NCBI GenBank assembly: GCA_001600635.1
Contig: BCKL01000013.1
Span: forward strand, 290,397-354,396
DNA from: Leucosporidium creatinivorum
Taxonomy: Eukaryota; Basidiomycota; Microbotryomycetes; Leucosporidiales; Leucosporidiaceae
DNA length: 64,000 nucleotides
Direction: 5' to 3'
The position numbers and the translations under genes are program-made. This document shows positions 1-64,000 of this stretch, in pieces (positions within the stretch are counted from its first letter, which is position 1; the number at the start of each line of letters is the position of its first letter). The notes under the pieces were generated by a model. That model ran no database searches. It was given only the letters and a program-made list of their open reading frames with translations, and was not told the origin of the DNA.

Positions 1-355
1 CAAAAGTCCACAAAGGTCAGCGCTGCTCTTCGGCACGGCGCGCAATGGTCCGAATCCTGACCGAAACCAGGCCGTATTGTCTTTCATGCCTTCCACAGTG
101 ATTCTTGGTCTTCCTTTTGACCTGTTTGGGATTGACTAGCTGACAGATGGGAGCTGGCCCGGCGTCCTCTGGTCCAAAGAGAATCATTTGCGCCTCCCAT
201 TCTGCCTGCGCCTCCTGAAGAGCCTTGCACGGTCCGAGGAACTGCGTGGTAACAAGGGGGCCCATCGGAGTGGGTCCACGGTGGCGACAAAAAGCGGTAT
301 CCGGCTGGCTAGCACATCCATCGAAGGTCAGGGAGGTTTCGAGGTAGTGGCACAT
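1..355 (-). CDS. Small Cys/His-containing hypothetical protein, partial
   Basis: Visible exon about 363-62 on the minus strand, with an ATG at 355. A CAG acceptor at 364-366 follows a GCTGAC branch site, so there is probably a 5' UTR intron. At 61-56 a GTCAGG donor is followed by a GCGCTGACC branch-like site near base 15-25, so an intron probably runs off the left edge; without splicing the frame stops at 17 (112 aa). The N-terminus begins MCHYLE and has Cys and His spaced as C-x(12)-C and C-x-H, which resembles the many short MC..H fungal proteins of unknown role, but I cannot name a family. Product and 3' end are unknown. Confidence 0.42.
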
Positions 356-1480
356 CCGACGAACTGGAGACGGGCGTTGAGCGACAGTCAGCGAAGCTAT
401 AGAGAGTCTAATAGTGATAGAAGGGAGGGGACCTACATCAGCGGAAGACGACAGGTATAATCCAAATCGCTTGAAGTCGGTGAGTGGTCGGTGGGAGGGG
501 TGGCGAGAGAGAGAGAGAGCTCGGAGGTTCGGCCGTCAAAAGTCGCTGGTCTCGGAGCCTTTCACGCCGCTCCCGACCTCGTGCTCGAGTACCTAGTGTG
601 TGAGCTCCTGTAGCTCTGATTCTTGCTTGAAAGGGAGCGCATCAGCTGCACCAACAGCTGCACCGGAAGCCGGCGACTCGCGCTCATCTTCTCGACCGAC
701 AAAGGGCAAAGCGCTGTGCAAGGACAGATCTTCAGTGCACAAAAGGCTGGTACAAGCACAAGTGAGCTTCTCTTCCTCCCGCTGAGGATCAAGCTGTACG
801 GTATTGTCCTTCGTCGGTCGCGTGAAACCATCGCCGAGCCATCCCTTTCGGCTCGTCCTGCCAAGCCTTGAGAAGGCGCAGTGCTCTCGAGACGGGCTAC
901 CAAGACTACAGAGCGCTTTATCGGACTGCTGTAGTCGCCTCCTCGACTTTGTAGCGCCGCATCCGAGCACTTCGAGGCCGACCTCACACTCGCCGAGCAA
1001 AGCACCTCACCGAGCAAAGCCTCTCGCACCTCCCGCTACATGAACGGAACGCAAGACAGCGCACTGCTGCTTCGACTTCCTCTTCCTTCTCGCCGCGCCT
1101 CGCAAGGAAAGACCAACTCGCCTTCGCTGCTCTCGCCCTTGACTCTCGGCTCGCTCGACTTCTCTCCCTCAGCCGCGTAAGGATACGAGGAACCTCAACT
1201 AAGGGAATTCCAAGGAGAGCTATAGGGTAGGTAGGTGCTTTAATCAAACGTCCCATCCATCAACCGCCAAAGGCGGCCTTCAAGAACAGGGCGAGTCAAG
1301 AAAAGGGAAGGGGGAAGGGGAGAGAAGGGAGAAGGGAGAGGGGGTACTGCAGAGGTCGAGGGAGCAATTTGATTCGGAGTCGTGTGTACTGGGACAAGTG
1401 TGAAGAGCGCAGAGAACGGGGAGGGGGGGAACTTTGGACGAGACGAGCGAGCATTCTTGGGGGGGGAGACGACGAGAGGC
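356..1480. other. Stretch without a recognised coding gene
   Basis: Open frames of 60-155 codons occur on both strands but none shows a domain, and there are no convincing donor/branch/acceptor sets apart from the 5' intron of the left-edge gene (about 364-436). The part from 1260 to 1480 is purine-rich on the plus strand and probably includes the 3' UTR of the RRM gene. I see nothing else. Confidence 0.5.
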
Positions 1481-1544
1481 CTGTTCGTTCGAGGTCAGCG
1501 AGCGCTCCTTCGTCTCTTCCCGCCTCGAGAGAAGTGAAGCTCAC
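1481..1544 (-). other. Probable 3' UTR intron of the RRM gene
   Basis: Reading the minus strand, a GTGAGC donor at 1544 is followed by a GCTCGCTGACC branch site and a GAACAG acceptor ending at 1481 (64 nt). It lies about 79 nt after the stop codon at 1623. No coding frame of the gene continues through it. Confidence 0.55.
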
Positions 1545-1622
1545 CACTAACTCAATACAGACAAGGAATCAAAACGGGGGACCGGAGAAGGACGAGGGCG
1601 CGGAAACCGAGCGAGGGCAGTT

Positions 1623-4050
1623 TTAGTACTGGCCCTGGCCTCCGTAAGGAGCTCCAGCGCCGTATCCTCCCTGACCGCCCTGCTGGGGCTGTCCTCCGTA
1701 GCCTCCAGCCTGGGGGGCTCCTCCGTAGCCGCCGGCCTGCTGTCCTCCGTAGGCGCCCTGCTGTCCTCCGTAGCCCTGGTCCTGGCCTCCGTCTGTAGGT
1801 GAGGAGATGGGGAAGGAGTCAGCGAGTGGTCAAGTCGAGGCGAGGGGGGGCTCGACGCCAAGAAGAGAGGAAGGAGAAGCGACTCACAGCCACCCTGGCC
1901 ACCCTGCTGTCCACCGTATCCTCCTCCGTATCCGCCCTGTCCTCCTCCGTCTGTAGTAGAGTCAAAGCGAGAGAGAGAGAGTCAGCGACCGTCGTCAAAC
2001 CGATGTGGGGTGAGCTGTGAAGGCTCGGCGAGAAGGGAGGAGACGTGAAGAGCGGCGACGGAAAGGCGAAAGGAGAAGGGAGAAAAGGAGAAACGAAACG
2101 CACAGCCACCCTGTCCACCGTATCCCCCCTGTCCTCCTCCGTATCCTCCTCCGTCTGTTTGCAAACGAAGAGAAAGGACGAGTCGCTCAAGTCAGTTCAG
2201 CCGTTCTCGGTCGAGGCGAGTCGTTCAGGAAGAGCCCTATAGCACGAGAAAAGGAAAGGGAGGGGGGGTCACTCACATCCTCCACCGTCTGCTCGAGCAA
2301 ACGACGGTGAGAGGACGATATCGAGCGAGGCGAGGGGGATCAAAAGGGAAAGGAAGAGACGAGGAAAGGGTCAGATCCACCGGTGTTGGAACGCTTAACA
2401 AAGAGGGGAGGGGGCGAATAGGGCTAGATAGTAGCCGCTGTAGCCGCGATATCTGCTCGAAGACCGAGCTCGCGCGCGCGCCGAGAAGAGAAAAGAGAGA
2501 AAGGTTGAACGTACATCCTCCTCCTCCGTATCCTCCTCCTCCTCCGCCACCGGTGCGCTGGTTGGCGATGTTGACGCGGACGCGACGGCCGTCTGTGAGT
2601 GGTAACGAGTGGGGAGGAGGGAGAGTGAGAGGGTTAGCGAGCGTTCGACCTAGGCGGCGAGACGAGGGAGGAGGGCAAAGACTCACCCTAATAGCGAGCA
2701 AGACCCAACGTAGACAAGGCAAAGCGAGGTAGCAATGTCACCGAGTTACCGAGGCGAGAGCGTTCACGAGTGCAGAGTCGAGTCGATTCGTTCAACGAAG
2801 CCAAAGATAGCCGCACGGGACACGTTGAGGGAGAACATGCGAGAGAAGGGAAAGAGAATGGGATAACCGAGAGTCAGGAATCACACGCGCGAATCATACC
2901 CCGTTGGGGTTTGGGTTGGTAGGTGGGGGGCGAGGCGAGGTCGTCGAGGCGAGTCGCCGAAGAAGGGGGCGGTGGGGAGGGAAGAGATCCAAACCCGAGT
3001 CTCGTTGAGCTAGCACCACAGCTGTCAATCTCGACGAGACGGCCAGCTGCAGCGCCCTTCCTCCTCTTTCCTTCCTCGCTCGGCTCGATACGGCGGAGGA
3101 TCAGCCCTCTCCTCGGGCGCTCTGCTCTGCACCTCCGCTCCACCCGACGTCCTCGACGCTCCGACTCGCCCGAGAATGCAGAAGACGAGAGACTGGAAAA
3201 GAGAAACGCACGAGCTCCTGGTCGTTCATAGCCTGGATGGCGGCGTCAGCCTCGGCCTGCTGGGAGAAGGTGACGAAGCCGAAGCCACGCGAGCGGCCGG
3301 TTCCGGGCTCGCTGTATCATGTCAAATGGTGAGGAAGGAAGAGAGGGGAAGGTCAGCTCCTACGTCCTACAGCGTCGAACTGGCCTCGAGGGGCCGCCCA
3401 AGAGGAAAACGCACGTCATGACGATGCAGTCGATGACCTGGCCGAACTGGGAGAAGGCATCGCGGAGCGAGTCGTTGTTGGTTCCCCTGTAGTATCAGAG
3501 ATGCGAGTCAGCTCGCTGTAGCCTCCGAAAGCAAGACCCAACCCTCGGAGGAAAACAAGGTTGACGCCTTCTCGACCTCGCAAAGGCGCGTGACGAGGAG
3601 GGTCCTTCCCTTGCTCGCCTCTGAGGCTGTAGGAAAACAGAGGACTCACCAGGAGAGGTTTCCGCTGTAGTCGAGTAGATCAAGATGAGATCAGGCTGGT
3701 CAGCAAGCGCTGGGAAGGGGTGAACGAGTCGCCTCGAAGCAACGCAACGACTCTGCGCAACGTGCTGGTCGGAGACTCTGGCGGTCGAACGAGAGCAAAG
3801 GGAGCTCACCAGTCTGTGGGAATAAAGAGATACAGAGTCAGTTCTCCTGTTCCGTCCAGCGGTGCACCTGTAGAGCAGCCAGCAGCCCTGGTTGATCGCA
3901 GAGGAGATGGAACCCTCTCGTCGCTTTGCCCAGGGTTGCTCCTGCTCCTATAGTGGGAGACGATAGACCTACAGATCTTGGCAGCCCTGTTGTACAAATG
4001 CGAGACATCAGTATGTACCTCGTCAGACCCAGCAGGAGCCAAACTGACAT
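1623..4050 (-). CDS. Glycine-rich RNA-binding protein, one RRM plus YGG-rich tail
   Basis: Predicted 193 aa from 12 coding exons: 4050-4049, 3986-3973, 3813-3810, 3664-3650, 3486-3415, 3311-3212, 2687, 2592-2515, 2288-2277, 2154-2104, 1950-about 1888 and 1792-1623. All joins use GT-AG and keep phase. Residues about 4-80 form an RRM with RNP2 KIYCGNLSW and RNP1 [10 protein letters not shown], followed by [10 protein letters not shown]. The remaining ~100 residues are Gly/Tyr/Gln repeats (YGGQ, YGGG). Such proteins bind RNA in nucleus and cytoplasm and act in RNA processing, stress response and often in control of their own splicing (family knowledge). The start is chosen because joining AT to GGCTGCC gives MAAKIYCGN, placing the start just before the RRM as is usual. 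Two microexons, a split start codon and a 3' UTR intron are listed separately. The family call is firm; the 1-nt exon is an inference. Confidence 0.88.
2687..2687 (-). other. Candidate 1-nucleotide microexon (G)
   Basis: The RRM exon 3311-3212 ends in GAG CTC; the next clear exon at 2592 begins ACGGCCGTCGC. One extra G is needed to give E-L-D-G-R-R, the usual RRM sequence. At 2687 a single G sits between an acceptor (CTATTAG) and a consensus donor (GTGAGT). The intron after it (2686-2593) has a CGCTAACCC branch site and a CACAG acceptor. The three bases before the G read TAG in frame, so the exon cannot be longer in that frame. Confidence 0.6.
3810..3813 (-). other. 4-nucleotide microexon (ACTG)
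   Basis: On the minus strand the order is CCACAG, ACTG, GTGAGC. Joining ATC-T (exon ending 3973), AC-TG (this exon) and C-GGA (exon starting 3664) gives K-I-Y-C-G-N-L-S, the RNP2 motif. Skipping it shifts the frame and destroys the RRM. Confidence 0.75.
3987..4048 (-). other. Intron inside the start codon of the RRM gene (AT|G)
   Basis: AT at 4050-4049 is followed by a GTCAGT donor, TCTGACG and ACTGATG branch-like sites and an ACAACAG acceptor; the next exon begins GGCTGCC. The join creates ATG GCT GCC AAG. No other in-frame ATG was found in a position that keeps the RRM frame. Confidence 0.6.
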
Positions 4051-4743
4051 TATTTGTGAAGTTGAAGAGAAGTGGGTGAGGGAGAGGAGCGAGGCTGCAT
4101 CGCTGGATCGAAGGGGTGGATTGAGAGGGCGATTCTTTTCGCTTGTAAAGAGGTAGGAAGACTCGGTAGAGCTTTCTGAGACTAGTAGATTACACTTGAC
4201 CTTACCAGCTCTTCTGAGAGACGTTGAGGAGCCTGCAGAAGCAGTCGCCGATCGAGCAGGTGCTCTCCCGAGAGCTGACGTGCAGATGTGGGCCATTCTG
4301 ACGGTCTGATGGGCAACATCTCTCGCGCTTCTCATCTCTGTAACCCTAGAGAGAAGCTCTCGCCCCGACAACCGAGACCAGAGCCCGCATCAGCGGCCAA
4401 GCTGCTCTCGCGACCGTCGCCGAAGCGCGAGGGATTCGTAGGGTCTGGGGAGGTGAACGACGATGCGATTGTTGCTCCTGCTATCTCTCGTGTCTCTAAT
4501 ATGCTCTTTTGAGATCTGGTGGGAGAGGCGGGTGAGCAGGCGCAGTGAGAGAGCCGAGAGGAGAGGCGAACGAACCTAATGCATGAGCCTGCTCCCATGG
4601 CTTTCGACGATGTACAACAGCGAAGGTCATCGGGGCCCCCACAAACTTACTCTGCTTCTCCCTGTAGCGAGGACGAAGTCAGCTCACAGCTCTGCTCCGA
4701 AGCAGCTCTCCCCTCAACTCACCTTGCGCCGAACCCTCCCTTC
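4051..4743. other. Promoter/5' UTR region of the RRM gene
   Basis: No coding frame recognised. On the minus strand a good intron (GTGAGT donor at 4726, GAGCTGACTTC branch, CTACAG acceptor at 4668) lies just after the stop of the flavin-reductase gene; it may be a 3' UTR intron of that gene. The rest probably holds the RRM gene's promoter and leader. Confidence 0.4.
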
Positions 4744-5439
4744 TTACGGCTTACCCTCCTCCCCTTGACCGCCTCCCACAGCCCGATACTCCTGATCCCA
4801 ATACACCAAGCTCCCCTCCCCTTCCTCGCTCGGTCCCAACTCGACTCCCTCTACCCTCGCAATGAACAGTTTCGATCTCGGTCCCTCCTGATCCACCTCT
4901 TTCGCTTCTACTGCAGTCATCCCCAGCGTCGAGAGGGGGAGGGAATGGACGATATTGCATTGAAGTGTGCCGAGTGATTTAGCGTGTAGGTTGTCGAACA
5001 ACTTTGGTGAGAATGGATCCTCCGAGTCGGCGCCCGGAGTTGGAGTCGAAGGTGGTGGAGAGGGAGTAGCGGGTAGAGGTAATGGTGGTTGCCGTGCGAA
5101 TGCTCTTGCTATTGATTCTTGATTGGCAGCGAGGAGGTGGATCGAGAGAGGTGCAGAAGGTGATGAGAGGTGAGTTGCCAGTCGAGAGGGGAGTCGCAGG
5201 GAGAAGGCTACGAGGGGTGGAGAGAGCGAGATGGACGAGAGGGAGGATAAAGTGGCGCCATGATTCGGTGGTTGCTGCTGCTGTAGCCTTGTAGCTCCTC
5301 CTGATGCTGTTGTAGCCGAGTCCAAATGGCAAGAGATGACGGCTACGGGTTGAGCTACTCGACGCATCAATTGTCGTAATAGAGTAGCTGTAGCTTCATT
5401 GGCTTTGGTAGAGAGCTGTCGTCCTACAGAAGCGACCAT
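4744..5439 (-). CDS. Flavin-reductase-like (FMN-binding) domain protein
   Basis: Intronless frame of 231 aa from the ATG at 5439. A longer frame starts at 5574 but would run into the divergent gene's first exon, and its extra 45 residues look unstructured, so I chose the internal ATG. Residues about 22-40 (LRQLMRRVAQPVAVIS) match the start of flavin-reductase domains; later blocks include SSISLSPPLVAFSLR, TLQCNIVHSLPLSTLGM, SKLFIARVE and LVYWDQEYR, all in the order expected for the family (PF01613-type). Such proteins bind FMN/FAD and reduce it with NAD(P)H or act as small FMN-binding oxidoreductases; the partner here is unknown. The first 20 residues are Ser/Thr/Arg-rich and could be a mitochondrial presequence, which is only a guess. 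A Pro-rich insert sits near residues 135-160. Confidence 0.8.
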   Translation of the reverse strand: MVASVGRQLSTKANEATATLLRQLMRRVAQPVAVISCHLDSATTASGGATRLQQQQPPNHGATLSSLSSISLSPPLVAFSLRLPSRLATHLSSPSAPLSIHLLAANQESIARAFARQPPLPLPATPSPPPSTPTPGADSEDPFSPKLFDNLHAKSLGTLQCNIVHSLPLSTLGMTAVEAKEVDQEGPRSKLFIARVEGVELGPSEEGEGSLVYWDQEYRAVGGGQGEEGKP

Positions 5440-5548
5440 GGAATCGGGTTTGAAACGCAGCAGTGAACGAGTCGAAGCACAACCCGCGTCTCTCCCTCTC
5501 TCCGCTCCTTCCCTCCCGCTTCTCGACTCGACTCGACTCTGCTCCGAG
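5440..5548. promoter_or_regulatory. 109-bp shared promoter
   Basis: This is the whole space between the start codons of the divergent flavin-reductase (5439, -) and BBC1-like (5549, +) genes, so promoters must overlap each other or lie in leader sequence. No TATA box seen. Confidence 0.5.
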
Positions 5549-7682
5549 ATGAACTTTGCCGCACTCAAAGCCAAAGCTGTAAGGAGCTCTGCCCTTCTAC
5601 CCTCCTACACCCCAACTAAAGCTCTCGTCCCCACAGGCCGAAACAGCTAAAGACGCCCGCTCCCGCGCCTCCGCCCCTCCCCGTACAACAGCCAAATATC
5701 AACCCGTCCGGCCCGAAGATGTAGCCAACCAACCCTCTCTCACCCCTTCCGAACGATTCGCCCAATCCACGGTTCTACAGCACCAGCAGGCGATTCACAG
5801 GCCGCCCCCGCCGCCCATTCGTTCCAGGTCGAGCAATGGGGCTGAGTCGGAGGGGAAACCTACACTTCCTGCGAGGAGCTATGGCGCTGCTGCTCCCCCT
5901 GCTCTGCCGAGCAGAACAGCTTCCTACGCTTCCTCCTCCTCGGCCACGAGCGCAGGCGGCGGTGCACCTCCCGCTCCTCCCGCTCCTCCTCAATCCACCC
6001 GATCCACCCCAGCCCCTCCCTACCAGCATGCAGTAGCACACGATCTGCCGAAACCTGCGCCCCCTCCGAGGACTCTCAGTCCGCCGACCCATGCGCCTTC
6101 GCCGCCGCCAAGACAGGCGAGCTCGGGAAGGGAGGGCCGAGCCACCGCTGCTGCTGGAGGAGGAGGAAGGACAGAGTTCAAAAAGTTCTCAGAGTATGAT
6201 CAGCAGGATAGGGAGGTCATGTTTGCTATGCTCGACTCGGTGGGTCCTGTTCTCGCTCTTCCCTTCCCTCGGCGCTGGAGTCGGAGCTGACCTCTCGCCG
6301 CCGACGCAGTTCTTCGAAGCTCGACTCAAAGGAGACACCTCGAGACCCATGCCTCAAGGCTTCGTCGCTGTAGGATCAACACCTCGAGTCGTTGCTCCCG
6401 TGCCCAAGATGGGAGCGAGCCACGCGCCGAGTCCGAGCCCAAGTGTCGACGTTGTACGTCGAGGCTTCGCTTCTTCCACTCCTCTCTACCGCACGCTAAC
6501 CTCGCCCTTCTCGAACAGGCTCCCCCACCAATCGCTCTCTCCACGCGCCCCTCCCTGCGCTCCAACCCCTCCTCCTCCGCCTCCTCCTCTTCAACGCCCT
6601 CCTACCCGCCCCCCTCCGCCCACTCCTCCTCCGCCCTCACCCTCTCGCACTACCTCCTCTCCACCCCCTTCCCCTCACCACCCTTCTACTCCCTCCCCTC
6701 CGTCCCCCTCCCTCCCCCAATCGCCTCCCGCTCGGACATCCGTTACTCGGGGTCGTGGACGCAGACTGGCTCTCAAAAAGCAGTGATTGGGTTCGTCTTG
6801 TTTGGAGATGCCAGTTGTTGTTGGTGGAGGATGAGTTGGGACGTCTCCCGCCCTCCTGGAGGGTCGAACGAGAAGAGGGAGGTGAGATACTCTGCTATCC
6901 CTTCGGCCTGGGACGGGGAGCGGCTATACGCTGCTAGCGAGAGGTACGGTCCAGGGATCGTCGCCTTCGGACAGCGAGCGGTGGCGGGTGGAAGACCTAT
7001 AGCCCGGGGGGAGTGCTGGGACCTTGCTGCCGAGGCGCTCACTTCTGTTGGCGCTCAGCTACCGGAGAAGGAGGAGCCGTTCCCGAGTATTGGGAGGACC
7101 CATGGGCATTGGATCTATTACTGTCGGGCTACGGGAGATGGGGGAGCAAAGGGGACGTGGAGGGGAGGAGATGTGTATGTCAGGCCGGGGGATGTGGTCG
7201 AATGGAGGAAGGTTAGGATTAGAGAGGTCGGGATGGCACAAGGGAGCTACAGTACGCTGGGAGATCCGGATGTGAGTGATTGCTCTGTCTCTTCTCTTCT
7301 CTTCCGCTCTCCTTCGCCGACCCTCGGCGCCTTCATTGCTCGGCCTGGCGAACGCTGACCCCCCCCCCTCCTTCCATCCCCTCCAACCCACGCACAGCAC
7401 ACCGCCCTCATCCTCTCCGCCTCCCCACCCACCACCCTCCCCTCCCTCTCCCCCTCAACCCTACTAGACACCTCCTACCCCCTCTCCTCCCTCCACTCCC
7501 TCACCGTCGCCGAACAATCCCCGGGCCAACCCCCGCGCGAAAGGACCTACGATCTCACTACCATGACGGAGGCAGAGGTGTGGATTTATAGGCCCGTGGG
7601 GTTGAGAGAGTATGTTGGGACGGGGGTGGAGGCGGTTTGGCCCCCGCCGAAGGGAGTGGCGAGGGAGGTGGGGAGTGCTTGA
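5549..7682 (+). CDS. BBC1: BBC1/MTI1-like actin cytoskeleton protein (C-terminal BBC1 domain)
   Basis: Five exons, 5549-5578, 5637-6239, 6310-6450, 6519-7271 and 7398-7682, all phase 0, give 603 aa. Residues about 11-330 are Pro/Ser/Ala-rich and disordered, with poly-Pro runs that could bind SH3 domains. A segment FKKFSEYDQQDREVMFAMLD precedes the second intron. The C-terminal ~270 residues form the conserved domain seen at the end of fungal Bbc1: SWTQTGSQKAVIGFVLFG, then RGECWDLAAEALTSVGAQL, GHWIYYCRATG and, in the last exon, HTALILSASPP and EAEVWIYRPVGLREYVG. Bbc1 works at cortical actin patches and restrains Las17/myosin-I-driven actin assembly during endocytosis. No SH3 domain is visible at the N-terminus, where yeast Bbc1 has one; it may be absent or in an unrecognised upstream exon. 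Symbol assigned by similarity recalled from the family. Confidence 0.75.
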
Positions 7683-7754
7683 GTAGAGGTGTGACGTAGA
7701 GCTGGACATGCACACTAATCATGTGAGCGCAAGTGCGACGGGCGAGGGAGAAAG

Positions 7755-8024
7755 AGCTTGAGCTTCTGCGGCGCGCCTGGCCGACGTCGACGAGCCAAGC
7801 GTCAAAGATGAGGCCGGCTGCCTTACTTGGGCGTGTCGTGCTTCGTCTTGAGGGCGCGGAAGAGGGCCTTCTCGGCTCCAAGGATCTGAACGGTCGAAGC
7901 CGGGTGCTTGGCTAAGCTGAGGAGAGATCCAGCGTCGGCAATAAGGTGGGCGCCGACGAGGGCGGTGAGGTTGGGCGCGATGGCGGCCATGCGGTTGCGG
8001 AGGTAGTCTCGAAGCTCGGTGCGG
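7755..8024 (-). pseudogene. Partial duplicate of NOP58 (coiled-coil/NOP-domain part)
   Basis: About 270 bp matching 9648-9905 of the intact NOP58 gene in the same orientation, roughly 90 percent identical by eye. It still encodes [16 protein letters not shown] and [20 protein letters not shown], but four residues of the conserved GELVGARL motif are missing and the frame ends right after KHDTP. It has no start and none of the other exons. It abuts the inverted Hsp70-like fragment at about 8024-8028 through a GGTGCGG-like overlap. I treat it as a broken gene fragment created by DNA-level duplication. Confidence 0.85.
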
Positions 8025-8027
8025 AAA

Positions 8028-8600
8028 CTTGCGTACGGTGGATGGTGCACGGATCCGGCCAGTGAGTTCAGCGCCCGGGACTCAGGCTTGAGGAGCGGAG
8101 AGCGACCGAGCCTGCGCCGAACTCTCACTGATGCTCTCTCCCACCTTCCGCTGCAACAGACAAGCTCCTCCCCGGCTTTGCCGAAGCGGTGACTATCACC
8201 GGCGACCTCACGGCTCTGGCAGCCATCACGCCCATCAAGAAGGGCCCAGGAGGGGAGAAGTATTGCCGCGAGCTGCACGTCGGGCTGTGCTTCTCGCTGT
8301 TCTGAGTAGGCTTGAAGGCCAACGTTAAGTTCACTTCCAGAGACTTTCAACTCGGCGTCTTCTTCGTATGTCCACTCTCTCGCCCTCCTCGCCGCTTCGG
8401 AGCTCGCTCGGCGTTCGCTAACCTGTCTCTCGCTCCCGCTCACAGGGCGGCACCTCGCTCAAAGCCTGCGTCATGTACGAGGACGAGAAGCTGACGCTCC
8501 CTCCCTTGCCCTTTCCATAAAATGGGGGGGTGACGTCCCCTTCCATCGCGCAGGGCAATGAGGTCTGCGGTCCCGCTTCGGTGATGCCCTCATCGGTGGT
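8028..8600 (+). pseudogene. Partial inverted duplicate of the Hsp70-like gene 3' end
   Basis: The plus strand here matches the minus strand of 15085-14497, covering the end of the exon coding CTDPA, the following four exons and their introns. Exon pieces [19 protein letters not shown] and GPASVMPSS remain recognisable. The donor after the YREL-coding exon has changed from GTGAGT to GCACGT, there is a small insertion in that exon, and the splice donor after the EDEK-coding exon is lost. Retained introns show that this is a genomic, not a retroposed, copy. No functional product is expected. Confidence 0.85.
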
Positions 8601-8936
8601 CTGAGCGAGGAGATCAGTCGTAGAAGGGGTGTACGATTTCAGCCGCTATCACTATGTCTTGTTTATGTATCAGTCATTCCGTTCGCGGCTCTCGCGCCGA
8701 GAGAGGAAGAAGGGAGAAGCGCTCGGCGAGCTTTCGGGCTCTCGTTCATCTCCCGCTCGCCCTGTAGCAAAGCCGCCTACTCTCTGACGACCGAGAAGGG
8801 AAGGTGAAAAATCAATCCTAGCAATACAAATCTCGAACAGAGGCGAGGCTCAGAGGAGCAAGATAACAGAGGGGGAAGGGGAGCTATAGCAGGGGCGTGA
8901 AAGAGCGAGGTAGGGGGGTAGGAAGAGGGGGCAGGA
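8601..8936. other. Gene-free spacer, 3' flank of NOP58
   Basis: No coding frame or repeat recognised. The last ~150 bases probably contain the NOP58 3' UTR. Confidence 0.5.
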
Positions 8937-11403
8937 TCAAGCCTTGACCTTCTTGGAGCTCTTCTCCTCACCCTCCTCCCGACTACGCTTCTTCTTCTCC
9001 TTCTTGGGGGTGTCCTCTCCGCCCTCCTTGGCCGCCTTCTTCGCCTCCTTCTTCAGGCGCTTGGCCTCCTTCTTTGCGGCCTAAGGAGAGGGAATCACGA
9101 TCAGCGTGTGCAAAGAGAAAGGAATCGGGTCCCAGAAAACTCACCTCATCGTCCTCCTCAGCGGCATCTCCTCCCTCAGCCTTAGCAGCCTCCTTCGCCA
9201 ACCGCTTAGCCTCCTTCTTGGCCTTCTTCTCCGCCTTTGCCGCGTCCTCGTCCACCTCCTTGACATCCTCCATCTCCACCTCGGCGACCACCGCAGTCGG
9301 TACGAGCGTATCCGCTGCCGGGTTGTACGTCGCTCCGTTGCCCTGCATCTCAAACTTCTTCTGTCCCGGGGTCGATCCAGCGGCCTTGGAGATGGAGCGA
9401 AGCGAGGTGTGACCCATTCCTTGTTCGAGCAGGCGGAGACGGGTCTCGAGCTTGGCACGGTTCTCCAGACCGATGGTGGCGCTGTCGAGGGAGGACTTGG
9501 AGTCGGCATCGGCGAGGGCGTCGAGGCGGATCGAGAGGGCGGCCTTGGTGGCGACCATGCGGGCCATCTGTTTGGACAGAAGAAATCAGCGCAAATCCAC
9601 AGCCGTTAATGGAACCATGTAGCAGGAACTCACCTTTCCCTTGAGTTTCTGAGGCGCCTGGCCGACCAACGACGCGTGGAAGATCAAGCCGTACTTGGGC
9701 GTGTCGTGCTTCGTCTTGAGGGCGCGGAAGAGGGCCTTTTCGGCTCCAAGGATCTGAACGGTCGAAGCCGGGTGCTTGGCCAGACTAAGGAGGGATCCGG
9801 CATGGGCAATAAGGCGGGCGCCGACGAGCTCGCCGACGAGGGCGGTAAGGTTGGGCGCGATGGCGGCCATGCGGTTGCGGAGGTAGTCCCAGAGCTCGGT
9901 GCGGTATTGGGTGATGGAGATGACTTGGTCGGTCAGGAGGAGGATGTGGGCGAGATCAGAGTCGGAGATTTCGGTTCCCATCGAGATGGCCGCGGCGGCC
10001 TTGAGCGTCTCTTCGAGCTCCTCGGGCAGGAGCGAGGAGAAGTCGGTGGTGTTGTAGTTGGTGCGGAAGCCTGTTGAGATGAGAGATAGGGGGAAGAGGG
10101 AGAGGGGGAAGGGAGGGGGAGGGGGGGGTTAGCGGTGGAGAGGGAGAGGGAGCAGAGTCGACGAACCCATGGCCTTGACGACCTTGGCGTAAGTGATGTT
10201 CTCGGAGATGATCTTGGCCATCTCGGGGAAGTGCCATCCGTACCACTCCTGTAAAACAAACGCCGGAAAGTCAGTCGCCGAGCTTCTCGTCTCTCTTTCG
10301 ACCAGTGCTCGAAACGCACCTTGACACGCATGGAGTAGATGTTGATCTCCTTGTCGAGGTCATCGAGGAGGGCGATGGCCTGGACGATCATGGTGTCGAC
10401 CTTGTCGGGCGAGAACTTGAGCTTGAACCTGCGAGTCGGCGGAAGAAGGGGAAGGGTCAGCTCTGGTCGTTCTTCATCCTCTCGACCGAGGGTACACACC
10501 TGGAGACCGAGTGGGAAAGACCGAGCTCCATGGTGCTAATGTCCTTGGGGTCGACATCACCAAGCAGAGCAGAGAGCTGAGTCCTAATCCCACGGTAAAG
10601 GTCGTTGACGCTCGAATCCGAAACGACAGCAAGTTCGAGCTTCTTGGCGATAGCTCCACCGAGCTTGGGCTCCGAGACGACGAGCTTCTCGTTCTTGTAC
10701 TTCTTGTTGGACGTCATCTCCTCGGTGAGGAACTTCTTGAGTGACTTGGAGACCTTGCCCTCGCCGATGGAGGTCATGTCCTCGACGGCGTCGGCGGTCG
10801 AGGTGAAGCGGTGGATCGCTTGGAGCTTGAGGCTGTATTGGAGTGAGAGAGCGGGTCAGCGAGTGAGCCTGCACCGAAGCCTTGTTGATGTCTTGACGAT
10901 CAGAGCAGAGCCGAAGTGTGATGCGGAGGTCGACTGCTCCTCGCTCGAGCTCTGAAAGAGCGCCGAGATCCTCGAAAGCTGTGCCAGCCACTTCGTTCTG
11001 CCCTGCGCTTCGAAGCGCAGCTCCCCAACTCCTGCTCGACTACAGCAGAGCCTGAATCTGCGTCGTCGCAAAACTGGTTTGCGTCGTGCGGTTCTGATGC
11101 TCTGATGAGCAGTCGGATGACCTGCAGGAGCTACGCTGCAGCTTGTGAAAGGTCTACACGATACTGCTGTAGGTTTCCCTGTAGCTCCTCGGCGTTGTAA
11201 TGCCTTCCCTGAGCCGCGCCGAGCTGGTTTGCGGTTCTGCTTGGAGCGGCCGACGAGTTGTAGTTCTGGAGAGATCTGATGACGTACAGGTTGTTGGCGA
11301 GCTCTGGAGATTCAAACTGCTTGTGAATGTCCTTGTCCTCGAGCTTGCCATCCTTGAGCTTAAAGAGGGCGAGACCGACGGCGGATTCGAAGAGGACGAG
11401 CAT
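8937..11403 (-). CDS. NOP58: Nucleolar protein NOP58, box C/D snoRNP core
   Basis: Seven exons, about 550 aa, starting [20 protein letters not shown] at 11403. Exons run about 11403-11336, 10834-10500, 10430-10320, 10249-10168, 10072-9635, 9567-9146 and 9080-8937. The protein shows the NOP5 N-terminal domain ([19 protein letters not shown]), the NOSIC/coiled-coil region ([18 protein letters not shown]) and the Nop domain ([40 protein letters not shown]). The tail is rich in Lys and Glu ([13 protein letters not shown] and KKKRS), as in fungal Nop58. It binds C/D guide RNAs with Nop56, Snu13 and fibrillarin and directs 2'-O-methylation of rRNA in the nucleolus. The first intron (~500 nt) is much longer than the others. 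A partial copy lies 900 bp downstream. Confidence 0.95.
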
Positions 11404-11673
11404 GTTGGTTGCGAGTGAGGGACGGAGAGGAAGGAAGGAGAGGGATGGGCTACAGAATAGACCTCTGTAGTCTTGTAGTATGTGCTAGCTTGGATAAGCT
11501 GAGCTTTTAGCGAGAAAGGCGGCGGCGAGAGGTGAGAGAGGGTGCGAAGCGAGAGAGAGTAAGTTTGCCAGCTTGAGCTTGAGCTGAGGACTTAGCCGAA
11601 TTCGAACCTCCCAAGTCGAGACGGGCGACGAGCGACTGAGCTCCAGGTTAGACTCCCACCTCATCGCACTACT
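11404..11673. promoter_or_regulatory. Shared NOP58/PRP19 promoter region
   Basis: Only 270 bp separate the divergent starts, and part of this is PRP19 leader, which ends with the A of its split start codon at 11674. No TATA box or clear factor site seen. Confidence 0.5.
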
Positions 11674-14221
11674 AGTGAGTACATTACATTACACTCTGCT
11701 CAACCTACCGTCCTACAGCTCAGCTAACCTAACCTGCTCTGCTCCTCAGTGTCGCTCTTCTGTGCCATCTCGGGGCAGCCTCCCCTGCACCCTGTCCTGT
11801 CCATCAAATCGGGTACTGTGTACGAGAAGTCGCTCATCCAAAAGTACCTCCAAGACAACGCTGGCAAGGATCCCATCACCGGTGACCACTTGGAGCAGGA
11901 TGACTTGGTAGACATCAAGACAGGTGAGTAGTCGAGCTGCTCGTTCTCGCTGGTTTCTACGCGGTTTCGGAGGGGAGGGAGATGCAGTACGGTAGAAGCC
12001 CGTACGTGGCCTGCATGGCAGCGGCTGCACGAGCTCAGAGCGGCCCTAGAGCAGGCTACACGCGCTCGAGTTGGAGCTGAGACGACAGCTCGCCTCTCGT
12101 CGAGCTGCGCCTGGCTGAGCAAGCGGGACGAGGCCGTCGAGTGTGCTTGGGCAGTTCACAGCTACAGCTGTAGCTCAGCGTCGTCTGCACCACGACAGCG
12201 GCGGCGAGGCTTGCTCAAACGCGCGACCTCGATGAGCGCTTGCTTCTCGCTCAGTCGAGGTATCAGCCGTCGAGTTACATGTGACCGGTGTTTGTCTCGC
12301 TGCACGAGTAGATTGTGCAGCTATGCTCAGCGTGCTCCTGCCGCGCCAGAGGCTCGCTTCGCTACAGGCGGAGCAGGCTGGCTCGCTTGCTTCTCGCTCC
12401 TCATACGCTCGCCGTGTACGAGAGCAGAGGCTGGAACAGCCCCCACCCCGGCTCAGTCTGCACTTCACCTGTCCCCGAGCGCAACCGCTGACTCCCTCTC
12501 CCCTCCTCACAGCCCCCTCCACTCCCGCCGCCCCTCCCCGCGCACCCACCTTCACCTCGGTCCCCTCGCTGCTGCACACCCTTCAATCCGAATGGGACGC
12601 CACCATGCTCGAATGCCTCGAGCTCCGTCGTGCCGGCGATGAGCTCCGCTTGGAGCTCTCCCACGCGCTGTACAAGGAGGACGCCGCGATGAGGGTTTTG
12701 GCTAGGTTGACGAGGGAGAGGGATGAGGCTAGGGAGTGAGTTACTGATGCTCCTCCTCTGCTGCTGCCTCCTTGTCTGGGAAGAGCAGCAGACTGCGTCG
12801 TCGAGCATAGCTGACCCGATATCACTGTTTGCGCCCTCCCTCCCTCCCTCTCTCCCTCCCACAGAGCCCTCGCTTCCGTCAAGGCTACTCTCGGACCCGC
12901 CTTCTCGACTGGAGCGCCCGCTGCCGGAGATGTCGAGATGGAGGTCGAGCCCGTCGCCGAGGCCGGACTGCCCGCCGAGGCCAAGGCTCGCGTCGCTGAG
13001 ACCAACAAGAGGTGCGCTTCACTTCTCTCCCTGCTGTTGCGCGCTTGCACTCAACGAGCGGCTCCGCGTATCTATCGCGAATGAATGCTGACTCGTGATC
13101 TTGTCTATACAGCCTCTCGGCCACTCGCAAGAAGCGGAAGCCCGCCGAGGGCTACGCTACCCCCGCCGCCCTCAAGTCCTACGTTCAATCCGCCACCGTC
13201 CCCAGTCTTCACGGCACCAAGCCCCCTGGAATCGCCACTCTCGACCTCGCCAAGTCTGGTTCCCTCATCGTCACCGGAGGGTAAGTCGTCGCTTTCGACG
13301 AGCCGAGCTGAGCGAAAGCTGACCTCGATCTTCGTACGCGACTACAGCCTCGACAAGGCTGTCCAAATCTATGACCGTTCGACCTCCAAGATCCTCGCGA
13401 CCCTCAAGGGCCACACCAAGAAGGTCACCTCGATCGTCTCGTCCACCACCCTGACGGAAGCCGGCCTCCCCACCTACCTCGTCTCCTCCTCGCTCGACAA
13501 GTCCGTCCGCGTCTGGGCTCCCAACGGCAACAAGACCGTCTACGGCGCCATCGCCAACCTCTCCCTCGGCGGCGAGGTCAACGACCTCTCCCTTCACCCT
13601 TCTGGCACGCTCGTCGCCTCCGCCGCCGCCGATGGCACTTGGTCGATCCACGACATTCCTACCGCCGACTCGGACGCCAAGCCCACTACCCTCCTCACGG
13701 GAAGTCTCCCCGCCGACACCCCCGAAGGAACAGCCAACACGGCCATCGCGTTCCACCCCGACGGCGCAATCTTCGGCGTAGGCTCCTCGGACTCCAAGAT
13801 CCGCATCTTTGACACCCCTACCGGCGCATGCATCGCCTCGTTCGCCGGGCACTCCGAGACAGAGGGAGCAGGAGCCATCACCTCCCTCTCCTTCTCTGAA
13901 AATGGCTACACCCTCGCCTCCTCCGCGGTTGGGTCGTCCCAAGTCAAATTGTGGGATCTCCGCAAGTTGTCCAACTCGGCCAACATTGACTTGCCCGAGT
14001 CGGCCGTCATCAATGAGGTCCGGTTCGATGAGAGTGCTCAGTTCCTGGCGGTCGTGGGGACGGACGCTAGGGTTTATCAGAACAAGACGTGGGAGGAGTT
14101 GGTCAAGAGTGAGGAGAATGGCGCCGAGTTGACGGGTGTTAGGTTTAGTGAGGGAGGAAAGGAGGTCCTTGTAGCGGGGATTGATAGGACCGTCAGGGTG
14201 CTTAGTGCCCCGAGCGAGTAG
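11674..14221 (+). CDS. PRP19: Pre-mRNA-processing factor 19 (U-box E3, WD40)
   Basis: About 525 aa. Exon 2 starts at 11750 with TGTCGCTC; the A comes from 11674, giving MSLFCAISGQPPLHPVLS. Residues 1-58 are the U-box (SKTGTVYEK-like KSGTVYEKSLI, DPITGDHLEQDDLV). After a 577-nt intron the tetramerising coiled coil follows (VPSLLHTLQSEWDATM, LSHALYKEDAAMRVLARLT). Three more short introns lead to the WD40 propeller, mostly in one exon from about 13349 to the stop (LKGHTKKVTSIVSST, DKSVRVWAPNG, TIAFHPDG-like AIAFHPDGAIFGVGSSDSK, VKLWDLRKL). Prp19 is the scaffold ubiquitin ligase of the NineTeen complex, which is needed to activate the spliceosome; it also acts in DNA repair. Start supported by the U-box N-terminus; no other ATG fits. 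Confidence 0.95.
11675..11749 (+). other. Intron inside the start codon of PRP19 (A|TG)
   Basis: CTACTA is followed by a GTGAGT donor at 11675, CAGCTAACCTAACC branch sites and a CTCCTCAG acceptor ending at 11749. Joining A with TG TCG CTC restores the universal Prp19 start MSLFC. There is no uninterrupted ATG in the correct frame. Confidence 0.75.
11931..12507 (+). other. Long second intron of PRP19
   Basis: GTGAGT donor and CCTCACAG acceptor; about 577 nt, some eight times the usual size here. It holds the 14-base perfect palindrome GCTACAGCTGTAGC near 12163 and no recognisable exon, since the U-box and coiled coil join without a gap. Confidence 0.6.
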
Positions 14222-14336
14222 AGCAGGGAGGCAGGATCAAAAAGTATTTTCTTTAGGAGAGATGGAGGAGGAGGTCTCTCTGCTACAATGTATCCGCGAT
14301 TGGTTGTTCATCGTTGGGAGTCAGGTCGAGAGTCGC

Positions 14337-14358
14337 GAGAGAGAGAGAGAGAGAGAGA
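14337..14358. repeat. (GA)11 microsatellite
   Basis: Uninterrupted GA dinucleotides in the short convergent space between PRP19 and the Hsp70-like gene. Confidence 0.9.
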
Positions 14359-14494
14359 CGTCGAGGCTTCGCTAGTCGGCGCCGAGGCTCTGTCGCAGGC
14401 GGTTCTGAGAGATGGGAGAGAAGCACAGATGCATAACAAGCTTAACTGATACTCGCGTCACAAGACCGTACACCCTCCCTCCTCCCTTCCTCCC

Positions 14495-17316
14495 TCAGAA
14501 CACCGACGAGGGCATCACCGAAGCGGGACCGCGAATCTCGTTGCCCTGCGCGAAAGAAAGGGGAGGTCAACTCTACGCTCAAATAGAGTAGAGGTGGAAA
14601 GTCACACCTTCTCGTCTTTGTAGATGACGCAAGCTTTAAGCGAGGTGCCGCCCTGCGAGCGTGAGCGAGAGACAGGTCAGCGAACGCCGAGCGAGCTCCG
14701 AAGCGGCGAGGAGGGCGAGAGAGCGGACATACAAAGAAGACGCCGACTTGGAAGTCTCTGGAGGTGAACTTAACGTCAGCCTTCAAGCCTACTCAGAACA
14801 GCGAGAAGCACGACCCAACTCACAGCTCGCGGTACTTCTCCCCTCCTGGTCCTTTCTTGATGGGCGTGATGGCTGCCAGAGCCGTGAGGTCGCCGGTGAT
14901 AGTCACAGCTTCGGCAAAGCCGGGGAGGAGCTTGTCTGTTGCAGCGGAAGGAGAGGGAGCGAGGTCAGCGAGAGCTCGGCGAAGCCTCGGCCTCGACAGG
15001 CATTCCGGAGCTCGTCAAACGTCGAGCTCGGGAGTTGTACTCACTGGCGGGATCCGTGCACCAGCCGTCATACGCCAGCTTCCCATCAACTCCATCAAAA
15101 GTGAGCAACGCGGTACTGAATCCCAACGAATCGCCCTTCTTCTTGTGCACCCAAAACTTCTCGCGATGCACGCTATCGGCAGCGATGACGGTTCCCTTGG
15201 GTACGATGGGCGTCCAGCCGCCATGGCAGAAACGCTTGCCCGAGCCTTGGAAGACGATGATCCGACGGTTGTTGCAGAGCTTGGGGTCGTAAGGGCGATT
15301 GGTGGAGAGGCCGAACTCGTAGCGGGTCGCGCGGGCGGAGACCTGCAGAGGAGTAGAGGTGTGAGTGAAGCTGCAAGAGGTTACGAGCAAAAAGATCTCC
15401 TCACCGTGTCTTGGGTGTAGAAGAGCGTAGCTCCTTCGGCGACGGCCTTCTTCGTCGGCTCGTCGGAGGTGAGAACTTGACGTCGACCAGGCTTCTCGAA
15501 GGCGTCGCGGATGCGCCTCTGCAGGTAGGGAGACTCTCCGAAGCCCTGTGTGAAGATCGAGGTCAGTAGGAGGCTGCCGACGAGTAGCTCTCGAGCAACT
15601 CACGCCGACGAGGAGGATCTTCTGCGAGCGCCAAGGACGGGAAACGAGTCAGTGAGGAAGCCGTCGCGATCGAGGGTCGCGCGACTCACGCTACAGTTAG
15701 TCTCTTTGATCTGCTCCCGAATACTCGAGATGATTCTCCCGACGCACGGAGCGAACGCCTCTTCCATTTCCGCTCCCGACAATTTCAATCTCCCCTTGAC
15801 GACCTCATGCGCCGGCGAGTTGTCGCCCGAGAAGCCAAACTTGATGAGGTAGGTCGCATTGACGTCGTCGAAGGTGAGCTTGGTCTTGGAGTCGAAGATG
15901 TCGAGCATGGCGCCGATGTGCTCGGGGGTGGCGAAGGTCGAGCCTTCGAGCTTGCGGCGGATGACTTGCTCGGCCGTGCGGTTGACAAAGATGGCGCCGG
16001 ATTGGGTCTGTGTGGGGGTGGAGAGGAGATCGTATCAGCGTGTACTCGACAGAGGAAGCTCGGCGCCGACTCACGCAGTCGGAGAGGCGAACCTCACGAA
16101 GTTGAAGCTTGGGGTGGACTGCCTCGACGCTGTAGACGGTGGTGTCGACTGTGCTTCCTCCTGCATCGACGACGGCGAAGCATGAGCCGGGCTGAGTGGA
16201 GCATCGGTGATGAACGTTCAGCTCGGCGAAGCTCAAAAGAGGTCGAGATGGGAACGCTCACCGAGAGCCAGCCTTCCTGCATGCCAGAGTAAAGCAGCGA
16301 GAAGTGAACGGAAGCCTCGGCTCTAGTAGAGAAAGTATGTCAGCCGATTCGTCGAGCGCCAACAGATCACAGAGCTCACTCGGTGACCATGACGATTCGA
16401 CGCTCAGCCTCCTCCCGACTCCTCATCACGCCCGAGTGCACACACGCATCCTTGAGAATAGTCTGCTCCCTTAGTCCCCAACCATTCGGGTGAGCGAGAA
16501 CGACTTTGAACGAGTTCCCGAGCTTCGGCCAGGTCACGTCGCTTCCAGTGGTGGTCTCTTTCCACCACGCGAGGGTGTTGTCGAAGAGCCAGCGGAGCCT
16601 GCGGGGCGGCCAGAGGTTAGTTGATCCTTTATCTCCCCCTCTGCCACGCTCACATGTCGCTGTAGCACTGCTCAACGGGAACACAGCCGCCGCTCGCGAG
16701 GGGAGGGAGGGGCGGCACCTCGAAGGAAGAGCCAGCTGCTTCAGCCTCCTCGCCTGGGAGCATATGCCCCTGCTTGGGCTCATCTGCTACATCGTCGGTG
16801 TAGGGAGGCGGCACGGCCATGACGGAGGGGTGTAAATGTAGCTGGTGCGAAGCTTCCCGGTCAGCTCGCTCCCGTCTCGCCGAGATCGTACGCCAAAGCT
16901 CACCTTGAACCAGCGTGCGAGATGCAGCCTCTCCTCGAATAAGTCGTCTTGATACTTCTCTTGTAGCGCCTCCGCACCGAAAGCCACGGGTCGACCCTCG
17001 GGTGTGTAGAGGATGAGGGAGGGGATCTTGGACGAGTTCGGCGAACCTGTGAAAGGAGATCAGCAAGCAGCACTGGGCACGGGAAGCAGAGTAAAGCTTA
17101 CCAGGCCATCGTGCTACGATTCGGACTTTGGGTGCTTGCTGAGGTGCGAGATGAACGATAGAGGCAGCGCCTGCAGGTAGCGCGCCGGGAAGGGAGGTCA
17201 GCTCGTTCGCTCGCTCTGCAGTACAGCAGTCAACAGCACGTACAGTTGGTAGTTCCGACGTCCAGCCCAATGACTAGCTGCTCTTCTCCTGTCCACAAAG
17301 TCTCTGGTTTCTCCAT
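14495..17316 (-). CDS. Hsp70-family (HSPA12-like) actin-fold ATPase
   Basis: About 15 exons and 620 aa, starting MEKPETLWTGEEQLVIGLDV at 17316 and ending PASVMPSSVF at 14495. The nucleotide-binding fold is shown by the phosphate-1 loop GLDVGTTNCAAS (split by an intron after TTN), the phosphate-2 loop FAVVDAGGSTVDTTVY and the adenosine motif ILLVGGFGESPYLQRRI. The substrate-binding part lacks a clear classical Hsp70 C-terminus and ends with a short beta-rich region. Proteins of this type are common, multi-copy and poorly characterised in basidiomycetes; ATP binding is likely, chaperone function is inferred. One exon is just 18 nt (15604-15621). It converges with PRP19. Its 3' end has been duplicated, inverted, at 8028-8600. 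Confidence 0.85.
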
Positions 17317-18103
17317 CGCTGCTTGCTGAACGCGTTCGAGCTCCGGGAGCGAGTTAGAAGGAGGGGGAGCGATTGCAGGATGTAGGAGAGCTGTAGTAGA
17401 CCGGGAAGGTGTTTTAGACGGTCGAGGGTTACTGTGGTGCTGTTTGGAAGTGAAAGAATTGAAGTGAAGCGAGCGGGAAGGAGAGGAAGAGAGCGAGGCG
17501 GTGTCGGGAAGGAGGTGGAGCCCTGCTCAGCGAGTTTCGGAGTTCGAGATTGCCTTCCCAGCTCCTGCTGCTTCCCGGTGCAGTGCACTCAGATTCTTCA
17601 AGTTCTCTGTAAACTCACCAGGATGCGAGGCGATAGCATAGCCTCCCTTCAACGAGTTCCCTCGAACATTTTCGAGAGGGCCGAGCGAGCGCCGAGAAGG
17701 GGGGCAGAGGAAGCAGGATGTGAAGCCTGGCTACCCCGCAGCCAACTAAGGCTCACTGAGCTACTTATAAAATTGTTCGAACTGGACTCGACAAAGGGGA
17801 GGAAATCGAGGAAGTCGAGCAGCCCGGGTCGGCGAAAGCGAGAGCGAAAGCTCTCTTCCTCCCGCCTCATCTTAGACTCGCTCGGACGACCGCTTTCGGG
17901 TGGCTGGAAGCTCAAGACAGATTCAAGAGCTCGCTGCAAGCCTGCAGACCTTGTCTCGCTGCTGTACTCGCGCTCCGAAGCTCATCACGCAGGTGAGCTC
18001 GTTTCCTCATCTTTCGCCTCGCTCTCCTCGGCTTCGCCTTTCCTCTCCCGCTTGGTCAGCACAGCTGACTAAAGCTCCTACACTCAAGTACAGCTCCTCC
18101 GTC
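17317..18103. other. Divergent upstream region, with a 5' UTR intron of the next gene
   Basis: No gene recognised. On the plus strand a GTGAGC donor at about 17994, a GCTGACT branch site and a GTACAG acceptor near 18092 form an intron that ends 11 bases before the chosen ATG at 18104. Frames crossing this intron do not join the downstream reading frame. Confidence 0.5.
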
Positions 18104-19291
18104 ATGCCGCCTTTCCTGCCGGCCATGCTCTTCTTCCGCATCATCCTCTACTCGCTGGTCCCCGCCGCCCCACTCTCGTTCGACATTCTCCCCTCGCGCT
18201 ACTTCCACCTAAAATCGCTTAGCCTCCTCGCCAAGTTCTTCACGCGATGGGCACAAGGCGAGCTCTACCGACACGTCCTGCTGCGAGGGAAGCAGGTGGC
18301 GAGGTTTCAGAGGGCGAGCTCAGCCGTGGCGAAGGGAGGAGTGCTGAAGAATGTCGAGACGATGAGATTGCTGGAGATGGGAGAATATAGCAGTAGGGAG
18401 GGACTGGGCCCGATTCTGCGGCGCTGTGAGGGCTTGAAGGACTTGGGCATGATGAGGGCGAGCGTTTCGGTCGCGACACTGGCGCTTGCAGCGAGTGAGT
18501 CGATGCTCCATGGTACTGCTCAGGCGAGCCTACCTCATATGTGATCTCCACTTTTTGCAGATCTGCGCCAGCTTCACCTCCACTGCGTCGCCCTGCACCT
18601 CGTCGCCGAGCCGACCTCGGCGTTCCTGCTTCCTTCGCTCTCAGGGCTCTCTCTGGTCGATGTGGTCAAGGTCAAAGGTACGCGGTGCAGCCTGATCAAC
18701 CCTGGAGCTCTCCCTAAGCTCAACAGCGTTGCCATTGCCTTCGGCGGCCTTCCCTCGTCCTCGGACGAACTCGAATCCCTCGCCGAATCGCTCTCCACCG
18801 TAGCCCCTCAGCTCAGATCCTTCAGCCTTCGCGATCCCGACGACCAGATCTCGAGCCACCTGCTAGCCAAGCTCACAGCTTTCACAGCCCTGGACAGCCT
18901 CACCGTACAGTGCCCTTTCGACCGCTCGGCGCACGGCTCTTTTCTCCGCCGAGTGCTCTACGACCTCCCCTCTCCCCTCCGGCGGGTTCGGATCGTCGCC
19001 CATTCTCATCAAGACTCATCCGGCGACGAATGCAAAACGTCTAGCCTCGTGGCCGGCCTTCGCGTCCTCGCCGAGGTGCTTTACGAAGGCGAAGGCGTCG
19101 TGTCGACGAACTTGCTGAGCCGAGTGGTGCTTCCGTCGATGGTGGAGACGTGCGAGACATGTAGCAACAGCTTGGCGGACGCGATCAAAGAACTTGAGGA
19201 GGTTGCTACGAGCAGGGAGTGTCAAGTGGAGCGAGCGCCGCTGGAACAGGCCGAGTTCGGCGATTGGGAGACCTTCCTCGATGAGTGGTGA
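18104..19291 (+). CDS. F-box/LRR-like hypothetical protein
   Basis: Two exons, 18104-18494 and 18561-19291, give 373 aa (phase-1 join). The N-terminus contains LSFDILPSRYFHLKSLSLLA, which is like the F-box-type helix pair in the large families of basidiomycete proteins (LP..V/L..I/L). The rest is leucine-rich with segments such as LRQLHLHCVALHL, LPKLNSVAIAFGGL and LTAFTALDSLTV, consistent with irregular leucine-rich repeats. If the F-box is real, it would recruit substrates to an SCF ubiquitin ligase, but the motif is weak. The start is the first ATG after a 5' UTR intron. It converges with the BTB gene. Confidence 0.65.
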
Positions 19292-19580
19292 GTGGGACAG
19301 TCAGGTAGCTGGTTGAGCGCTATGGCTGAATCTCTTACTGTTGCGCAGGTGAGCTCGAAGCTGCTCTATGAGTGCCGGAAACGAAGAGCTTTTGAAACTC
19401 GCTTTGCTCGCACGTTCGATTGTCAGAGGGCATCGTGTCGGTTCTCGAGAACAGAGAGCAGTATTACAGCAGCTGAAAGAACATGCTACAGCTCGACGGA
19501 CCCACAGGTCTCGACCTGCGACCGCGTCCTCCTCCAACGCCGAGCTCCCAGCACCGAGCCCACCACCCTCTCTCGCCCCC

Positions 19581-20997
19581 TCACTTCGAAACCAAAGCCA
19601 TCAACTTGAACAGCACCGCTCCAGCCCTCGGCATCTCCCCCGCCACAGTCTTCCTCTCCATCTCCTTCATCCCCTCACTCTCCTTGATCTCGGCCCAATT
19701 GGCCACCACAAACTCGAGGATGACGCTCCGGACTTCATCATACAGCGCGCTCGTATCGGAGAAGAGCTCCCGCGCGGCGTTGGAGACGGTGAGCTGCGAT
19801 TTGATGTTGTCGAGAGAGACGGCGAGGAGGGAGGGGATCTCGAGGACGTGCGCGAGGCGGTAGATGGATTTGGGTGAGACGGGGAGGGGGAGGGTGGGAT
19901 TCGCAGTGTGGAAGGCTTCGATATGGGAGGAGCGGGTGGTTTTGGAAGAGGCGTTGTGTGGTAGGAGGGTCGAGGAGAGGCGAGCGAACTTGATGTGCGA
20001 GGTGAGGAGGTAGAGGAGGAGGGCCCGGTACGTCGAGTAGGACGCCTCGAGGATGGCCACCTCGCGGTAGGTCGGTTCCTCCTTGTTCGAGGTCTCCTCG
20101 TCGTCTCCTCCGCGCGAGACGAGGAGATCATCCGTCTCGTCGTCCGAGTCGTCGACCGAGGGCCTCGCATCCTTCATGACCGTCTCCGCCGCCGAGCCAG
20201 GTCGTTCGACCTCCTTGTTCTTCTTGATTTCGGCGACTTGACTGGCGTTCGTCTCCGTGTCCTCGATCTGAGGCGTCGAGCCGCCGCCTCGGTGGACGTT
20301 CTCGGCGAAGTCGGATTCGAACAGTGTCTTGAAGTAGGGGGAGGCCGAGGCGAGGACGTTGGAGCTGGCCCAAAGCTCGGCGTTGTTGGCGTGAGGAAAG
20401 ACGAGGCGAACGTCGTTGGGGTAGCGTGAGGCGAAGGCGGCTGTCGTGGGAGAAGCGAGCGGACGACTCAGCAAAAGCAGCAGGAAGAGGCCGAGACTTA
20501 CGCGTGACTTGCAGAGCAATCTGGTGCCGCGGGATACTCTCCACGAGTGATACAGGAGCGTCCATGTCCTTCGCGAAAAACTGCAGGCGGTATCGGCGGT
20601 GCGTGCTCGGGTCAAACTTGTTGTTGGCCTTCTGGGCAGAATCGAGATGCGCGGGAGTCGTCGTGAAGCTGACACCTTCATCGTACCTCCTAGGAAACGA
20701 GGGGTAGAGAGACCAGACTGGTTCGTAGATAGCTGTCGACTGCTCGTCCTCCGAGAGCCAGCTGATCCGCGCCGCCGGTTTGAAGTTGCCTCCGATAGCG
20801 CCAGCTGCTACGCCCTTGATGTTCACGTTGACTTTGATCTCACGCGGTGCGCTCACCCGCACCAGGATCGACCAGTTGCCCTCGAAGCGGGTCGTGGCCA
20901 GCAAGTCGAGCTCGGTCGACGTATCGTTGGCGTCCATTTCGACGTCCCAGGTGAGCTCGATGGAGCGTTTCTCTTTAACGTCAACGAATCGACTCAT
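19581..20997 (-). CDS. BTB/POZ domain protein with MATH-like N-terminus
   Basis: Two exons, 20997-20502 and 20440-19581, give 451 aa. Residues about 1-160 (RSIELTWDVEMDAND, NWSILVRVS, YEPVWSLYPSFPRRYDEG, YRLQFFAKDMDAPVS) look like a divergent MATH/TRAF-type beta sandwich. After the intron a BTB domain starts: YPNDVRLVFPHANNAELWAS, NVLASASPYFKTLFESDF. It is interrupted by an acidic insert of ~80 residues (DDSDDETDD) and resumes at YREVAILEASYSTYRALLLYLLT, then KSIYRLAHVLEIPSLLAVSLD. MATH-BTB proteins usually act as cullin-3 substrate adaptors. Architecture suggests this, but the MATH part is uncertain. Confidence 0.78.
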
Positions 20998-21550
20998 GGC
21001 GTTGCTGGTGATGCGGTGACGAGCGAAGGACTGGATGCGAGGGCGACGGAGCCGAAGGGATGCGAAAGCGAAAGGGGCGCGCGAGGGTGGTGGAGGAGGT
21101 GGGTTGAGGGGAGATTGAAGTTCGGCGATGGAGAGGACGATAGAGTAGCTGCTGGAGCGGATCCCGGGGTTAGCTGAAGCGATACAGCAGCGCCAATTGC
21201 CCGCTTCCCTCCTTGCTCGGCTCGCCTCGATGCTGCCAGGCTTCTTGCCGGGCCAAACGAGCACAGTAGCGAGCAGAGCTAGCAATGTACTGCTAAGCCT
21301 GTCGCGGCGGAAAGGAGAGACTCACCGGAAACAAGCTGAAGGACTCGAGAGCGTTCGTCTGGTCCGGGAGCAACAGCAGCAGCGAGCGAGGAAGCGAGAG
21401 ATGTGGTGAGGTACGAGGAGAGCTGTAAGTTCCTAATCGAAGTGTTGGTAGAGCGCAACGACGATGCTGGCTGAAAGCGAGCGATTTGTAAGAAGGAGAG
21501 CTGCGTTCGTCTCTCTCACTTCAACCACTCGCTAAGCTCTCGGATCGACC
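20998..21550. promoter_or_regulatory. Divergent promoter, BTB gene and kinesin
   Basis: 553 bp between two start codons; no coding frame recognised, no TATA element obvious. Confidence 0.45.
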
Positions 21551-24500
21551 ATGTCATCTCGCCCCGTGCGGATGACGCGCTCTTCTGCAGCAAATCAAGC
21601 AGCTGTAGCAAATCAACCTCCCTCGCAACCTTCGAGCGCTACTCGAACTCGCAAGCTCTCAACAGTAGACGCTGCCCAAACATCGACGGCCACCTCTACG
21701 ACACGCTCCACTCGACTCGCTACAGGAAGCGCTACAGGACGACCTAGTACCTCTGCTGCTACAGCTCCCAAACCCACGCGCAAAGCAGGCAGCAGCGCCG
21801 CCTCGGCTTCAGTGAACACCTCGTCGACGGCGCGCCCGCTGTGGAACTCGGCAAAGCTCAACGCCAAGGGCTCAGATGGAGAGCCTGGTACTCCTGGAGG
21901 ACTCAAACGACCTGCAAGTGGGCTCGCACGCCCCATCGGGACACCCAAGCCCATCTCGAGGCAAGGTAGTCTGCTCGCGCCGGGCTCTGCGACGGCCAGG
22001 AAGAAGAGCAGCGTGGGGTCGGCGATTGGGGTGGGAGTGCAGAGCGGTATCAGGGAGAGCTATATGCCAGAGAGGGAGCCCATCAAGGTGCGTTTGAGGT
22101 CTTTCGTCGCGCTTCCAAGGCTAACGCGTCTCTTTCGACAGGCTTACCTCAGGATTAGGCCTCGAGATGTTGGTACCGAGGCTACTGAGGGCAGCTACAT
22201 CCAACTCGTTAACGACAACGAGGTCTTGATGGTGCCCCCTGCCGTGAGTGTCGCTCTTCGGACTTGCCCATTCCTTCGCGACCTTGCTCTCGTCGCGTCG
22301 GTTGCTGATCTGTACCCCTCACCGCCCCACAGGACCATCGCCTACACGCCTCCAACTCTTCCTTCTTCTCGGGCACCCTCATCCGCTCATCCGAGCTCCC
22401 GGCAGCCCTCAACCTCAACCCTCTCTCGCACCCTTCGCACCCCGACTCAACCACCACCACACCCACCGCCGTGGCTCCTCCCTCCATCGGAACGACCTAC
22501 AAGTTCACTGAGGTGTTCGGCCTCCCTCCCGCCTCTTCCTCCCTCTCCGGCTCCCACTCAGCTCCCATCGCCGACTCCTCGGCCAACTCCCAGTCGGCAT
22601 TTTTCACTCGCACGACTCTGCCTTTGGTGCACGACTTTCTGTCGAGAGGAGAGAACTGCCTGCTGTTCGCCTTTGGTACGACGGGCAGTGGCAAGACTTG
22701 GACGGTGCAGGGTGGAAAGGGCGGTGAGGAGGAGGTGGGGATCTTGCCGAGGGTACTTGACGTCGTTTGGAGGAGCTTGGAGGGCAAGGGAGGCGTTGAG
22801 GTGAGTGATGGTTGTTCTTACCTTGATGAAAGAGGCTGCATTTCCCTCTCAGAGCGAAAGAACTGACCCTCCGACCGCCTCTCCCACAGCCGAGCAAGCC
22901 TCGCCAAGGCTTCAACCGACCGATGACCTCCACTCCTACTGCCCCTTCGAGGCTCGGCGGATCCAGTAAGGTTCCCGCTGGCAAGGGACTTGGCGTGCAA
23001 GGTCAGGCGCTCGACGATCTCCTCAAGAGGTCATTTGAACGAGGAGAGGCTGCTCCCGCCATCATCCCCGTCGACGAGGGCTACGAGTACTCCATCTGGG
23101 TCTCCTGTGAGTTGTACTCTCTCTCCGTCTGCAGAGGTAGATCCCCGCTGACTCGCTCGCTTCGCCCTCTTGCAGACGCCGAGGTCTACAACGAGAAGAT
23201 CTACGACCTCCTCGAGTCGCCCATCCCCAACGCCTCTAACGTCTCCGTCTCATCCTCGTCTCTCGCCTCTGCATCTACCTCCGTCTTCGGTCTCTTCAGC
23301 GCCGGCGGAGCAAAGGCCAAGGCCGCCTTCAAGGGCTTGTCGACGGTCAAGAGGAGTGCTCTTAGTCTGAAGCAGGATAAAGCTAGCGGCAACAAGTATG
23401 TCGCTGGGATGAAGGAGATCAAGGTTGGCAGTGCAGAGGTATGTGTTCCTCTTCCGCCTTCTTCGACGAGCGCCAGCTGACCTCGCTTCTTGTCTCTCCT
23501 TCACATCACAGGAAGCTCGCGCCGTCCTCGACCGCGGACAGGTCAACCGTCGCGTCTACGGCACTCTGGCCAACCGCGCCTCGTCTCGCTCGCACTCCAT
23601 CTTCACCATCAAGATTGTCAAGACTCGCAAGGGCGCTCCTGCCAGCGACGAGGGGACGACTAGCAAGTTCAGCATTGTCGACTTAGCGGGTAGTGAGAGG
23701 CAGACCAACACGGGAACGACTGGTGAGTGTCCTTTGACTGTCGAAGGCGCGAGGAAGGAAGCTGAGATGCTCGGCTTACCCTTCGCAGGCGACCGACTCA
23801 AGGAGGCTGCCAACATCAACCGCTCGCTCATGGTCCTCAACCAGTGCATGGAGACTCTGAGGAAGAACCAGGAGCGCGAGAAGGGCCGCAAGGTACGTCC
23901 TTTTGCCGTTCATTTTTAACCGCCGAGCTCGCGCTGACCGCTCCGTCTCAAACTCGCAGGCTCTCATCGTCCCCTTCCGCCACAGCAAGCTCACTGAGCT
24001 CTTCCAGAGCTTCTTTGTTGGCGATGGACGAGTTGTGCGTCCCCACTGGTTCCCCGACCGGCTCGGCAAGGTCAAGCTGACCTGTTCGCGCTCCCACAGG
24101 CCATGATTGTCAACGTCAACCCCTACGCGACCACCTTTGACGAGAACTCGCACGTCATGAAGTTCTCAGCCGTCGCGACGGGAGTCATGACCATCAAGAA
24201 CAACGTCCCTACGCCTCTTATCGAGCCTGTCGCCCCCGCGCCTGTGGACGAGGAGGAGGAGCCCGAGACGCCCATCAGGAGGAAGGAGAGCAGGATTGTC
24301 AGACTTTCGATGGTCGGTGGCGGGGAGGAGGAGGATGTTATCTATGAGGGTGCGTGGGCTCCAGCCCAGGTCTGCGCCGAGCTGACTCTCTGATCTCTGC
24401 TTCTGCAGAGGAGGACCCCGAGGACGACGAGGAAGAGGAGGACGAGTTCGTCAACGCTCTGATCGACGAGCTCGGTGTACTGAGAGCGGCTGTGAGCTCT

Positions 24501-25801
24501 CTGTCTTCTCTCTGCGCCGAGTAGCGCTGACACGCCCTCTCGCCTCAGCTGTTCGAGTCGCAGATGAACACCGTCATGGCCGAGTCGCAAGCTCGCTCCC
24601 GCGTCGTCGACGAGTACGAGAAGAAGTTGCAGGAGATGGAGCGGCACTACCAAGAGCGCCTGCGCGAGGAGGTGACCTTGTTTTCTCCTCTCGCCCTCCG
24701 ACAGAGCTGACCTGTCTTTTCCTCTCCAGGCCCTCGAATCCGAGATCAAGTACAACGCCAAGCTCGATATTCTCACTCGCTTGCAGGCCGACGACCGCGC
24801 CAACGGCACTCCCGGCACCAACTCGACTTACGACGACTCGGATGAGGAGGAGGGGAGTTTCGCATCGGAGGAGAACAGCCAGGATGTCGAGGAGGAGGAA
24901 GAGGAGGAGGAAGAGGTCGAGAAGATGCTGCTCGATGGAGAGGGCGACGTCTCGGTCACTGCAGAGGTGGGTGTCAGGCAACTTGCTCGCTCAGAGGCTC
25001 GAAGCTGACCTCGCTCTCCCATCCGCAGAGCATCGACTCCCCTTCACCTCTGGCCTCCAAGACCTCATCTCTCGCACACGCCGTCGCTTCCCCCAGTCCC
25101 GCCTCCGCTACAACAAGGCGCCTCTCGAGACTCTCCCTCGCCTCCTCCGTCGAGCATGAGCAGGAGCAAGCCGAGCAGAGCGAGGAGGAGAACGGTGTCG
25201 ATGAACTGGCTACTTCGGACGTCGACACTGAGACCGAGCTCCACGGCGACGTTTCGCACGAGTCCATCGATGTACCTCTGCAGGAGGATAACGAGGAGCT
25301 CGGGGAAGAGGAGCTCGACGAGGAGGATCTTGAGGAGGGGGACGTCTCGATGGACGACTCCTTCGACGCCGGCGAAGAGCTCGATGCAAGCGACGAGGAG
25401 TACGAGCCCGAGGTGCCGGTCAAGGCGGTCGGCAAGAAGAGCGTTGGGGGAGCGGAGAAGAAGACTCTCACGCCCTTGAGGGACGAGAACGTCGAGTATC
25501 AGGTGCCGCTCAAGGGTGGAGATAGTGACGGGGAGGAAGAGGATGGGATCGACGAGTTTGGAGCGTTGGATAGGTCGATGGTCATCAGGCCAGGCTCGAC
25601 CAAGAGCAAGAAGCCAAAGAGGTGAGCTGGCTCCCTTCCGCGCCGAAGAATCCGAACTGATCGCCTTTCTCCGCATGCAGGAAACTCGGCGGCACCAAGG
25701 TCAAGGACGCCGACCACATCGAAGCCATCGCCGACGAGCTCAGTCCCATGGCGAGCCGAACTGTCGGCTCGATGGGCTCCGCGCGCTCCTTCCGCCGCTG
25801 A
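21551..25801 (+). CDS. Kinesin-6-like motor protein
   Basis: Multi-exon gene (about 13 exons) starting MSSRPVRMTRSSAANQ and ending MGSARSFRR at 25801. A basic Ser/Thr/Ala-rich head of ~180 residues leads into the motor: YLRIRPRDV, the P-loop FAFGTTGSGKTWTVQ, VSYAEVYNEKIYDLLE, switch I NRASSRSHSIF, switch II SIVDLAGSERQTN, RLKEAANINRSLMVLNQCME and PFRHSKLTELFQ. A long insert before VSYAEVYNEKIYDLL, rich in Ser/Pro and basic residues, fits the enlarged loop-6 region of kinesin-6 (MKLP1/KIF20 type). After the motor come VNPYATTFDENSHVMKFSA, a short coiled coil (YEKKLQEMERHYQERLREE) and a long, highly acidic tail. Kinesin-6 bundles antiparallel microtubules of the late spindle and helps cytokinesis. 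Subfamily placement is less certain than motor identity. Confidence 0.85.
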
Positions 25802-26003
25802 GCTGTACCCTTATGTTCTAGCGCCCTCTCTCACTATCGTTCTTCGACCTTCATTAGCAGTGTAGTTATTCATCTTGACATTCCATGTGCGCCTTGCAAC
25901 CTTCTCCTCTCAAGAAGCGAGACTTGAGGGCGGGGATGAGCGAGCTGGCTCTTTCTCCCTCTTCTCACTCGCTCGCGGATCTCATCACCACACGAGAGCG
26001 GCC

Positions 26004-26763
26004 ATGCAAGAGCCTTGGGAAGTCGAGAAGCGCCCAGACACCCCTCGTCAAGCTCACTACTCTCACTGCTCGCCTCGCCCCGTTCCCGTCGAGGGAGAAG
26101 GAGACTCGATCAGCTTCCAAGCGCTCGGCGTGCTTCGTCAGTGTGGGAGGGACCTGTGGCGAGTCTAGGGAGCAAAGCTGGCGTAGTAGTACGCTGTACC
26201 CAGAAGCTTACGAGCTGATGATTCACCTACAGCGCTGAGGCTCACGGCGACGAGGCGAGCCACTCTCTCCCGATGACCGGCGTTCCGGCGAGCAACTTCG
26301 ACCACATTAAGGTGGATCCCCCTTTCGAGACGCCCGAGAAGTGCTACGCTGGTCCTGCCTCGGAGCACGGAAGGTGAGTTGCGCTCGCGCCGAGCTCAGC
26401 TTCGAGGCTGGCTCACCCGCTCGCTCGCTACAGCTGCCGCACGGGAGACGGCGAAGATGGAAGCGAGTGGTGCTCCGCTCCCGCGACGATGGGCTGTGGA
26501 GAGAAGTGAGTTCGATTCGAGCTTCTGGGCGAGACCACGATCGCCGACGCTGACTTTCGGCTCGCTTCTCGCAGGGAGTGGCTCCAAGCGGAGAAGGACG
26601 TCGGCTGCTGTAGGGATGGGTGAGTTGGCTGTTTGATTCTCTATACCTCGAGCCCCCAACTGCCGTTCTGCCTCGGTCTCGAAGCGGTGGGAGCTGATCC
26701 TCCTCACCCCCTCGCTCCTCGTTCGCTCGCAGAACGTACGTCGGTGCTTGCGGTGAGACGTAG
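26004..26763 (+). CDS. Small cysteine-rich hypothetical protein, five exons
   Basis: Worked out from splice sites: exons 26004-26140, 26233-26373, 26434-26505, 26575-26619 and 26733-26763, all four introns phase 2, total 141 codons plus TAG. Introns have GTGAGT-type donors (first one GTGTGG, weaker), CTGAT/GCTGAC branch sites and CAG acceptors. The protein starts MQEPWEVEKRPDTPRQ and has eight Cys, seven of them in the last 60 residues (EKCYAG, GSCRTG, EWCSAP, MGCGE, VGCCRDG, GACGET). There is no obvious signal peptide, so a secreted effector role is not supported unless an upstream exon was missed. No family recognised. Exon 1 is the least certain part; exons 2-5 are coherent. Confidence 0.6.
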
Positions 26764-26991
26764 GAGCAGAAGATAGCTCGATAGCGGTTTGGGCTGTACT
26801 ATACTAGAGCTGCCCGCCGACCCCGACGTGTCTGCACAGGGCGAAGGGAGAAGCTCGCAGCTGCTCGGCGACAGAGGAATGCGAATTCGAGTCCGCTTGC
26901 ACTAGTGTTACAAAATCGAAAGAGAGCAGGAGGCGAAGGTCTAGGGTATGGTAATGTATGGTAAGGAGAGTATTTAGCTGCGAGACTATTC

Positions 26992-29900
26992 CTATTCGGA
27001 CTGCGCAAGCGAGAAAAGGTCAGCGCCGAACGAGGGGGAGCGCCGAGAGTCAGGCAAACTTACCTTGGCAGACTTGGTCTTCTTCGTGCGGAGCTTCATG
27101 AGGACGAAGACGAATCCGTAAGACGACAGTACGAAGAGGGCGGTGATCCCAATATCCCGCCACCCGTACCAGTGCTCCTTGAGGTTGAGCGACTTGAGGT
27201 ACTCGTTACCCTGCTTGTAGATGCAGTAGGCGCACTCGTCGGTGGCATCCTGTAGTTAGGTAGCAAGAGAGAGGCCATAGAGCAGTCAGCGAGCGCCCAT
27301 GTCGGCTTAAGGCGTCGTGCTCGGCGAACTCACGGGATCCTTGATGTAGCCTGTGCCCGTCGAGAGGAAGCGCTCCATGTACTGTCCGCAGGTCTGGCCG
27401 GCAGGAGGGGCGAAGCGACCGAACTCCTCCTCGGCGCACTCCACTACGACGTCCCAGATGGGGAAGACGAGCACTGAGGAGGGAGCGAAGTCAGCGACTC
27501 GGAGCGAAAGGCCTCAGAGGATGTAAAGGAACATACTGCCTCCCATGAGGTAATTGAAAGGGTCTAGATAGTCTGTATTGGAGTGTGTAGGGTGTCAGCG
27601 AGTGTTGGCGTAGCTCCCGAGGGTCTCAAAGACATCTCCGAAGCTCGGCGAAGCCCATTTCGACCCAGGAAGCTCTTATGAGAGCCCGGCGGCTCTCTTG
27701 CAGCTTCCGTACACGAGAATAGAAAGCGACTTACAGAGCCAGTAACGCCAGAAGGCGGTGATCTGACTGTACGGGGTCAAGACTCCGCTGAACGAGACGA
27801 GCACTCCGATGAGGAGAGGGTTTACGAGGGCGGCAAAGGTGGCGTTGGGGGCGTAGGCGGCCACAAGCTGCCCGATTCCGGTGTAGAGGAACTCGTACAG
27901 CGTCATCTGGAGGTAGACGGGGCCGGCGACTCCAGGGGCGAAGGAAAGGCCGACGACGGCGTACCAGCAGGCGAAGTAGAGGAAGGCGCAGACGAGAAGG
28001 TAGGGTACTTCCGCCACAATCTCCGCAAAGATGAAGGCGACCCAGGTGTAGAGCTTGGCCTTCTTCTCGCGGGTCTCGTAGATGTCGCGGTTGGCGATGA
28101 ACTTAGGCTGAACTTGGGCGATGACTCCGGCTGTGGGTGAGCGGTAGGTGAGCGGGTGAGCCGTGTATGTCATCAACCGACAACAAGTGAACACGTACGA
28201 GCGACGAAGATGAACTGGAAGATGGTGAAGAGACGGTTCTGGAGGTCGGCGTAGTTGTTGCCCTGCGAAGAGCGAGGTCAGCCGGCTCTTCGAGCATAGA
28301 GCTGACACGAGATACTCACGATCATCCAGAACGAAAAACCGTTGAAAAGAGCCGAGCCGATGTGAAGCATGACCTTGCTCATAACGTATTCGGTGTCGCG
28401 CCAGAGCTGTGGGCCGAGGAGGGAAGTCAGCGCCGAGCTACCTCTTTGCACGAACACGACGACGCACCTGAATAGAAGCACGCTTGGCGACGAGACGAAG
28501 CTGAGTCGACGTAGTAGCAGCGAACTCGTACTTGTCGTCCTCGCGACCAGCCGGCTGATCCTTGTTCTCCTCCTTAAGGCGCTCGAGCTCCTTGACGACA
28601 GCATCATGGTTCTCGCTCTTGAGCCAGACCTCTGCCCAGTCGCGACCTTTGGAAAGATCTCCAGAGACGACGTCGATCATGAATCTGCAGGGAGGAAGAG
28701 ATCAGCGAGTGCTCGGCGGAGTGCTCGGCGAAGAGCAAAGGGGGCTTGGCACGACGGTGAGGAGCGAGCGGGACGACTTACTCGGCCGGGTTGGTGTCCG
28801 CCGGGATCTTGACGTTCTCCTTCTCAAAGTAGGCGCTGAGCTCGTCGATCTTGCCGAAGTAGACGGTCTGCGAAGGGTGGAGTCAGCTATGCTCGACCTC
28901 GGCGAGGCGAAGAAGCGATGAACTCACCTTTCCACCCCTCTTAAGGAGCAATAGCGAGTCGAACTCGGCGAAGAGCGAAGCCGAGGGCTGATGGATCGTA
29001 CAGAGAACCGACTGGCCGGCGGCGGCGAGCTTGCGAAGGAACGAGACGATGAGGAAGGAAGACTGTCCATCCAAACCACTCGTCGGCTCATCCAAAAATA
29101 ACAGCGTGGGTTTAGAGACAAGCTCAACACCGATAGTCAAACGCTTGCGCTGCTCGATGCCGAGCCCAGCGCCGGGCACGCCGACGAGGGCGTCCTCGAT
29201 GTCGTGCAGCTCCAGAAGGTCGATGATGACGTCGACGTAGGCGATCTTCTCCTTGTCGGAAAGGGAGCGAGGTTGGCGAAGGAGGGCGGAGAACTCGAGA
29301 GCCTCGCGGACGGTGGCTTGAGGGAGGTGGATGTCGAGCTGCTCGCAGTAGCCGGTGGTGCGTTGGAAGGAGACCGAAAGGGCTTGACCGTTGACGAGGA
29401 CCTCTCCTGTGATCTCTCCGTCCGACTTGCGCTGAGCGAGGACGTCGAGGAGGGTTGTCTTGCCGGCTCCCGAGGCGCCCATCAAGCTGCGAGAGAGGTC
29501 GGTCAGTCGGTGAAGAGCGAGGGCTAGTGGGGAGGGACTCACGCAGTGAGAGTGCCAGGCTTGCAGTAACCTTGTACGTCGTCGAGGAGCTTGAGGTCTT
29601 GACCGCCGTTCTTGACCTGGAGCGAGCAAGGCGGATCAGCTCGGCGCTCGAAGCGATCAGCCGGCACAAAGCTTACCGTGTAGGTGAGGTTCTTCCAGGT
29701 GAAGATGGTGTTGGCCGAATCGACTCCGCTGTTGCTGTTAGAGTCCTTCTCGCCGTTTGAATCGCCGACGTGCTGGGTAGACTCGCCGCCCTCTTCCTCA
29801 TCTCGGGGCTGGTCTCCGTTCTTGGCGGCGTTCTCGATGAACTTGCCTCCTCCGCCGCGCTTGTAGAAGAGGTAGGACTTGGTCGATCCAGCGGCAGGGA

Positions 29901-32900
29901 GACGCTCGGTGCCGACCATCGTCGCGATAACGAAGAAGATCCAGAGGGCGACCTGTCCACGCCGAGCAGAAGGAAATGCGTCAGTCTCTGCTCCACTCCA
30001 GTCGTCTCGGTACCAATACTCACGACGATGCCAAAGTTGCGCCAGACGTGACTCTTGTAGAGCCGAAGAGCAACATCGAGGTAGACGTCTCCGTTGAGAG
30101 TGGTCGCTCCAGGGGCAGCTCCGGCAATGGCGCATCCTTGGTTGACACCGGGGATGTAGCCCTCTCCGTACGGAACGAGTTGCGTAGGAATGCACTGGAA
30201 CGTCTGGCCGGAGACTGTAGGGTACAATAGGTCAGCGAAGGTCGAGAAAAAAGGCGCCGAACCGCCAGCGCCGAGCAGCCAGCCTCGATTCGAAGTCATA
30301 TACTCACACTCGTTGGACATCAGAGCTTCGAAAGAGTAGTAGACGGGGTCGAGCCACCTGAGCCAAGCGAACCAGGGGTGCATCGACGGGGTTGGGATGA
30401 TGTAGCCAGCTGAAGAGGGCAATGGGGCGTTAGCGGAAGCTCGAAGCAGTGCACTGCGAGTGCTGAAAGACGAAGCAGAGCTCACCGTAGGTCACCAGTA
30501 CCGAGAACATGAACCCCGAGACCTTCGAGGCTCCTTGGAACGTGCTAAAGCACGATCCGATGAACCTGAAGAAGGCCATCGTGGACAGGGTGGTAAAAAA
30601 GACGAACAGGTAAAAGATGAAGAAGTTGCCGGGCTCCTCCTTGAGTCCACTCATGAAGTAGACGATGAGGCAGAAGATGGCGAGCTGGACGATGAGGACG
30701 GGAAGGTCGGCGATGGTTTGGGCGAGGATGACCGCCGAGGGACGGTACATCGAGAAGCTGTAGAGGGAGAGAAGGTCAGGGCATGGTCGAGTTATGCGCT
30801 AGTAGAGGAGGCTGAACTCACGCCTTGTGCTTGGCGAGGATGGCGCGACCTTCGAACGCGGCGGTCGTCTCGGCTAGGGAGATGAGAGAAGGGAACAGGA
30901 GCGAGAGGAAGATGCAGCCGCCTCGGGTGAAGAGACCACCGGTGGTGAGAGGGATGGCGTAGAAGAGGGAGCCGATGATAAACGCCTGAATCAACGTCGT
31001 TGCCTGACGCGCCCAGAACGTCCACTTGTCGCCGAGTCGCTGTTGGTAGTCGCGAACGATGGCCGTCCTGACTTGAAGAAAGAAGGAGGTGGTGTGTGGC
31101 TCCTTCTTGATAGCATGCTTGTGCTTCTCGCGCTGGACGATGGACTTGAGAGCGTCGGTCTCCTCCGTGAGCTCGCGCTCGTTGGCGAGGTGCTCCTCCA
31201 GCTCTTGAGCCATGCGCTGAGCGATGTCGGACTCGCGGTAGCGGCGAGCAAAGTCGGCGATGGAACCGGGGATCTTGCTCTCGTAGCCCTCGCGGATCTT
31301 GCGCTCCTTGGAGACGGTGACGCCGGTGAGGAAATCGGCGACGTTGGCTCCGTCTGCGCGAGGAGAAGGGTGAGCCTCACGCCGCTAATACGAAAAAGAA
31401 GGTGAAACTACTCACCGAGGCATTCGAAGCCGAGATCCTCCATGTACTTCTTGGCCTCGCTGCGAGGACCGTAGTAGAGAGTCTCTCCCTCGGCGATGAC
31501 GAGGACCTTGTCGAAGAGCTGTGGGAGAGAACGATCAACAAAAGAAACTTCACGATTCGGGCGGAACGGTTCGATGAGGCCACTCACGTCGTAGATGGCG
31601 TTTCCAGCTTGGTAGAGCGAGACGAGGGTAGAGTTGCGCTTGACGTCGGTGAGGGTGCGCATGATCTTGGCGTACTCGAGGGCCGTGTTGGCGTCGAGTC
31701 CACGAGTAGCGTTGTCCCATGCCTGGACCGTGGCGCGGTTGGTGAGGACCTCGGCGATGGAGACACGCTTGCGCTCTCCTCCAGACACTCCTCGAACGTC
31801 TGCGAGCGAGGAAATACATCAGCAAGAGCTCTCCAGAGGCAAAGAGGGACTTCGATACTCACAAGCATCTCCGACCTTGGTGTCATGGGTATGGGTGAGG
31901 CCGAGGATGCGAAGAAGATCCTCTTTGGCCTTCTCATCGTACTCCCTCAGGGTGGCCACGGTCGCCTCGTCGTCCTTGAGAGGCAGAGCGTTGGGAGCAG
32001 GAGTGTTGTTGCGAAGGGCAAAGTCGAGGGTGCGACCGACGGCGAGGTTGGCGTCGTGCAGGTCGTCCTCAGAGTTGAAGATGACCTGGCCCTTCATCGG
32101 CCGAAGGTCCTTCGAGGTGAAGGACGTGCTGCCGTATTGCACATCACCGTCGACGCCGGCGAATCCATCGACGAGACCAGTGACGGACTTGAGGAAAGTC
32201 GTGCATCCCGAACCAGGGCGTCCCTGCGAAGAAAGAGCGGTCAGCGCCGAGCCGAGAAGGAGGTAGACCGAGAGAGGGCTTACGACAACGAGCATCATCT
32301 CTCCAGCTTTGACGACACCAGAGAAGTCGTGGATGAGGTAGCGCTCTCCCTTGCCAAGTCCAGTGCCCTTCTTGCCGCCCTTTCCTTTGCCGCCCTTCTT
32401 CTCATCGACGCCCTCCTGCGCTAGCCCTGCATCTTGGTTATGCTCCTTCTTGACCGCGCCGAGCTTCTTGGCGTGTTTCTTGTCCTGGATGGCGCCGAAG
32501 GGACCGCTGCGTGCGGATTTTGAGAAAATTAGCCAGGCTCGGCGAAGGCGGAAGGAGAGGGTTTTGGCGCTCACGAGAGGATCTTGCCCATTGTCGGCGC
32601 GTAGAGGACGTCTCTGCGGCATCAAAATACAGTCAGCGAGAATGTAGTGCGGTCCCGCGTGCAAGAACATACCCTGCTCCACCAAGTCCTCGAACGGAGA
32701 GGTGGTTCCAGGCGACGGGGAGCGATCCAGTCGCTGGCTCGAGTCCTCGGGCGGCAGTGAGCTCGTGCTCGCGCTGTAAATAGACAGCGTGTAAGCTCGG
32801 ATTCCCTCGATGCGCGAAAACCGTCGCCCAAGGCTTCGCCGAGCCCAATAGAGGCCTCGGACGTCACGCCCGAGGTAAACAGCCTTCGCTGCTCCCCAAA

Positions 32901-33250
32901 CTCACGATGAGGCCGCGCTTCCATCCTTCTAGTGTAGTCTCTGTCTCTGTATCGGAACTCTCTCCACCTTCCTGCTGCTCCTTGCTCCCCGATGGTGAGC
33001 TGCCGTGCTTTTTGTTGCCATCGACGCCCGCCTCCTGGTTCATCGAAGCAGCGGAAGGAGCTCGTGTATCGTCCGAGGAGCCGTCGTCGAGCTCGGTAGT
33101 GATATTGGGCTGCTGCTGCTGCTCGATGGGAGCCTGACGATCGTTCGAGTAGCTGGAAGAGGCGGATGAGGAGGATCCAACGCTGCGAAGGGGCGGAGCT
33201 GTTGTTGGTGGTCCTGTAGTCCAATCGCCCTCGGTTGAGGGTGCTACCAT
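26992..33250 (-). CDS. PDR-type (ABCG) ABC transporter
   Basis: Many-exon gene, roughly 1,450 aa, full-size (NBD-TMD)2 of the fungal pleiotropic drug resistance family. The N-terminus [13 protein letters not shown] is Ser/Gln-rich. NBD1 has the PDR-typical altered Walker [11 protein letters not shown], signature [16 protein letters not shown] and [18 protein letters not shown]. Six TM helices follow ([19 protein letters not shown] to [31 protein letters not shown]). NBD2 has Walker [10 protein letters not shown], degenerate signature [14 protein letters not shown] and [14 protein letters not shown]. The second TMD ends with [18 protein letters not shown] and a Cys-rich loop, then a last helix. 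It probably exports toxic lipophilic compounds or weak acids at the plasma membrane; substrate cannot be read from sequence. The last exon encodes only Ser-Glu-stop (26992-27000). The NBD asymmetry is normal for the family. Confidence 0.93.
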
Positions 33251-33904
33251 CTTGTCGACGTTTATCGAAGTGAATTCGAAGAGTGAAAGAGGTGCAAAAC
33301 CCAAGACCGATGCACTTTGCTTGCCCTCCCTCGCCTGTCAAGGTGCGATCGCGCTCTGTGTCAGAGCCGAACTCGAGCCGCTACTCTTCCTTACGCCTCC
33401 GAATCGCCTCCGCTCGGCTCTGACAAAGTGCCACTGGGGCTGAATAATCCACAAGGCGCTGCTGCTGCTCTCCCGCAGCCTCAGCTGCCCCCGATGGCTC
33501 ACAGCGCCGACACTTTCGCCGAACCACTTCGCAGGTGCTGATGCCTGCAGCTTAGTCGACCAAATCAGGCTGCCGTGCGCTTGCGAAGCTCGTTCGAATT
33601 CTTGAGAGAGGTGATCGGAGCTCAGCAAGCTGTAGGAGATTAGCGAGACTCCTTTCCCCTCGAATCGGGCTCTTTCATCTCTCGCGACTTTCGGCCTTGT
33701 GCACTTCACCATCTTGCTCGTCCGCGGACTATTCCGACTCAACTACACGCTATACAACTCCCTCTGCTCGCTCAGCATCCCAATTTGCCTACAGCACACC
33801 TCGAGCAGCCTCCGCCCGCACTCTCTCTCGTCTTGACTCGCTCTTCTCGAGAAGCCCATTCAACAGCAACAGCGCGCTCGCGCTCATCAAGGATCAACAC
33901 AAGT
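33251..33904. promoter_or_regulatory. Divergent promoter, ABC transporter and aminotransferase
   Basis: 654 bp with no gene recognised and no intron signals. It must contain both promoters. I see no PDRE-like site that I would assert. Confidence 0.45.
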
Positions 33905-35680
33905 ATGCCACAGCTCTCACGCCGAACAGAGGCTCTCATTGAGAAGGGTAACCAGAGCGCTTTGGGCAACGCCTTGTTCAAGACGTTCGCATCGCAATAC
34001 TCGGAGGAGAATCCTACGGGCGTGGTCAATGCTGGGTTGGCTGAGAATGTGAGTACACTCATGTGCTGCTACAGAGCTCTTGCACCGAGCCTTCGCTCTG
34101 CAGAGCTGACTCTTATCCTCGACCTCCAGGCTCTCTTACAACCGTGGCTGAAGGAGTTCTTTGAGCGCTCGGTGGATCTACAGACTACCGACTTCACTTA
34201 TGGTCAGTGTACGCGACTGCTACAGACCTTGGCGGAACACCGCTGACCCTTCTTTCCCTCCTCAGGTCAATCGCTCGTCGGCTCCCACCGCCTCTTCGCC
34301 GCTCTCGGCTCCTTCTACTCCTCCCACATCCATCCCATCATCCCCGTCGAACTCTCGCACATCGCCTGCGGCAACGGTCTCAGCGGAGTCCTCGACCACC
34401 TCTCCTCGGCCCTCTGCGACGAAGGCGAGGCTGTCATCCTACCTACGCCTTTCTATAATGCATTTGAGGGAGATATGGGAGATCGGAGTGGAGTGCATTT
34501 AGTCGAGGTTGAGATTCGGGAGGGGGAGCATGGCGAGTTGGAGGAGGTGGAGAGGTTAGAGAGCGAGATGGTCAAGCGGGCGAAGAAGGGAGGGGCTAAG
34601 GTTCGAGCGGTGCTCATCACAAACCCTCACAATCCTCTGGGTGAGTCGAGCTCGCTGCTTCTCGAGATGGAGGACAGGAGGGCTGACCCTTCTTTTCGGC
34701 GACAGGCTTCTGCTACAAACGGGAGACGCTGCTCGCCTATTGTCGCTTCGCCGAGAAGTGGGATCTGTGGCTGCTAGCGGATGAGATCTACGCTACATCG
34801 GTCTACACGTCTGGTGCGTCGAGTTGGATGCCTCGATCGAGCAAGCGCTAACCCGTCCCTCCCCTTCGCAGACGCTGTGGATCCACAACCTTTCACATCC
34901 ATTCTCTCCATCGACGTACAGAAGGAAGCATCCTGCGACCCGGCTCGTATCATCCAGCTATACGGTACGCTGCCCCCATCGTTCTCACTTGCTCGCCCTT
35001 CGCTGATCGCCTTCTCCTCCCAGGCGCATCGAAGGACTTCGGCTCGAATGGGCTTCGGCTAGGAGTAGTGGTGTGTCAGCATAGTCCTCTAGTCCATCGC
35101 GGATTGTCGACCACTGCTTGGACGATGAAGATCAGCTCGGCGGCCGTGAGTCCTCTCCCCGCTCGCGTCGTTGCTCTGCCTCACTTGCTTACCTTTCCTT
35201 TCTCCCTCCCGCCACTCCAAACTACAGGACGCCATGTGGTCTTCTCTACTTGCCTCTCCTTCCCTCCCCGAGTACATCAACCTCAACCAAGCCGCCCTCG
35301 CCGAAGCCTACTCCTTCGTCACTAACTGGCTTCGCATCCACTCGCTCCCCTATCGACCTTCCTACGCCGGCCATTTCGTCCTGATTGACCTTCGGCAATA
35401 CCTTGGCGCAGTGGAGAATGATAGCAAGGAGCAACAGCTGAAGAAGGAGGTGCAGCTGCTCGAGGAGTTGGTAGATGAGGGTGTGTACCTCGGTCCTGGT
35501 GAGTTCGGAAGGACAATGAGGCCCGAGAGCAACGTTAACGAATGTGTTCGCCTCGCAGGCTTCTCCTACCGCTGCGTCGAACTGGGCTTCTTTCGCCTCA
35601 CCTTTTCGCTTCGGCGCGAGGATCTCAAGGTCGGTTTGGGGAGGCTGGAGGCCGTCCTGAAGCGTAGAACATACGTTTGA
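33905..35680 (+). CDS. PLP-dependent aminotransferase, ACC-synthase-like
   Basis: About ten short exons, ~440 aa, starting MPQLSRRTEALIEKGNQSAL. Fold-type I aminotransferase (class I/II) motifs: NPTGVVNAGLAEN, SLVGSHRLFAALGSFYSSHI, ELSHIACGNGLSGVLDHLS (cofactor-phosphate region), VILPTPFYNAFEGDMGDRSG, RAVLITNPHNPLGFCY (the NPHNP motif), WDLWLLADEIYATSVY (Asp and Tyr binding PLP) and the Schiff-base lysine in LYGASKDFGSNGLRLG. The C-terminal domain has GFSYRCVELGFFRLTFSL with the substrate-carboxylate Arg in FFRLTFS. The closest named group is 1-aminocyclopropane-1-carboxylate synthase and its fungal relatives, but these often act on other substrates, so substrate is unknown. It converges with the next gene, 93 bp apart. 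Confidence 0.87.
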
Positions 35681-35773
35681 TGTAATCATTGCACTTCAGA
35701 GTGATACAGAACTCGTCTCAACAGCCGAGCCGAACTAAAGCCCAACCTCATCCCTCTTGCATCTCTCCTCTCC

Positions 35774-37221
35774 TCAGGCAAACAACCACACGCCGATGCC
35801 CACGCCCACCATGACCACGCCTGCTCCCACCTGACTGAATCGCTGAGCGTCGGATGTCGAGATCGTGACGACCCCTCCGGAGCTGCCAGTAGCGATGCGA
35901 GAGCCCGGGCTCGGGATGGTGGTGATGGTGGAGGACGGTGAAGGAGTAGTGGTAGAAGGCCCGGGGGCAGTTGCTGTAGAGAATAACACGGAAAAGCTGG
36001 TCCCGGGCGCTGTGCTAAAGATTTGAGGCCGAGCTGAGGTGCTAGTAGAGCTTGAGCCTCCGCCGCCGCCGCCGCTGCTCCCGTCGCAGACGTTGAGGCC
36101 GATGCCGTTGGTCCAGAGCTGGAGAAGCGATGTCATGCCCTCGTTATCCGAAATCCAGGCTGATCAAAGGCAGCATAGCAGTCAGCAAAGGTTCCGAAGT
36201 CGCCGATCAACCATCGCCGAGCTCTGACTCCGAGCCGGAAACGCCTCTCACTCACCGACATATGAGTCATTCGTGCCCACAATACTAGAAACATCGATTG
36301 TGACCTGGTCTCCCTCAACGCTGCCGTAGTACTGACCGGCAAGCGGCCCCGAACTGAGGGAAAGGAGAAGAGCGACAATCAGTGACTGCTCGACCTCGTC
36401 GCTTCGCCTCCTAGACGGCACGGAGGGGTCGAGTGCACGTATCTTACCTTGCCAGCGACAGGACCGAGTAGCGATAGGGGCTAGTACCTCCGCTGATGGT
36501 GAGCGAGAGCCCCTCGGCGCAAGTGTACTGAGCCTCGGGCACGTTGGCTTGAACTTGAATCGTAGGCGTCGTGTACTCCATGGTCAGGCAGTCGGTAGTA
36601 CCAGGAGTGACCGTGAACTGTGATTGTTGAGAGTCAGCGGTCGAGTCTTCCAGCAAAGGCCGGCGAGCCCCGTCTCCAAGTCCGAGCCCTGATCTCGGCG
36701 CAACGACTTACGGCGGTAGTAGTGGCGGTGGCAGCATATCCTCCACCGTCTCGCATTCCCATCACAAACACAGATCCCACAGGCAGATCGGCTTGCACAG
36801 GAACGCTGCCAGACGTGTCGTTGGTCGTCGAGCGCCATCCGTCGACCTGAGCCGAAACGGAGTGCGTCAGCGTTGCTCACTCGGGCGCGATCTGCATCCA
36901 GCGCGAAAAGGATGTGGTACTTACAATGAGATCAGGACCCCACATGTAGAGGTAAAATGGGCCTTGAGCGGGCGGAGAAGCATTCGAGGCGTCGTAGGTG
37001 ACGGTAATCTGGTCGCATTGGCCCACCGTGTCTTGGCCATCGATGGAGGTGAAGAAAGAGAAGGTTTCCGGGCGTAGCTGAGGTACGACCTGAGTCGGGA
37101 GGTCAGCGAAGGGTACAAAGTCGAGCGACTGAAGCTCGGCGAAGAAGAGAGCGAGCGAGCTCACTTGAGCCGAGACCAGCGACGACGCGAAGACGGAGAG
37201 AGCAAACAAGGTGCTCCACAT
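35774..37221 (-). CDS. GPI-anchored-like surface protein
   Basis: Five to six exons. Starts MWSTLFALSVFASSLVSAQ, a clear signal peptide. The mature part has repeated beta-rich units: ETFSFFTSIDGQDTVGQCDQ, DGWRSTTNDTSGSVPV, FTVTPGTTDCLTMEY and SGGTSPYRYSVLSLA, with few Cys. It ends with a Ser/Thr/Gly-rich stretch (about 80 residues) and a hydrophobic C-terminus VGAGVVMVGVGIGVWLFA directly before the stop, as in GPI-anchor signals. Probably a cell-wall or plasma-membrane protein facing outwards. It shares motif order with the divergent gene at 37744-39012 (F.F.TS.DGQD..QC and STTNDT). I do not recognise a named family; similar secreted proteins are widespread in basidiomycetes. Confidence 0.75.
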
Positions 37222-37743
37222 TTCGAATGAAAGCTGGAAGGCGAGCTGAGTAGACGACGGAGAGGATAAGAGAGCGAAGAAGGAAGAGAGCGCGAGCTTG
37301 AGATGGAGAGCAATCGCCCCGACTGCGGGATGGCGGGAACGACAGCACACCGGGTTCTCTGGGCGGGCGGTGGATCAGAAAGTAGCGCATACTTGTGTGC
37401 GTGCAGCACCCGCCTTCTCCCCAGCTCCCAAGGCTGTTACAAAATCCCCGGGAAGGCGGGAGCGCGGGAGAAGAGAGCTTTCCGAAGCGTGCTCAGTCCC
37501 TTCCGGGAGGCTGTGCAGTGTCTACCCGGGAGAGCTACTAGCGAATGGAGGCTTTAGATCGTTTGGAGTGACTCCCGGGAAGCAGGAACGAAGAGGTAGG
37601 GCTCGGTTGCTCTTTCGGCCCTTTCTCTTTCGCACTTCTCACGCCTCACTCTCGCTACTTCTTCGTCTCTCAACTCGTCCTGTACCCGAGTCGACTACAG
37701 AGCTCTCACTCGACCAGCGTTTTGACCCCTGCACCTCCTCGCC
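37222..37743. promoter_or_regulatory. Shared promoter of the divergent surface-protein pair
   Basis: 522 bp, no gene recognised. Co-regulation of the two relatives is plausible but not shown. Confidence 0.45.
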
Positions 37744-39012
37744 ATGCGCTGCAGCCTCTCGCTTCCCCTCCTCCTTCTCGCCATCGCCGGCGAAGCGACA
37801 GCGCAGACCTATGAGCTGCTCGACATGCAGAGGCGCACGGATTCGTTCAGCTTCACAACGTCGCGTGATGGGCAGGACTCCATTCCTCAATGTGCCAATT
37901 TGACGACTTCCTGGACGTCGAACGGAAACAGTCTCTTCGCGGGCCCTGCCTCCCTGCACATGTACCCCGCTGTACGTACGACGGAGCTGTGGACTTCGAC
38001 CACTAATGACACCACGGGCAACTTTGAGGTAGTTATCGATGCCGCTGAGGTCAGCTTGGGTTCGGCGACTCTGACTCCTTCGGCGCGCTGATCGCTCATC
38101 TTTGCAGGGCACTGCCGTTTACTTCACTATGTTTGATAGTCACTATAATTCTGGAGGTGTTGTGGGTCCCTGTGAGTTCTAGAATCGCGACACTTCCTCC
38201 CCGTCGTCGTTGCCGCTCAACCCCGAGCTCCGAGCTCCGAGCGCCGAGCTGACCAAAGCCGTCTTGCAGTCCAAATCACCAGCGGAACGTCCGAGTGTCT
38301 CGCTACCGCCGGCACAAACTCCGATACGCCCACGCTCACGGTTCAGTACCAGACCTACGGAGCGCTGCCGGCTTACCAGGGTCAGGTCAGCTGCTCGGCG
38401 GGCTTCAACGCGACCGTCTCGGCCGATGGAACGTACAGCGCCAACTTGATCATTCCTAGCGGCAGCAACAAAGGTCAATACTATTCCAGCAACACCGCCG
38501 ACAGCACCTTCAACATCAACGCCGCATCGCTCGTTGACAGTAACGCGCCGTACATCGGTGAGGCGGTCTTCCGTTCTCTCTCAGCCTCCTCATGCTGACC
38601 GCAGACCTTCTCGCCAGTCACCATCGGCGATACTACTACGGGAGCCGTCGTCAAGGTTCTCAGAAATGGCGTGTCCACTCCCGCCTGTCCTTCTTCCCTG
38701 CCGGTGCCGCCGAAGCCTTTTCCCGTCGGCGCGGTCGTCGGAGGCGTAGTGGGTGGCATCGCCGTTATTGCAGTGACTATGCTGGTAGTTTACCTCATCA
38801 AACGGCGCAAGACACGTCAGCTCCGCCAAGAATCCGCCATGGAGGAGCAACAACCTCCGGATTCGACCTCGGTGATGCCATCTCTTCGCCGCAGCGAGCT
38901 CTCCTGGGACGACGACCAACACGCGGCGACCAAACGGTTCTCTCAGCTTATGCACCGCCAGTCAGACGACCGCCGTAGCTCTCAGCTCGTCCACGGGGAG
39001 TCGCAGAAGTAG
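37744..39012 (+). CDS. Type I membrane surface protein, relative of the divergent neighbour
   Basis: Four exons. Signal peptide MRCSLSLPLLLLAIAGEATA, then an extracellular part of ~220 residues with SFSFTTSRDGQDSIPQCANL, LWTSTTNDTTGNFEVVID and FQITSGTSECLATAG, which align in order with the neighbour on the other side of the promoter. Unlike the neighbour it ends with a single TM helix (VGGVVGGIAVIAVTMLVVYL) followed by basic KRRKTRQ and a cytoplasmic tail of ~80 polar residues ending LVHGESQK. The tail suggests a sensor or anchor role, which is inference. Start ATG directly precedes the signal peptide. Confidence 0.75.
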
Positions 39013-39941
39013 TGGGCCGCGGAAAGCGAGAAGGCGGTGCTGTCCTGAGCTGTACCAATAGGATTCGTAGCTTCAGTTAGTCACTCAGTATTACTCAGGC
39101 TTATTGCTGGGGTCTGCTAGTCTGAGAAGATCTGCGAGCGAGGCCCCAACGTGCTTCATCATCGCCGAGCATCGCCGAGCTCAAAAGAGCACTCCTTCAG
39201 AGTTTGCCTGAGGCGGGAAGACGACCAACAGTCGTCCCGTAGCTAGTCCTCCCCAGTAGCTGCAGCGATGAGCGTGTAGCATTGCGTTCAACTGATAGGT
39301 TCGGCGAGAGAGGTGCTTGCGAGAAGCGAGAAGGAACGCACCCCCTCCGAGTCGCCGAGACGGTCAGGCGAGCCTCATCTCCCTTAAATGGGCGATTCGA
39401 TCAGGCTTCAGTCGGGGGCGAGAAGAAATATCAATTTTCAGCTTGATGCGGCTCCGCATGGCTGTTTTTGGTCGGTGACTGCTCTGCTCTCGGCGGCTGC
39501 CAGATCCGAGAGGCCGACAGAACAGTTCTAGGATATTCTATCGAGGCGAAGCAGGAGATACGAAATCAAATCGACTTCAAATGCGCTGTGAGGCGCTTCT
39601 CAGAGGACTTTGGCTCCAGAATCGTCTCCAGAACCAGAAGAAGCGATGGAGAGCTCGAGCTCGAGACGTCTGTCTCGCACCTCCCTCGTGAGAAGGCTCT
39701 GCAGGAAATCGCTCGCGGGAAGTCTGTCGAAGTGATGTCGAGCTCGGTAAGCCTAGCAAGGCCATTTTTAGAGTATGAGCGCGTCTTCCCGCTGCAGTGG
39801 ATCGCCTCCCAGCGTTGATCCTCTCACTCATCGCCCCCGCCTCCCTTCGCATCTCTCGCGTCGCATTTCTCCCCTTCCACTCCCATAGTCCAAGTCCCGC
39901 AAAGCTCACATCAAGCTTCTCCTCCATCGTGGACATCACAC
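39013..39941. other. Gene-free region upstream of the Zn2Cys6 gene
   Basis: 929 bp. A 116-codon frame on plus (39468-39818) has no domain and no intron signals. Around 39400-39460 the sequence is AT-richer than its surroundings. Probably the promoter of the transcription-factor gene. Confidence 0.45.
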
Positions 39942-41560
39942 ATGCCTCCTACCTGTCAGAACCGTCCAGCCAGCGTAGCGCCGAGCCCTTGCGCTGCAGC
40001 AACAACCAGCAAATCCTCGACTAAGCAATCTGCCATCGCCTGTACAGAATGTCGCATTCGGTAAGATTGGCTAGCCTTTTCAAAATTGACCTACAGATGG
40101 CACAAACGTACAGAGCTCGAGCTCACCTTTGCACTCCTCTTTGCTTTCCACCCCTTCCCTCGCTCTTGATCATAGGAAGTACAAGGTACAGCAAGTAGAT
40201 CAGATTAGCGATAAGCCTTACACTCGCTGATCATACATTGAATCTTGTAGTGCGATGGCCTCTCGCCCAGCTGCTCTCGGTGCGTTGACGAGGGTCGGTC
40301 GGCCGCCTGTTCTTACGTCAAGGTGACGGCGTGAGTTGCTGTTGCTTCCTCTCAGGGTTCAACAAACATGTGATTGAGCCTTTCATGAGCCGCAGTGAGG
40401 AGAATCAAGCCGCTCGGCACCGCAAGATGCTCGCCGACAAGCCCAGCGCGAAACGCCCCTACGGAAGCTCGCGACGTCCTGCTCCCGAGGGATCGAGTGA
40501 TCCCAGCAGCGGCAGTTCCCACTTAGCTACTGGAGTCAGCACTGCATCGCACTATCCGTCTTCAAACAGGAAGCGCTCTACTTCATCGGGTTCGAGCGCT
40601 CTGAGCGAGGCCAGCTCGTGCGCCGCACCTCCTCCCCCTCCTTCGGCGCACCTCTTCCACAGCATCACGGAGCACAGCGCTCTCCCCTACTCACCTCTCC
40701 AAACTGAGCAACAGCCTGCACACCCCACTATCCTCCTTCCTACTCCACCCTACCTCGGCGTTCACTCGCCCTCATCCTCGGGGCAGACTTTGGCGGTCCC
40801 TCTGCCCACCCCACTTCCTCCGCTGTTCTATGGCTACACACATCTCGTTTCGCTACCCGCGCACTACGGGAATCAGTCAGTCGCCGTCAGCGTCGGAGGC
40901 GGGAGCAGCCAGGCGCCTTGGCTTCCTCAAGTTCCAACATCGCCTGGAGAGCTGCCGCCAGCAACCCACCCCCTCACATCCTCAACATCTTCCCATACTA
41001 CTGGGACCTCACAGCATCTACCCCTTCTACCGCATTCTCCACTCTACTCCCCTCTCGCCGCCGCCAACTTACCGGGCGTTGGCTTCCCCTTCCCTTCTCC
41101 ACCACCTTCTCAGCCGCTTCCAGCCTCATCACCCTCCTCCAGCTCGTTAATTTATACCGCACCATACTGGCCAGCCGCTGCGTACATCAGCGCAGAAGCA
41201 GACTCCCTCATCTCCCTCAACTTCAGCCGGTCGGCTCACCTGCCCCTCCCAGCCGACACTCTCTTCTCAATACCTCACGACCCCAAACCACTCTCTTGCC
41301 AGCCACCTACCCCCAGCTCATGTTCATCATCCCCCCACGCTACCCACTGCACCCTTCCCGTCAACACAGAGACAGTGCAGCCATGTTCGCTCACATGCCG
41401 AGTGGAGGAGGCAGCGCCGAACTTCGGGCCAACAGAGTTCGAGCGGCGGCAGGAAGAGAATGATGAAGCCCTACCACTTGAGAGCATACTCTTCCCCTTG
41501 ACGGGGTGGTCGGGGATCGTAGGAGATGGGGTGAGCAAGGAAGTCAACTCGGCGAGCTGA
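39942..41560 (+). CDS. Zn(II)2Cys6 fungal transcription factor
   Basis: Four exons: 39942-40060, 40176-40185, 40251-40330 and 40396-41560; 457 aa, all phases consistent. The cluster is CX2CX6CX6CX2CX8C (CTECRIRKYKCDG, then SCSRCVDEG and AACSY), at residues about 34-61. Its first two Cys are on exon 1, the linking Lys-Tyr-Lys on a 10-nt exon, and the other four on exon 3. Basic residues follow (RHRKMLADKPSAKRPYG), then a long Pro/Ser/His-rich region that looks like an activation or disordered segment. There is no recognisable fungal-specific middle homology region. It should bind CGG-type half sites in the nucleus; targets unknown. The last intron uses a GTGAGT donor at 40331, chosen over other GTs because only it restores the frame. 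Confidence 0.85.
40176..40185 (+). other. 10-nucleotide microexon (GAAGTACAAG)
   Basis: Between an ATCATAG acceptor and a GTACAG donor. It supplies the last base of an Arg codon and Lys-Tyr-Lys, giving the exact six-residue spacing between Cys2 and Cys3 of the zinc cluster. Confidence 0.75.
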
Positions 41561-41806
41561 CTGAGCCGAACAAGAGTGGCCGCAGGCGGACGCGGACGGG
41601 CGGTCCCCACTGTACCTTGTAAATGCACCTTGTAGTTTGAACCGATTTCTGTTGAGCGAGAGAGCACGTTTGAGAGGACTCGCGCTTCCTACAGCGTCAA
41701 ACTCGCCTTCGCCGAGATCCGACACCAAGGTCCGACGAGGCTCCCGCTGCATCATATCACAGACAAGCAGCGCTTCGAATACACCTGGAAGCTAAGCTCG
41801 TTACTA

Positions 41807-43620
41807 CTAGCGCATCCCCATCGCCTTCAACGCCTTCCTGCTCTCTAACCGCTTCCTCAGCTGCCAGACGAGCGCGCCGATCCCTCCCAGGGCGGCGAGA
41901 GCCCTCAGGACGACGGCGACGACAAGAGCCCGGCGTACAGCCGCGTAGTAGCTTCCGATCGACATGCCTGCCCAGTTGACCCGAGCGGTGTCGGCAGGTG
42001 ACTGCTTGAGCGTCCGGCGGTAGCGGAAGCCGAAGAGCCAGATGAGGGCGTTAATGTCGGGGTAGGACTGCGAGAGGGAAGCAAATGTCAGCTTGTGTGA
42101 TCAAAGCTCCAGTGTAGTCGCCATCGAGAGCGCCGCTGGGCTCGTAATCGACCGACGTACGAAGCGGGGGAAGATGGAGGCCATGGATGGTGCAAAGAGA
42201 GCGCCCTTCTCCTGTGGCAGAGCAGCGATGGCGTGAGGGTAGGTCGAGAGGTCTCCGCTCTTAGTCGAAGCTTTGGCGGCATCGCTAGCCGTTGGGAGGG
42301 GATGGCCGCTCTTGGTCGAAGTCCTGGCAGCGGCGAAGTCCGTCGGGAGCGACATGCTGGACAATAGGTCCAGGGTAAGCCCGAGGGTGATCCCCCAGAG
42401 TGATAGGTTGACACCGTCGCTCGGTAGGAGGATGCACTTGAAGTGCATCGAGCCGACGAGGAGCTTGAGGGCCGCCCGAGCGAAAGCGTTCTTCGGCGCG
42501 AGTCTGCGCGCAGGTAAGGGTCAGCCAACGGCCTTGAGAATGCAGTGTAGTCAAAACTGACCGAGTACTGATGTCAACGGCGACCGAGTCGTAGCGAGCG
42601 CCTGGGCCGGTGAGCATCTCGATCGGGATCCAATGCGCCGAGGCGACCTCGCTCTCCTGCAGCTCGGGAATGGGCGCCTCGGTCGAAGTGTAAAGGAAGA
42701 CGTGGGGCGAGAGAATCATGAGGAGTCGTTTGCCGAGCGAAGTGGTGATCTCCCTGTCGTCCAGCGCTCCGACCGGGAGGTAGTCCTTCTCGGCTAAGTC
42801 GAGGCCGACCTCCTCCCAAGTTTCCCTCATGGCCGTGTAGCGCGAGTCCTCGTCGTCGGGCTCGCGTCTACCACCCGGGAAAGCTACGTGGCCCGACCAC
42901 TTGCTGTAAAGGGATTATCGTGTTAGTAGAGCAAAGAAGGGCGGAAGCGAAGGAGCCGGACACTTCGGCGGGCCTCAACGCGACTCAGGAGCAGACTCCA
43001 CATTGAAAGAGTGATATAAACACTCACTCGGTAGCCCTCGTAGCCCTCTTAATGAACAGAACTTCCGCCGTCGTGCCCGGTCGCTGCACCCACTCCTGCT
43101 CGAAGAAGCGCTCCAGTTGCTGCTTGACGTCCGTATCAGTCGGAGGGTAGCTCGCGCCATTCGATGCCGATGTCTCGGAAGCTGCTGCTGCTGCTGGTAG
43201 TGTTGGCGAACCTGGAAGAGGAAGCGATTGCGCGAAGGGTGAGGTGCTGGCGGACGCGGCAGCGGAGGAAGATGGGGAAGCAGCGTTCAGACCTGAAGGC
43301 GAGTCTTCTGGCCGTAGACGAATGACTGTAGTGCGATAGCAAGGTCAGCTCTAGCTCAGTACGGCCTGTCCAGCGAACGATGCGCGGGTCCCCTCCCCCA
43401 ACACGAGTCCTCGCTCATACAAAGCTGCATCTTCGGCTCGAAGCAGCAGAGAGGTACAACAGCTTCAGAACTCACTGATGGCCACGCTAGCCCTCCTCGA
43501 AGCGCCCGCGTTTGAGCCGGCAGCGGCAGGCGACGCGATCAGACGAGGGTGGGAGGCGTTGATGCTCTGCAGAGCCTTTAGCAGCCTTCCTGGGATGCTA
43601 CTTGCTTGTGGTGGTGCCAT
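41807..43620 (-). CDS. NUDIX hydrolase, Pcd1/NUDT7-8-like, with hydrophobic C-terminus
   Basis: Multi-exon gene starting MAPPQASSIPGRLLKALQSI at 43620, ending KALKAMGMR at 41807. The NUDIX box spans the exon coding KWSGHVAFPGGRREPDD and the following RYTAMRETWEEVGLDL, matching GX5EX7REUXEEXGU. Before it, LFIKRATRAT fits the strand that leads to the box in CoA-diphosphatase relatives; after it, LLMILSPHVFLYTS and ESEVASAHWIPIEML are typical. Such enzymes cleave nucleoside diphosphates linked to another group, for example CoA or ADP-ribose. The C-terminal third has hydrophobic segments (LSLWGITLGLTLDLLSSM and YYAAVRRALVVAVVLRALAAL) that may anchor it in a membrane, unlike the soluble yeast enzyme. 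Substrate is not predictable. It lies 129 bp upstream of the Vps39 stop in tandem. Confidence 0.85.
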
Positions 43621-43749
43621 GGTAGAAATAGACGAGTCGAGACGAGAGCGACGAGATGAGCGGAGGAGAAGAGGGTAAGCTGGCCGAATGCTCGACTCTC
43701 TCGAGAGACGAGAGACGAGAGATGAGGGGATGTCAAGAGTCGAGTGGCA

Positions 43750-46700
43750 TTATCGCAGATCCAGCTCGACGGCTTCATCATCACTAGCAACATCGTACCC
43801 TTTCTCGCCACCGCCCTTCTTCTCCACCAGCTGCACGAACGGCTCAGCCTTCGGCGCCGAACCGACGTCGCCCTCCTCCAAGGTGCCGCCCATCCGCATC
43901 TGCAGGTCGCCGAGGCGCTCAGTGATGGCGAAATTCTGGCTGACGGAGAGGGCTTTGAGCAGCGAGGCCTCTTGATGCGAGTGGAGCGACCGCCGTAGAG
44001 TGCCGGCGAGGAAGGGGGTGAGAAGGGCGAGTGGCCAAGAGGACGGGATCGCGGGCAGGACCTATCGAGTAGACGGTCAGCACGAGAGCTCATACGACGG
44101 TCGCGAGTCGGCGTCTCACCTCGAGCGTGTTGAGGTGCATGGCTTGAGTCTCGAGTAATCGCGCCATCTCCTTCCTCGCGCCCTCGCTCTCCAACACCTC
44201 CTCGCCCGCTCGTCCAGCCAAGCACATGTCGACCAGCAACCGAGCTAGTGACTTCCTCCTCTCCTCCAGCTCGCCCTCCTTCTTTGCCGAGACGGCCTTT
44301 TTCCGCCGGGCGGATGAGCCTGAGGACGGCAGGGCGAGTGCCGAAGCGGCGGCGGCGACGTCGCTTGATGCGAGAGGGTCGCCAGCTTGGTGGGAGTAGG
44401 ATTCGGCAGAGGTGAAGTCGTGGAGGGTGTGAAGGAGGAGGGATAGCGCTTGTCGATCGAGATGTAGCTGTGGGCGAGGTAGGAGGTCAGCCCGCGACTT
44501 CAGAAATGATCCGTCGGAACTCACCTTGCCGTATACGATGGCTCTTTCCAGCGTCAACCCACGGAGACCCTTGACCTCCATGTCCTCCAACTCCTGCTTC
44601 ACCGCCGTGACGTCGTACTTTGACGAGGCGCCGAGGAAGAGGATCGCCTTGAGCCGAACTCGATCGAACAAGGCGTTGGGAGAGTCGGAGGAGTATCGAG
44701 AGACGAGGAAGGCGAGGAATGATGGTGAAGGTGATGGCGAGGTGGAGAGAAGCTCAGCATAGTCGGATTCTGCGAGCGAAAGCTAGAGTCAGCTTGCGAC
44801 GCGCGCAGGACCGACAAGAAGTTTTCGCACCTTGGTCGCGTAGACGGGACTTGGTCGCAGAATCGTCCAGTAGCTCCGCCAAGCGATCAATGTACCGTTT
44901 GACGAGGTCGGCATGTAGTCGCGAATCCTGCGCCGAGAGCCGAGCGTTAGCAGCCACGTTCAGCGCTCGACAACGTCCGAAGGAAGCTCACCGTATCCCT
45001 TTCCTGCAGAACGGCACCTTCGAGGTACTGGTCCGCTGCATCGCCATCGACGGCGCGGATCTTGCCGAACAGGTCGCGAGTCTCGAAAGTGAGAGTCTGC
45101 TTCGGGTCGCTGAAGAGCTGGTGAATGGACAAAGGGTCAGCGAAGCAGCTCGAGAGACTCGACCAGCCGAACGCTCACCTTCAAGCCCAGTGCCCGGTCT
45201 CGCTGCAGAAGCCACAGGCCGAAACGCTCGACGATGGCCTTGTCCTTGGTCTTCCACAGCAAGTCGAAGATCTGCTGCAAGCCGTTGGTGAAATCCTCGT
45301 CGACGTAAATGCCCTCGAAGATCCTGCACATGGGGTTGTTGGGTCAGTCGGCTCTCTCTGGTTGCCCCCGAGCCGAACTCACTTGGTCCAAATCTTCAAC
45401 GTCTTGATCACCTCGCCCTTCCTGAGCAAGAGCGAGCTCAAAACTTGATATAACCCAGCGTTGAGTAGCGCAGGCTCCACCTGGAGGAAGACGCAGTCGT
45501 TGGGCTCGGCGAGAAGGACGACGAGGTCGGCCGAGCGCCCTTCCTCGGCGAGTAAGCGGACGAGCGTAGTGTCGACGACCTGCGAGCCAGTAAGTCAGCT
45601 CTATGATATGACGATAAGAAGAAGCAGACGACTCACCATGTCCACCTTCCTCGAATCATTCGCGCCGCTCAGTCTAGCCTCGCCATTCTTCCTCGCTCTC
45701 CGCCATTTGGTCAAGTAGGACGACAGACAATCCCGAGCCGTCGTTCCGAGCATCGTGCGCAGCTCCATGGTAGGCGGTGCAGTCTCGACGTCCGGCTTAA
45801 GGTGCGGCGAGTAGTTGCGAGTAAGGTTGGCCATGACTGCGAGGGAACAGCGCGGGGGTCAGCATGACGTCGAGCGATACGATTAACCGAAGAGAAACAT
45901 ACTGTAGTCGTCGATAGCCTTGCCCTCGAGCACCTCCGCCTTGACTCCCTGGCAGACGTCGACCTCGTCCTTGTCGCCGATGAGCGGGTCTCGGAGGTCG
46001 GGGAACATGCGGACGACGAGGCGAGGATCGCATTGCGAGCGAAGGAAGAGGTTAAAGGCGTCTTGGAAGAGTGTCGCGTGGAGCTGATGGTACGCCGCTC
46101 CGAGATAGACGTAGGCGAGCTCGGGATTCTGTTGGCCGGGGAGTAGACGCGTAGGGGCAGATCAGTGAAAGCCCACTCTGATGGATGAGAGCAGATGTAG
46201 CTCACTGCAGCCACTCCGCCACTGCCAGCCTTCTCGACCTGATCTGCCATCGCCAAAGCCTCCTCGACCCTCCCCTTCTCCATCAGCGCATCGGCCTGCA
46301 CCACCAGCGTCAATGGCGTCAAGCCGTACAGGCTGTTCTTTCCTACTACTAGGGTTTTAGTGGCTGTTCTCTTCCCCTTTCCTTTGTCTTGCTGCCCTCT
46401 TCCCGAGCTCGACGACATGGACGAGCGAGGTCGCCTCGTCGGGGTGGTCGGCCATGCTGGCGGGACAGACGAGGGGAGAAGAGGAACAGAGACGAGCTCG
46501 ATCTTATTGGCCCCGGTCGCGGAGCCGAGGTCGAGGCCTGAGTGCGAGTAGAAGAGTGAGCGAGGTTGGAGGGCGAGAGGCGAGGAGGAAGTGGGGAGGG
46601 ACACGACTTGAACGATCTCCTGGGTGTGCAGCGAGTGGATCTCGATCGTGTTGTTGTGGAGGAGGGCGATGGAGTAGAGAGGGTCGACCACTGGCGAGGA

Positions 46701-48131
46701 GAACGTCAGCTCTAGAGTCTCAGGAGAACGGCGACCGAACTCCACTCACCGAGACTGCGAAGGTTGCTCGCCCATTCCAGAGTACCGCGACATGGCTCTC
46801 CCGTCTCAGCGATAAAGACTCCGAGCGTCGTGCTGCCCGTATGACTCGCTACGAGGAACTCGTTGGTGGCAGCGCAGGCGAGGGCTGGCCGTTGGCGAGG
46901 ATCAATTCCTGCTGGCGGTGGTGGTGTCGAGGCGTTCGAGGAGGTAGACAGCGGTCGAGCGTTGTTGTTGGGCTCCTACAAAGGGTTACACAGTCAGCTC
47001 AACTCGGGCGAGGACCAGATCGCCGTGCCTCACCTGTGAGATGGGAAGGAGAGGGAGAGCGTGGGCGTTCTCCAAGTCGATAATGGAGTAGGTCTCGGCG
47101 TCGGCGATGCAGACATATCCTCGCCTGAGCACCGAAATGAGTGCACCACCGGGAAGCGGTAGGTCCTGCTCGAGAGCGACATCAGTCGCCGAAGCTCAAG
47201 CCTCGCGAACGGCGTCGGCGCACCTTGAGTCGAGTGATGCCCTCGTCGGTGATCTTGAGCAGGTGCAGCATCCGCTTGGTGATGGCACAGATGTGCATGG
47301 CGTCAGGCGAGCCCCCGCCGGCCAGCTCGTCTTGATCCAGCGAGAACGTCCTGACCCCTCGCAGCGCTGGGAACGCGTGCACCGAGAGCGGCGTAAGCGA
47401 ATTGAGAGAGTGGAACGTCAGGATGCCCTCTGTAAGAATGGTCAGCTTTGTTACAGCCTGCTGCAGCATGCTCCCCTCTCACCTGAGAGCAGCACGGCCT
47501 TGTCGAGTCGAGCGAGCAGGGCGATACCGTCGGCGGTCTTGCGAGCGGGCGAAGTGATCTCCTCGTCCAGGTCGAGAGCACAGACCTGTAAGAGAGCAGA
47601 TGAGCTACACGCTGAAGCTCCCCTCTGTAGCTCAACTCACCTCTCGTAAGCTCGGGCTGGTCGGCGTGCGTCGACCCCCACTACTTGCAGGCGAAGTAGC
47701 TCTCGGGCTCATCGTGCCCCAAGCTGGCGGTGCGCTGCCTTCTCCCACTTCATACAGCTTGATCCTCCCATCGCTACCGCCAACCCAGACCCTGTCCTCC
47801 GCCGCCTCGACACTGCGAACACTCGCTACCTTGAGCGGTTCTCCTGCTCCTCCTGGGGAGCCACCGGTCGCGGTCGCGACGTTGGAGACGAGCTGTCCGA
47901 GTCGACTCCTTGCTGCGCTTGGTGGTGAGCCTGGCGGCTGCTTTGTTGGCGAGGAAGGGAGCGAGGAGTTGGTGGACGACGACGCCGCGAAGGAGAAGAC
48001 GGGCGAGATGAGCGGGTGGAGACTGAAGGGAGGCAGCTCCAGCGGCAGCAGCGGCGTCGAGGAAGCCAGCTTGGGCGGCGAGTGAGACGAAGTGAGATGT
48101 AGCGAAGGGCGAGATGAGGAGAGAGAGCGAG
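43750..48131 (-). CDS. VPS39: Vps39/Vam6-like HOPS vesicle-tethering subunit
   Basis: Large multi-exon gene (about 14 exons). Near the N-terminus, LLPLELPPFSLHPLIS and KVASVRSVEAAEDRVWVGGSDGRIKLYEV start a CNH/beta-propeller domain, continued by DKAVLLSEGILTFHSL, YVCIADAETYSIIDLENA and LYSIALLHNNTIEIHSL. A clathrin-repeat-like helical region follows (VVQADALMEKGRVEEAL; VDTTLVRLLAEEGRSADLV), and the C-terminus has the Vps39 domain-2-type block YDVTAVKQELEDM, RAIVYGKLHLDRQALSLLLH and WPLALLTPFLAGTLRRSLHS. Vps39 tethers membranes at vacuole/late endosome with Rab7 and takes part in mitochondria-vacuole contacts. The start is not resolved: the coding frame is clear to 48131, where a CTCTCAG acceptor begins it; an upstream exon with ATGs at 48402 or 48384 can join in phase, but its residues look poor. 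Confidence 0.8.
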
Positions 48132-48485
48132 CTGAGAGAGCGAGAGGAGCGTGCGAGAGTTGAGTCTACGCGGAGGCAGCAAGAAGGAGCTGCTTAGTGC
48201 TGAGGACTGCTGGCTGTGCTGCACTTTCAAGCTCACATGCAGGCGAGCTGGCGCTTCGCCCTTTACGCTCCCCGGCCCCTCTCTGCCTTCGCCGAGCTGC
48301 ACTTCGATGGGGCCGAGCTGCTCGCAAATTGAGCAGGCCGAGAGCTGGGTTAACGGTTTCGAATAGCTTTACACGCCCGACCATAGCGAAGGAACCGAGC
48401 AAGATGTAACTACCGAGAAGCAGAAGGAGACCAAGGGGCCCGTCGCTCCAACTGCAGGTTCGCCTCTCGCCAACGCCATCTCGTC
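48132..48485. promoter_or_regulatory. Divergent region, Vps39 and bromodomain gene
   Basis: 354 bp. May contain an unproven first exon of the Vps39 gene on the minus strand (about 48402-48238, ending at a GTGAGC donor). Nothing else seen. Confidence 0.4.
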
Positions 48486-50411
48486 ATGCCGGGTCTCGCT
48501 GCTACGGTCCCTTCGGATGCTCCACCGCTCTCCGTCACCTCGCAAAAGCTGCTGCTGGCTCAGGCAGTCGCCGAGCTGGGCACTTCAGACTGGGACGCCG
48601 TCGCCTCGATGCTCGCTTCGTCAACTCATCTCGTCGCAGAGCACAAGGATGCAGTGACTTCAGAGGTGAGCACTCCCGCTGTAGCCTTGCTCCTAGCAAC
48701 ACAGCTGACCCTTGCTGATCGCCCTGCAGCTCTGCCAGCGCGTGTTTGGGGAGCTGCTCAAGGAGGAGGGACTCGACGGGTGAGTGGACCGCTGTGGACT
48801 CGCTTGAATGGTATAGCTGACCTAACACCACCTCTACAGAGCTCAAGCTGCTGAGCCAAATTGTACGCTGCTCCTCAGCTCTCAGCGCGCTCCCAGTAGC
48901 TGACCCTCTCGTTCGCCCTTCGCAGCTCGACCGTCTCGTAAACTGGTTCGCAAGTTCTACACCGCATCACTGCAGGACGCCTACAGCACCGTGACTTACT
49001 CCTTCACGCAAGAGAAGTACGCTTTCTCGCTTCCAGCTGCCGGCGCCTCTCTCCGCCTTCCCCTCGCTTTCGCTGACTCTTCACCTACAGACAACTGCTC
49101 AGCAACATCTCCTCCATCAAATCCGGTTCTCAGAACGCCGCCCTCCTCGCCGCTCTATCCCCTACTACCCGCGCCCGCGTCGTCCCAGCCTCGTCCGTTC
49201 CGCCGAAACCCCAGCCGGCACCAGGATCTCCTACACGACCCACCAGCCGCGGCGGGCGGAAGAGCCCGCGCAAAGCCGGCAAGGAGGAAGAGCAAGAATA
49301 TGATGGGGATGCGGCTATGAAGGAGGAGCAGGAGGAAGCAGTGCCCGATTCGGAGGGCGCGGGAGAAGAGGAGGAAGTCAGCGAGAGCTTGCGGGGGAAG
49401 AGAAGGGAGAAGGAGAAGGAAGTGAAGGCTGAGATGGAGGAGGATGGTAGTGAGCAGGAAGAGGGCGAGGGAGAAGAGGAAGAGGAGGGAGCTACTCGGT
49501 CGTCGGCGAGGAAGGGCAAAGGACGAGCGGGTGCGGGAGGGAGGAAGACCAGGAGAGGAGCCGTCGAGGAGGAGGAGGAGCGGGAAGAGAGCGTGGCCGA
49601 TGAAGAGGGCACGCCCGCTGCTGATGAGGATGGAGAAGGGGAGGGAGAGGGCACCGGCGATGATGAGGAGACTGGCGGTCGCAAGAGGAGCGGACGTAGG
49701 AAGACTCAACCGCCGGTAGCAAGAGGTAAGCTCGTGTGCTCTTCTCATAGCTCGCTTTGAGCTGATCTTGTTTCCTCGCAGTCACCAAGCGAGGCAACAA
49801 ACGCAAGACGAGCGAGCCGTTCTCACCTCCACCATCGGGCGGCTCCAGCGACCGTCAAACAAAGCGCATCAAAACCGAAGGCGAGGTGCTAGCTGGTACG
49901 CCCCGCTGTGACCCTCTTCCTCTCTTGCCGCCCGCCGCTGACCCTACTTCCCCCCTCGCAGCCGATGGCGCCCGCTTCCGCAAAGCCATCACCCTCATCC
50001 TCTCCCGCCTGGACGACGACCCCTCGGTCAACATGTTCAAGTCCGCCGTCCGGAAGGCCGACGCTCCCGCCTACCCCGACGCCGTCAAACGACCCATGTG
50101 GCTCGCGCAGGTGACGAGTCGCGTCAAGAAGGGCATCACGAGGGATCATATCGAGTTGATGAGGGATGTGGCGCTGCTGTGCGCCAATGCGATTCAGTTC
50201 AATGGGAGGGACGATAATGTAGGCCAGGAGGCTGTTGAGCTGTGGGGAAAGTTTGAGGGGTGAGTTCGGCGCCGAGCTTGCGCTTTCGGCTGCTCGAGTC
50301 GCGGAGAACTGACCTTCTCTTCTCCTTTTACTCTGCTTCTCTTTCCTTGTCTCTCCCGTTCGCAACAGCATGATGGAGGAATACCTCTCTCGCAATCAAC
50401 AGGACGACTAA
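48486..50411 (+). CDS. Bromodomain protein, BRD8/Bdc1-like
   Basis: Eight exons, starting MPGLAATVPSDAPPLSVTSQ and ending RNQQDD. The N-terminal part (QKLLLAQAVAELGTSDWDAV, then LCQRVFGELLKEEGL and RKLVRKFYTASLQDAYS) is like the SANT-like start and following helix of BRD8/Bdc1. The middle is a long, very acidic Glu/Lys/Arg stretch (about residues 200-330). The bromodomain is at the end: RFRKAITLILSRLDDDPSVN, YPDAVKRPMWLAQVTSRVKK and HIELMRDVALLCANAIQFNG, including the conserved Asn that contacts acetyl-lysine. Bdc1/BRD8 is a subunit of the NuA4/TIP60 histone acetyltransferase complex, so a role in chromatin acetylation is likely. Family call is by architecture rather than by high identity. 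Confidence 0.82.
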
Positions 50412-51454
50412 TTTCGCTTCCCCTCGCCCTCGCCATAGCACACTTCTGTACCACTTTACGTCTTCCGTTCCGTTCAGCAATACATCCATCCATCTCTACT
50501 AATACCCTTGACCGGCTCACACAACGAGCGCGCAAGGCCGCCGTGCACCGCGGAAGCGAGCGCCGAGTTTCGCTGGGCAGTCTGGCAGTCGGGAGGCGGT
50601 ACTGAAGGGTGATGATGAGTCGAGCTTTGAGCGATGCCTCCACCTCAAGCCGAGCCGTACGAGCGAGCTGGTGACCATGCAGGTACCCAGCTTTGCGATG
50701 TTCCAGGCTCAAAGTCTCGGCGAAGAAAGCGGTGCTCGGTCGGAAACTCGGCGGGTCAAGGGCTTGACGGCTGAAGTCCGTTGCATCTGTAGTGCGATAG
50801 CTCAAAATATTGCTCAGCTTGTAACAAGGCTCCGCAAGAATCCCCACCTCGAGCAGCAAGCTCTAGCGCAGAGGGGTAGGCCGAGCCTCGTGATCTGTCT
50901 GTCAAGTCCGAGATGAGAAGCGGCGACCGAGAGGTGCAGCTGGACGAAGCACGAAGACGAAGAACAAGACGTGCAGCAAAGTGTGCGTTCGAGCAAGATC
51001 CCAAGATGTGGTCCTGTACGGACAAGGATGGAAGCCGAGCAAGCGGGCGGTGGCGGAGGGAGCGCCGAAGGAGCAAAGGGGGAGGTGCGCCGAGGAATCT
51101 TTCATCGCCTGCAATGATACAAGCTCGGCTCTTTCGCTTCCTTGAGAGCCGTTTCGAGCCGTGGGGAGAGCGACATGTACATGGCCTTAGTACAAGGTAA
51201 GAGCCCAGAGTAAGTACTTCATGGGCGGGCAATTGCACTCTGAATACGAAACGAGTGCAAGTTGCAACACGAAAAGTAAGGGGGGCCTTGCTGTACGCCG
51301 CGAACCAGCTCACCGCGAACACGGCCTTCGAAGCTTGGCGGTCTCCTTCAAGACTTGACGACCTCGGTTTCGCCTCTTTGCTTCCTCCCACACCTCTCTG
51401 CATCCTTCTAGGCCTACTATCAGCCTACAGGACGTCCCCAAGGACAGCTCCACC
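50412..51454. other. Gene-free kilobase before the calcium ATPase
   Basis: No GCTGAC branch sites or paired splice signals on either strand, in contrast to every genic region here. A 215-codon minus frame (51403-50756) shows no domain and a composition typical of random GC-rich sequence. Probably 3' UTR plus promoter. Confidence 0.5.
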
Positions 51455-54400
51455 ATGTCCTCAACGCCCCCTCACGCGTCGGCACCCCCTCCTCCCACTT
51501 TCAGCCTCTTGCCCGCTGGCGCTTCTTCAGCCACTACGCTCAACCCGGCGATCGCCATCGACACGACTGCCACTGCTCCTACTACCGCTTCTGTATTTCA
51601 CTCGGCCAGCAGCGAGTATGGTCCGCCTTCGCCCAGCGGCAGTGCAGAGCCCTTCGTCCAGAAATCCTCGCTCGGACTGAGGGACAACGTCGATGTAAGT
51701 AGGAGTGATTTATTCTTCTCCTTCATTTCGCTCTGCTGTATCGTCCTGTACGAGCACGTTTCTGAGCGAGGCGGCATTTGCTTCGCGAGGCTCTCGCACG
51801 CGGATCCGAGCCCCTTCGCGTTGGGCTTGGCAGTCTCTGCTGAATTGATGCAGAGCGGGAAGCTAGCTGGTGGCACGGTGACCTCTCAAGCAGGTTCCTG
51901 CAGACTCGTAGAAGCTGTTGTGTCGTGCCGAGGCCGAAGCAAGCATACCACCGGCGACCGAGGCGCATGTTTCAGCATCTCGCGATGGACGCAGGGCACG
52001 TTCAGTTGCAGGGGAGCAGCTTGAACACGAGCAGAAGTCTGCAGACTCGTTCGAACACTATCACTGACATCGGTTCGCATCTCTTTCGCAACAGCCCGAT
52101 GCCACTCGCCGCGACTACGAGTCGCAGAAGCTCGGAGTTGGATACAACTCCTCCGACGACGGCCACTCGAGCAAGGGACATGCACGCCGCCCTTCCAACG
52201 CCCTCTCCTTCACCTCTACCATCCCCGAGGGCACCACCGCTCGTGCTTCGCCGGATCTCGAGGCCGGACTCGTCGACGGCGCCGAGGATGAGGAGCCCAA
52301 GAAGGGCAAGATCCTCGGAATCTTCCCTCGCCGGCAGAAGAAGGAGATCGTCCCCTTCAAGTTCCCCGACCCTTCACCGGACCAGATGGGGCCCTTCAAC
52401 AAGGCGCTCCTCCCCTCGGTGCTCTACAACATGTTCGATCCCAAGAGCTACCACCACCTCGCCGAGATTGGCGGCACCAAGACTGTTCTCGAGGGACTCA
52501 AGACCAACCCCAAGACTGGACTCTCCGACCAGGGCGACGACTTTGACGAGCGCATTCGGGTCTACGGCGCCAACCGAGTGCCTCAGAAGAAGTCCAAGTC
52601 TTTCCTCGCTCTCTGCTGGGCCGCCTACACCGTGAGTTTCTCCCTGGCTTCAATTCGCATAGCTCAAGCTGACTCCTTTCCTCTTCGTCGCGCGCAGGAC
52701 AAGGTCCTCATCATCCTTTCGGTCGCCGCCATCGTTTCGCTCGCTCTCGGCATCTACACCACGGTCGGCACTGAGCCTCACCAATACCCGTCCACTCGCT
52801 GCCCCGGCAACATTTGCACTGAACCCCAGGTGCGCGATCTCGCTGATCTTCGACCGAGGAGACGAGCTCGGCGCTGATCCCTTTGTCTCCGCTCGCAGGT
52901 CGAATGGGTCGAGGGAGTCGCCATCACCATCGCTATCTTCATCGTCGTCATGGTCGGATCCGTCAACGATTGGCAGAAGGAGCGCCAGTTCCAGAAGCTC
53001 AAGTAAGCGCAGCATTCGTCTTCGCCGCCTGAGTACCTCGCTGACCTTCTCGCCCACCTTCGCAGCGCTCAGAAGGAAGAACGCAACGTCAAGGTCGTCC
53101 GCAACGGATCCGAACGCCTCATGTCCGTCTACGACGTTGTCGTCGGTGACATCCTCTACGTCGAGCCGGGAGAGATCCTCCCCGTCGACGGTCTCTTCCT
53201 CTCGGGTCACAACGTTCGCTGCGACGAGTCGGGCGCTACTGGAGAATCGGACGCTGTTCGCAAGGCTCCCTACGAGGAGCTCGATGGCTCGGAGAAGGGC
53301 AAGGTCGATTGCTTCCTCCTTTCGGGATCCAAGGTCCTCGAGGGAGTCGGACAGTACGTCGCTACCAACGTCGGTCAGAACTCGTTCCACGGCAAGATCA
53401 TGATGTGTACGTCTCTTTCGCTTCATTCCGCTCCTCGCGCTGACTTGATTACCGCCCACAGCGCTCCAGGGCGACACCGAGGACACTCCCCTCCAGCTCA
53501 AGCTCAACGCCCTCGCCGAGCTGATCGCCAAGCTCGGTTCCGCTGCCGGTCTCATCCTCTTCGCCTCGCTCATGATCCGGTGAGCTCTACCCTGCCGCCA
53601 TAAATACGAGCATGCCGACTGACTTGCATGCCGCTCGCAGCTTCTTCGTCAACCTCGCTCGCAACCCCGACCGCACCGCCGATGAGAAGGCTCAAAACTT
53701 CATCCAGGTCCTCATTATCTCTGTCACCGTTGTTGTCGTCGCTGTCCCCGAGGGTGAGTAGTCGTCGAGACCGACGAGTCCAGCGCAGCGCTAACAGATG
53801 CCGCCAATCCTTGCAGGACTTCCCCTCGCCGTCACTCTCGCTCTCGCTTTCGCCACTCGTCGCATGACCAAGGCTGCCCTCCTCGTTCGTGTCCTCGGCG
53901 CTTGCGAGACCATGGCCAACGCTACCGTCATCTGCACCGACAAGACTGGAACCCTCACGCAGAACAAGATGTCCGTCGTCGCCGGCTCCATCGGAATCCA
54001 CCTCAAGTTCGCCGACCGCCTTGCCGAGAACGCCACCCGCACCAACGCCAACGACGACCGCGACCCCGAGAAGATCAACTCGGAAGAGAAGCAAATCGAG
54101 GCCGCTCCTTCCCGCCAGGGTCGCCTCGACTTCTCGACCGACATGACCGACATCAACAAGCACGTCTCGCCCAGCCTCCGCAAGCTCCTCAACGACTCGG
54201 TCGCCATCAACTCTACCGCTTTCGAGGGAACCGACGAGCACGGCTCCGAGGGAGGATTCGTCGGCTCCAAGACCGAGACCGCCCTCATGTCGTTCGCTGT
54301 CGGCCAGGGATGGCCCCACTACCGCGAGGCCCGTGACAACGCCAAGGTCGTCCAGATGATTCCCTTCAGCTCCGAGCGCAAGGCCATGGGAGTCGTCCTC

Positions 54401-56833
54401 CAGCTGCCCAACGGAACCTACCGCCTGCTGCTTAAGGGAGCCTCTGAGGTCCTCGCCAAGCTCTGCGAGCGTCACGTCGTCGTCGAGGAGAACACCGACC
54501 CCAGCATTGGAAGGGAGGACGACGACATCGCCACCGCCGAGTTCAACGAGGAGACGCGCGCCAACATCTGTACGCCGCCTTGCTCACCTTCGCCGAGCGC
54601 CTTTCGCTGACTCTTCGCTTCCACAACAGCTCGCACCATCATCTTCTACGCCTGCCAGTCCCTTCGCACCATCGCCCTCTGCTCCCGCGACTTCCCCAGC
54701 TGGCCTCCTGCCAAGACTGAGATGAGCGCCGAGGGAGAGGTCGACTACAACGCCATCGCCCGCGATCTCACTCTCGTCGCCGTCACCGCCATCGAGGACC
54801 CTCTTCGCGAGGGAGTCACCAACGCCGTCCAGACTTGCCAGAAGGCCGGTGTGCAGGTCAAGATGTGTACTGGGTGCGCGCCATCTCGCCCTTCCTTGTC
54901 CGCTCGGCGCTGAGAGCTGACCCGCTCCCATCCTCCCGCAGAGACAACGTCCTCACGGCCAGGTCCATCGCTTCCCAGTGCGGCATCTTCACCAAGGGTG
55001 GTATCATCATGGAGGGACCCGTCTTCCGCAAGCTCACCGTCGCTCAACGCCACGAGGTCGTTCCCCGTCTTCAAGTCCTCGCTCGTTCGTCGCCCGAGGA
55101 CAAGAAGGTCCTCGTCGAACACCTCAAGAGCATGGGAGAGGTCGTCGGAGTCACTGGTGACGGTACCAACGATGGACCCGCTCTCAAGACTGCCAACGTT
55201 GGATTTTCGTGAGTTCTTTGGTCGCCTTCTCGTCGAGTCGAACCTGAGCTGACTTGTCTCTTCGCCTCGCAGGATGGGTATCGCCGGAACCGAGGTCGCC
55301 AAAGAGGCCTCCGACATCATTCTCATGGACGACAACTTCGCTAGCATCGTCTCCGCCATCATGTGGGGACGTTGCGTCAACGACTCGGTCAAGAAGTTCC
55401 TCCAGGTGAGCTCGTCCGGCGCTCTCTGCACGGGTTCAGCTGCTGACTCGTTTTGCTCGCCCAGTTCCAACTCTCCGTCAACGTCACTGCCGTCATCATC
55501 ACCTACGTTACCGCCGTCTCCTCCAACGACGAGGAGTCAGTCCTCACCGCCGTTCAGCTCCTCTGGGTCAACCTCATCATGGACACCTTCGCCGCCCTCG
55601 CTCTCGCCACCGACCCCGCCTCGCCCGAGGTGCTCGATCGCAAGCCCGACCGCAAGACCTCGCCCCTCATCTCGGCGCAAATGTGGATGATGATCCTCGG
55701 CCAGGCTCTCTACCAGATCATCGTCGCTCTCGTCCTCCACTTTGCTGGTCACCAGATTCTCGGCTTCAGCGGCACCGACGAGGCCGTCAGGATCGACCAG
55801 GACAACGAGCTCTCGACCTTGATCTTCAACTCCTTCGTCTTCTGCCAAATCTGTGCGTAGCCATCTTGGCCAGTATCTCCTTCGCGCCGCTGCTGACTCT
55901 GTCGCATCGACAGTCAACATGCTCAACGCTCGTCGTCTCGACCGTGGCCTCAACATCTTCGTCGGCATCTTCAAGAACGCTTACTTCCTCGCCATCTTCG
56001 CCATCAGTGAGCTTCCACCACTCCTCGCTCGCCTCGCCCTCGCCACTAACCGCTTCTCTCCTCATCGCAGTGATCGGTGGACAAGCCCTCATCGTCAACT
56101 TTGGTGGAGCCGCCTTCCAAGTCGTTCGCATCGGCGGCCGCGACTGGGCCATCAGTATCGTGCTCGGCGCCATCTCTATCCCCATCGCCGTCCTCATCCG
56201 CCTGCTCCCTCCTGGACCCTTCGAGCGCATGCTCATCCGCCTCAGGCTCTACCCCGACCCCAACGCTCCTCTTCCTTCGGAGAGGCCTCAAGCCGAGGAG
56301 CAAAAGTGGGGAGAGGGCATCCAGAAGACCATCGACAACCTCCAGATGTACTCGCAAATCCGCGGTGGACGTGCTCGCGCTTCCAGCATCATTCGCAAGA
56401 GCCGCACCAAGCAGCTCCGCGAGCATGACATTCATCCTTCGGCGCTTAGTAAGTCGATCTTGGACTTTCGTTCTGCTCGCCGTCGCTGACCTCTTCTCCT
56501 CTCTGCAGTGGTCATGATGCCTTCGCTCGTCCTCGGATCCGTCGGAGCTGGATGGCGGCCGCAGGGCTCCCTCAGCGACCCCGCCGCCTCCGACCCCTCG
56601 CAGTCGACCGCCCATCTGTTCGAGACCGGTCACCTGGAGGAGGTGAGTCCCGTCGGCCTTTCGTTTCTCTTCTCGCCATGTATTGACTCTTCACTCTCCT
56701 ACAGGGCAAGGATGTTCTCGGCAACTCGATCAGCGGCGCTCGCCCGGGGCACTCTCGCGGCGCCTCCGTATCGTCGAGTCTCCCTCCCATTCCTCAGGGA
56801 GCTACTCTCCAGCCTCCCTCGCCTCAGAGGTAG
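51455..56833 (+). CDS. PMC1: P2B-type calcium-transporting ATPase (Pmc1-like)
   Basis: About 16 exons, starting [20 protein letters not shown]. The first intron (~400 nt) is long. Order of motifs: N-terminal regulatory part with basic [34 protein letters not shown] (typical before TM1); TM1-2; actuator TGES in [13 protein letters not shown]4 [20 protein letters not shown] with the calcium-site PEGL; phosphorylation site [14 protein letters not shown]; nucleotide-binding [11 protein letters not shown]; hinge [16 protein letters not shown]5-10 including [20 protein letters not shown]. The order and sequence fit PMCA/Pmc1, which clears cytosolic calcium into the vacuole or out of the cell. The C-terminal tail after TM10 is ~170 residues, Ser/Pro/Arg-rich, without a clear calmodulin site. 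Some regulatory control may be N-terminal, as in fungal and plant P2B pumps, which is inference. Confidence 0.93.
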
Positions 56834-57026
56834 TGCACTCTCTCGCCTTTCTACACCACTTAATCTCCCCCTTCCTCGTTCTTACAATCCCTCCCGTCTA
56901 CACACAAAAGGGTCTAGCTTTGCATCACTCACTGGGCAGTAGTATCGCCTTTGTTTCCTACTACCACCCCTCCCTTGTAACACTAAGGTTTGCTTACAGC
57001 ACTTCCTGAGCCGATACGAGAGAGAC

Positions 57027-57045
57027 CGAGCGAGCGAGCGAGCGA
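57027..57045. repeat. (CGAG)n short tandem repeat
   Basis: Four to five CGAG units in the convergent space (56834-57132) between the calcium ATPase and the GRAM/VASt gene. Confidence 0.8.
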
Positions 57046-57132
57046 AGTCCGAGACCTCCTTGAACTAAGAAACGAGTGCTTGAATGACATGCGAACGAGA
57101 TACAATAAATACAGCTACTTCCCACCAAGTCT

Positions 57133-59774
57133 TTACATCTTCCTTTGAATCCCCTCGAGCCTATCTACAATCTCCTTGAGGCCGCCCTCCAAGCTCCGAA
57201 CCTTCAGCGCCACCGCCTTCAGCTCATTACCCAGAGCCAACGTCCCTTCTCCTCCTCCGCGCTTCTCGTGTACCGAGTTGAAGCTCTCCAGCACCCGATG
57301 AACGGCGCTAGCGACCTCTCCGGGATGGCCGAGGCGAGCTTCGTGAGCGGCTCGGGCTTGGTGACGAAGAGCGATGAGGGTCCAGAAGTTGGTGAGGAGG
57401 AGGATGACGAGACCGATAGTGAGGAACAGAAGAGGGGAGGGAGTAGTGAGCTGGTCGAGGAAGGAAGGGTAAGAGTCGGCGGAAGCTTCGGCGGTGTTGG
57501 GGGCGGGAGCGGCTTTCGTGTTGGTCACGCCGGGGTCGGCGAAGTCCTCCTTGTGCGAGTCGATGTAGTCGCGAGCGGCTTTCTCGAGGTCGCTGTGGTA
57601 GGTCTTCTGGCCTTCGATGCACGAGCGTTCGATGATGCCTGAGAGAGACAGTCGAGTTAGCGACAGCTTCCCTCAACGAGCGAGAACGAGAAAGAGTCGA
57701 AGCTACGAGACTGACCTTTGAGCATGCGGTTGACCTGTGAGAGAGTATGAGTCAGCTGCAGCTTCACATCACACCACGCAAACAGCAGCTCACCTTGGTC
57801 CAAGCGACTTCGGTCGTCACCTTCACGTGGCATCCGCCTTGTGCGCTCCAGGTGAAGATGCTCTTCGTCTTGACGGAGAAGTCACTACCGCTGGGTACGT
57901 CCGGCGTGCGAGTCGTCGTCTCGTTGGCGATGTAGGTTTCGGGGTCGACCTTCTCATTCTCGTCGGCGATGAGGCACTTCGTCTGCTTGGGACCTGCGGG
58001 GCACGGGGAGGTCAGCACGCGAGCAGGATCAAGCTCGTAGGTATGAAGCTCGCCCATGGAAGAGTTGAGCGGCTTGATGTAGTCCATCTCGCGCTTCTCG
58101 AGGTCGCCCTCGACCTTCTCCCATTCGCCGATGTGGACCTCTGCAAAAAACCACGAGTCAGCTACAGCTGCGCCGTTCAGGAGTAGCCATCTCGAAGGGA
58201 GCTCACCCTTGAGACCCTCCGTCTCCTCAAAGAAAGGCTTGAGGAAGGCAGCGTCCTTGAAGAAGAGGTTGTAGGCCTTCTCCGGGCTCGTCGGGAGGGT
58301 GATGTCGAGCGCCACGTTGTCGTACTCCTCGCCATCGTACTCGGTAGGATCGTGGCCCAGGTCGCCCTGGAGAGCCTCCTCCTTGACCTTCTCCGCCTCG
58401 GTTTTGCCGCCCGTCTCGCGCCCGTCGCGACTGCGAATGGCCTTGAGCTTGTTGCCGACTTCGGCGATGGCGCTCGTGAACTTGTGCTTCTTCTTCTGTC
58501 CGTCGTCTCCCTCGAAGGTGATCTCGCTGCGAGCGTCGTCGTTGCGGTCGGTCGTGGCGGCCGTGGAGAGGCTGTCGGAGCGATCGCGAACTCGCTGCTC
58601 CTCGGGGTGATTCCAACGCCAAGTAGCGACGAGAAGCTCGTAGGCGGCATCGCGGTTGAGGAGAGAAGAGAAGACGTGGCGAGTGTGGAGGGTGGAGACC
58701 TCGATGGCGTTGGGAATGACTTTGGCCGTCATCCGCTTCTCGATGGTCGTGACCTCGGACCAGGGCATGGCGATGGACGTCTCCCAGCCTGTAGATGGAG
58801 GCGTATTAGCTGGGGAGTCGTCGGAGCGAGTCAGAGGACAATACCGAAGATGTTGGCGCGGAAGGCGAGATGGCGCTCGGTCTAAGGGAGGCGATTAGGT
58901 CAGCCGAGCTGGCTCTTATGACCAAGCTTCGAGTGGACTTACGACGTAAAGACGACCTTGCACCAAGATGTCGCGCTGGAGAGCACAGCGATAATCTGTA
59001 GGGTGGAGGAGCTCAGCACTCTTGGCCTCGGCGCTCCGAATCGTCATCGCGAAACTCACCTTCAATGAGCTCCTCCTCCTCTGGGATCTTGCCGGCAAAC
59101 AAGCTGTGGAACTTGGCATGGGAGGTAGAAGGGTCGAGCTCCATTTGGTCCGAGAGGTCATCACGAAGCGAGGTCGTGAGCGAGGGAGAGCCGTTGCCAT
59201 GGCCGGGCAGAGGGCCAACGTCGACCGGTACAGCCTTGCCTGTAGAGTCGGTCGTAATCTTTGTGGGAAGAGGAACGGGTTCGTCTACCTCTGGTGCATC
59301 CGTGGTGATGGTCGGAATGGGATTGACGGCCGGCGAGGGCGAGTCGGAGGAGGCGTCTCGGGAAATGGTGCTGGTGCTCCTGCTCCTTTCTCCGTTGGGC
59401 GACTTGTCGCTGGAGATGCTGGGAACGAGCTTCTGCTTCAAGCGGCCAAAGAGGTTCGTCTTGTCCTCCTCGGCCGTGGCAACGAGCTCGGGACCTTTCC
59501 CCTTGGCTTCTCCGACGACGGCTTCGACACCTCCGTCTGCCAGAGGAGTATGCTCCATGGCTTCCAAAGTGAGCGCACCTTCTCCGACTCCCCTTGCTCC
59601 GGTGTCGAGAACTGCGACCTTCTCTGGTTGAGGCGACTTGCGCATCCAGGCGGGCGCTCCTGGCTGAGCCTGAGTGGGCGTTGTAGGTGATTGCATGATG
59701 GTAGTTGGATGCAGCACGACGAGTGAATCGGTGGAAGAAGATGCTGGCGAATTGTGGTCTTGACCAGCCTGCAT
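57133..59774 (-). CDS. GRAM-VASt membrane-contact sterol transporter (Lam/Ltc-like)
   Basis: Nine to ten exons, starting MQAGQDHNSPASSSTDS and ending VDRLEGIQRKM. A disordered N-terminus of ~230 residues precedes a GRAM domain (SHAKFHSLFAGKIPEEEELI, DYRCALQRDILVQGRLYV, ERHLAFRANIFGWETSIAMP, VIPNAIEVST). After an acidic/basic linker comes the VASt domain (DITLPTSPEKAYNLFFKDAA, FFEETEGLK, IGEWEKVEGD, REMDYIKPLN, TKCLIADENEKVDPE, VKTKSIFTWSAQGGCHVKVT). A TM helix follows (LLFLTIGLVILLLTNFWTLI), then a C-terminal coiled coil. The set equals yeast Lam5/Lam6 (Ltc1) and animal Aster/GRAMD1 proteins, which sit in the ER at contact sites and move sterols. One exon is 19 nt (57716-57734, coding VNRMLK). 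If the first ATG is not used, the next is at codon 27. Confidence 0.9.
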
Positions 59775-60094
59775 TCGACTTGACAGTGTCGGGAAGCAAC
59801 CTGGAAACTGACGCTGTCAGTAGTGACGAGCCTCGCAGTGCGGGCGCCTCGACCGGCTCCTCGCTTTGACCTCGCTAATTTCGGTCATACCAGACTACAG
59901 AGTATATGCACGTAAAAAGGGCTTCGGTCGGGATGGACTATCTTGATGAGCTTCACTCTGACTAAGATCAAGTTAGCCTCCTCGCTCCCACTCGGCGAGC
60001 GGCGAACTCGGTGACCGCTTCGCCTGCTCGTAGTGCGCGACTGCAGAGCAGTTCTTTCTCTTTCGCTCACAACATCACTCGTAACATCCATCTC
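59775..60094. promoter_or_regulatory. Divergent promoter, GRAM/VASt and hydroxylase genes
   Basis: 320 bp, both genes lipid-related. An AT-richer patch lies near 59890-59970 (AGAGTATATGCACG). No asserted factor site. Confidence 0.45.
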
Positions 60095-61580
60095 ATGATG
60101 CTATCCAGCAGCGCCGCCCTCGACACTGCCTTCAAGCCAGCTTCGTTCTCCCATCGCCGAAGCTCGACCGGGTCCATCTCCTCCAGCTCTTCTCATACAC
60201 TTAGCGATGACTCCCTCGACTCGGAGCTTCTCGCAGCGTCTCCTCTACCCGATCTACCCTCTTCCACCGTCAAGCAAACCCGCCAGGCGAAGGATTGGCG
60301 CCCAAAGGCCACGCTCCATCTTCGCCGAGACGATCCGACCAAGACCTTCTTCGAGCGTCTTGCCGCTCGCACCCTCATGACGGACGAGTATCATGAGCTC
60401 AAACCTCAGACACTGGACCGAGGACCCATCCCAGTGCATCCCGTCGCGCAGGAGCATGTCTGGATTCTGTCTCGAGCATTGGTCGCTCCCGGGCTTCAGC
60501 AATTGAGCTACTGGCTGTTCCCAAGTGAGTGCTGCTCGGTGTTGCAGCAAGCGCGGTAGCTGACCTTCTGCCACCTACTGTGCAGACTACCAGTGGCCCG
60601 CTTACCTCGCCTACCCCGTCTACCTCCTCTGCTTCGCCGAATTCGCCCTCGCCGTGGTCCATCGCTTCGGGCACTACGCCGGCATCTACGGGACTTTGGA
60701 CGAGAAGAACGTTGGTCGAGATCGCATCCCAGATGCTGCCATCCCTCAACTTGCTGTAGGTCTCCTCAAGTCTGAAGCTCGGCGCTCGTACTCGGCGCTC
60801 GAGGATTGGCTGCTCGCGGTGGCCTTTGACGCTCGATGGAACGACATGCCGCTAACACTCGCCTTTCCCTCCCTTTCAGAAAGGCTTCCTCGCCTACCTC
60901 ATCGTTCGTACGGCGGGAGAGTTCGCCTTAAAGTGGGATCGAACCGTTCAGCCCTTCGACAACTTTTCGCTGTACACGCCAGTGCGCTTCTTCACGTGGC
61001 TACTTACCATGGACTACTTTTTCTACGTTTACCATCGCGCATCTCACGAGGTGTCCTGGCTCTGGTTCATCCATTCAAAGCACCACACGACCAAGGTGAG
61101 CCCGCCGAGCGCCGAGCCCTGACTTGTGTGGAGCTGATCTCCACTCCATCAACAGCACCCCAACCCAGTCCTCTCCATTATCGCCAGCGAGTACCAGGAG
61201 GTGATTGAGATTGCCCTCGTTCCGCTGTGCGCCACCCTCCTCATCCCGATGTCGTTCCACGAGCTCTTCGTCCTTGCCTGCTACACGTGAGTCTTCTCCT
61301 TCTGTCGCGCGCTTCTTGCGGCTTACACATGCACCTCTTTAGAACCTATGTGGAGGTCTTCGGCCATTCCGGCATCCGCGCCAACTGGGCTTTACCCATT
61401 ACTGGCCCCGTTCTGAGTCTCATCGGATGCGAGCTCATCATCGAGGACCATGATCTGCACCACAGACTCGGCCGATCGGGCAAGAACTACGGCAAGCAGA
61501 CAAGGCTCTGGGATGTAGCCTTTTCGTCTACGGGCACGAGGCAGGAAATGAGAGGAATGAAAGGACATCGAGAGGAGTAG
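60095..61580 (+). CDS. Fatty acid hydroxylase/sterol desaturase family membrane protein
   Basis: Five exons. Starts at 60095 (MMLSSSAALDTAFKPAS); a possible GTG extension upstream is ignored. After a ~130-residue soluble head, membrane segments appear (WPAYLAYPVYLLCFAEFALA; FTWLLTMDYFFYVYHR; IALVPLCATLLIPMSF). Di-iron His boxes: YHRASHE, HSKHH and HDLHHR, with a further His in EVFGHSG, in the order of the superfamily. The end NYGKQTRLWDVAFSSTGTRQ is typical. Members hydroxylate or desaturate sterols and sphingolipid/fatty chains in the ER; this one is not clearly ERG3 or ERG25, so substrate is open. Its neighbour, sharing the promoter, is a sterol-transfer protein. Confidence 0.85.
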
Positions 61581-61878
61581 AGGGGGGGAGACCGTAGTTG
61601 GGAGGAACAACGGATGGTCGAGTAGAGATGTATAGATACTGCAGCTGTACATAGATCTGTTTCATCGACCGCCAGTGCCTACTGCGTGTAGAGATTCTCG
61701 TGAGCGAGAGCCGAATTCGCGAAACCACCACCGCCGAGTCTCATCGCCGAGCCTTCGCAGCGGCCGCGTGGGATAGTAACGGGTTCACTGCAGGTGCGAC
61801 TAAGAATACAACTAAGAGGAGAGCTAAGGATCTAAACACGCGAGGGGAGACAGGCGACTGGAAGGCGTGGACGAGCCC

Positions 61879-64000
61879 TCAAATCTTGACAAACGAGAAG
61901 AGGGCGCTCATCGAGACCCAACGACGGCCGTTCTTGTCGAGGTGCTTGGTCACGACGTTGCGAAGTTGTGCGAGGGTGGCCTTGTTCGCCTCGGCGAGAG
62001 TGGAGACGGTCTCTGTGGGCGGAGGAGCAGAAGGTCAGCGCGAGCCGGCGAAGAGAAGGTCGGCGAGAACGAACCTTGACCGGCGGTGCCAGAGGCGCGA
62101 GATCGGGCCTTCTCGACGTCAAAGAGGGTGTCGAAGAAGAGGAGCTGGTTGTACAGCTGAGAGTCGGAGTACTGGGAGCGGTAGACAAGGTCAGTAACCG
62201 AGCTTCTCGTCGCCAAAGCCTCATCGTAAAACTCACCTCGAAGTGCACGTTACCACGGCACGCGGGGACGAGGCACTTCTTGCCGTACACCCTCATCATC
62301 CTCGATCGGTTGCCGCAGGTCGGCTCGTCGCAAACAAGCCAGCCTTCGTAGAATTTCTGGATGAAGCTGCGGATCTGGATGTCGAGCTGCACGCCCATCG
62401 AGGCGGTCGAAAGGTGGTCGAGGCAGTCCATGTTGTCACAGAAGAAGCCAGACTTGGAGACGACGCCGTTCTGTAGGCGCGACACGTGGTCAGCCGAGGG
62501 CGAGACGAAAGGGCGCCGAGAGCCAAACGCACCGAGTTCTTGTCGAGGCCGTCAAAGAGGACGGTAGCATGGCAGCTTCGGCAGCGGAACTTGAGGTGCT
62601 CAACGTCCTTGAACCGCTCGGCGTCCGAGACCTGCGACTGAAGCGTCTTGAAGTTGTGCTCGGGAAGATCGGCCGCGGTTGACTTGTAGCGGGTGACGTC
62701 GAGACCTGTGAGAAGGTGATATTCAGCTCGACCTCGACGAGTCGGACTGTGACCCATGCTCACCGAGACATTCGGCTAGGCGAGCCTTCTCTGTTCCCTC
62801 GATGGGCTCGCAGAGACGCTCGACGGGCGGCAGAACCTGAGTGCCGAGGTAGACCTCAAAGTCTGTGCGAAGAGAATGCGGGTCAGGTCTGACTACTCGT
62901 CGACACCTGAAAGCCACCAACTCACCAATCTTGAGCGTCGAGCCTTGCCTCCTCACGTCGTCGGGGTGGTGAGCGTTCTCGGCCTTGGCGTTCTTCGCCG
63001 ACTCGCCGTTGGCGGGGATGCAGAAGATGTAGGGGATCACATCTCCTGCCTTGGCCGACTGTCCCTTGGCCTTCATCCGCATGGCGACCTGAACGTGTGG
63101 TAGCGACTTGGAGTCGGGATAGTCTTGAGGGTTCTTGCCGAGACGCTGAGGGGAGAGCCGAGGTCAGCTAGGGGCTCGTCGATGGCAGACGCGGTCACAA
63201 CTGACCTTGACGATGATGTAGTGCTCGAGAGGGATCTGTCCTGCCCGAATGTTCTCGCCGAGAGAGGTGAGGTACTCGTGGATCTGCTCGATGACCGTCT
63301 CGGTCGGATCGCCGGAAAGGACGCGGTCGAGGACGTATCTGTACAGAGAAGCGGGTCAGCTCGCCGTCACGAACACTCGATAACGAGAGTCGACTCACTG
63401 GGAAGCGCCCTTGGACAACTCGCAGTACTCTCGCCTCTTCATGTCGAGTCCCTTGATCTCGAGGTGGACCGAGCCGTCGTCCTCGACCTTGCGAGCGGCG
63501 TACTTCTTCTTGTTGAGGAGCAGCATCCGCTCAAAGACGGCGTCCGTGTCGATCTCGAGCTTCTTGTACTTGTCGTTGACCGCCTTCTTGAAGTCGTTGC
63601 CGATCTTGAGCGCCTCCTTGAGGTCGGTCTGGTTGGTGTTGATGAAGATGGAGTCGGTGTCGCCGTAGATGACCTGTAAGAGAGAGCAGGTGAGCATCGA
63701 GCAAACCTCGAACGTGGAAGCAGCACTCACGTTGAGATCGAGCGCCTCGGCGTCGGCCTTGGTCCTCGTCAGAATCTCGCGACCCTTGTAGGTGGTGAGG
63801 GAGGCGAGTGGCAGGGCGTAAAAGCGTGATCCCTCGTATCCGAGACATCCGTACATCGAGTTGGCGGTGAGCTTCAGCGCCTTCTGCGTGATGTCGTACT
63901 GCAGGTGGGAGAGAGGAAGGGAGTCAGCGAGAGCGGCGAGACGAAGGGCGAAAGGAGGAGACGAACCTGCTGCAGCTTGCCGGGGGTGATGCTGCGGTCC
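61879..64000 (-). CDS. POL1: DNA polymerase alpha catalytic subunit, C-terminal part
   Basis: Reads from the right edge (gene continues beyond it) to the stop at 61879. B-family polymerase motif B region [20 protein letters not shown], motif [15 protein letters not shown], then [16 protein letters not shown] and [16 protein letters not shown] (thumb). Downstream are [10 protein letters not shown] and [15 protein letters not shown], then the zinc-binding C-terminus: [45 protein letters not shown] and [20 protein letters not shown]. The Cys pattern and [14 protein letters not shown] identify Pol alpha rather than delta or epsilon. It makes the initial DNA of primers with primase at replication origins and lagging strands. 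About nine introns of usual size are visible. It converges with the hydroxylase gene. Confidence 0.93.

Follow-up and report, generated by a model that had tools for sequence, protein, structure and literature searches.

A probable single-base exon in an RRM/glycine-rich RNA-binding protein gene of Leucosporidium creatinivorum

The gene and its architecture

The window analysed here is a 64,000-nt stretch of the genome of the basidiomycete Leucosporidium creatinivorum (contig BCKL01000013.1), and its minus strand carries, between about 4050 and 1623, a gene whose proposed product of 193 amino acids consists of one RRM and a glycine-rich tail. Pfam RRM_1 (PF00076) matches residues 5–75 with 80.1 bits and over its full length (profile positions 1–70 of 70), and what follows is GYGG-rich, which places the protein among those that combine an RRM with a glycine-rich tail. 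The gene model comprises 11 introns of 62–524 nt and includes tiny exons of 14, 4, 15, 1 and 12 nt. All 11 donors, those of the two introns around the single base included, read GTNNGY; the acceptor is CAG in ten introns and TAG only in the 524-nt intron preceding the single base, which is more than twice as long as the next longest (226 nt). The first intron (4048–3987, 62 nt) seems to split the start codon as AT/G. The features are as follows, those within the gene being taken from the gene model unless another basis is given.

~4050 to 1623, minus strand: RRM/glycine-rich RNA-binding protein gene, read from the sequence
4049–4050, minus strand: first two letters (AT) of the start codon that seems to be split; the first exon ends here and donor gtcagt follows
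3973–3986, minus strand: 14-nt exon, the first G of which completes the start codon AT-G
3810–3813, minus strand: 4-nt exon ACTG (KIY-C; completes Tyr and begins Cys)
3650–3664, minus strand: 15-nt exon CGGAAACCTCTCCTG
3415–3486, minus strand: 72-nt RRM exon
3212–3311, minus strand: upstream exon, 100 nt, ending CAG GAG CTC (Q-E-L)
2688–3211, minus strand: 524-nt intron GTGCGT..TATTAG, preceding the single base
2690–3000, minus strand: 311 nt without any AG, up to the TAG acceptor of the proposed single-base exon (AG scan)
2873–2877, minus strand: the only CTGAC of the 524-nt intron, a candidate branch site with its A 187 nt from the acceptor (motif search)
2687, minus strand: proposed single-base exon G, base 1 of the Asp codon in E-L-D-G-R-R (TATTAG/G/GTGAGT and reading frame)
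2593–2686, minus strand: 94-nt intron GTGAGT..CTAAC..TCACAG, following the single base
2515–2592, minus strand: downstream exon, 78 nt, beginning AC GGC CGT CGC
2277–2288, minus strand: 12-nt exon, glycine-rich tail
2104–2154, minus strand: 51-nt exon, glycine-rich tail
1888–1950, minus strand: 63-nt exon, glycine-rich tail
1623–1792, minus strand: last coding exon, 170 nt, with the stop codon

Two further observations concern the 3′ part of the gene. Every exon of the glycine-rich tail, like the exon at 2592, opens with ACGG after CAG, and four introns within the tail (2592–1623, minus strand) interrupt a tyrosine codon as T/AC; these shared exon starts and intron positions suggest repeated exon–intron duplication or intron gain. 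In addition, a possible 3′ UTR intron lies at 1544–1481 on the minus strand (GTGAGC ... CTGAC ... AACAG).

A single G between two proposed introns

The exon at 3311–3212 ends CAGGAGCTC and is followed by the donor gtgcgt, and the exon at 2592–2515 is preceded by tcacag and begins ACGG. An earlier note on this DNA had held that the two cannot be joined in the conserved frame; its coordinates proved exact, and direct joining indeed leaves the protein one base out of frame. Adding the G at 2687 restores a frame that stays open to the stop codon after 193 amino acids, the 619-nt gap then being composed of a 524-nt intron, one base and a 94-nt intron. The base lies between an AG acceptor and a GT donor (TATTAG/G/GTGAGT, just as the note had described it), both introns are canonical GT-AG, and the CTAAC branch and CACAG acceptor ascribed to the 94-nt intron are both present, with the branch A 42 nt from the intron end. 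The canonical E-L-D-G-R-R that the G had been said to create is supported by the open 193-aa frame and by the comparison of splice models described below, and this ranking, together with the frameshift on direct joining, indicates that the base is needed for the reading frame of the conserved protein.

Chance estimates for the splice-site pattern came from its frequency over the whole window, both strands counted, applied to the 529 eligible nt of the gap, and from 2000 dinucleotide shuffles; they are post hoc, as the author of the earlier note had looked for such a site. At each of three levels of stringency the gap holds one match: [CT]AG.GT..G[CT] (0.103 expected; present in 140 of the 2000 shuffles), [CT]AG.GT[AG].G[CT] (0.045 expected; 50 of 2000) and [CT]AG.GT[AG]AGT (0.017 expected; 7 of 2000).

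We then enumerated 4970 GT-AG models between 3311 and 2515, of which 323 have one intron and the rest two. Introns were at least 45 nt long; in two-intron models, the first donor was allowed up to 20 nt inside the upstream exon or up to 40 nt beyond its end, and the last acceptor up to 20 nt ahead of the next exon or up to about 48 nt within it. Each model was scored against an HMM of 95 homologues, which derive from the best 120 of 1097 protein matches: 14 of these (10 named Microbotryomycetes and 4 look-alikes) were set aside, and 11 of the remaining 106 were dropped for want of the pattern used to cut the domain. Only 308 of the 4970 models are open and in frame, and just two of the 308 use GTNNGY donors and YAG acceptors as the nine other introns of the gene do. 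One of the two is the model with the one-base exon, which has the best score (130.4 bits); the other deletes 12 residues and reaches 114.3 bits. The one-base-exon model is thus the only one among the 4970 that both keeps the RRM end and has splice sites of this kind. Longer exons within the gap were covered by the one- and two-intron enumeration, and all of them scored lower or had poorer sites.

The composition of the 524-nt intron is unusual as well. Its first 211 nt contain 26 AG dinucleotides, after which there is none for 311 nt; no other AG-free stretch of the window, whichever the strand, is as long. (The runner-up, 244 nt at 6519–6762 on the plus strand, is very C-rich, with 145 C.) No dinucleotide shuffle of the intron reached such a run (0 of 2000), and just one of 970 window stretches of 524 nt contains such a run, which must be the present one. 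Given the 41 A's of the run and the frequency with which G follows A in the other introns of the gene (59/188), its probability is about 2e-7, and about 0.03 at the lower AG rate found between branch and acceptor in those introns (4/50). The consensus CTNAY branch nearest to the acceptor is the one 187 nt away, and within 75 nt of the TAG acceptor there are just GTAAC and GTGAC; the nine other introns all have a CTGAC no more than 83 nt from the acceptor, eight of them no more than 42 nt. The AG-free zone ends precisely at the TAG before the G and suggests a distant branch point; the 524-nt intron probably uses the CTGAC at 2877–2873, our candidate for that site. An open reading frame of a relative that reads through the intron (P0219) resembles about 3000–2780 of the minus strand (FLTLGYP.LFSPFS); judged by this peptide, part of the intron, including the candidate branch site, is conserved with P0219. 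RNA folding that would bring the branch and the acceptor together was nothing special (z 0.52), and a search for structured RNA over 1200–4400 gave six Rfam matches, all far below the gathering scores.

The same junction in related fungi

Relatives were compared as proteins, using the best 120 of 1097 and the best 120 of 128 matches. Among the contigs searched for DNA of relatives, nothing that could pass for closely related occurred in the best 80 of 549 matches (with bacterial or archaeal titles, identity at most 59%) or in the best 80 of 84 viral contig matches (identity at most 53%). Among the matches listed, an 18-residue signature is shared by named relatives from Sporobolomyces, Rhodosporidiobolus, Rhodotorula and Microbotryum. 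Their lineages confirm the class Microbotryomycetes for Sporobolomyces johnsonii and Microbotryum saponariae; Rhodosporidiobolus and Rhodotorula we take to belong to it too. The present genome would accordingly fall within this class or close to it.

In all ten named Microbotryomycete proteins among the matches listed, the 18-residue signature and NLSWGT are intact, the deposited models fail right after QEL, and QELDGRR is found in none. Six of these models, among the matches listed, contain inserts between QEL and DGRR, of 15 (P0008), 46 (P0010), 19 (P0011), 24 (P0014), 68 (P0022) and 16 aa (P0035), which match neither one another nor the insert of the open reading frame P0217 at E ≤ 1. Two others (P0013 and P0027) never reach DGRR. 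The remaining two, from Microbotryum (P0019 and P0020), carry the frameshift predicted from direct joining: they read QEL-TVDAFASTSPT and QEL-MVDAFASTSPT, near the direct-join frame of L. creatinivorum. In a blastp search with the direct-join peptide, P0019 matched with 72% identity over 60 aa (E 2e-26) and P0020 with E 5e-25, much of the score coming from the in-frame half (in P0019, 29 of 34 residues identical there and 14 of 26 in the out-of-frame half). For comparison, a loose motif of the strand concerned, xG[RQK]x[IVL], is present in 108 of the best 120 of the 1097 proteins, the six insert-bearing models included. KIY[CV]GNLSW, encoded around the 4-nt exon, is missing in two of the ten named relatives listed (P0022 and P0027), the models of which fail at that end of the gene too. 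Four proteins with a similar signature have QELDGRR intact (P0012, P0015, P0017 and P0034). They come from short contigs, which leads us to regard them as probable spliced transcripts. P0015 looks like one from this clade, and its intact reading would then favour the one-base exon; if any of the four were genomic and of this clade, that lineage would be without the one-base deficit.

It thus looks as if gene finders ran into one and the same one-base deficit in both orders. Since the models break alike in relatives of two orders, an assembly error confined to the present genome is unlikely; the break is probably an old trait shared by these fungi and not a product of sequencing. A shared one-base exon would explain why the deposited models of ten species fail at one spot.

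Whether relatives could carry the same base was assessed by asking if their peptides can encode an AG-G-GT site 45–130 nt before the acceptor. The open reading frame P0217 runs from QEL through a gap of 514 nt, which is 3k+1, to DGRR, and has one site able to encode YAG/G/GTNNGY (at YRVR), leaving a second intron of 70 nt; P0224, which like P0217 seems to read through the second intron, also has one (at LRVR), leaving 79 nt. Both are able to encode a CTNAC ending 26 nt before the acceptor. The insert of S. blumeae (P0014) starts with GTS, as AG/G GTACGTC would give, but so would 53 of 2853 YAG-preceded starts. Among the remaining inserts, the 139-nt one of P0010, from Rhodosporidiobolus nylandii, has no compatible AG/G/GT site, the sole strict fit in P0022 is poor, at 128 nt, and those of P0008, P0011 and P0035 (46, 58 and 49 nt) are too short to tell. 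Taken singly the YAG/G/GTNNGY signature is weak, occurring also in 345 of 3000 simulated introns and 51 of 508 open window stretches. The stretch before the site can be encoded without AG over 128 codons in P0217 (matched by 225 of 3000 simulations and 23 of 407 window stretches) and over 102 codons in P0224 (342 of 3000 and 41 of 611), which is in both cases compatible with an AG-free zone, if weakly so. Together, these peptides make it probable that relatives carry the same single base.

In our view, G 2687 is very likely a genuine one-base exon between two canonical GT-AG introns of the RRM/glycine-rich gene. Counting against it are the TAG acceptor, the remoteness of the consensus branch, the exceptional length of the 524-nt intron and the inserts of relatives that fit poorly or not at all. 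The explanation that comes closest in its product is a single long intron (3211–2593) spliced with a one-base slip, in which the G at 2687 would be a coincidence. The donor starts with G (G/TGCG) and the acceptor ends with G (CACA/G), either of which could supply the base, and the product CTC-G-ACGG would be identical; because the mRNA is the same, RNA reads over CTC-G-ACGG would show the extra G and not its source. A YA/G acceptor before AC is moreover encodable in six of the eight insert and open-reading-frame sequences (all except P0010 and P0035). However, a slip would require a non-canonical intron end to have been kept over two fungal orders, and it explains neither why the AG-free zone ends at the TAG at 2688 nor the compatible AG/G/GT sites in P0217, P0224 and P0014, so that we regard it as decidedly unlikely. 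The loss of one base at the exon edge in sequencing or assembly (CTCG/GTGCGT becoming CTC/GTGCGT) would give exactly the picture seen in one genome, but is made extremely improbable by the breakage of the same junction in all ten named relatives listed, from two orders, with a matching frameshift in the two Microbotryum models. Indeed, V-R follows QEL directly, as CTC GTG CGT would have it, in R. toruloides (P0013), in R. sphaerocarpa (P0035) and in the open reading frames P0122, P0217, P0218, P0219 and P0221, which argues that no G precedes the donor in any of these seven.

Two further rivals are other splice models. A later donor, GTTTCT, which the earlier note had itself named as the rival, would join exon 3311–3208 to 2592 and give E-L-V-H-G-R-R, with one extra residue. 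This model is open and in frame and needs only one intron, but it scores lower than the one-base exon on both the homologue HMM (121.4 versus 130.4 bits) and RRM_1 (74.2 versus 80.1 bits), its donor departs from the GTNNGY common to all 11 donors of the proposed model, and ELVHGRR occurs in none of the ten named relatives listed; we hold it to be very improbable. A different single base, the C at 3158 (GAG/C/GTCGAG, giving E-L-H-G-R-R), achieves the second-best score of all (127.5 bits), yet neither its GAG acceptor nor its GTCGAG donor resembles the remaining splice sites of the gene model, and it leaves the AG-free zone unexplained; we rate its chances as almost nil.

Proposed splicing and known single-base exons

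Simultaneous binding of two splice sites separated by a single base is unlikely, so that the two introns are most likely excised in succession, by intron definition. Removal of the 94-nt intron first would leave TAG/GACGG, an ordinary acceptor followed by an exon; removal of the 524-nt intron first would recreate an ordinary donor, CTCG/GTGAGT, much as happens in recursive splicing. Scanning from the distant branch site at CTGAC 2877–2873 would meet the TAG before the G as its first AG. That this splicing takes place, the order of its steps, the branch site and the presence of the same base in relatives are all predictions. For plant APC11, two splice sites one base apart have likewise been argued to be unlikely to be used together (PMC4674806).

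As to origin, Nelson and Syed suggest that such exons originate when a conserved motif loses a base next to an intron and a cryptic AGGGT rescues the frame (PMC12940212). The same may have happened in the RRM gene; equally, the gene may have acquired a second intron one base 3′ of a phase-0 intron. A search for introner spread over the 27.7-Mb genome (63 contigs) gave no match to either of the two introns other than the intron itself. The paralogue search of the same genome gave 22 matches, two of which are the gene's own exons, the best other match being 40% identical.

If the base is skipped, an open frame continues beyond the normal stop as far as a stop at 1549 (2592–1549, minus strand), giving a product of 218 aa in which RRM strand 4 is lost and an acidic, E/D/T-rich tail replaces the glycine-rich one. 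The base might thus be a frame switch between two proteins, kept in red yeasts and smuts, with the distant branch and the 311-nt AG-free zone making its inclusion slow and adjustable, and with regulation perhaps, to speculate, by the RNA-binding protein itself. We think this quite unlikely, as the open skip frame may simply follow from GGA-rich codons. A glycine-rich RNA-binding protein of Arabidopsis, GRP20, is needed for the retention of micro-exons (PMC10808074).

The earlier note had considered single-nucleotide exons to be reported in plants and none to be described in this group. The restriction to plants does not stand, given the single-nucleotide exon of Fusarium CYP621A, reported in 2026 with 18 SRA reads from two species and conserved in the genus (PMC12940212). 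The literature searched, judged by titles and the starts of abstracts, yielded no single-base exon in Basidiomycota. Larger micro-exons are known from a basidiomycete, in P450 genes of Phanerochaete (PMC1184071; also mentioned in PMC12940212). Like the case presented here, CYP621A is a fungal nuclear gene in which an AG/G/GT arrangement keeps a conserved motif in frame. It is, however, an ascomycete P450 with a 139-nt intronic region in F. graminearum, whereas ours is a basidiomycete RRM gene with a 619-nt gap; and it is confirmed by reads, whereas the exon at 2687 is predicted from the sequence, with the same break in two orders.

The plant examples, APC11 (PMC4674806) and VPS55 (PMC8831610), are conserved and were absent from annotations. 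They resemble the RRM gene in having one base between AG and GT within a long gap (422 nt in Arabidopsis APC11), although the APC11 base of Arabidopsis is an A, proven by base substitution, and ours is a G read from the DNA. A single-base exon is also on record in placozoan mitochondrial cox1.

Related systems share parts of this arrangement. Stwintrons (PMC12403724, PMC9024468) also involve two successive splicing events at one fungal intron position, but in the [D1,2] type the internal intron lies between the first and second bases of the outer donor and no base is kept, whereas one is kept here; at our locus the donor after CTC is GTGCGT, and no internal intron starting with GT follows a lone G there. 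Nor is this a zero-length recursive splice site, one base being present between AG and GT (2689–2685). As with RS-exons (PMC6224609), a donor would form anew at the junction once the first intron is gone, except that only one base would be left in the mRNA here.

In the literature searched, single-base exons are confined to a handful of genes (APC11, VPS55, CYP621A and cox1), and the one-base exon of the RRM gene looks like a further member of this set. If it is common to at least two fungal orders, it would provide a further system, yeasts included, in which to study how the spliceosome handles an exon that is too short for recognition.
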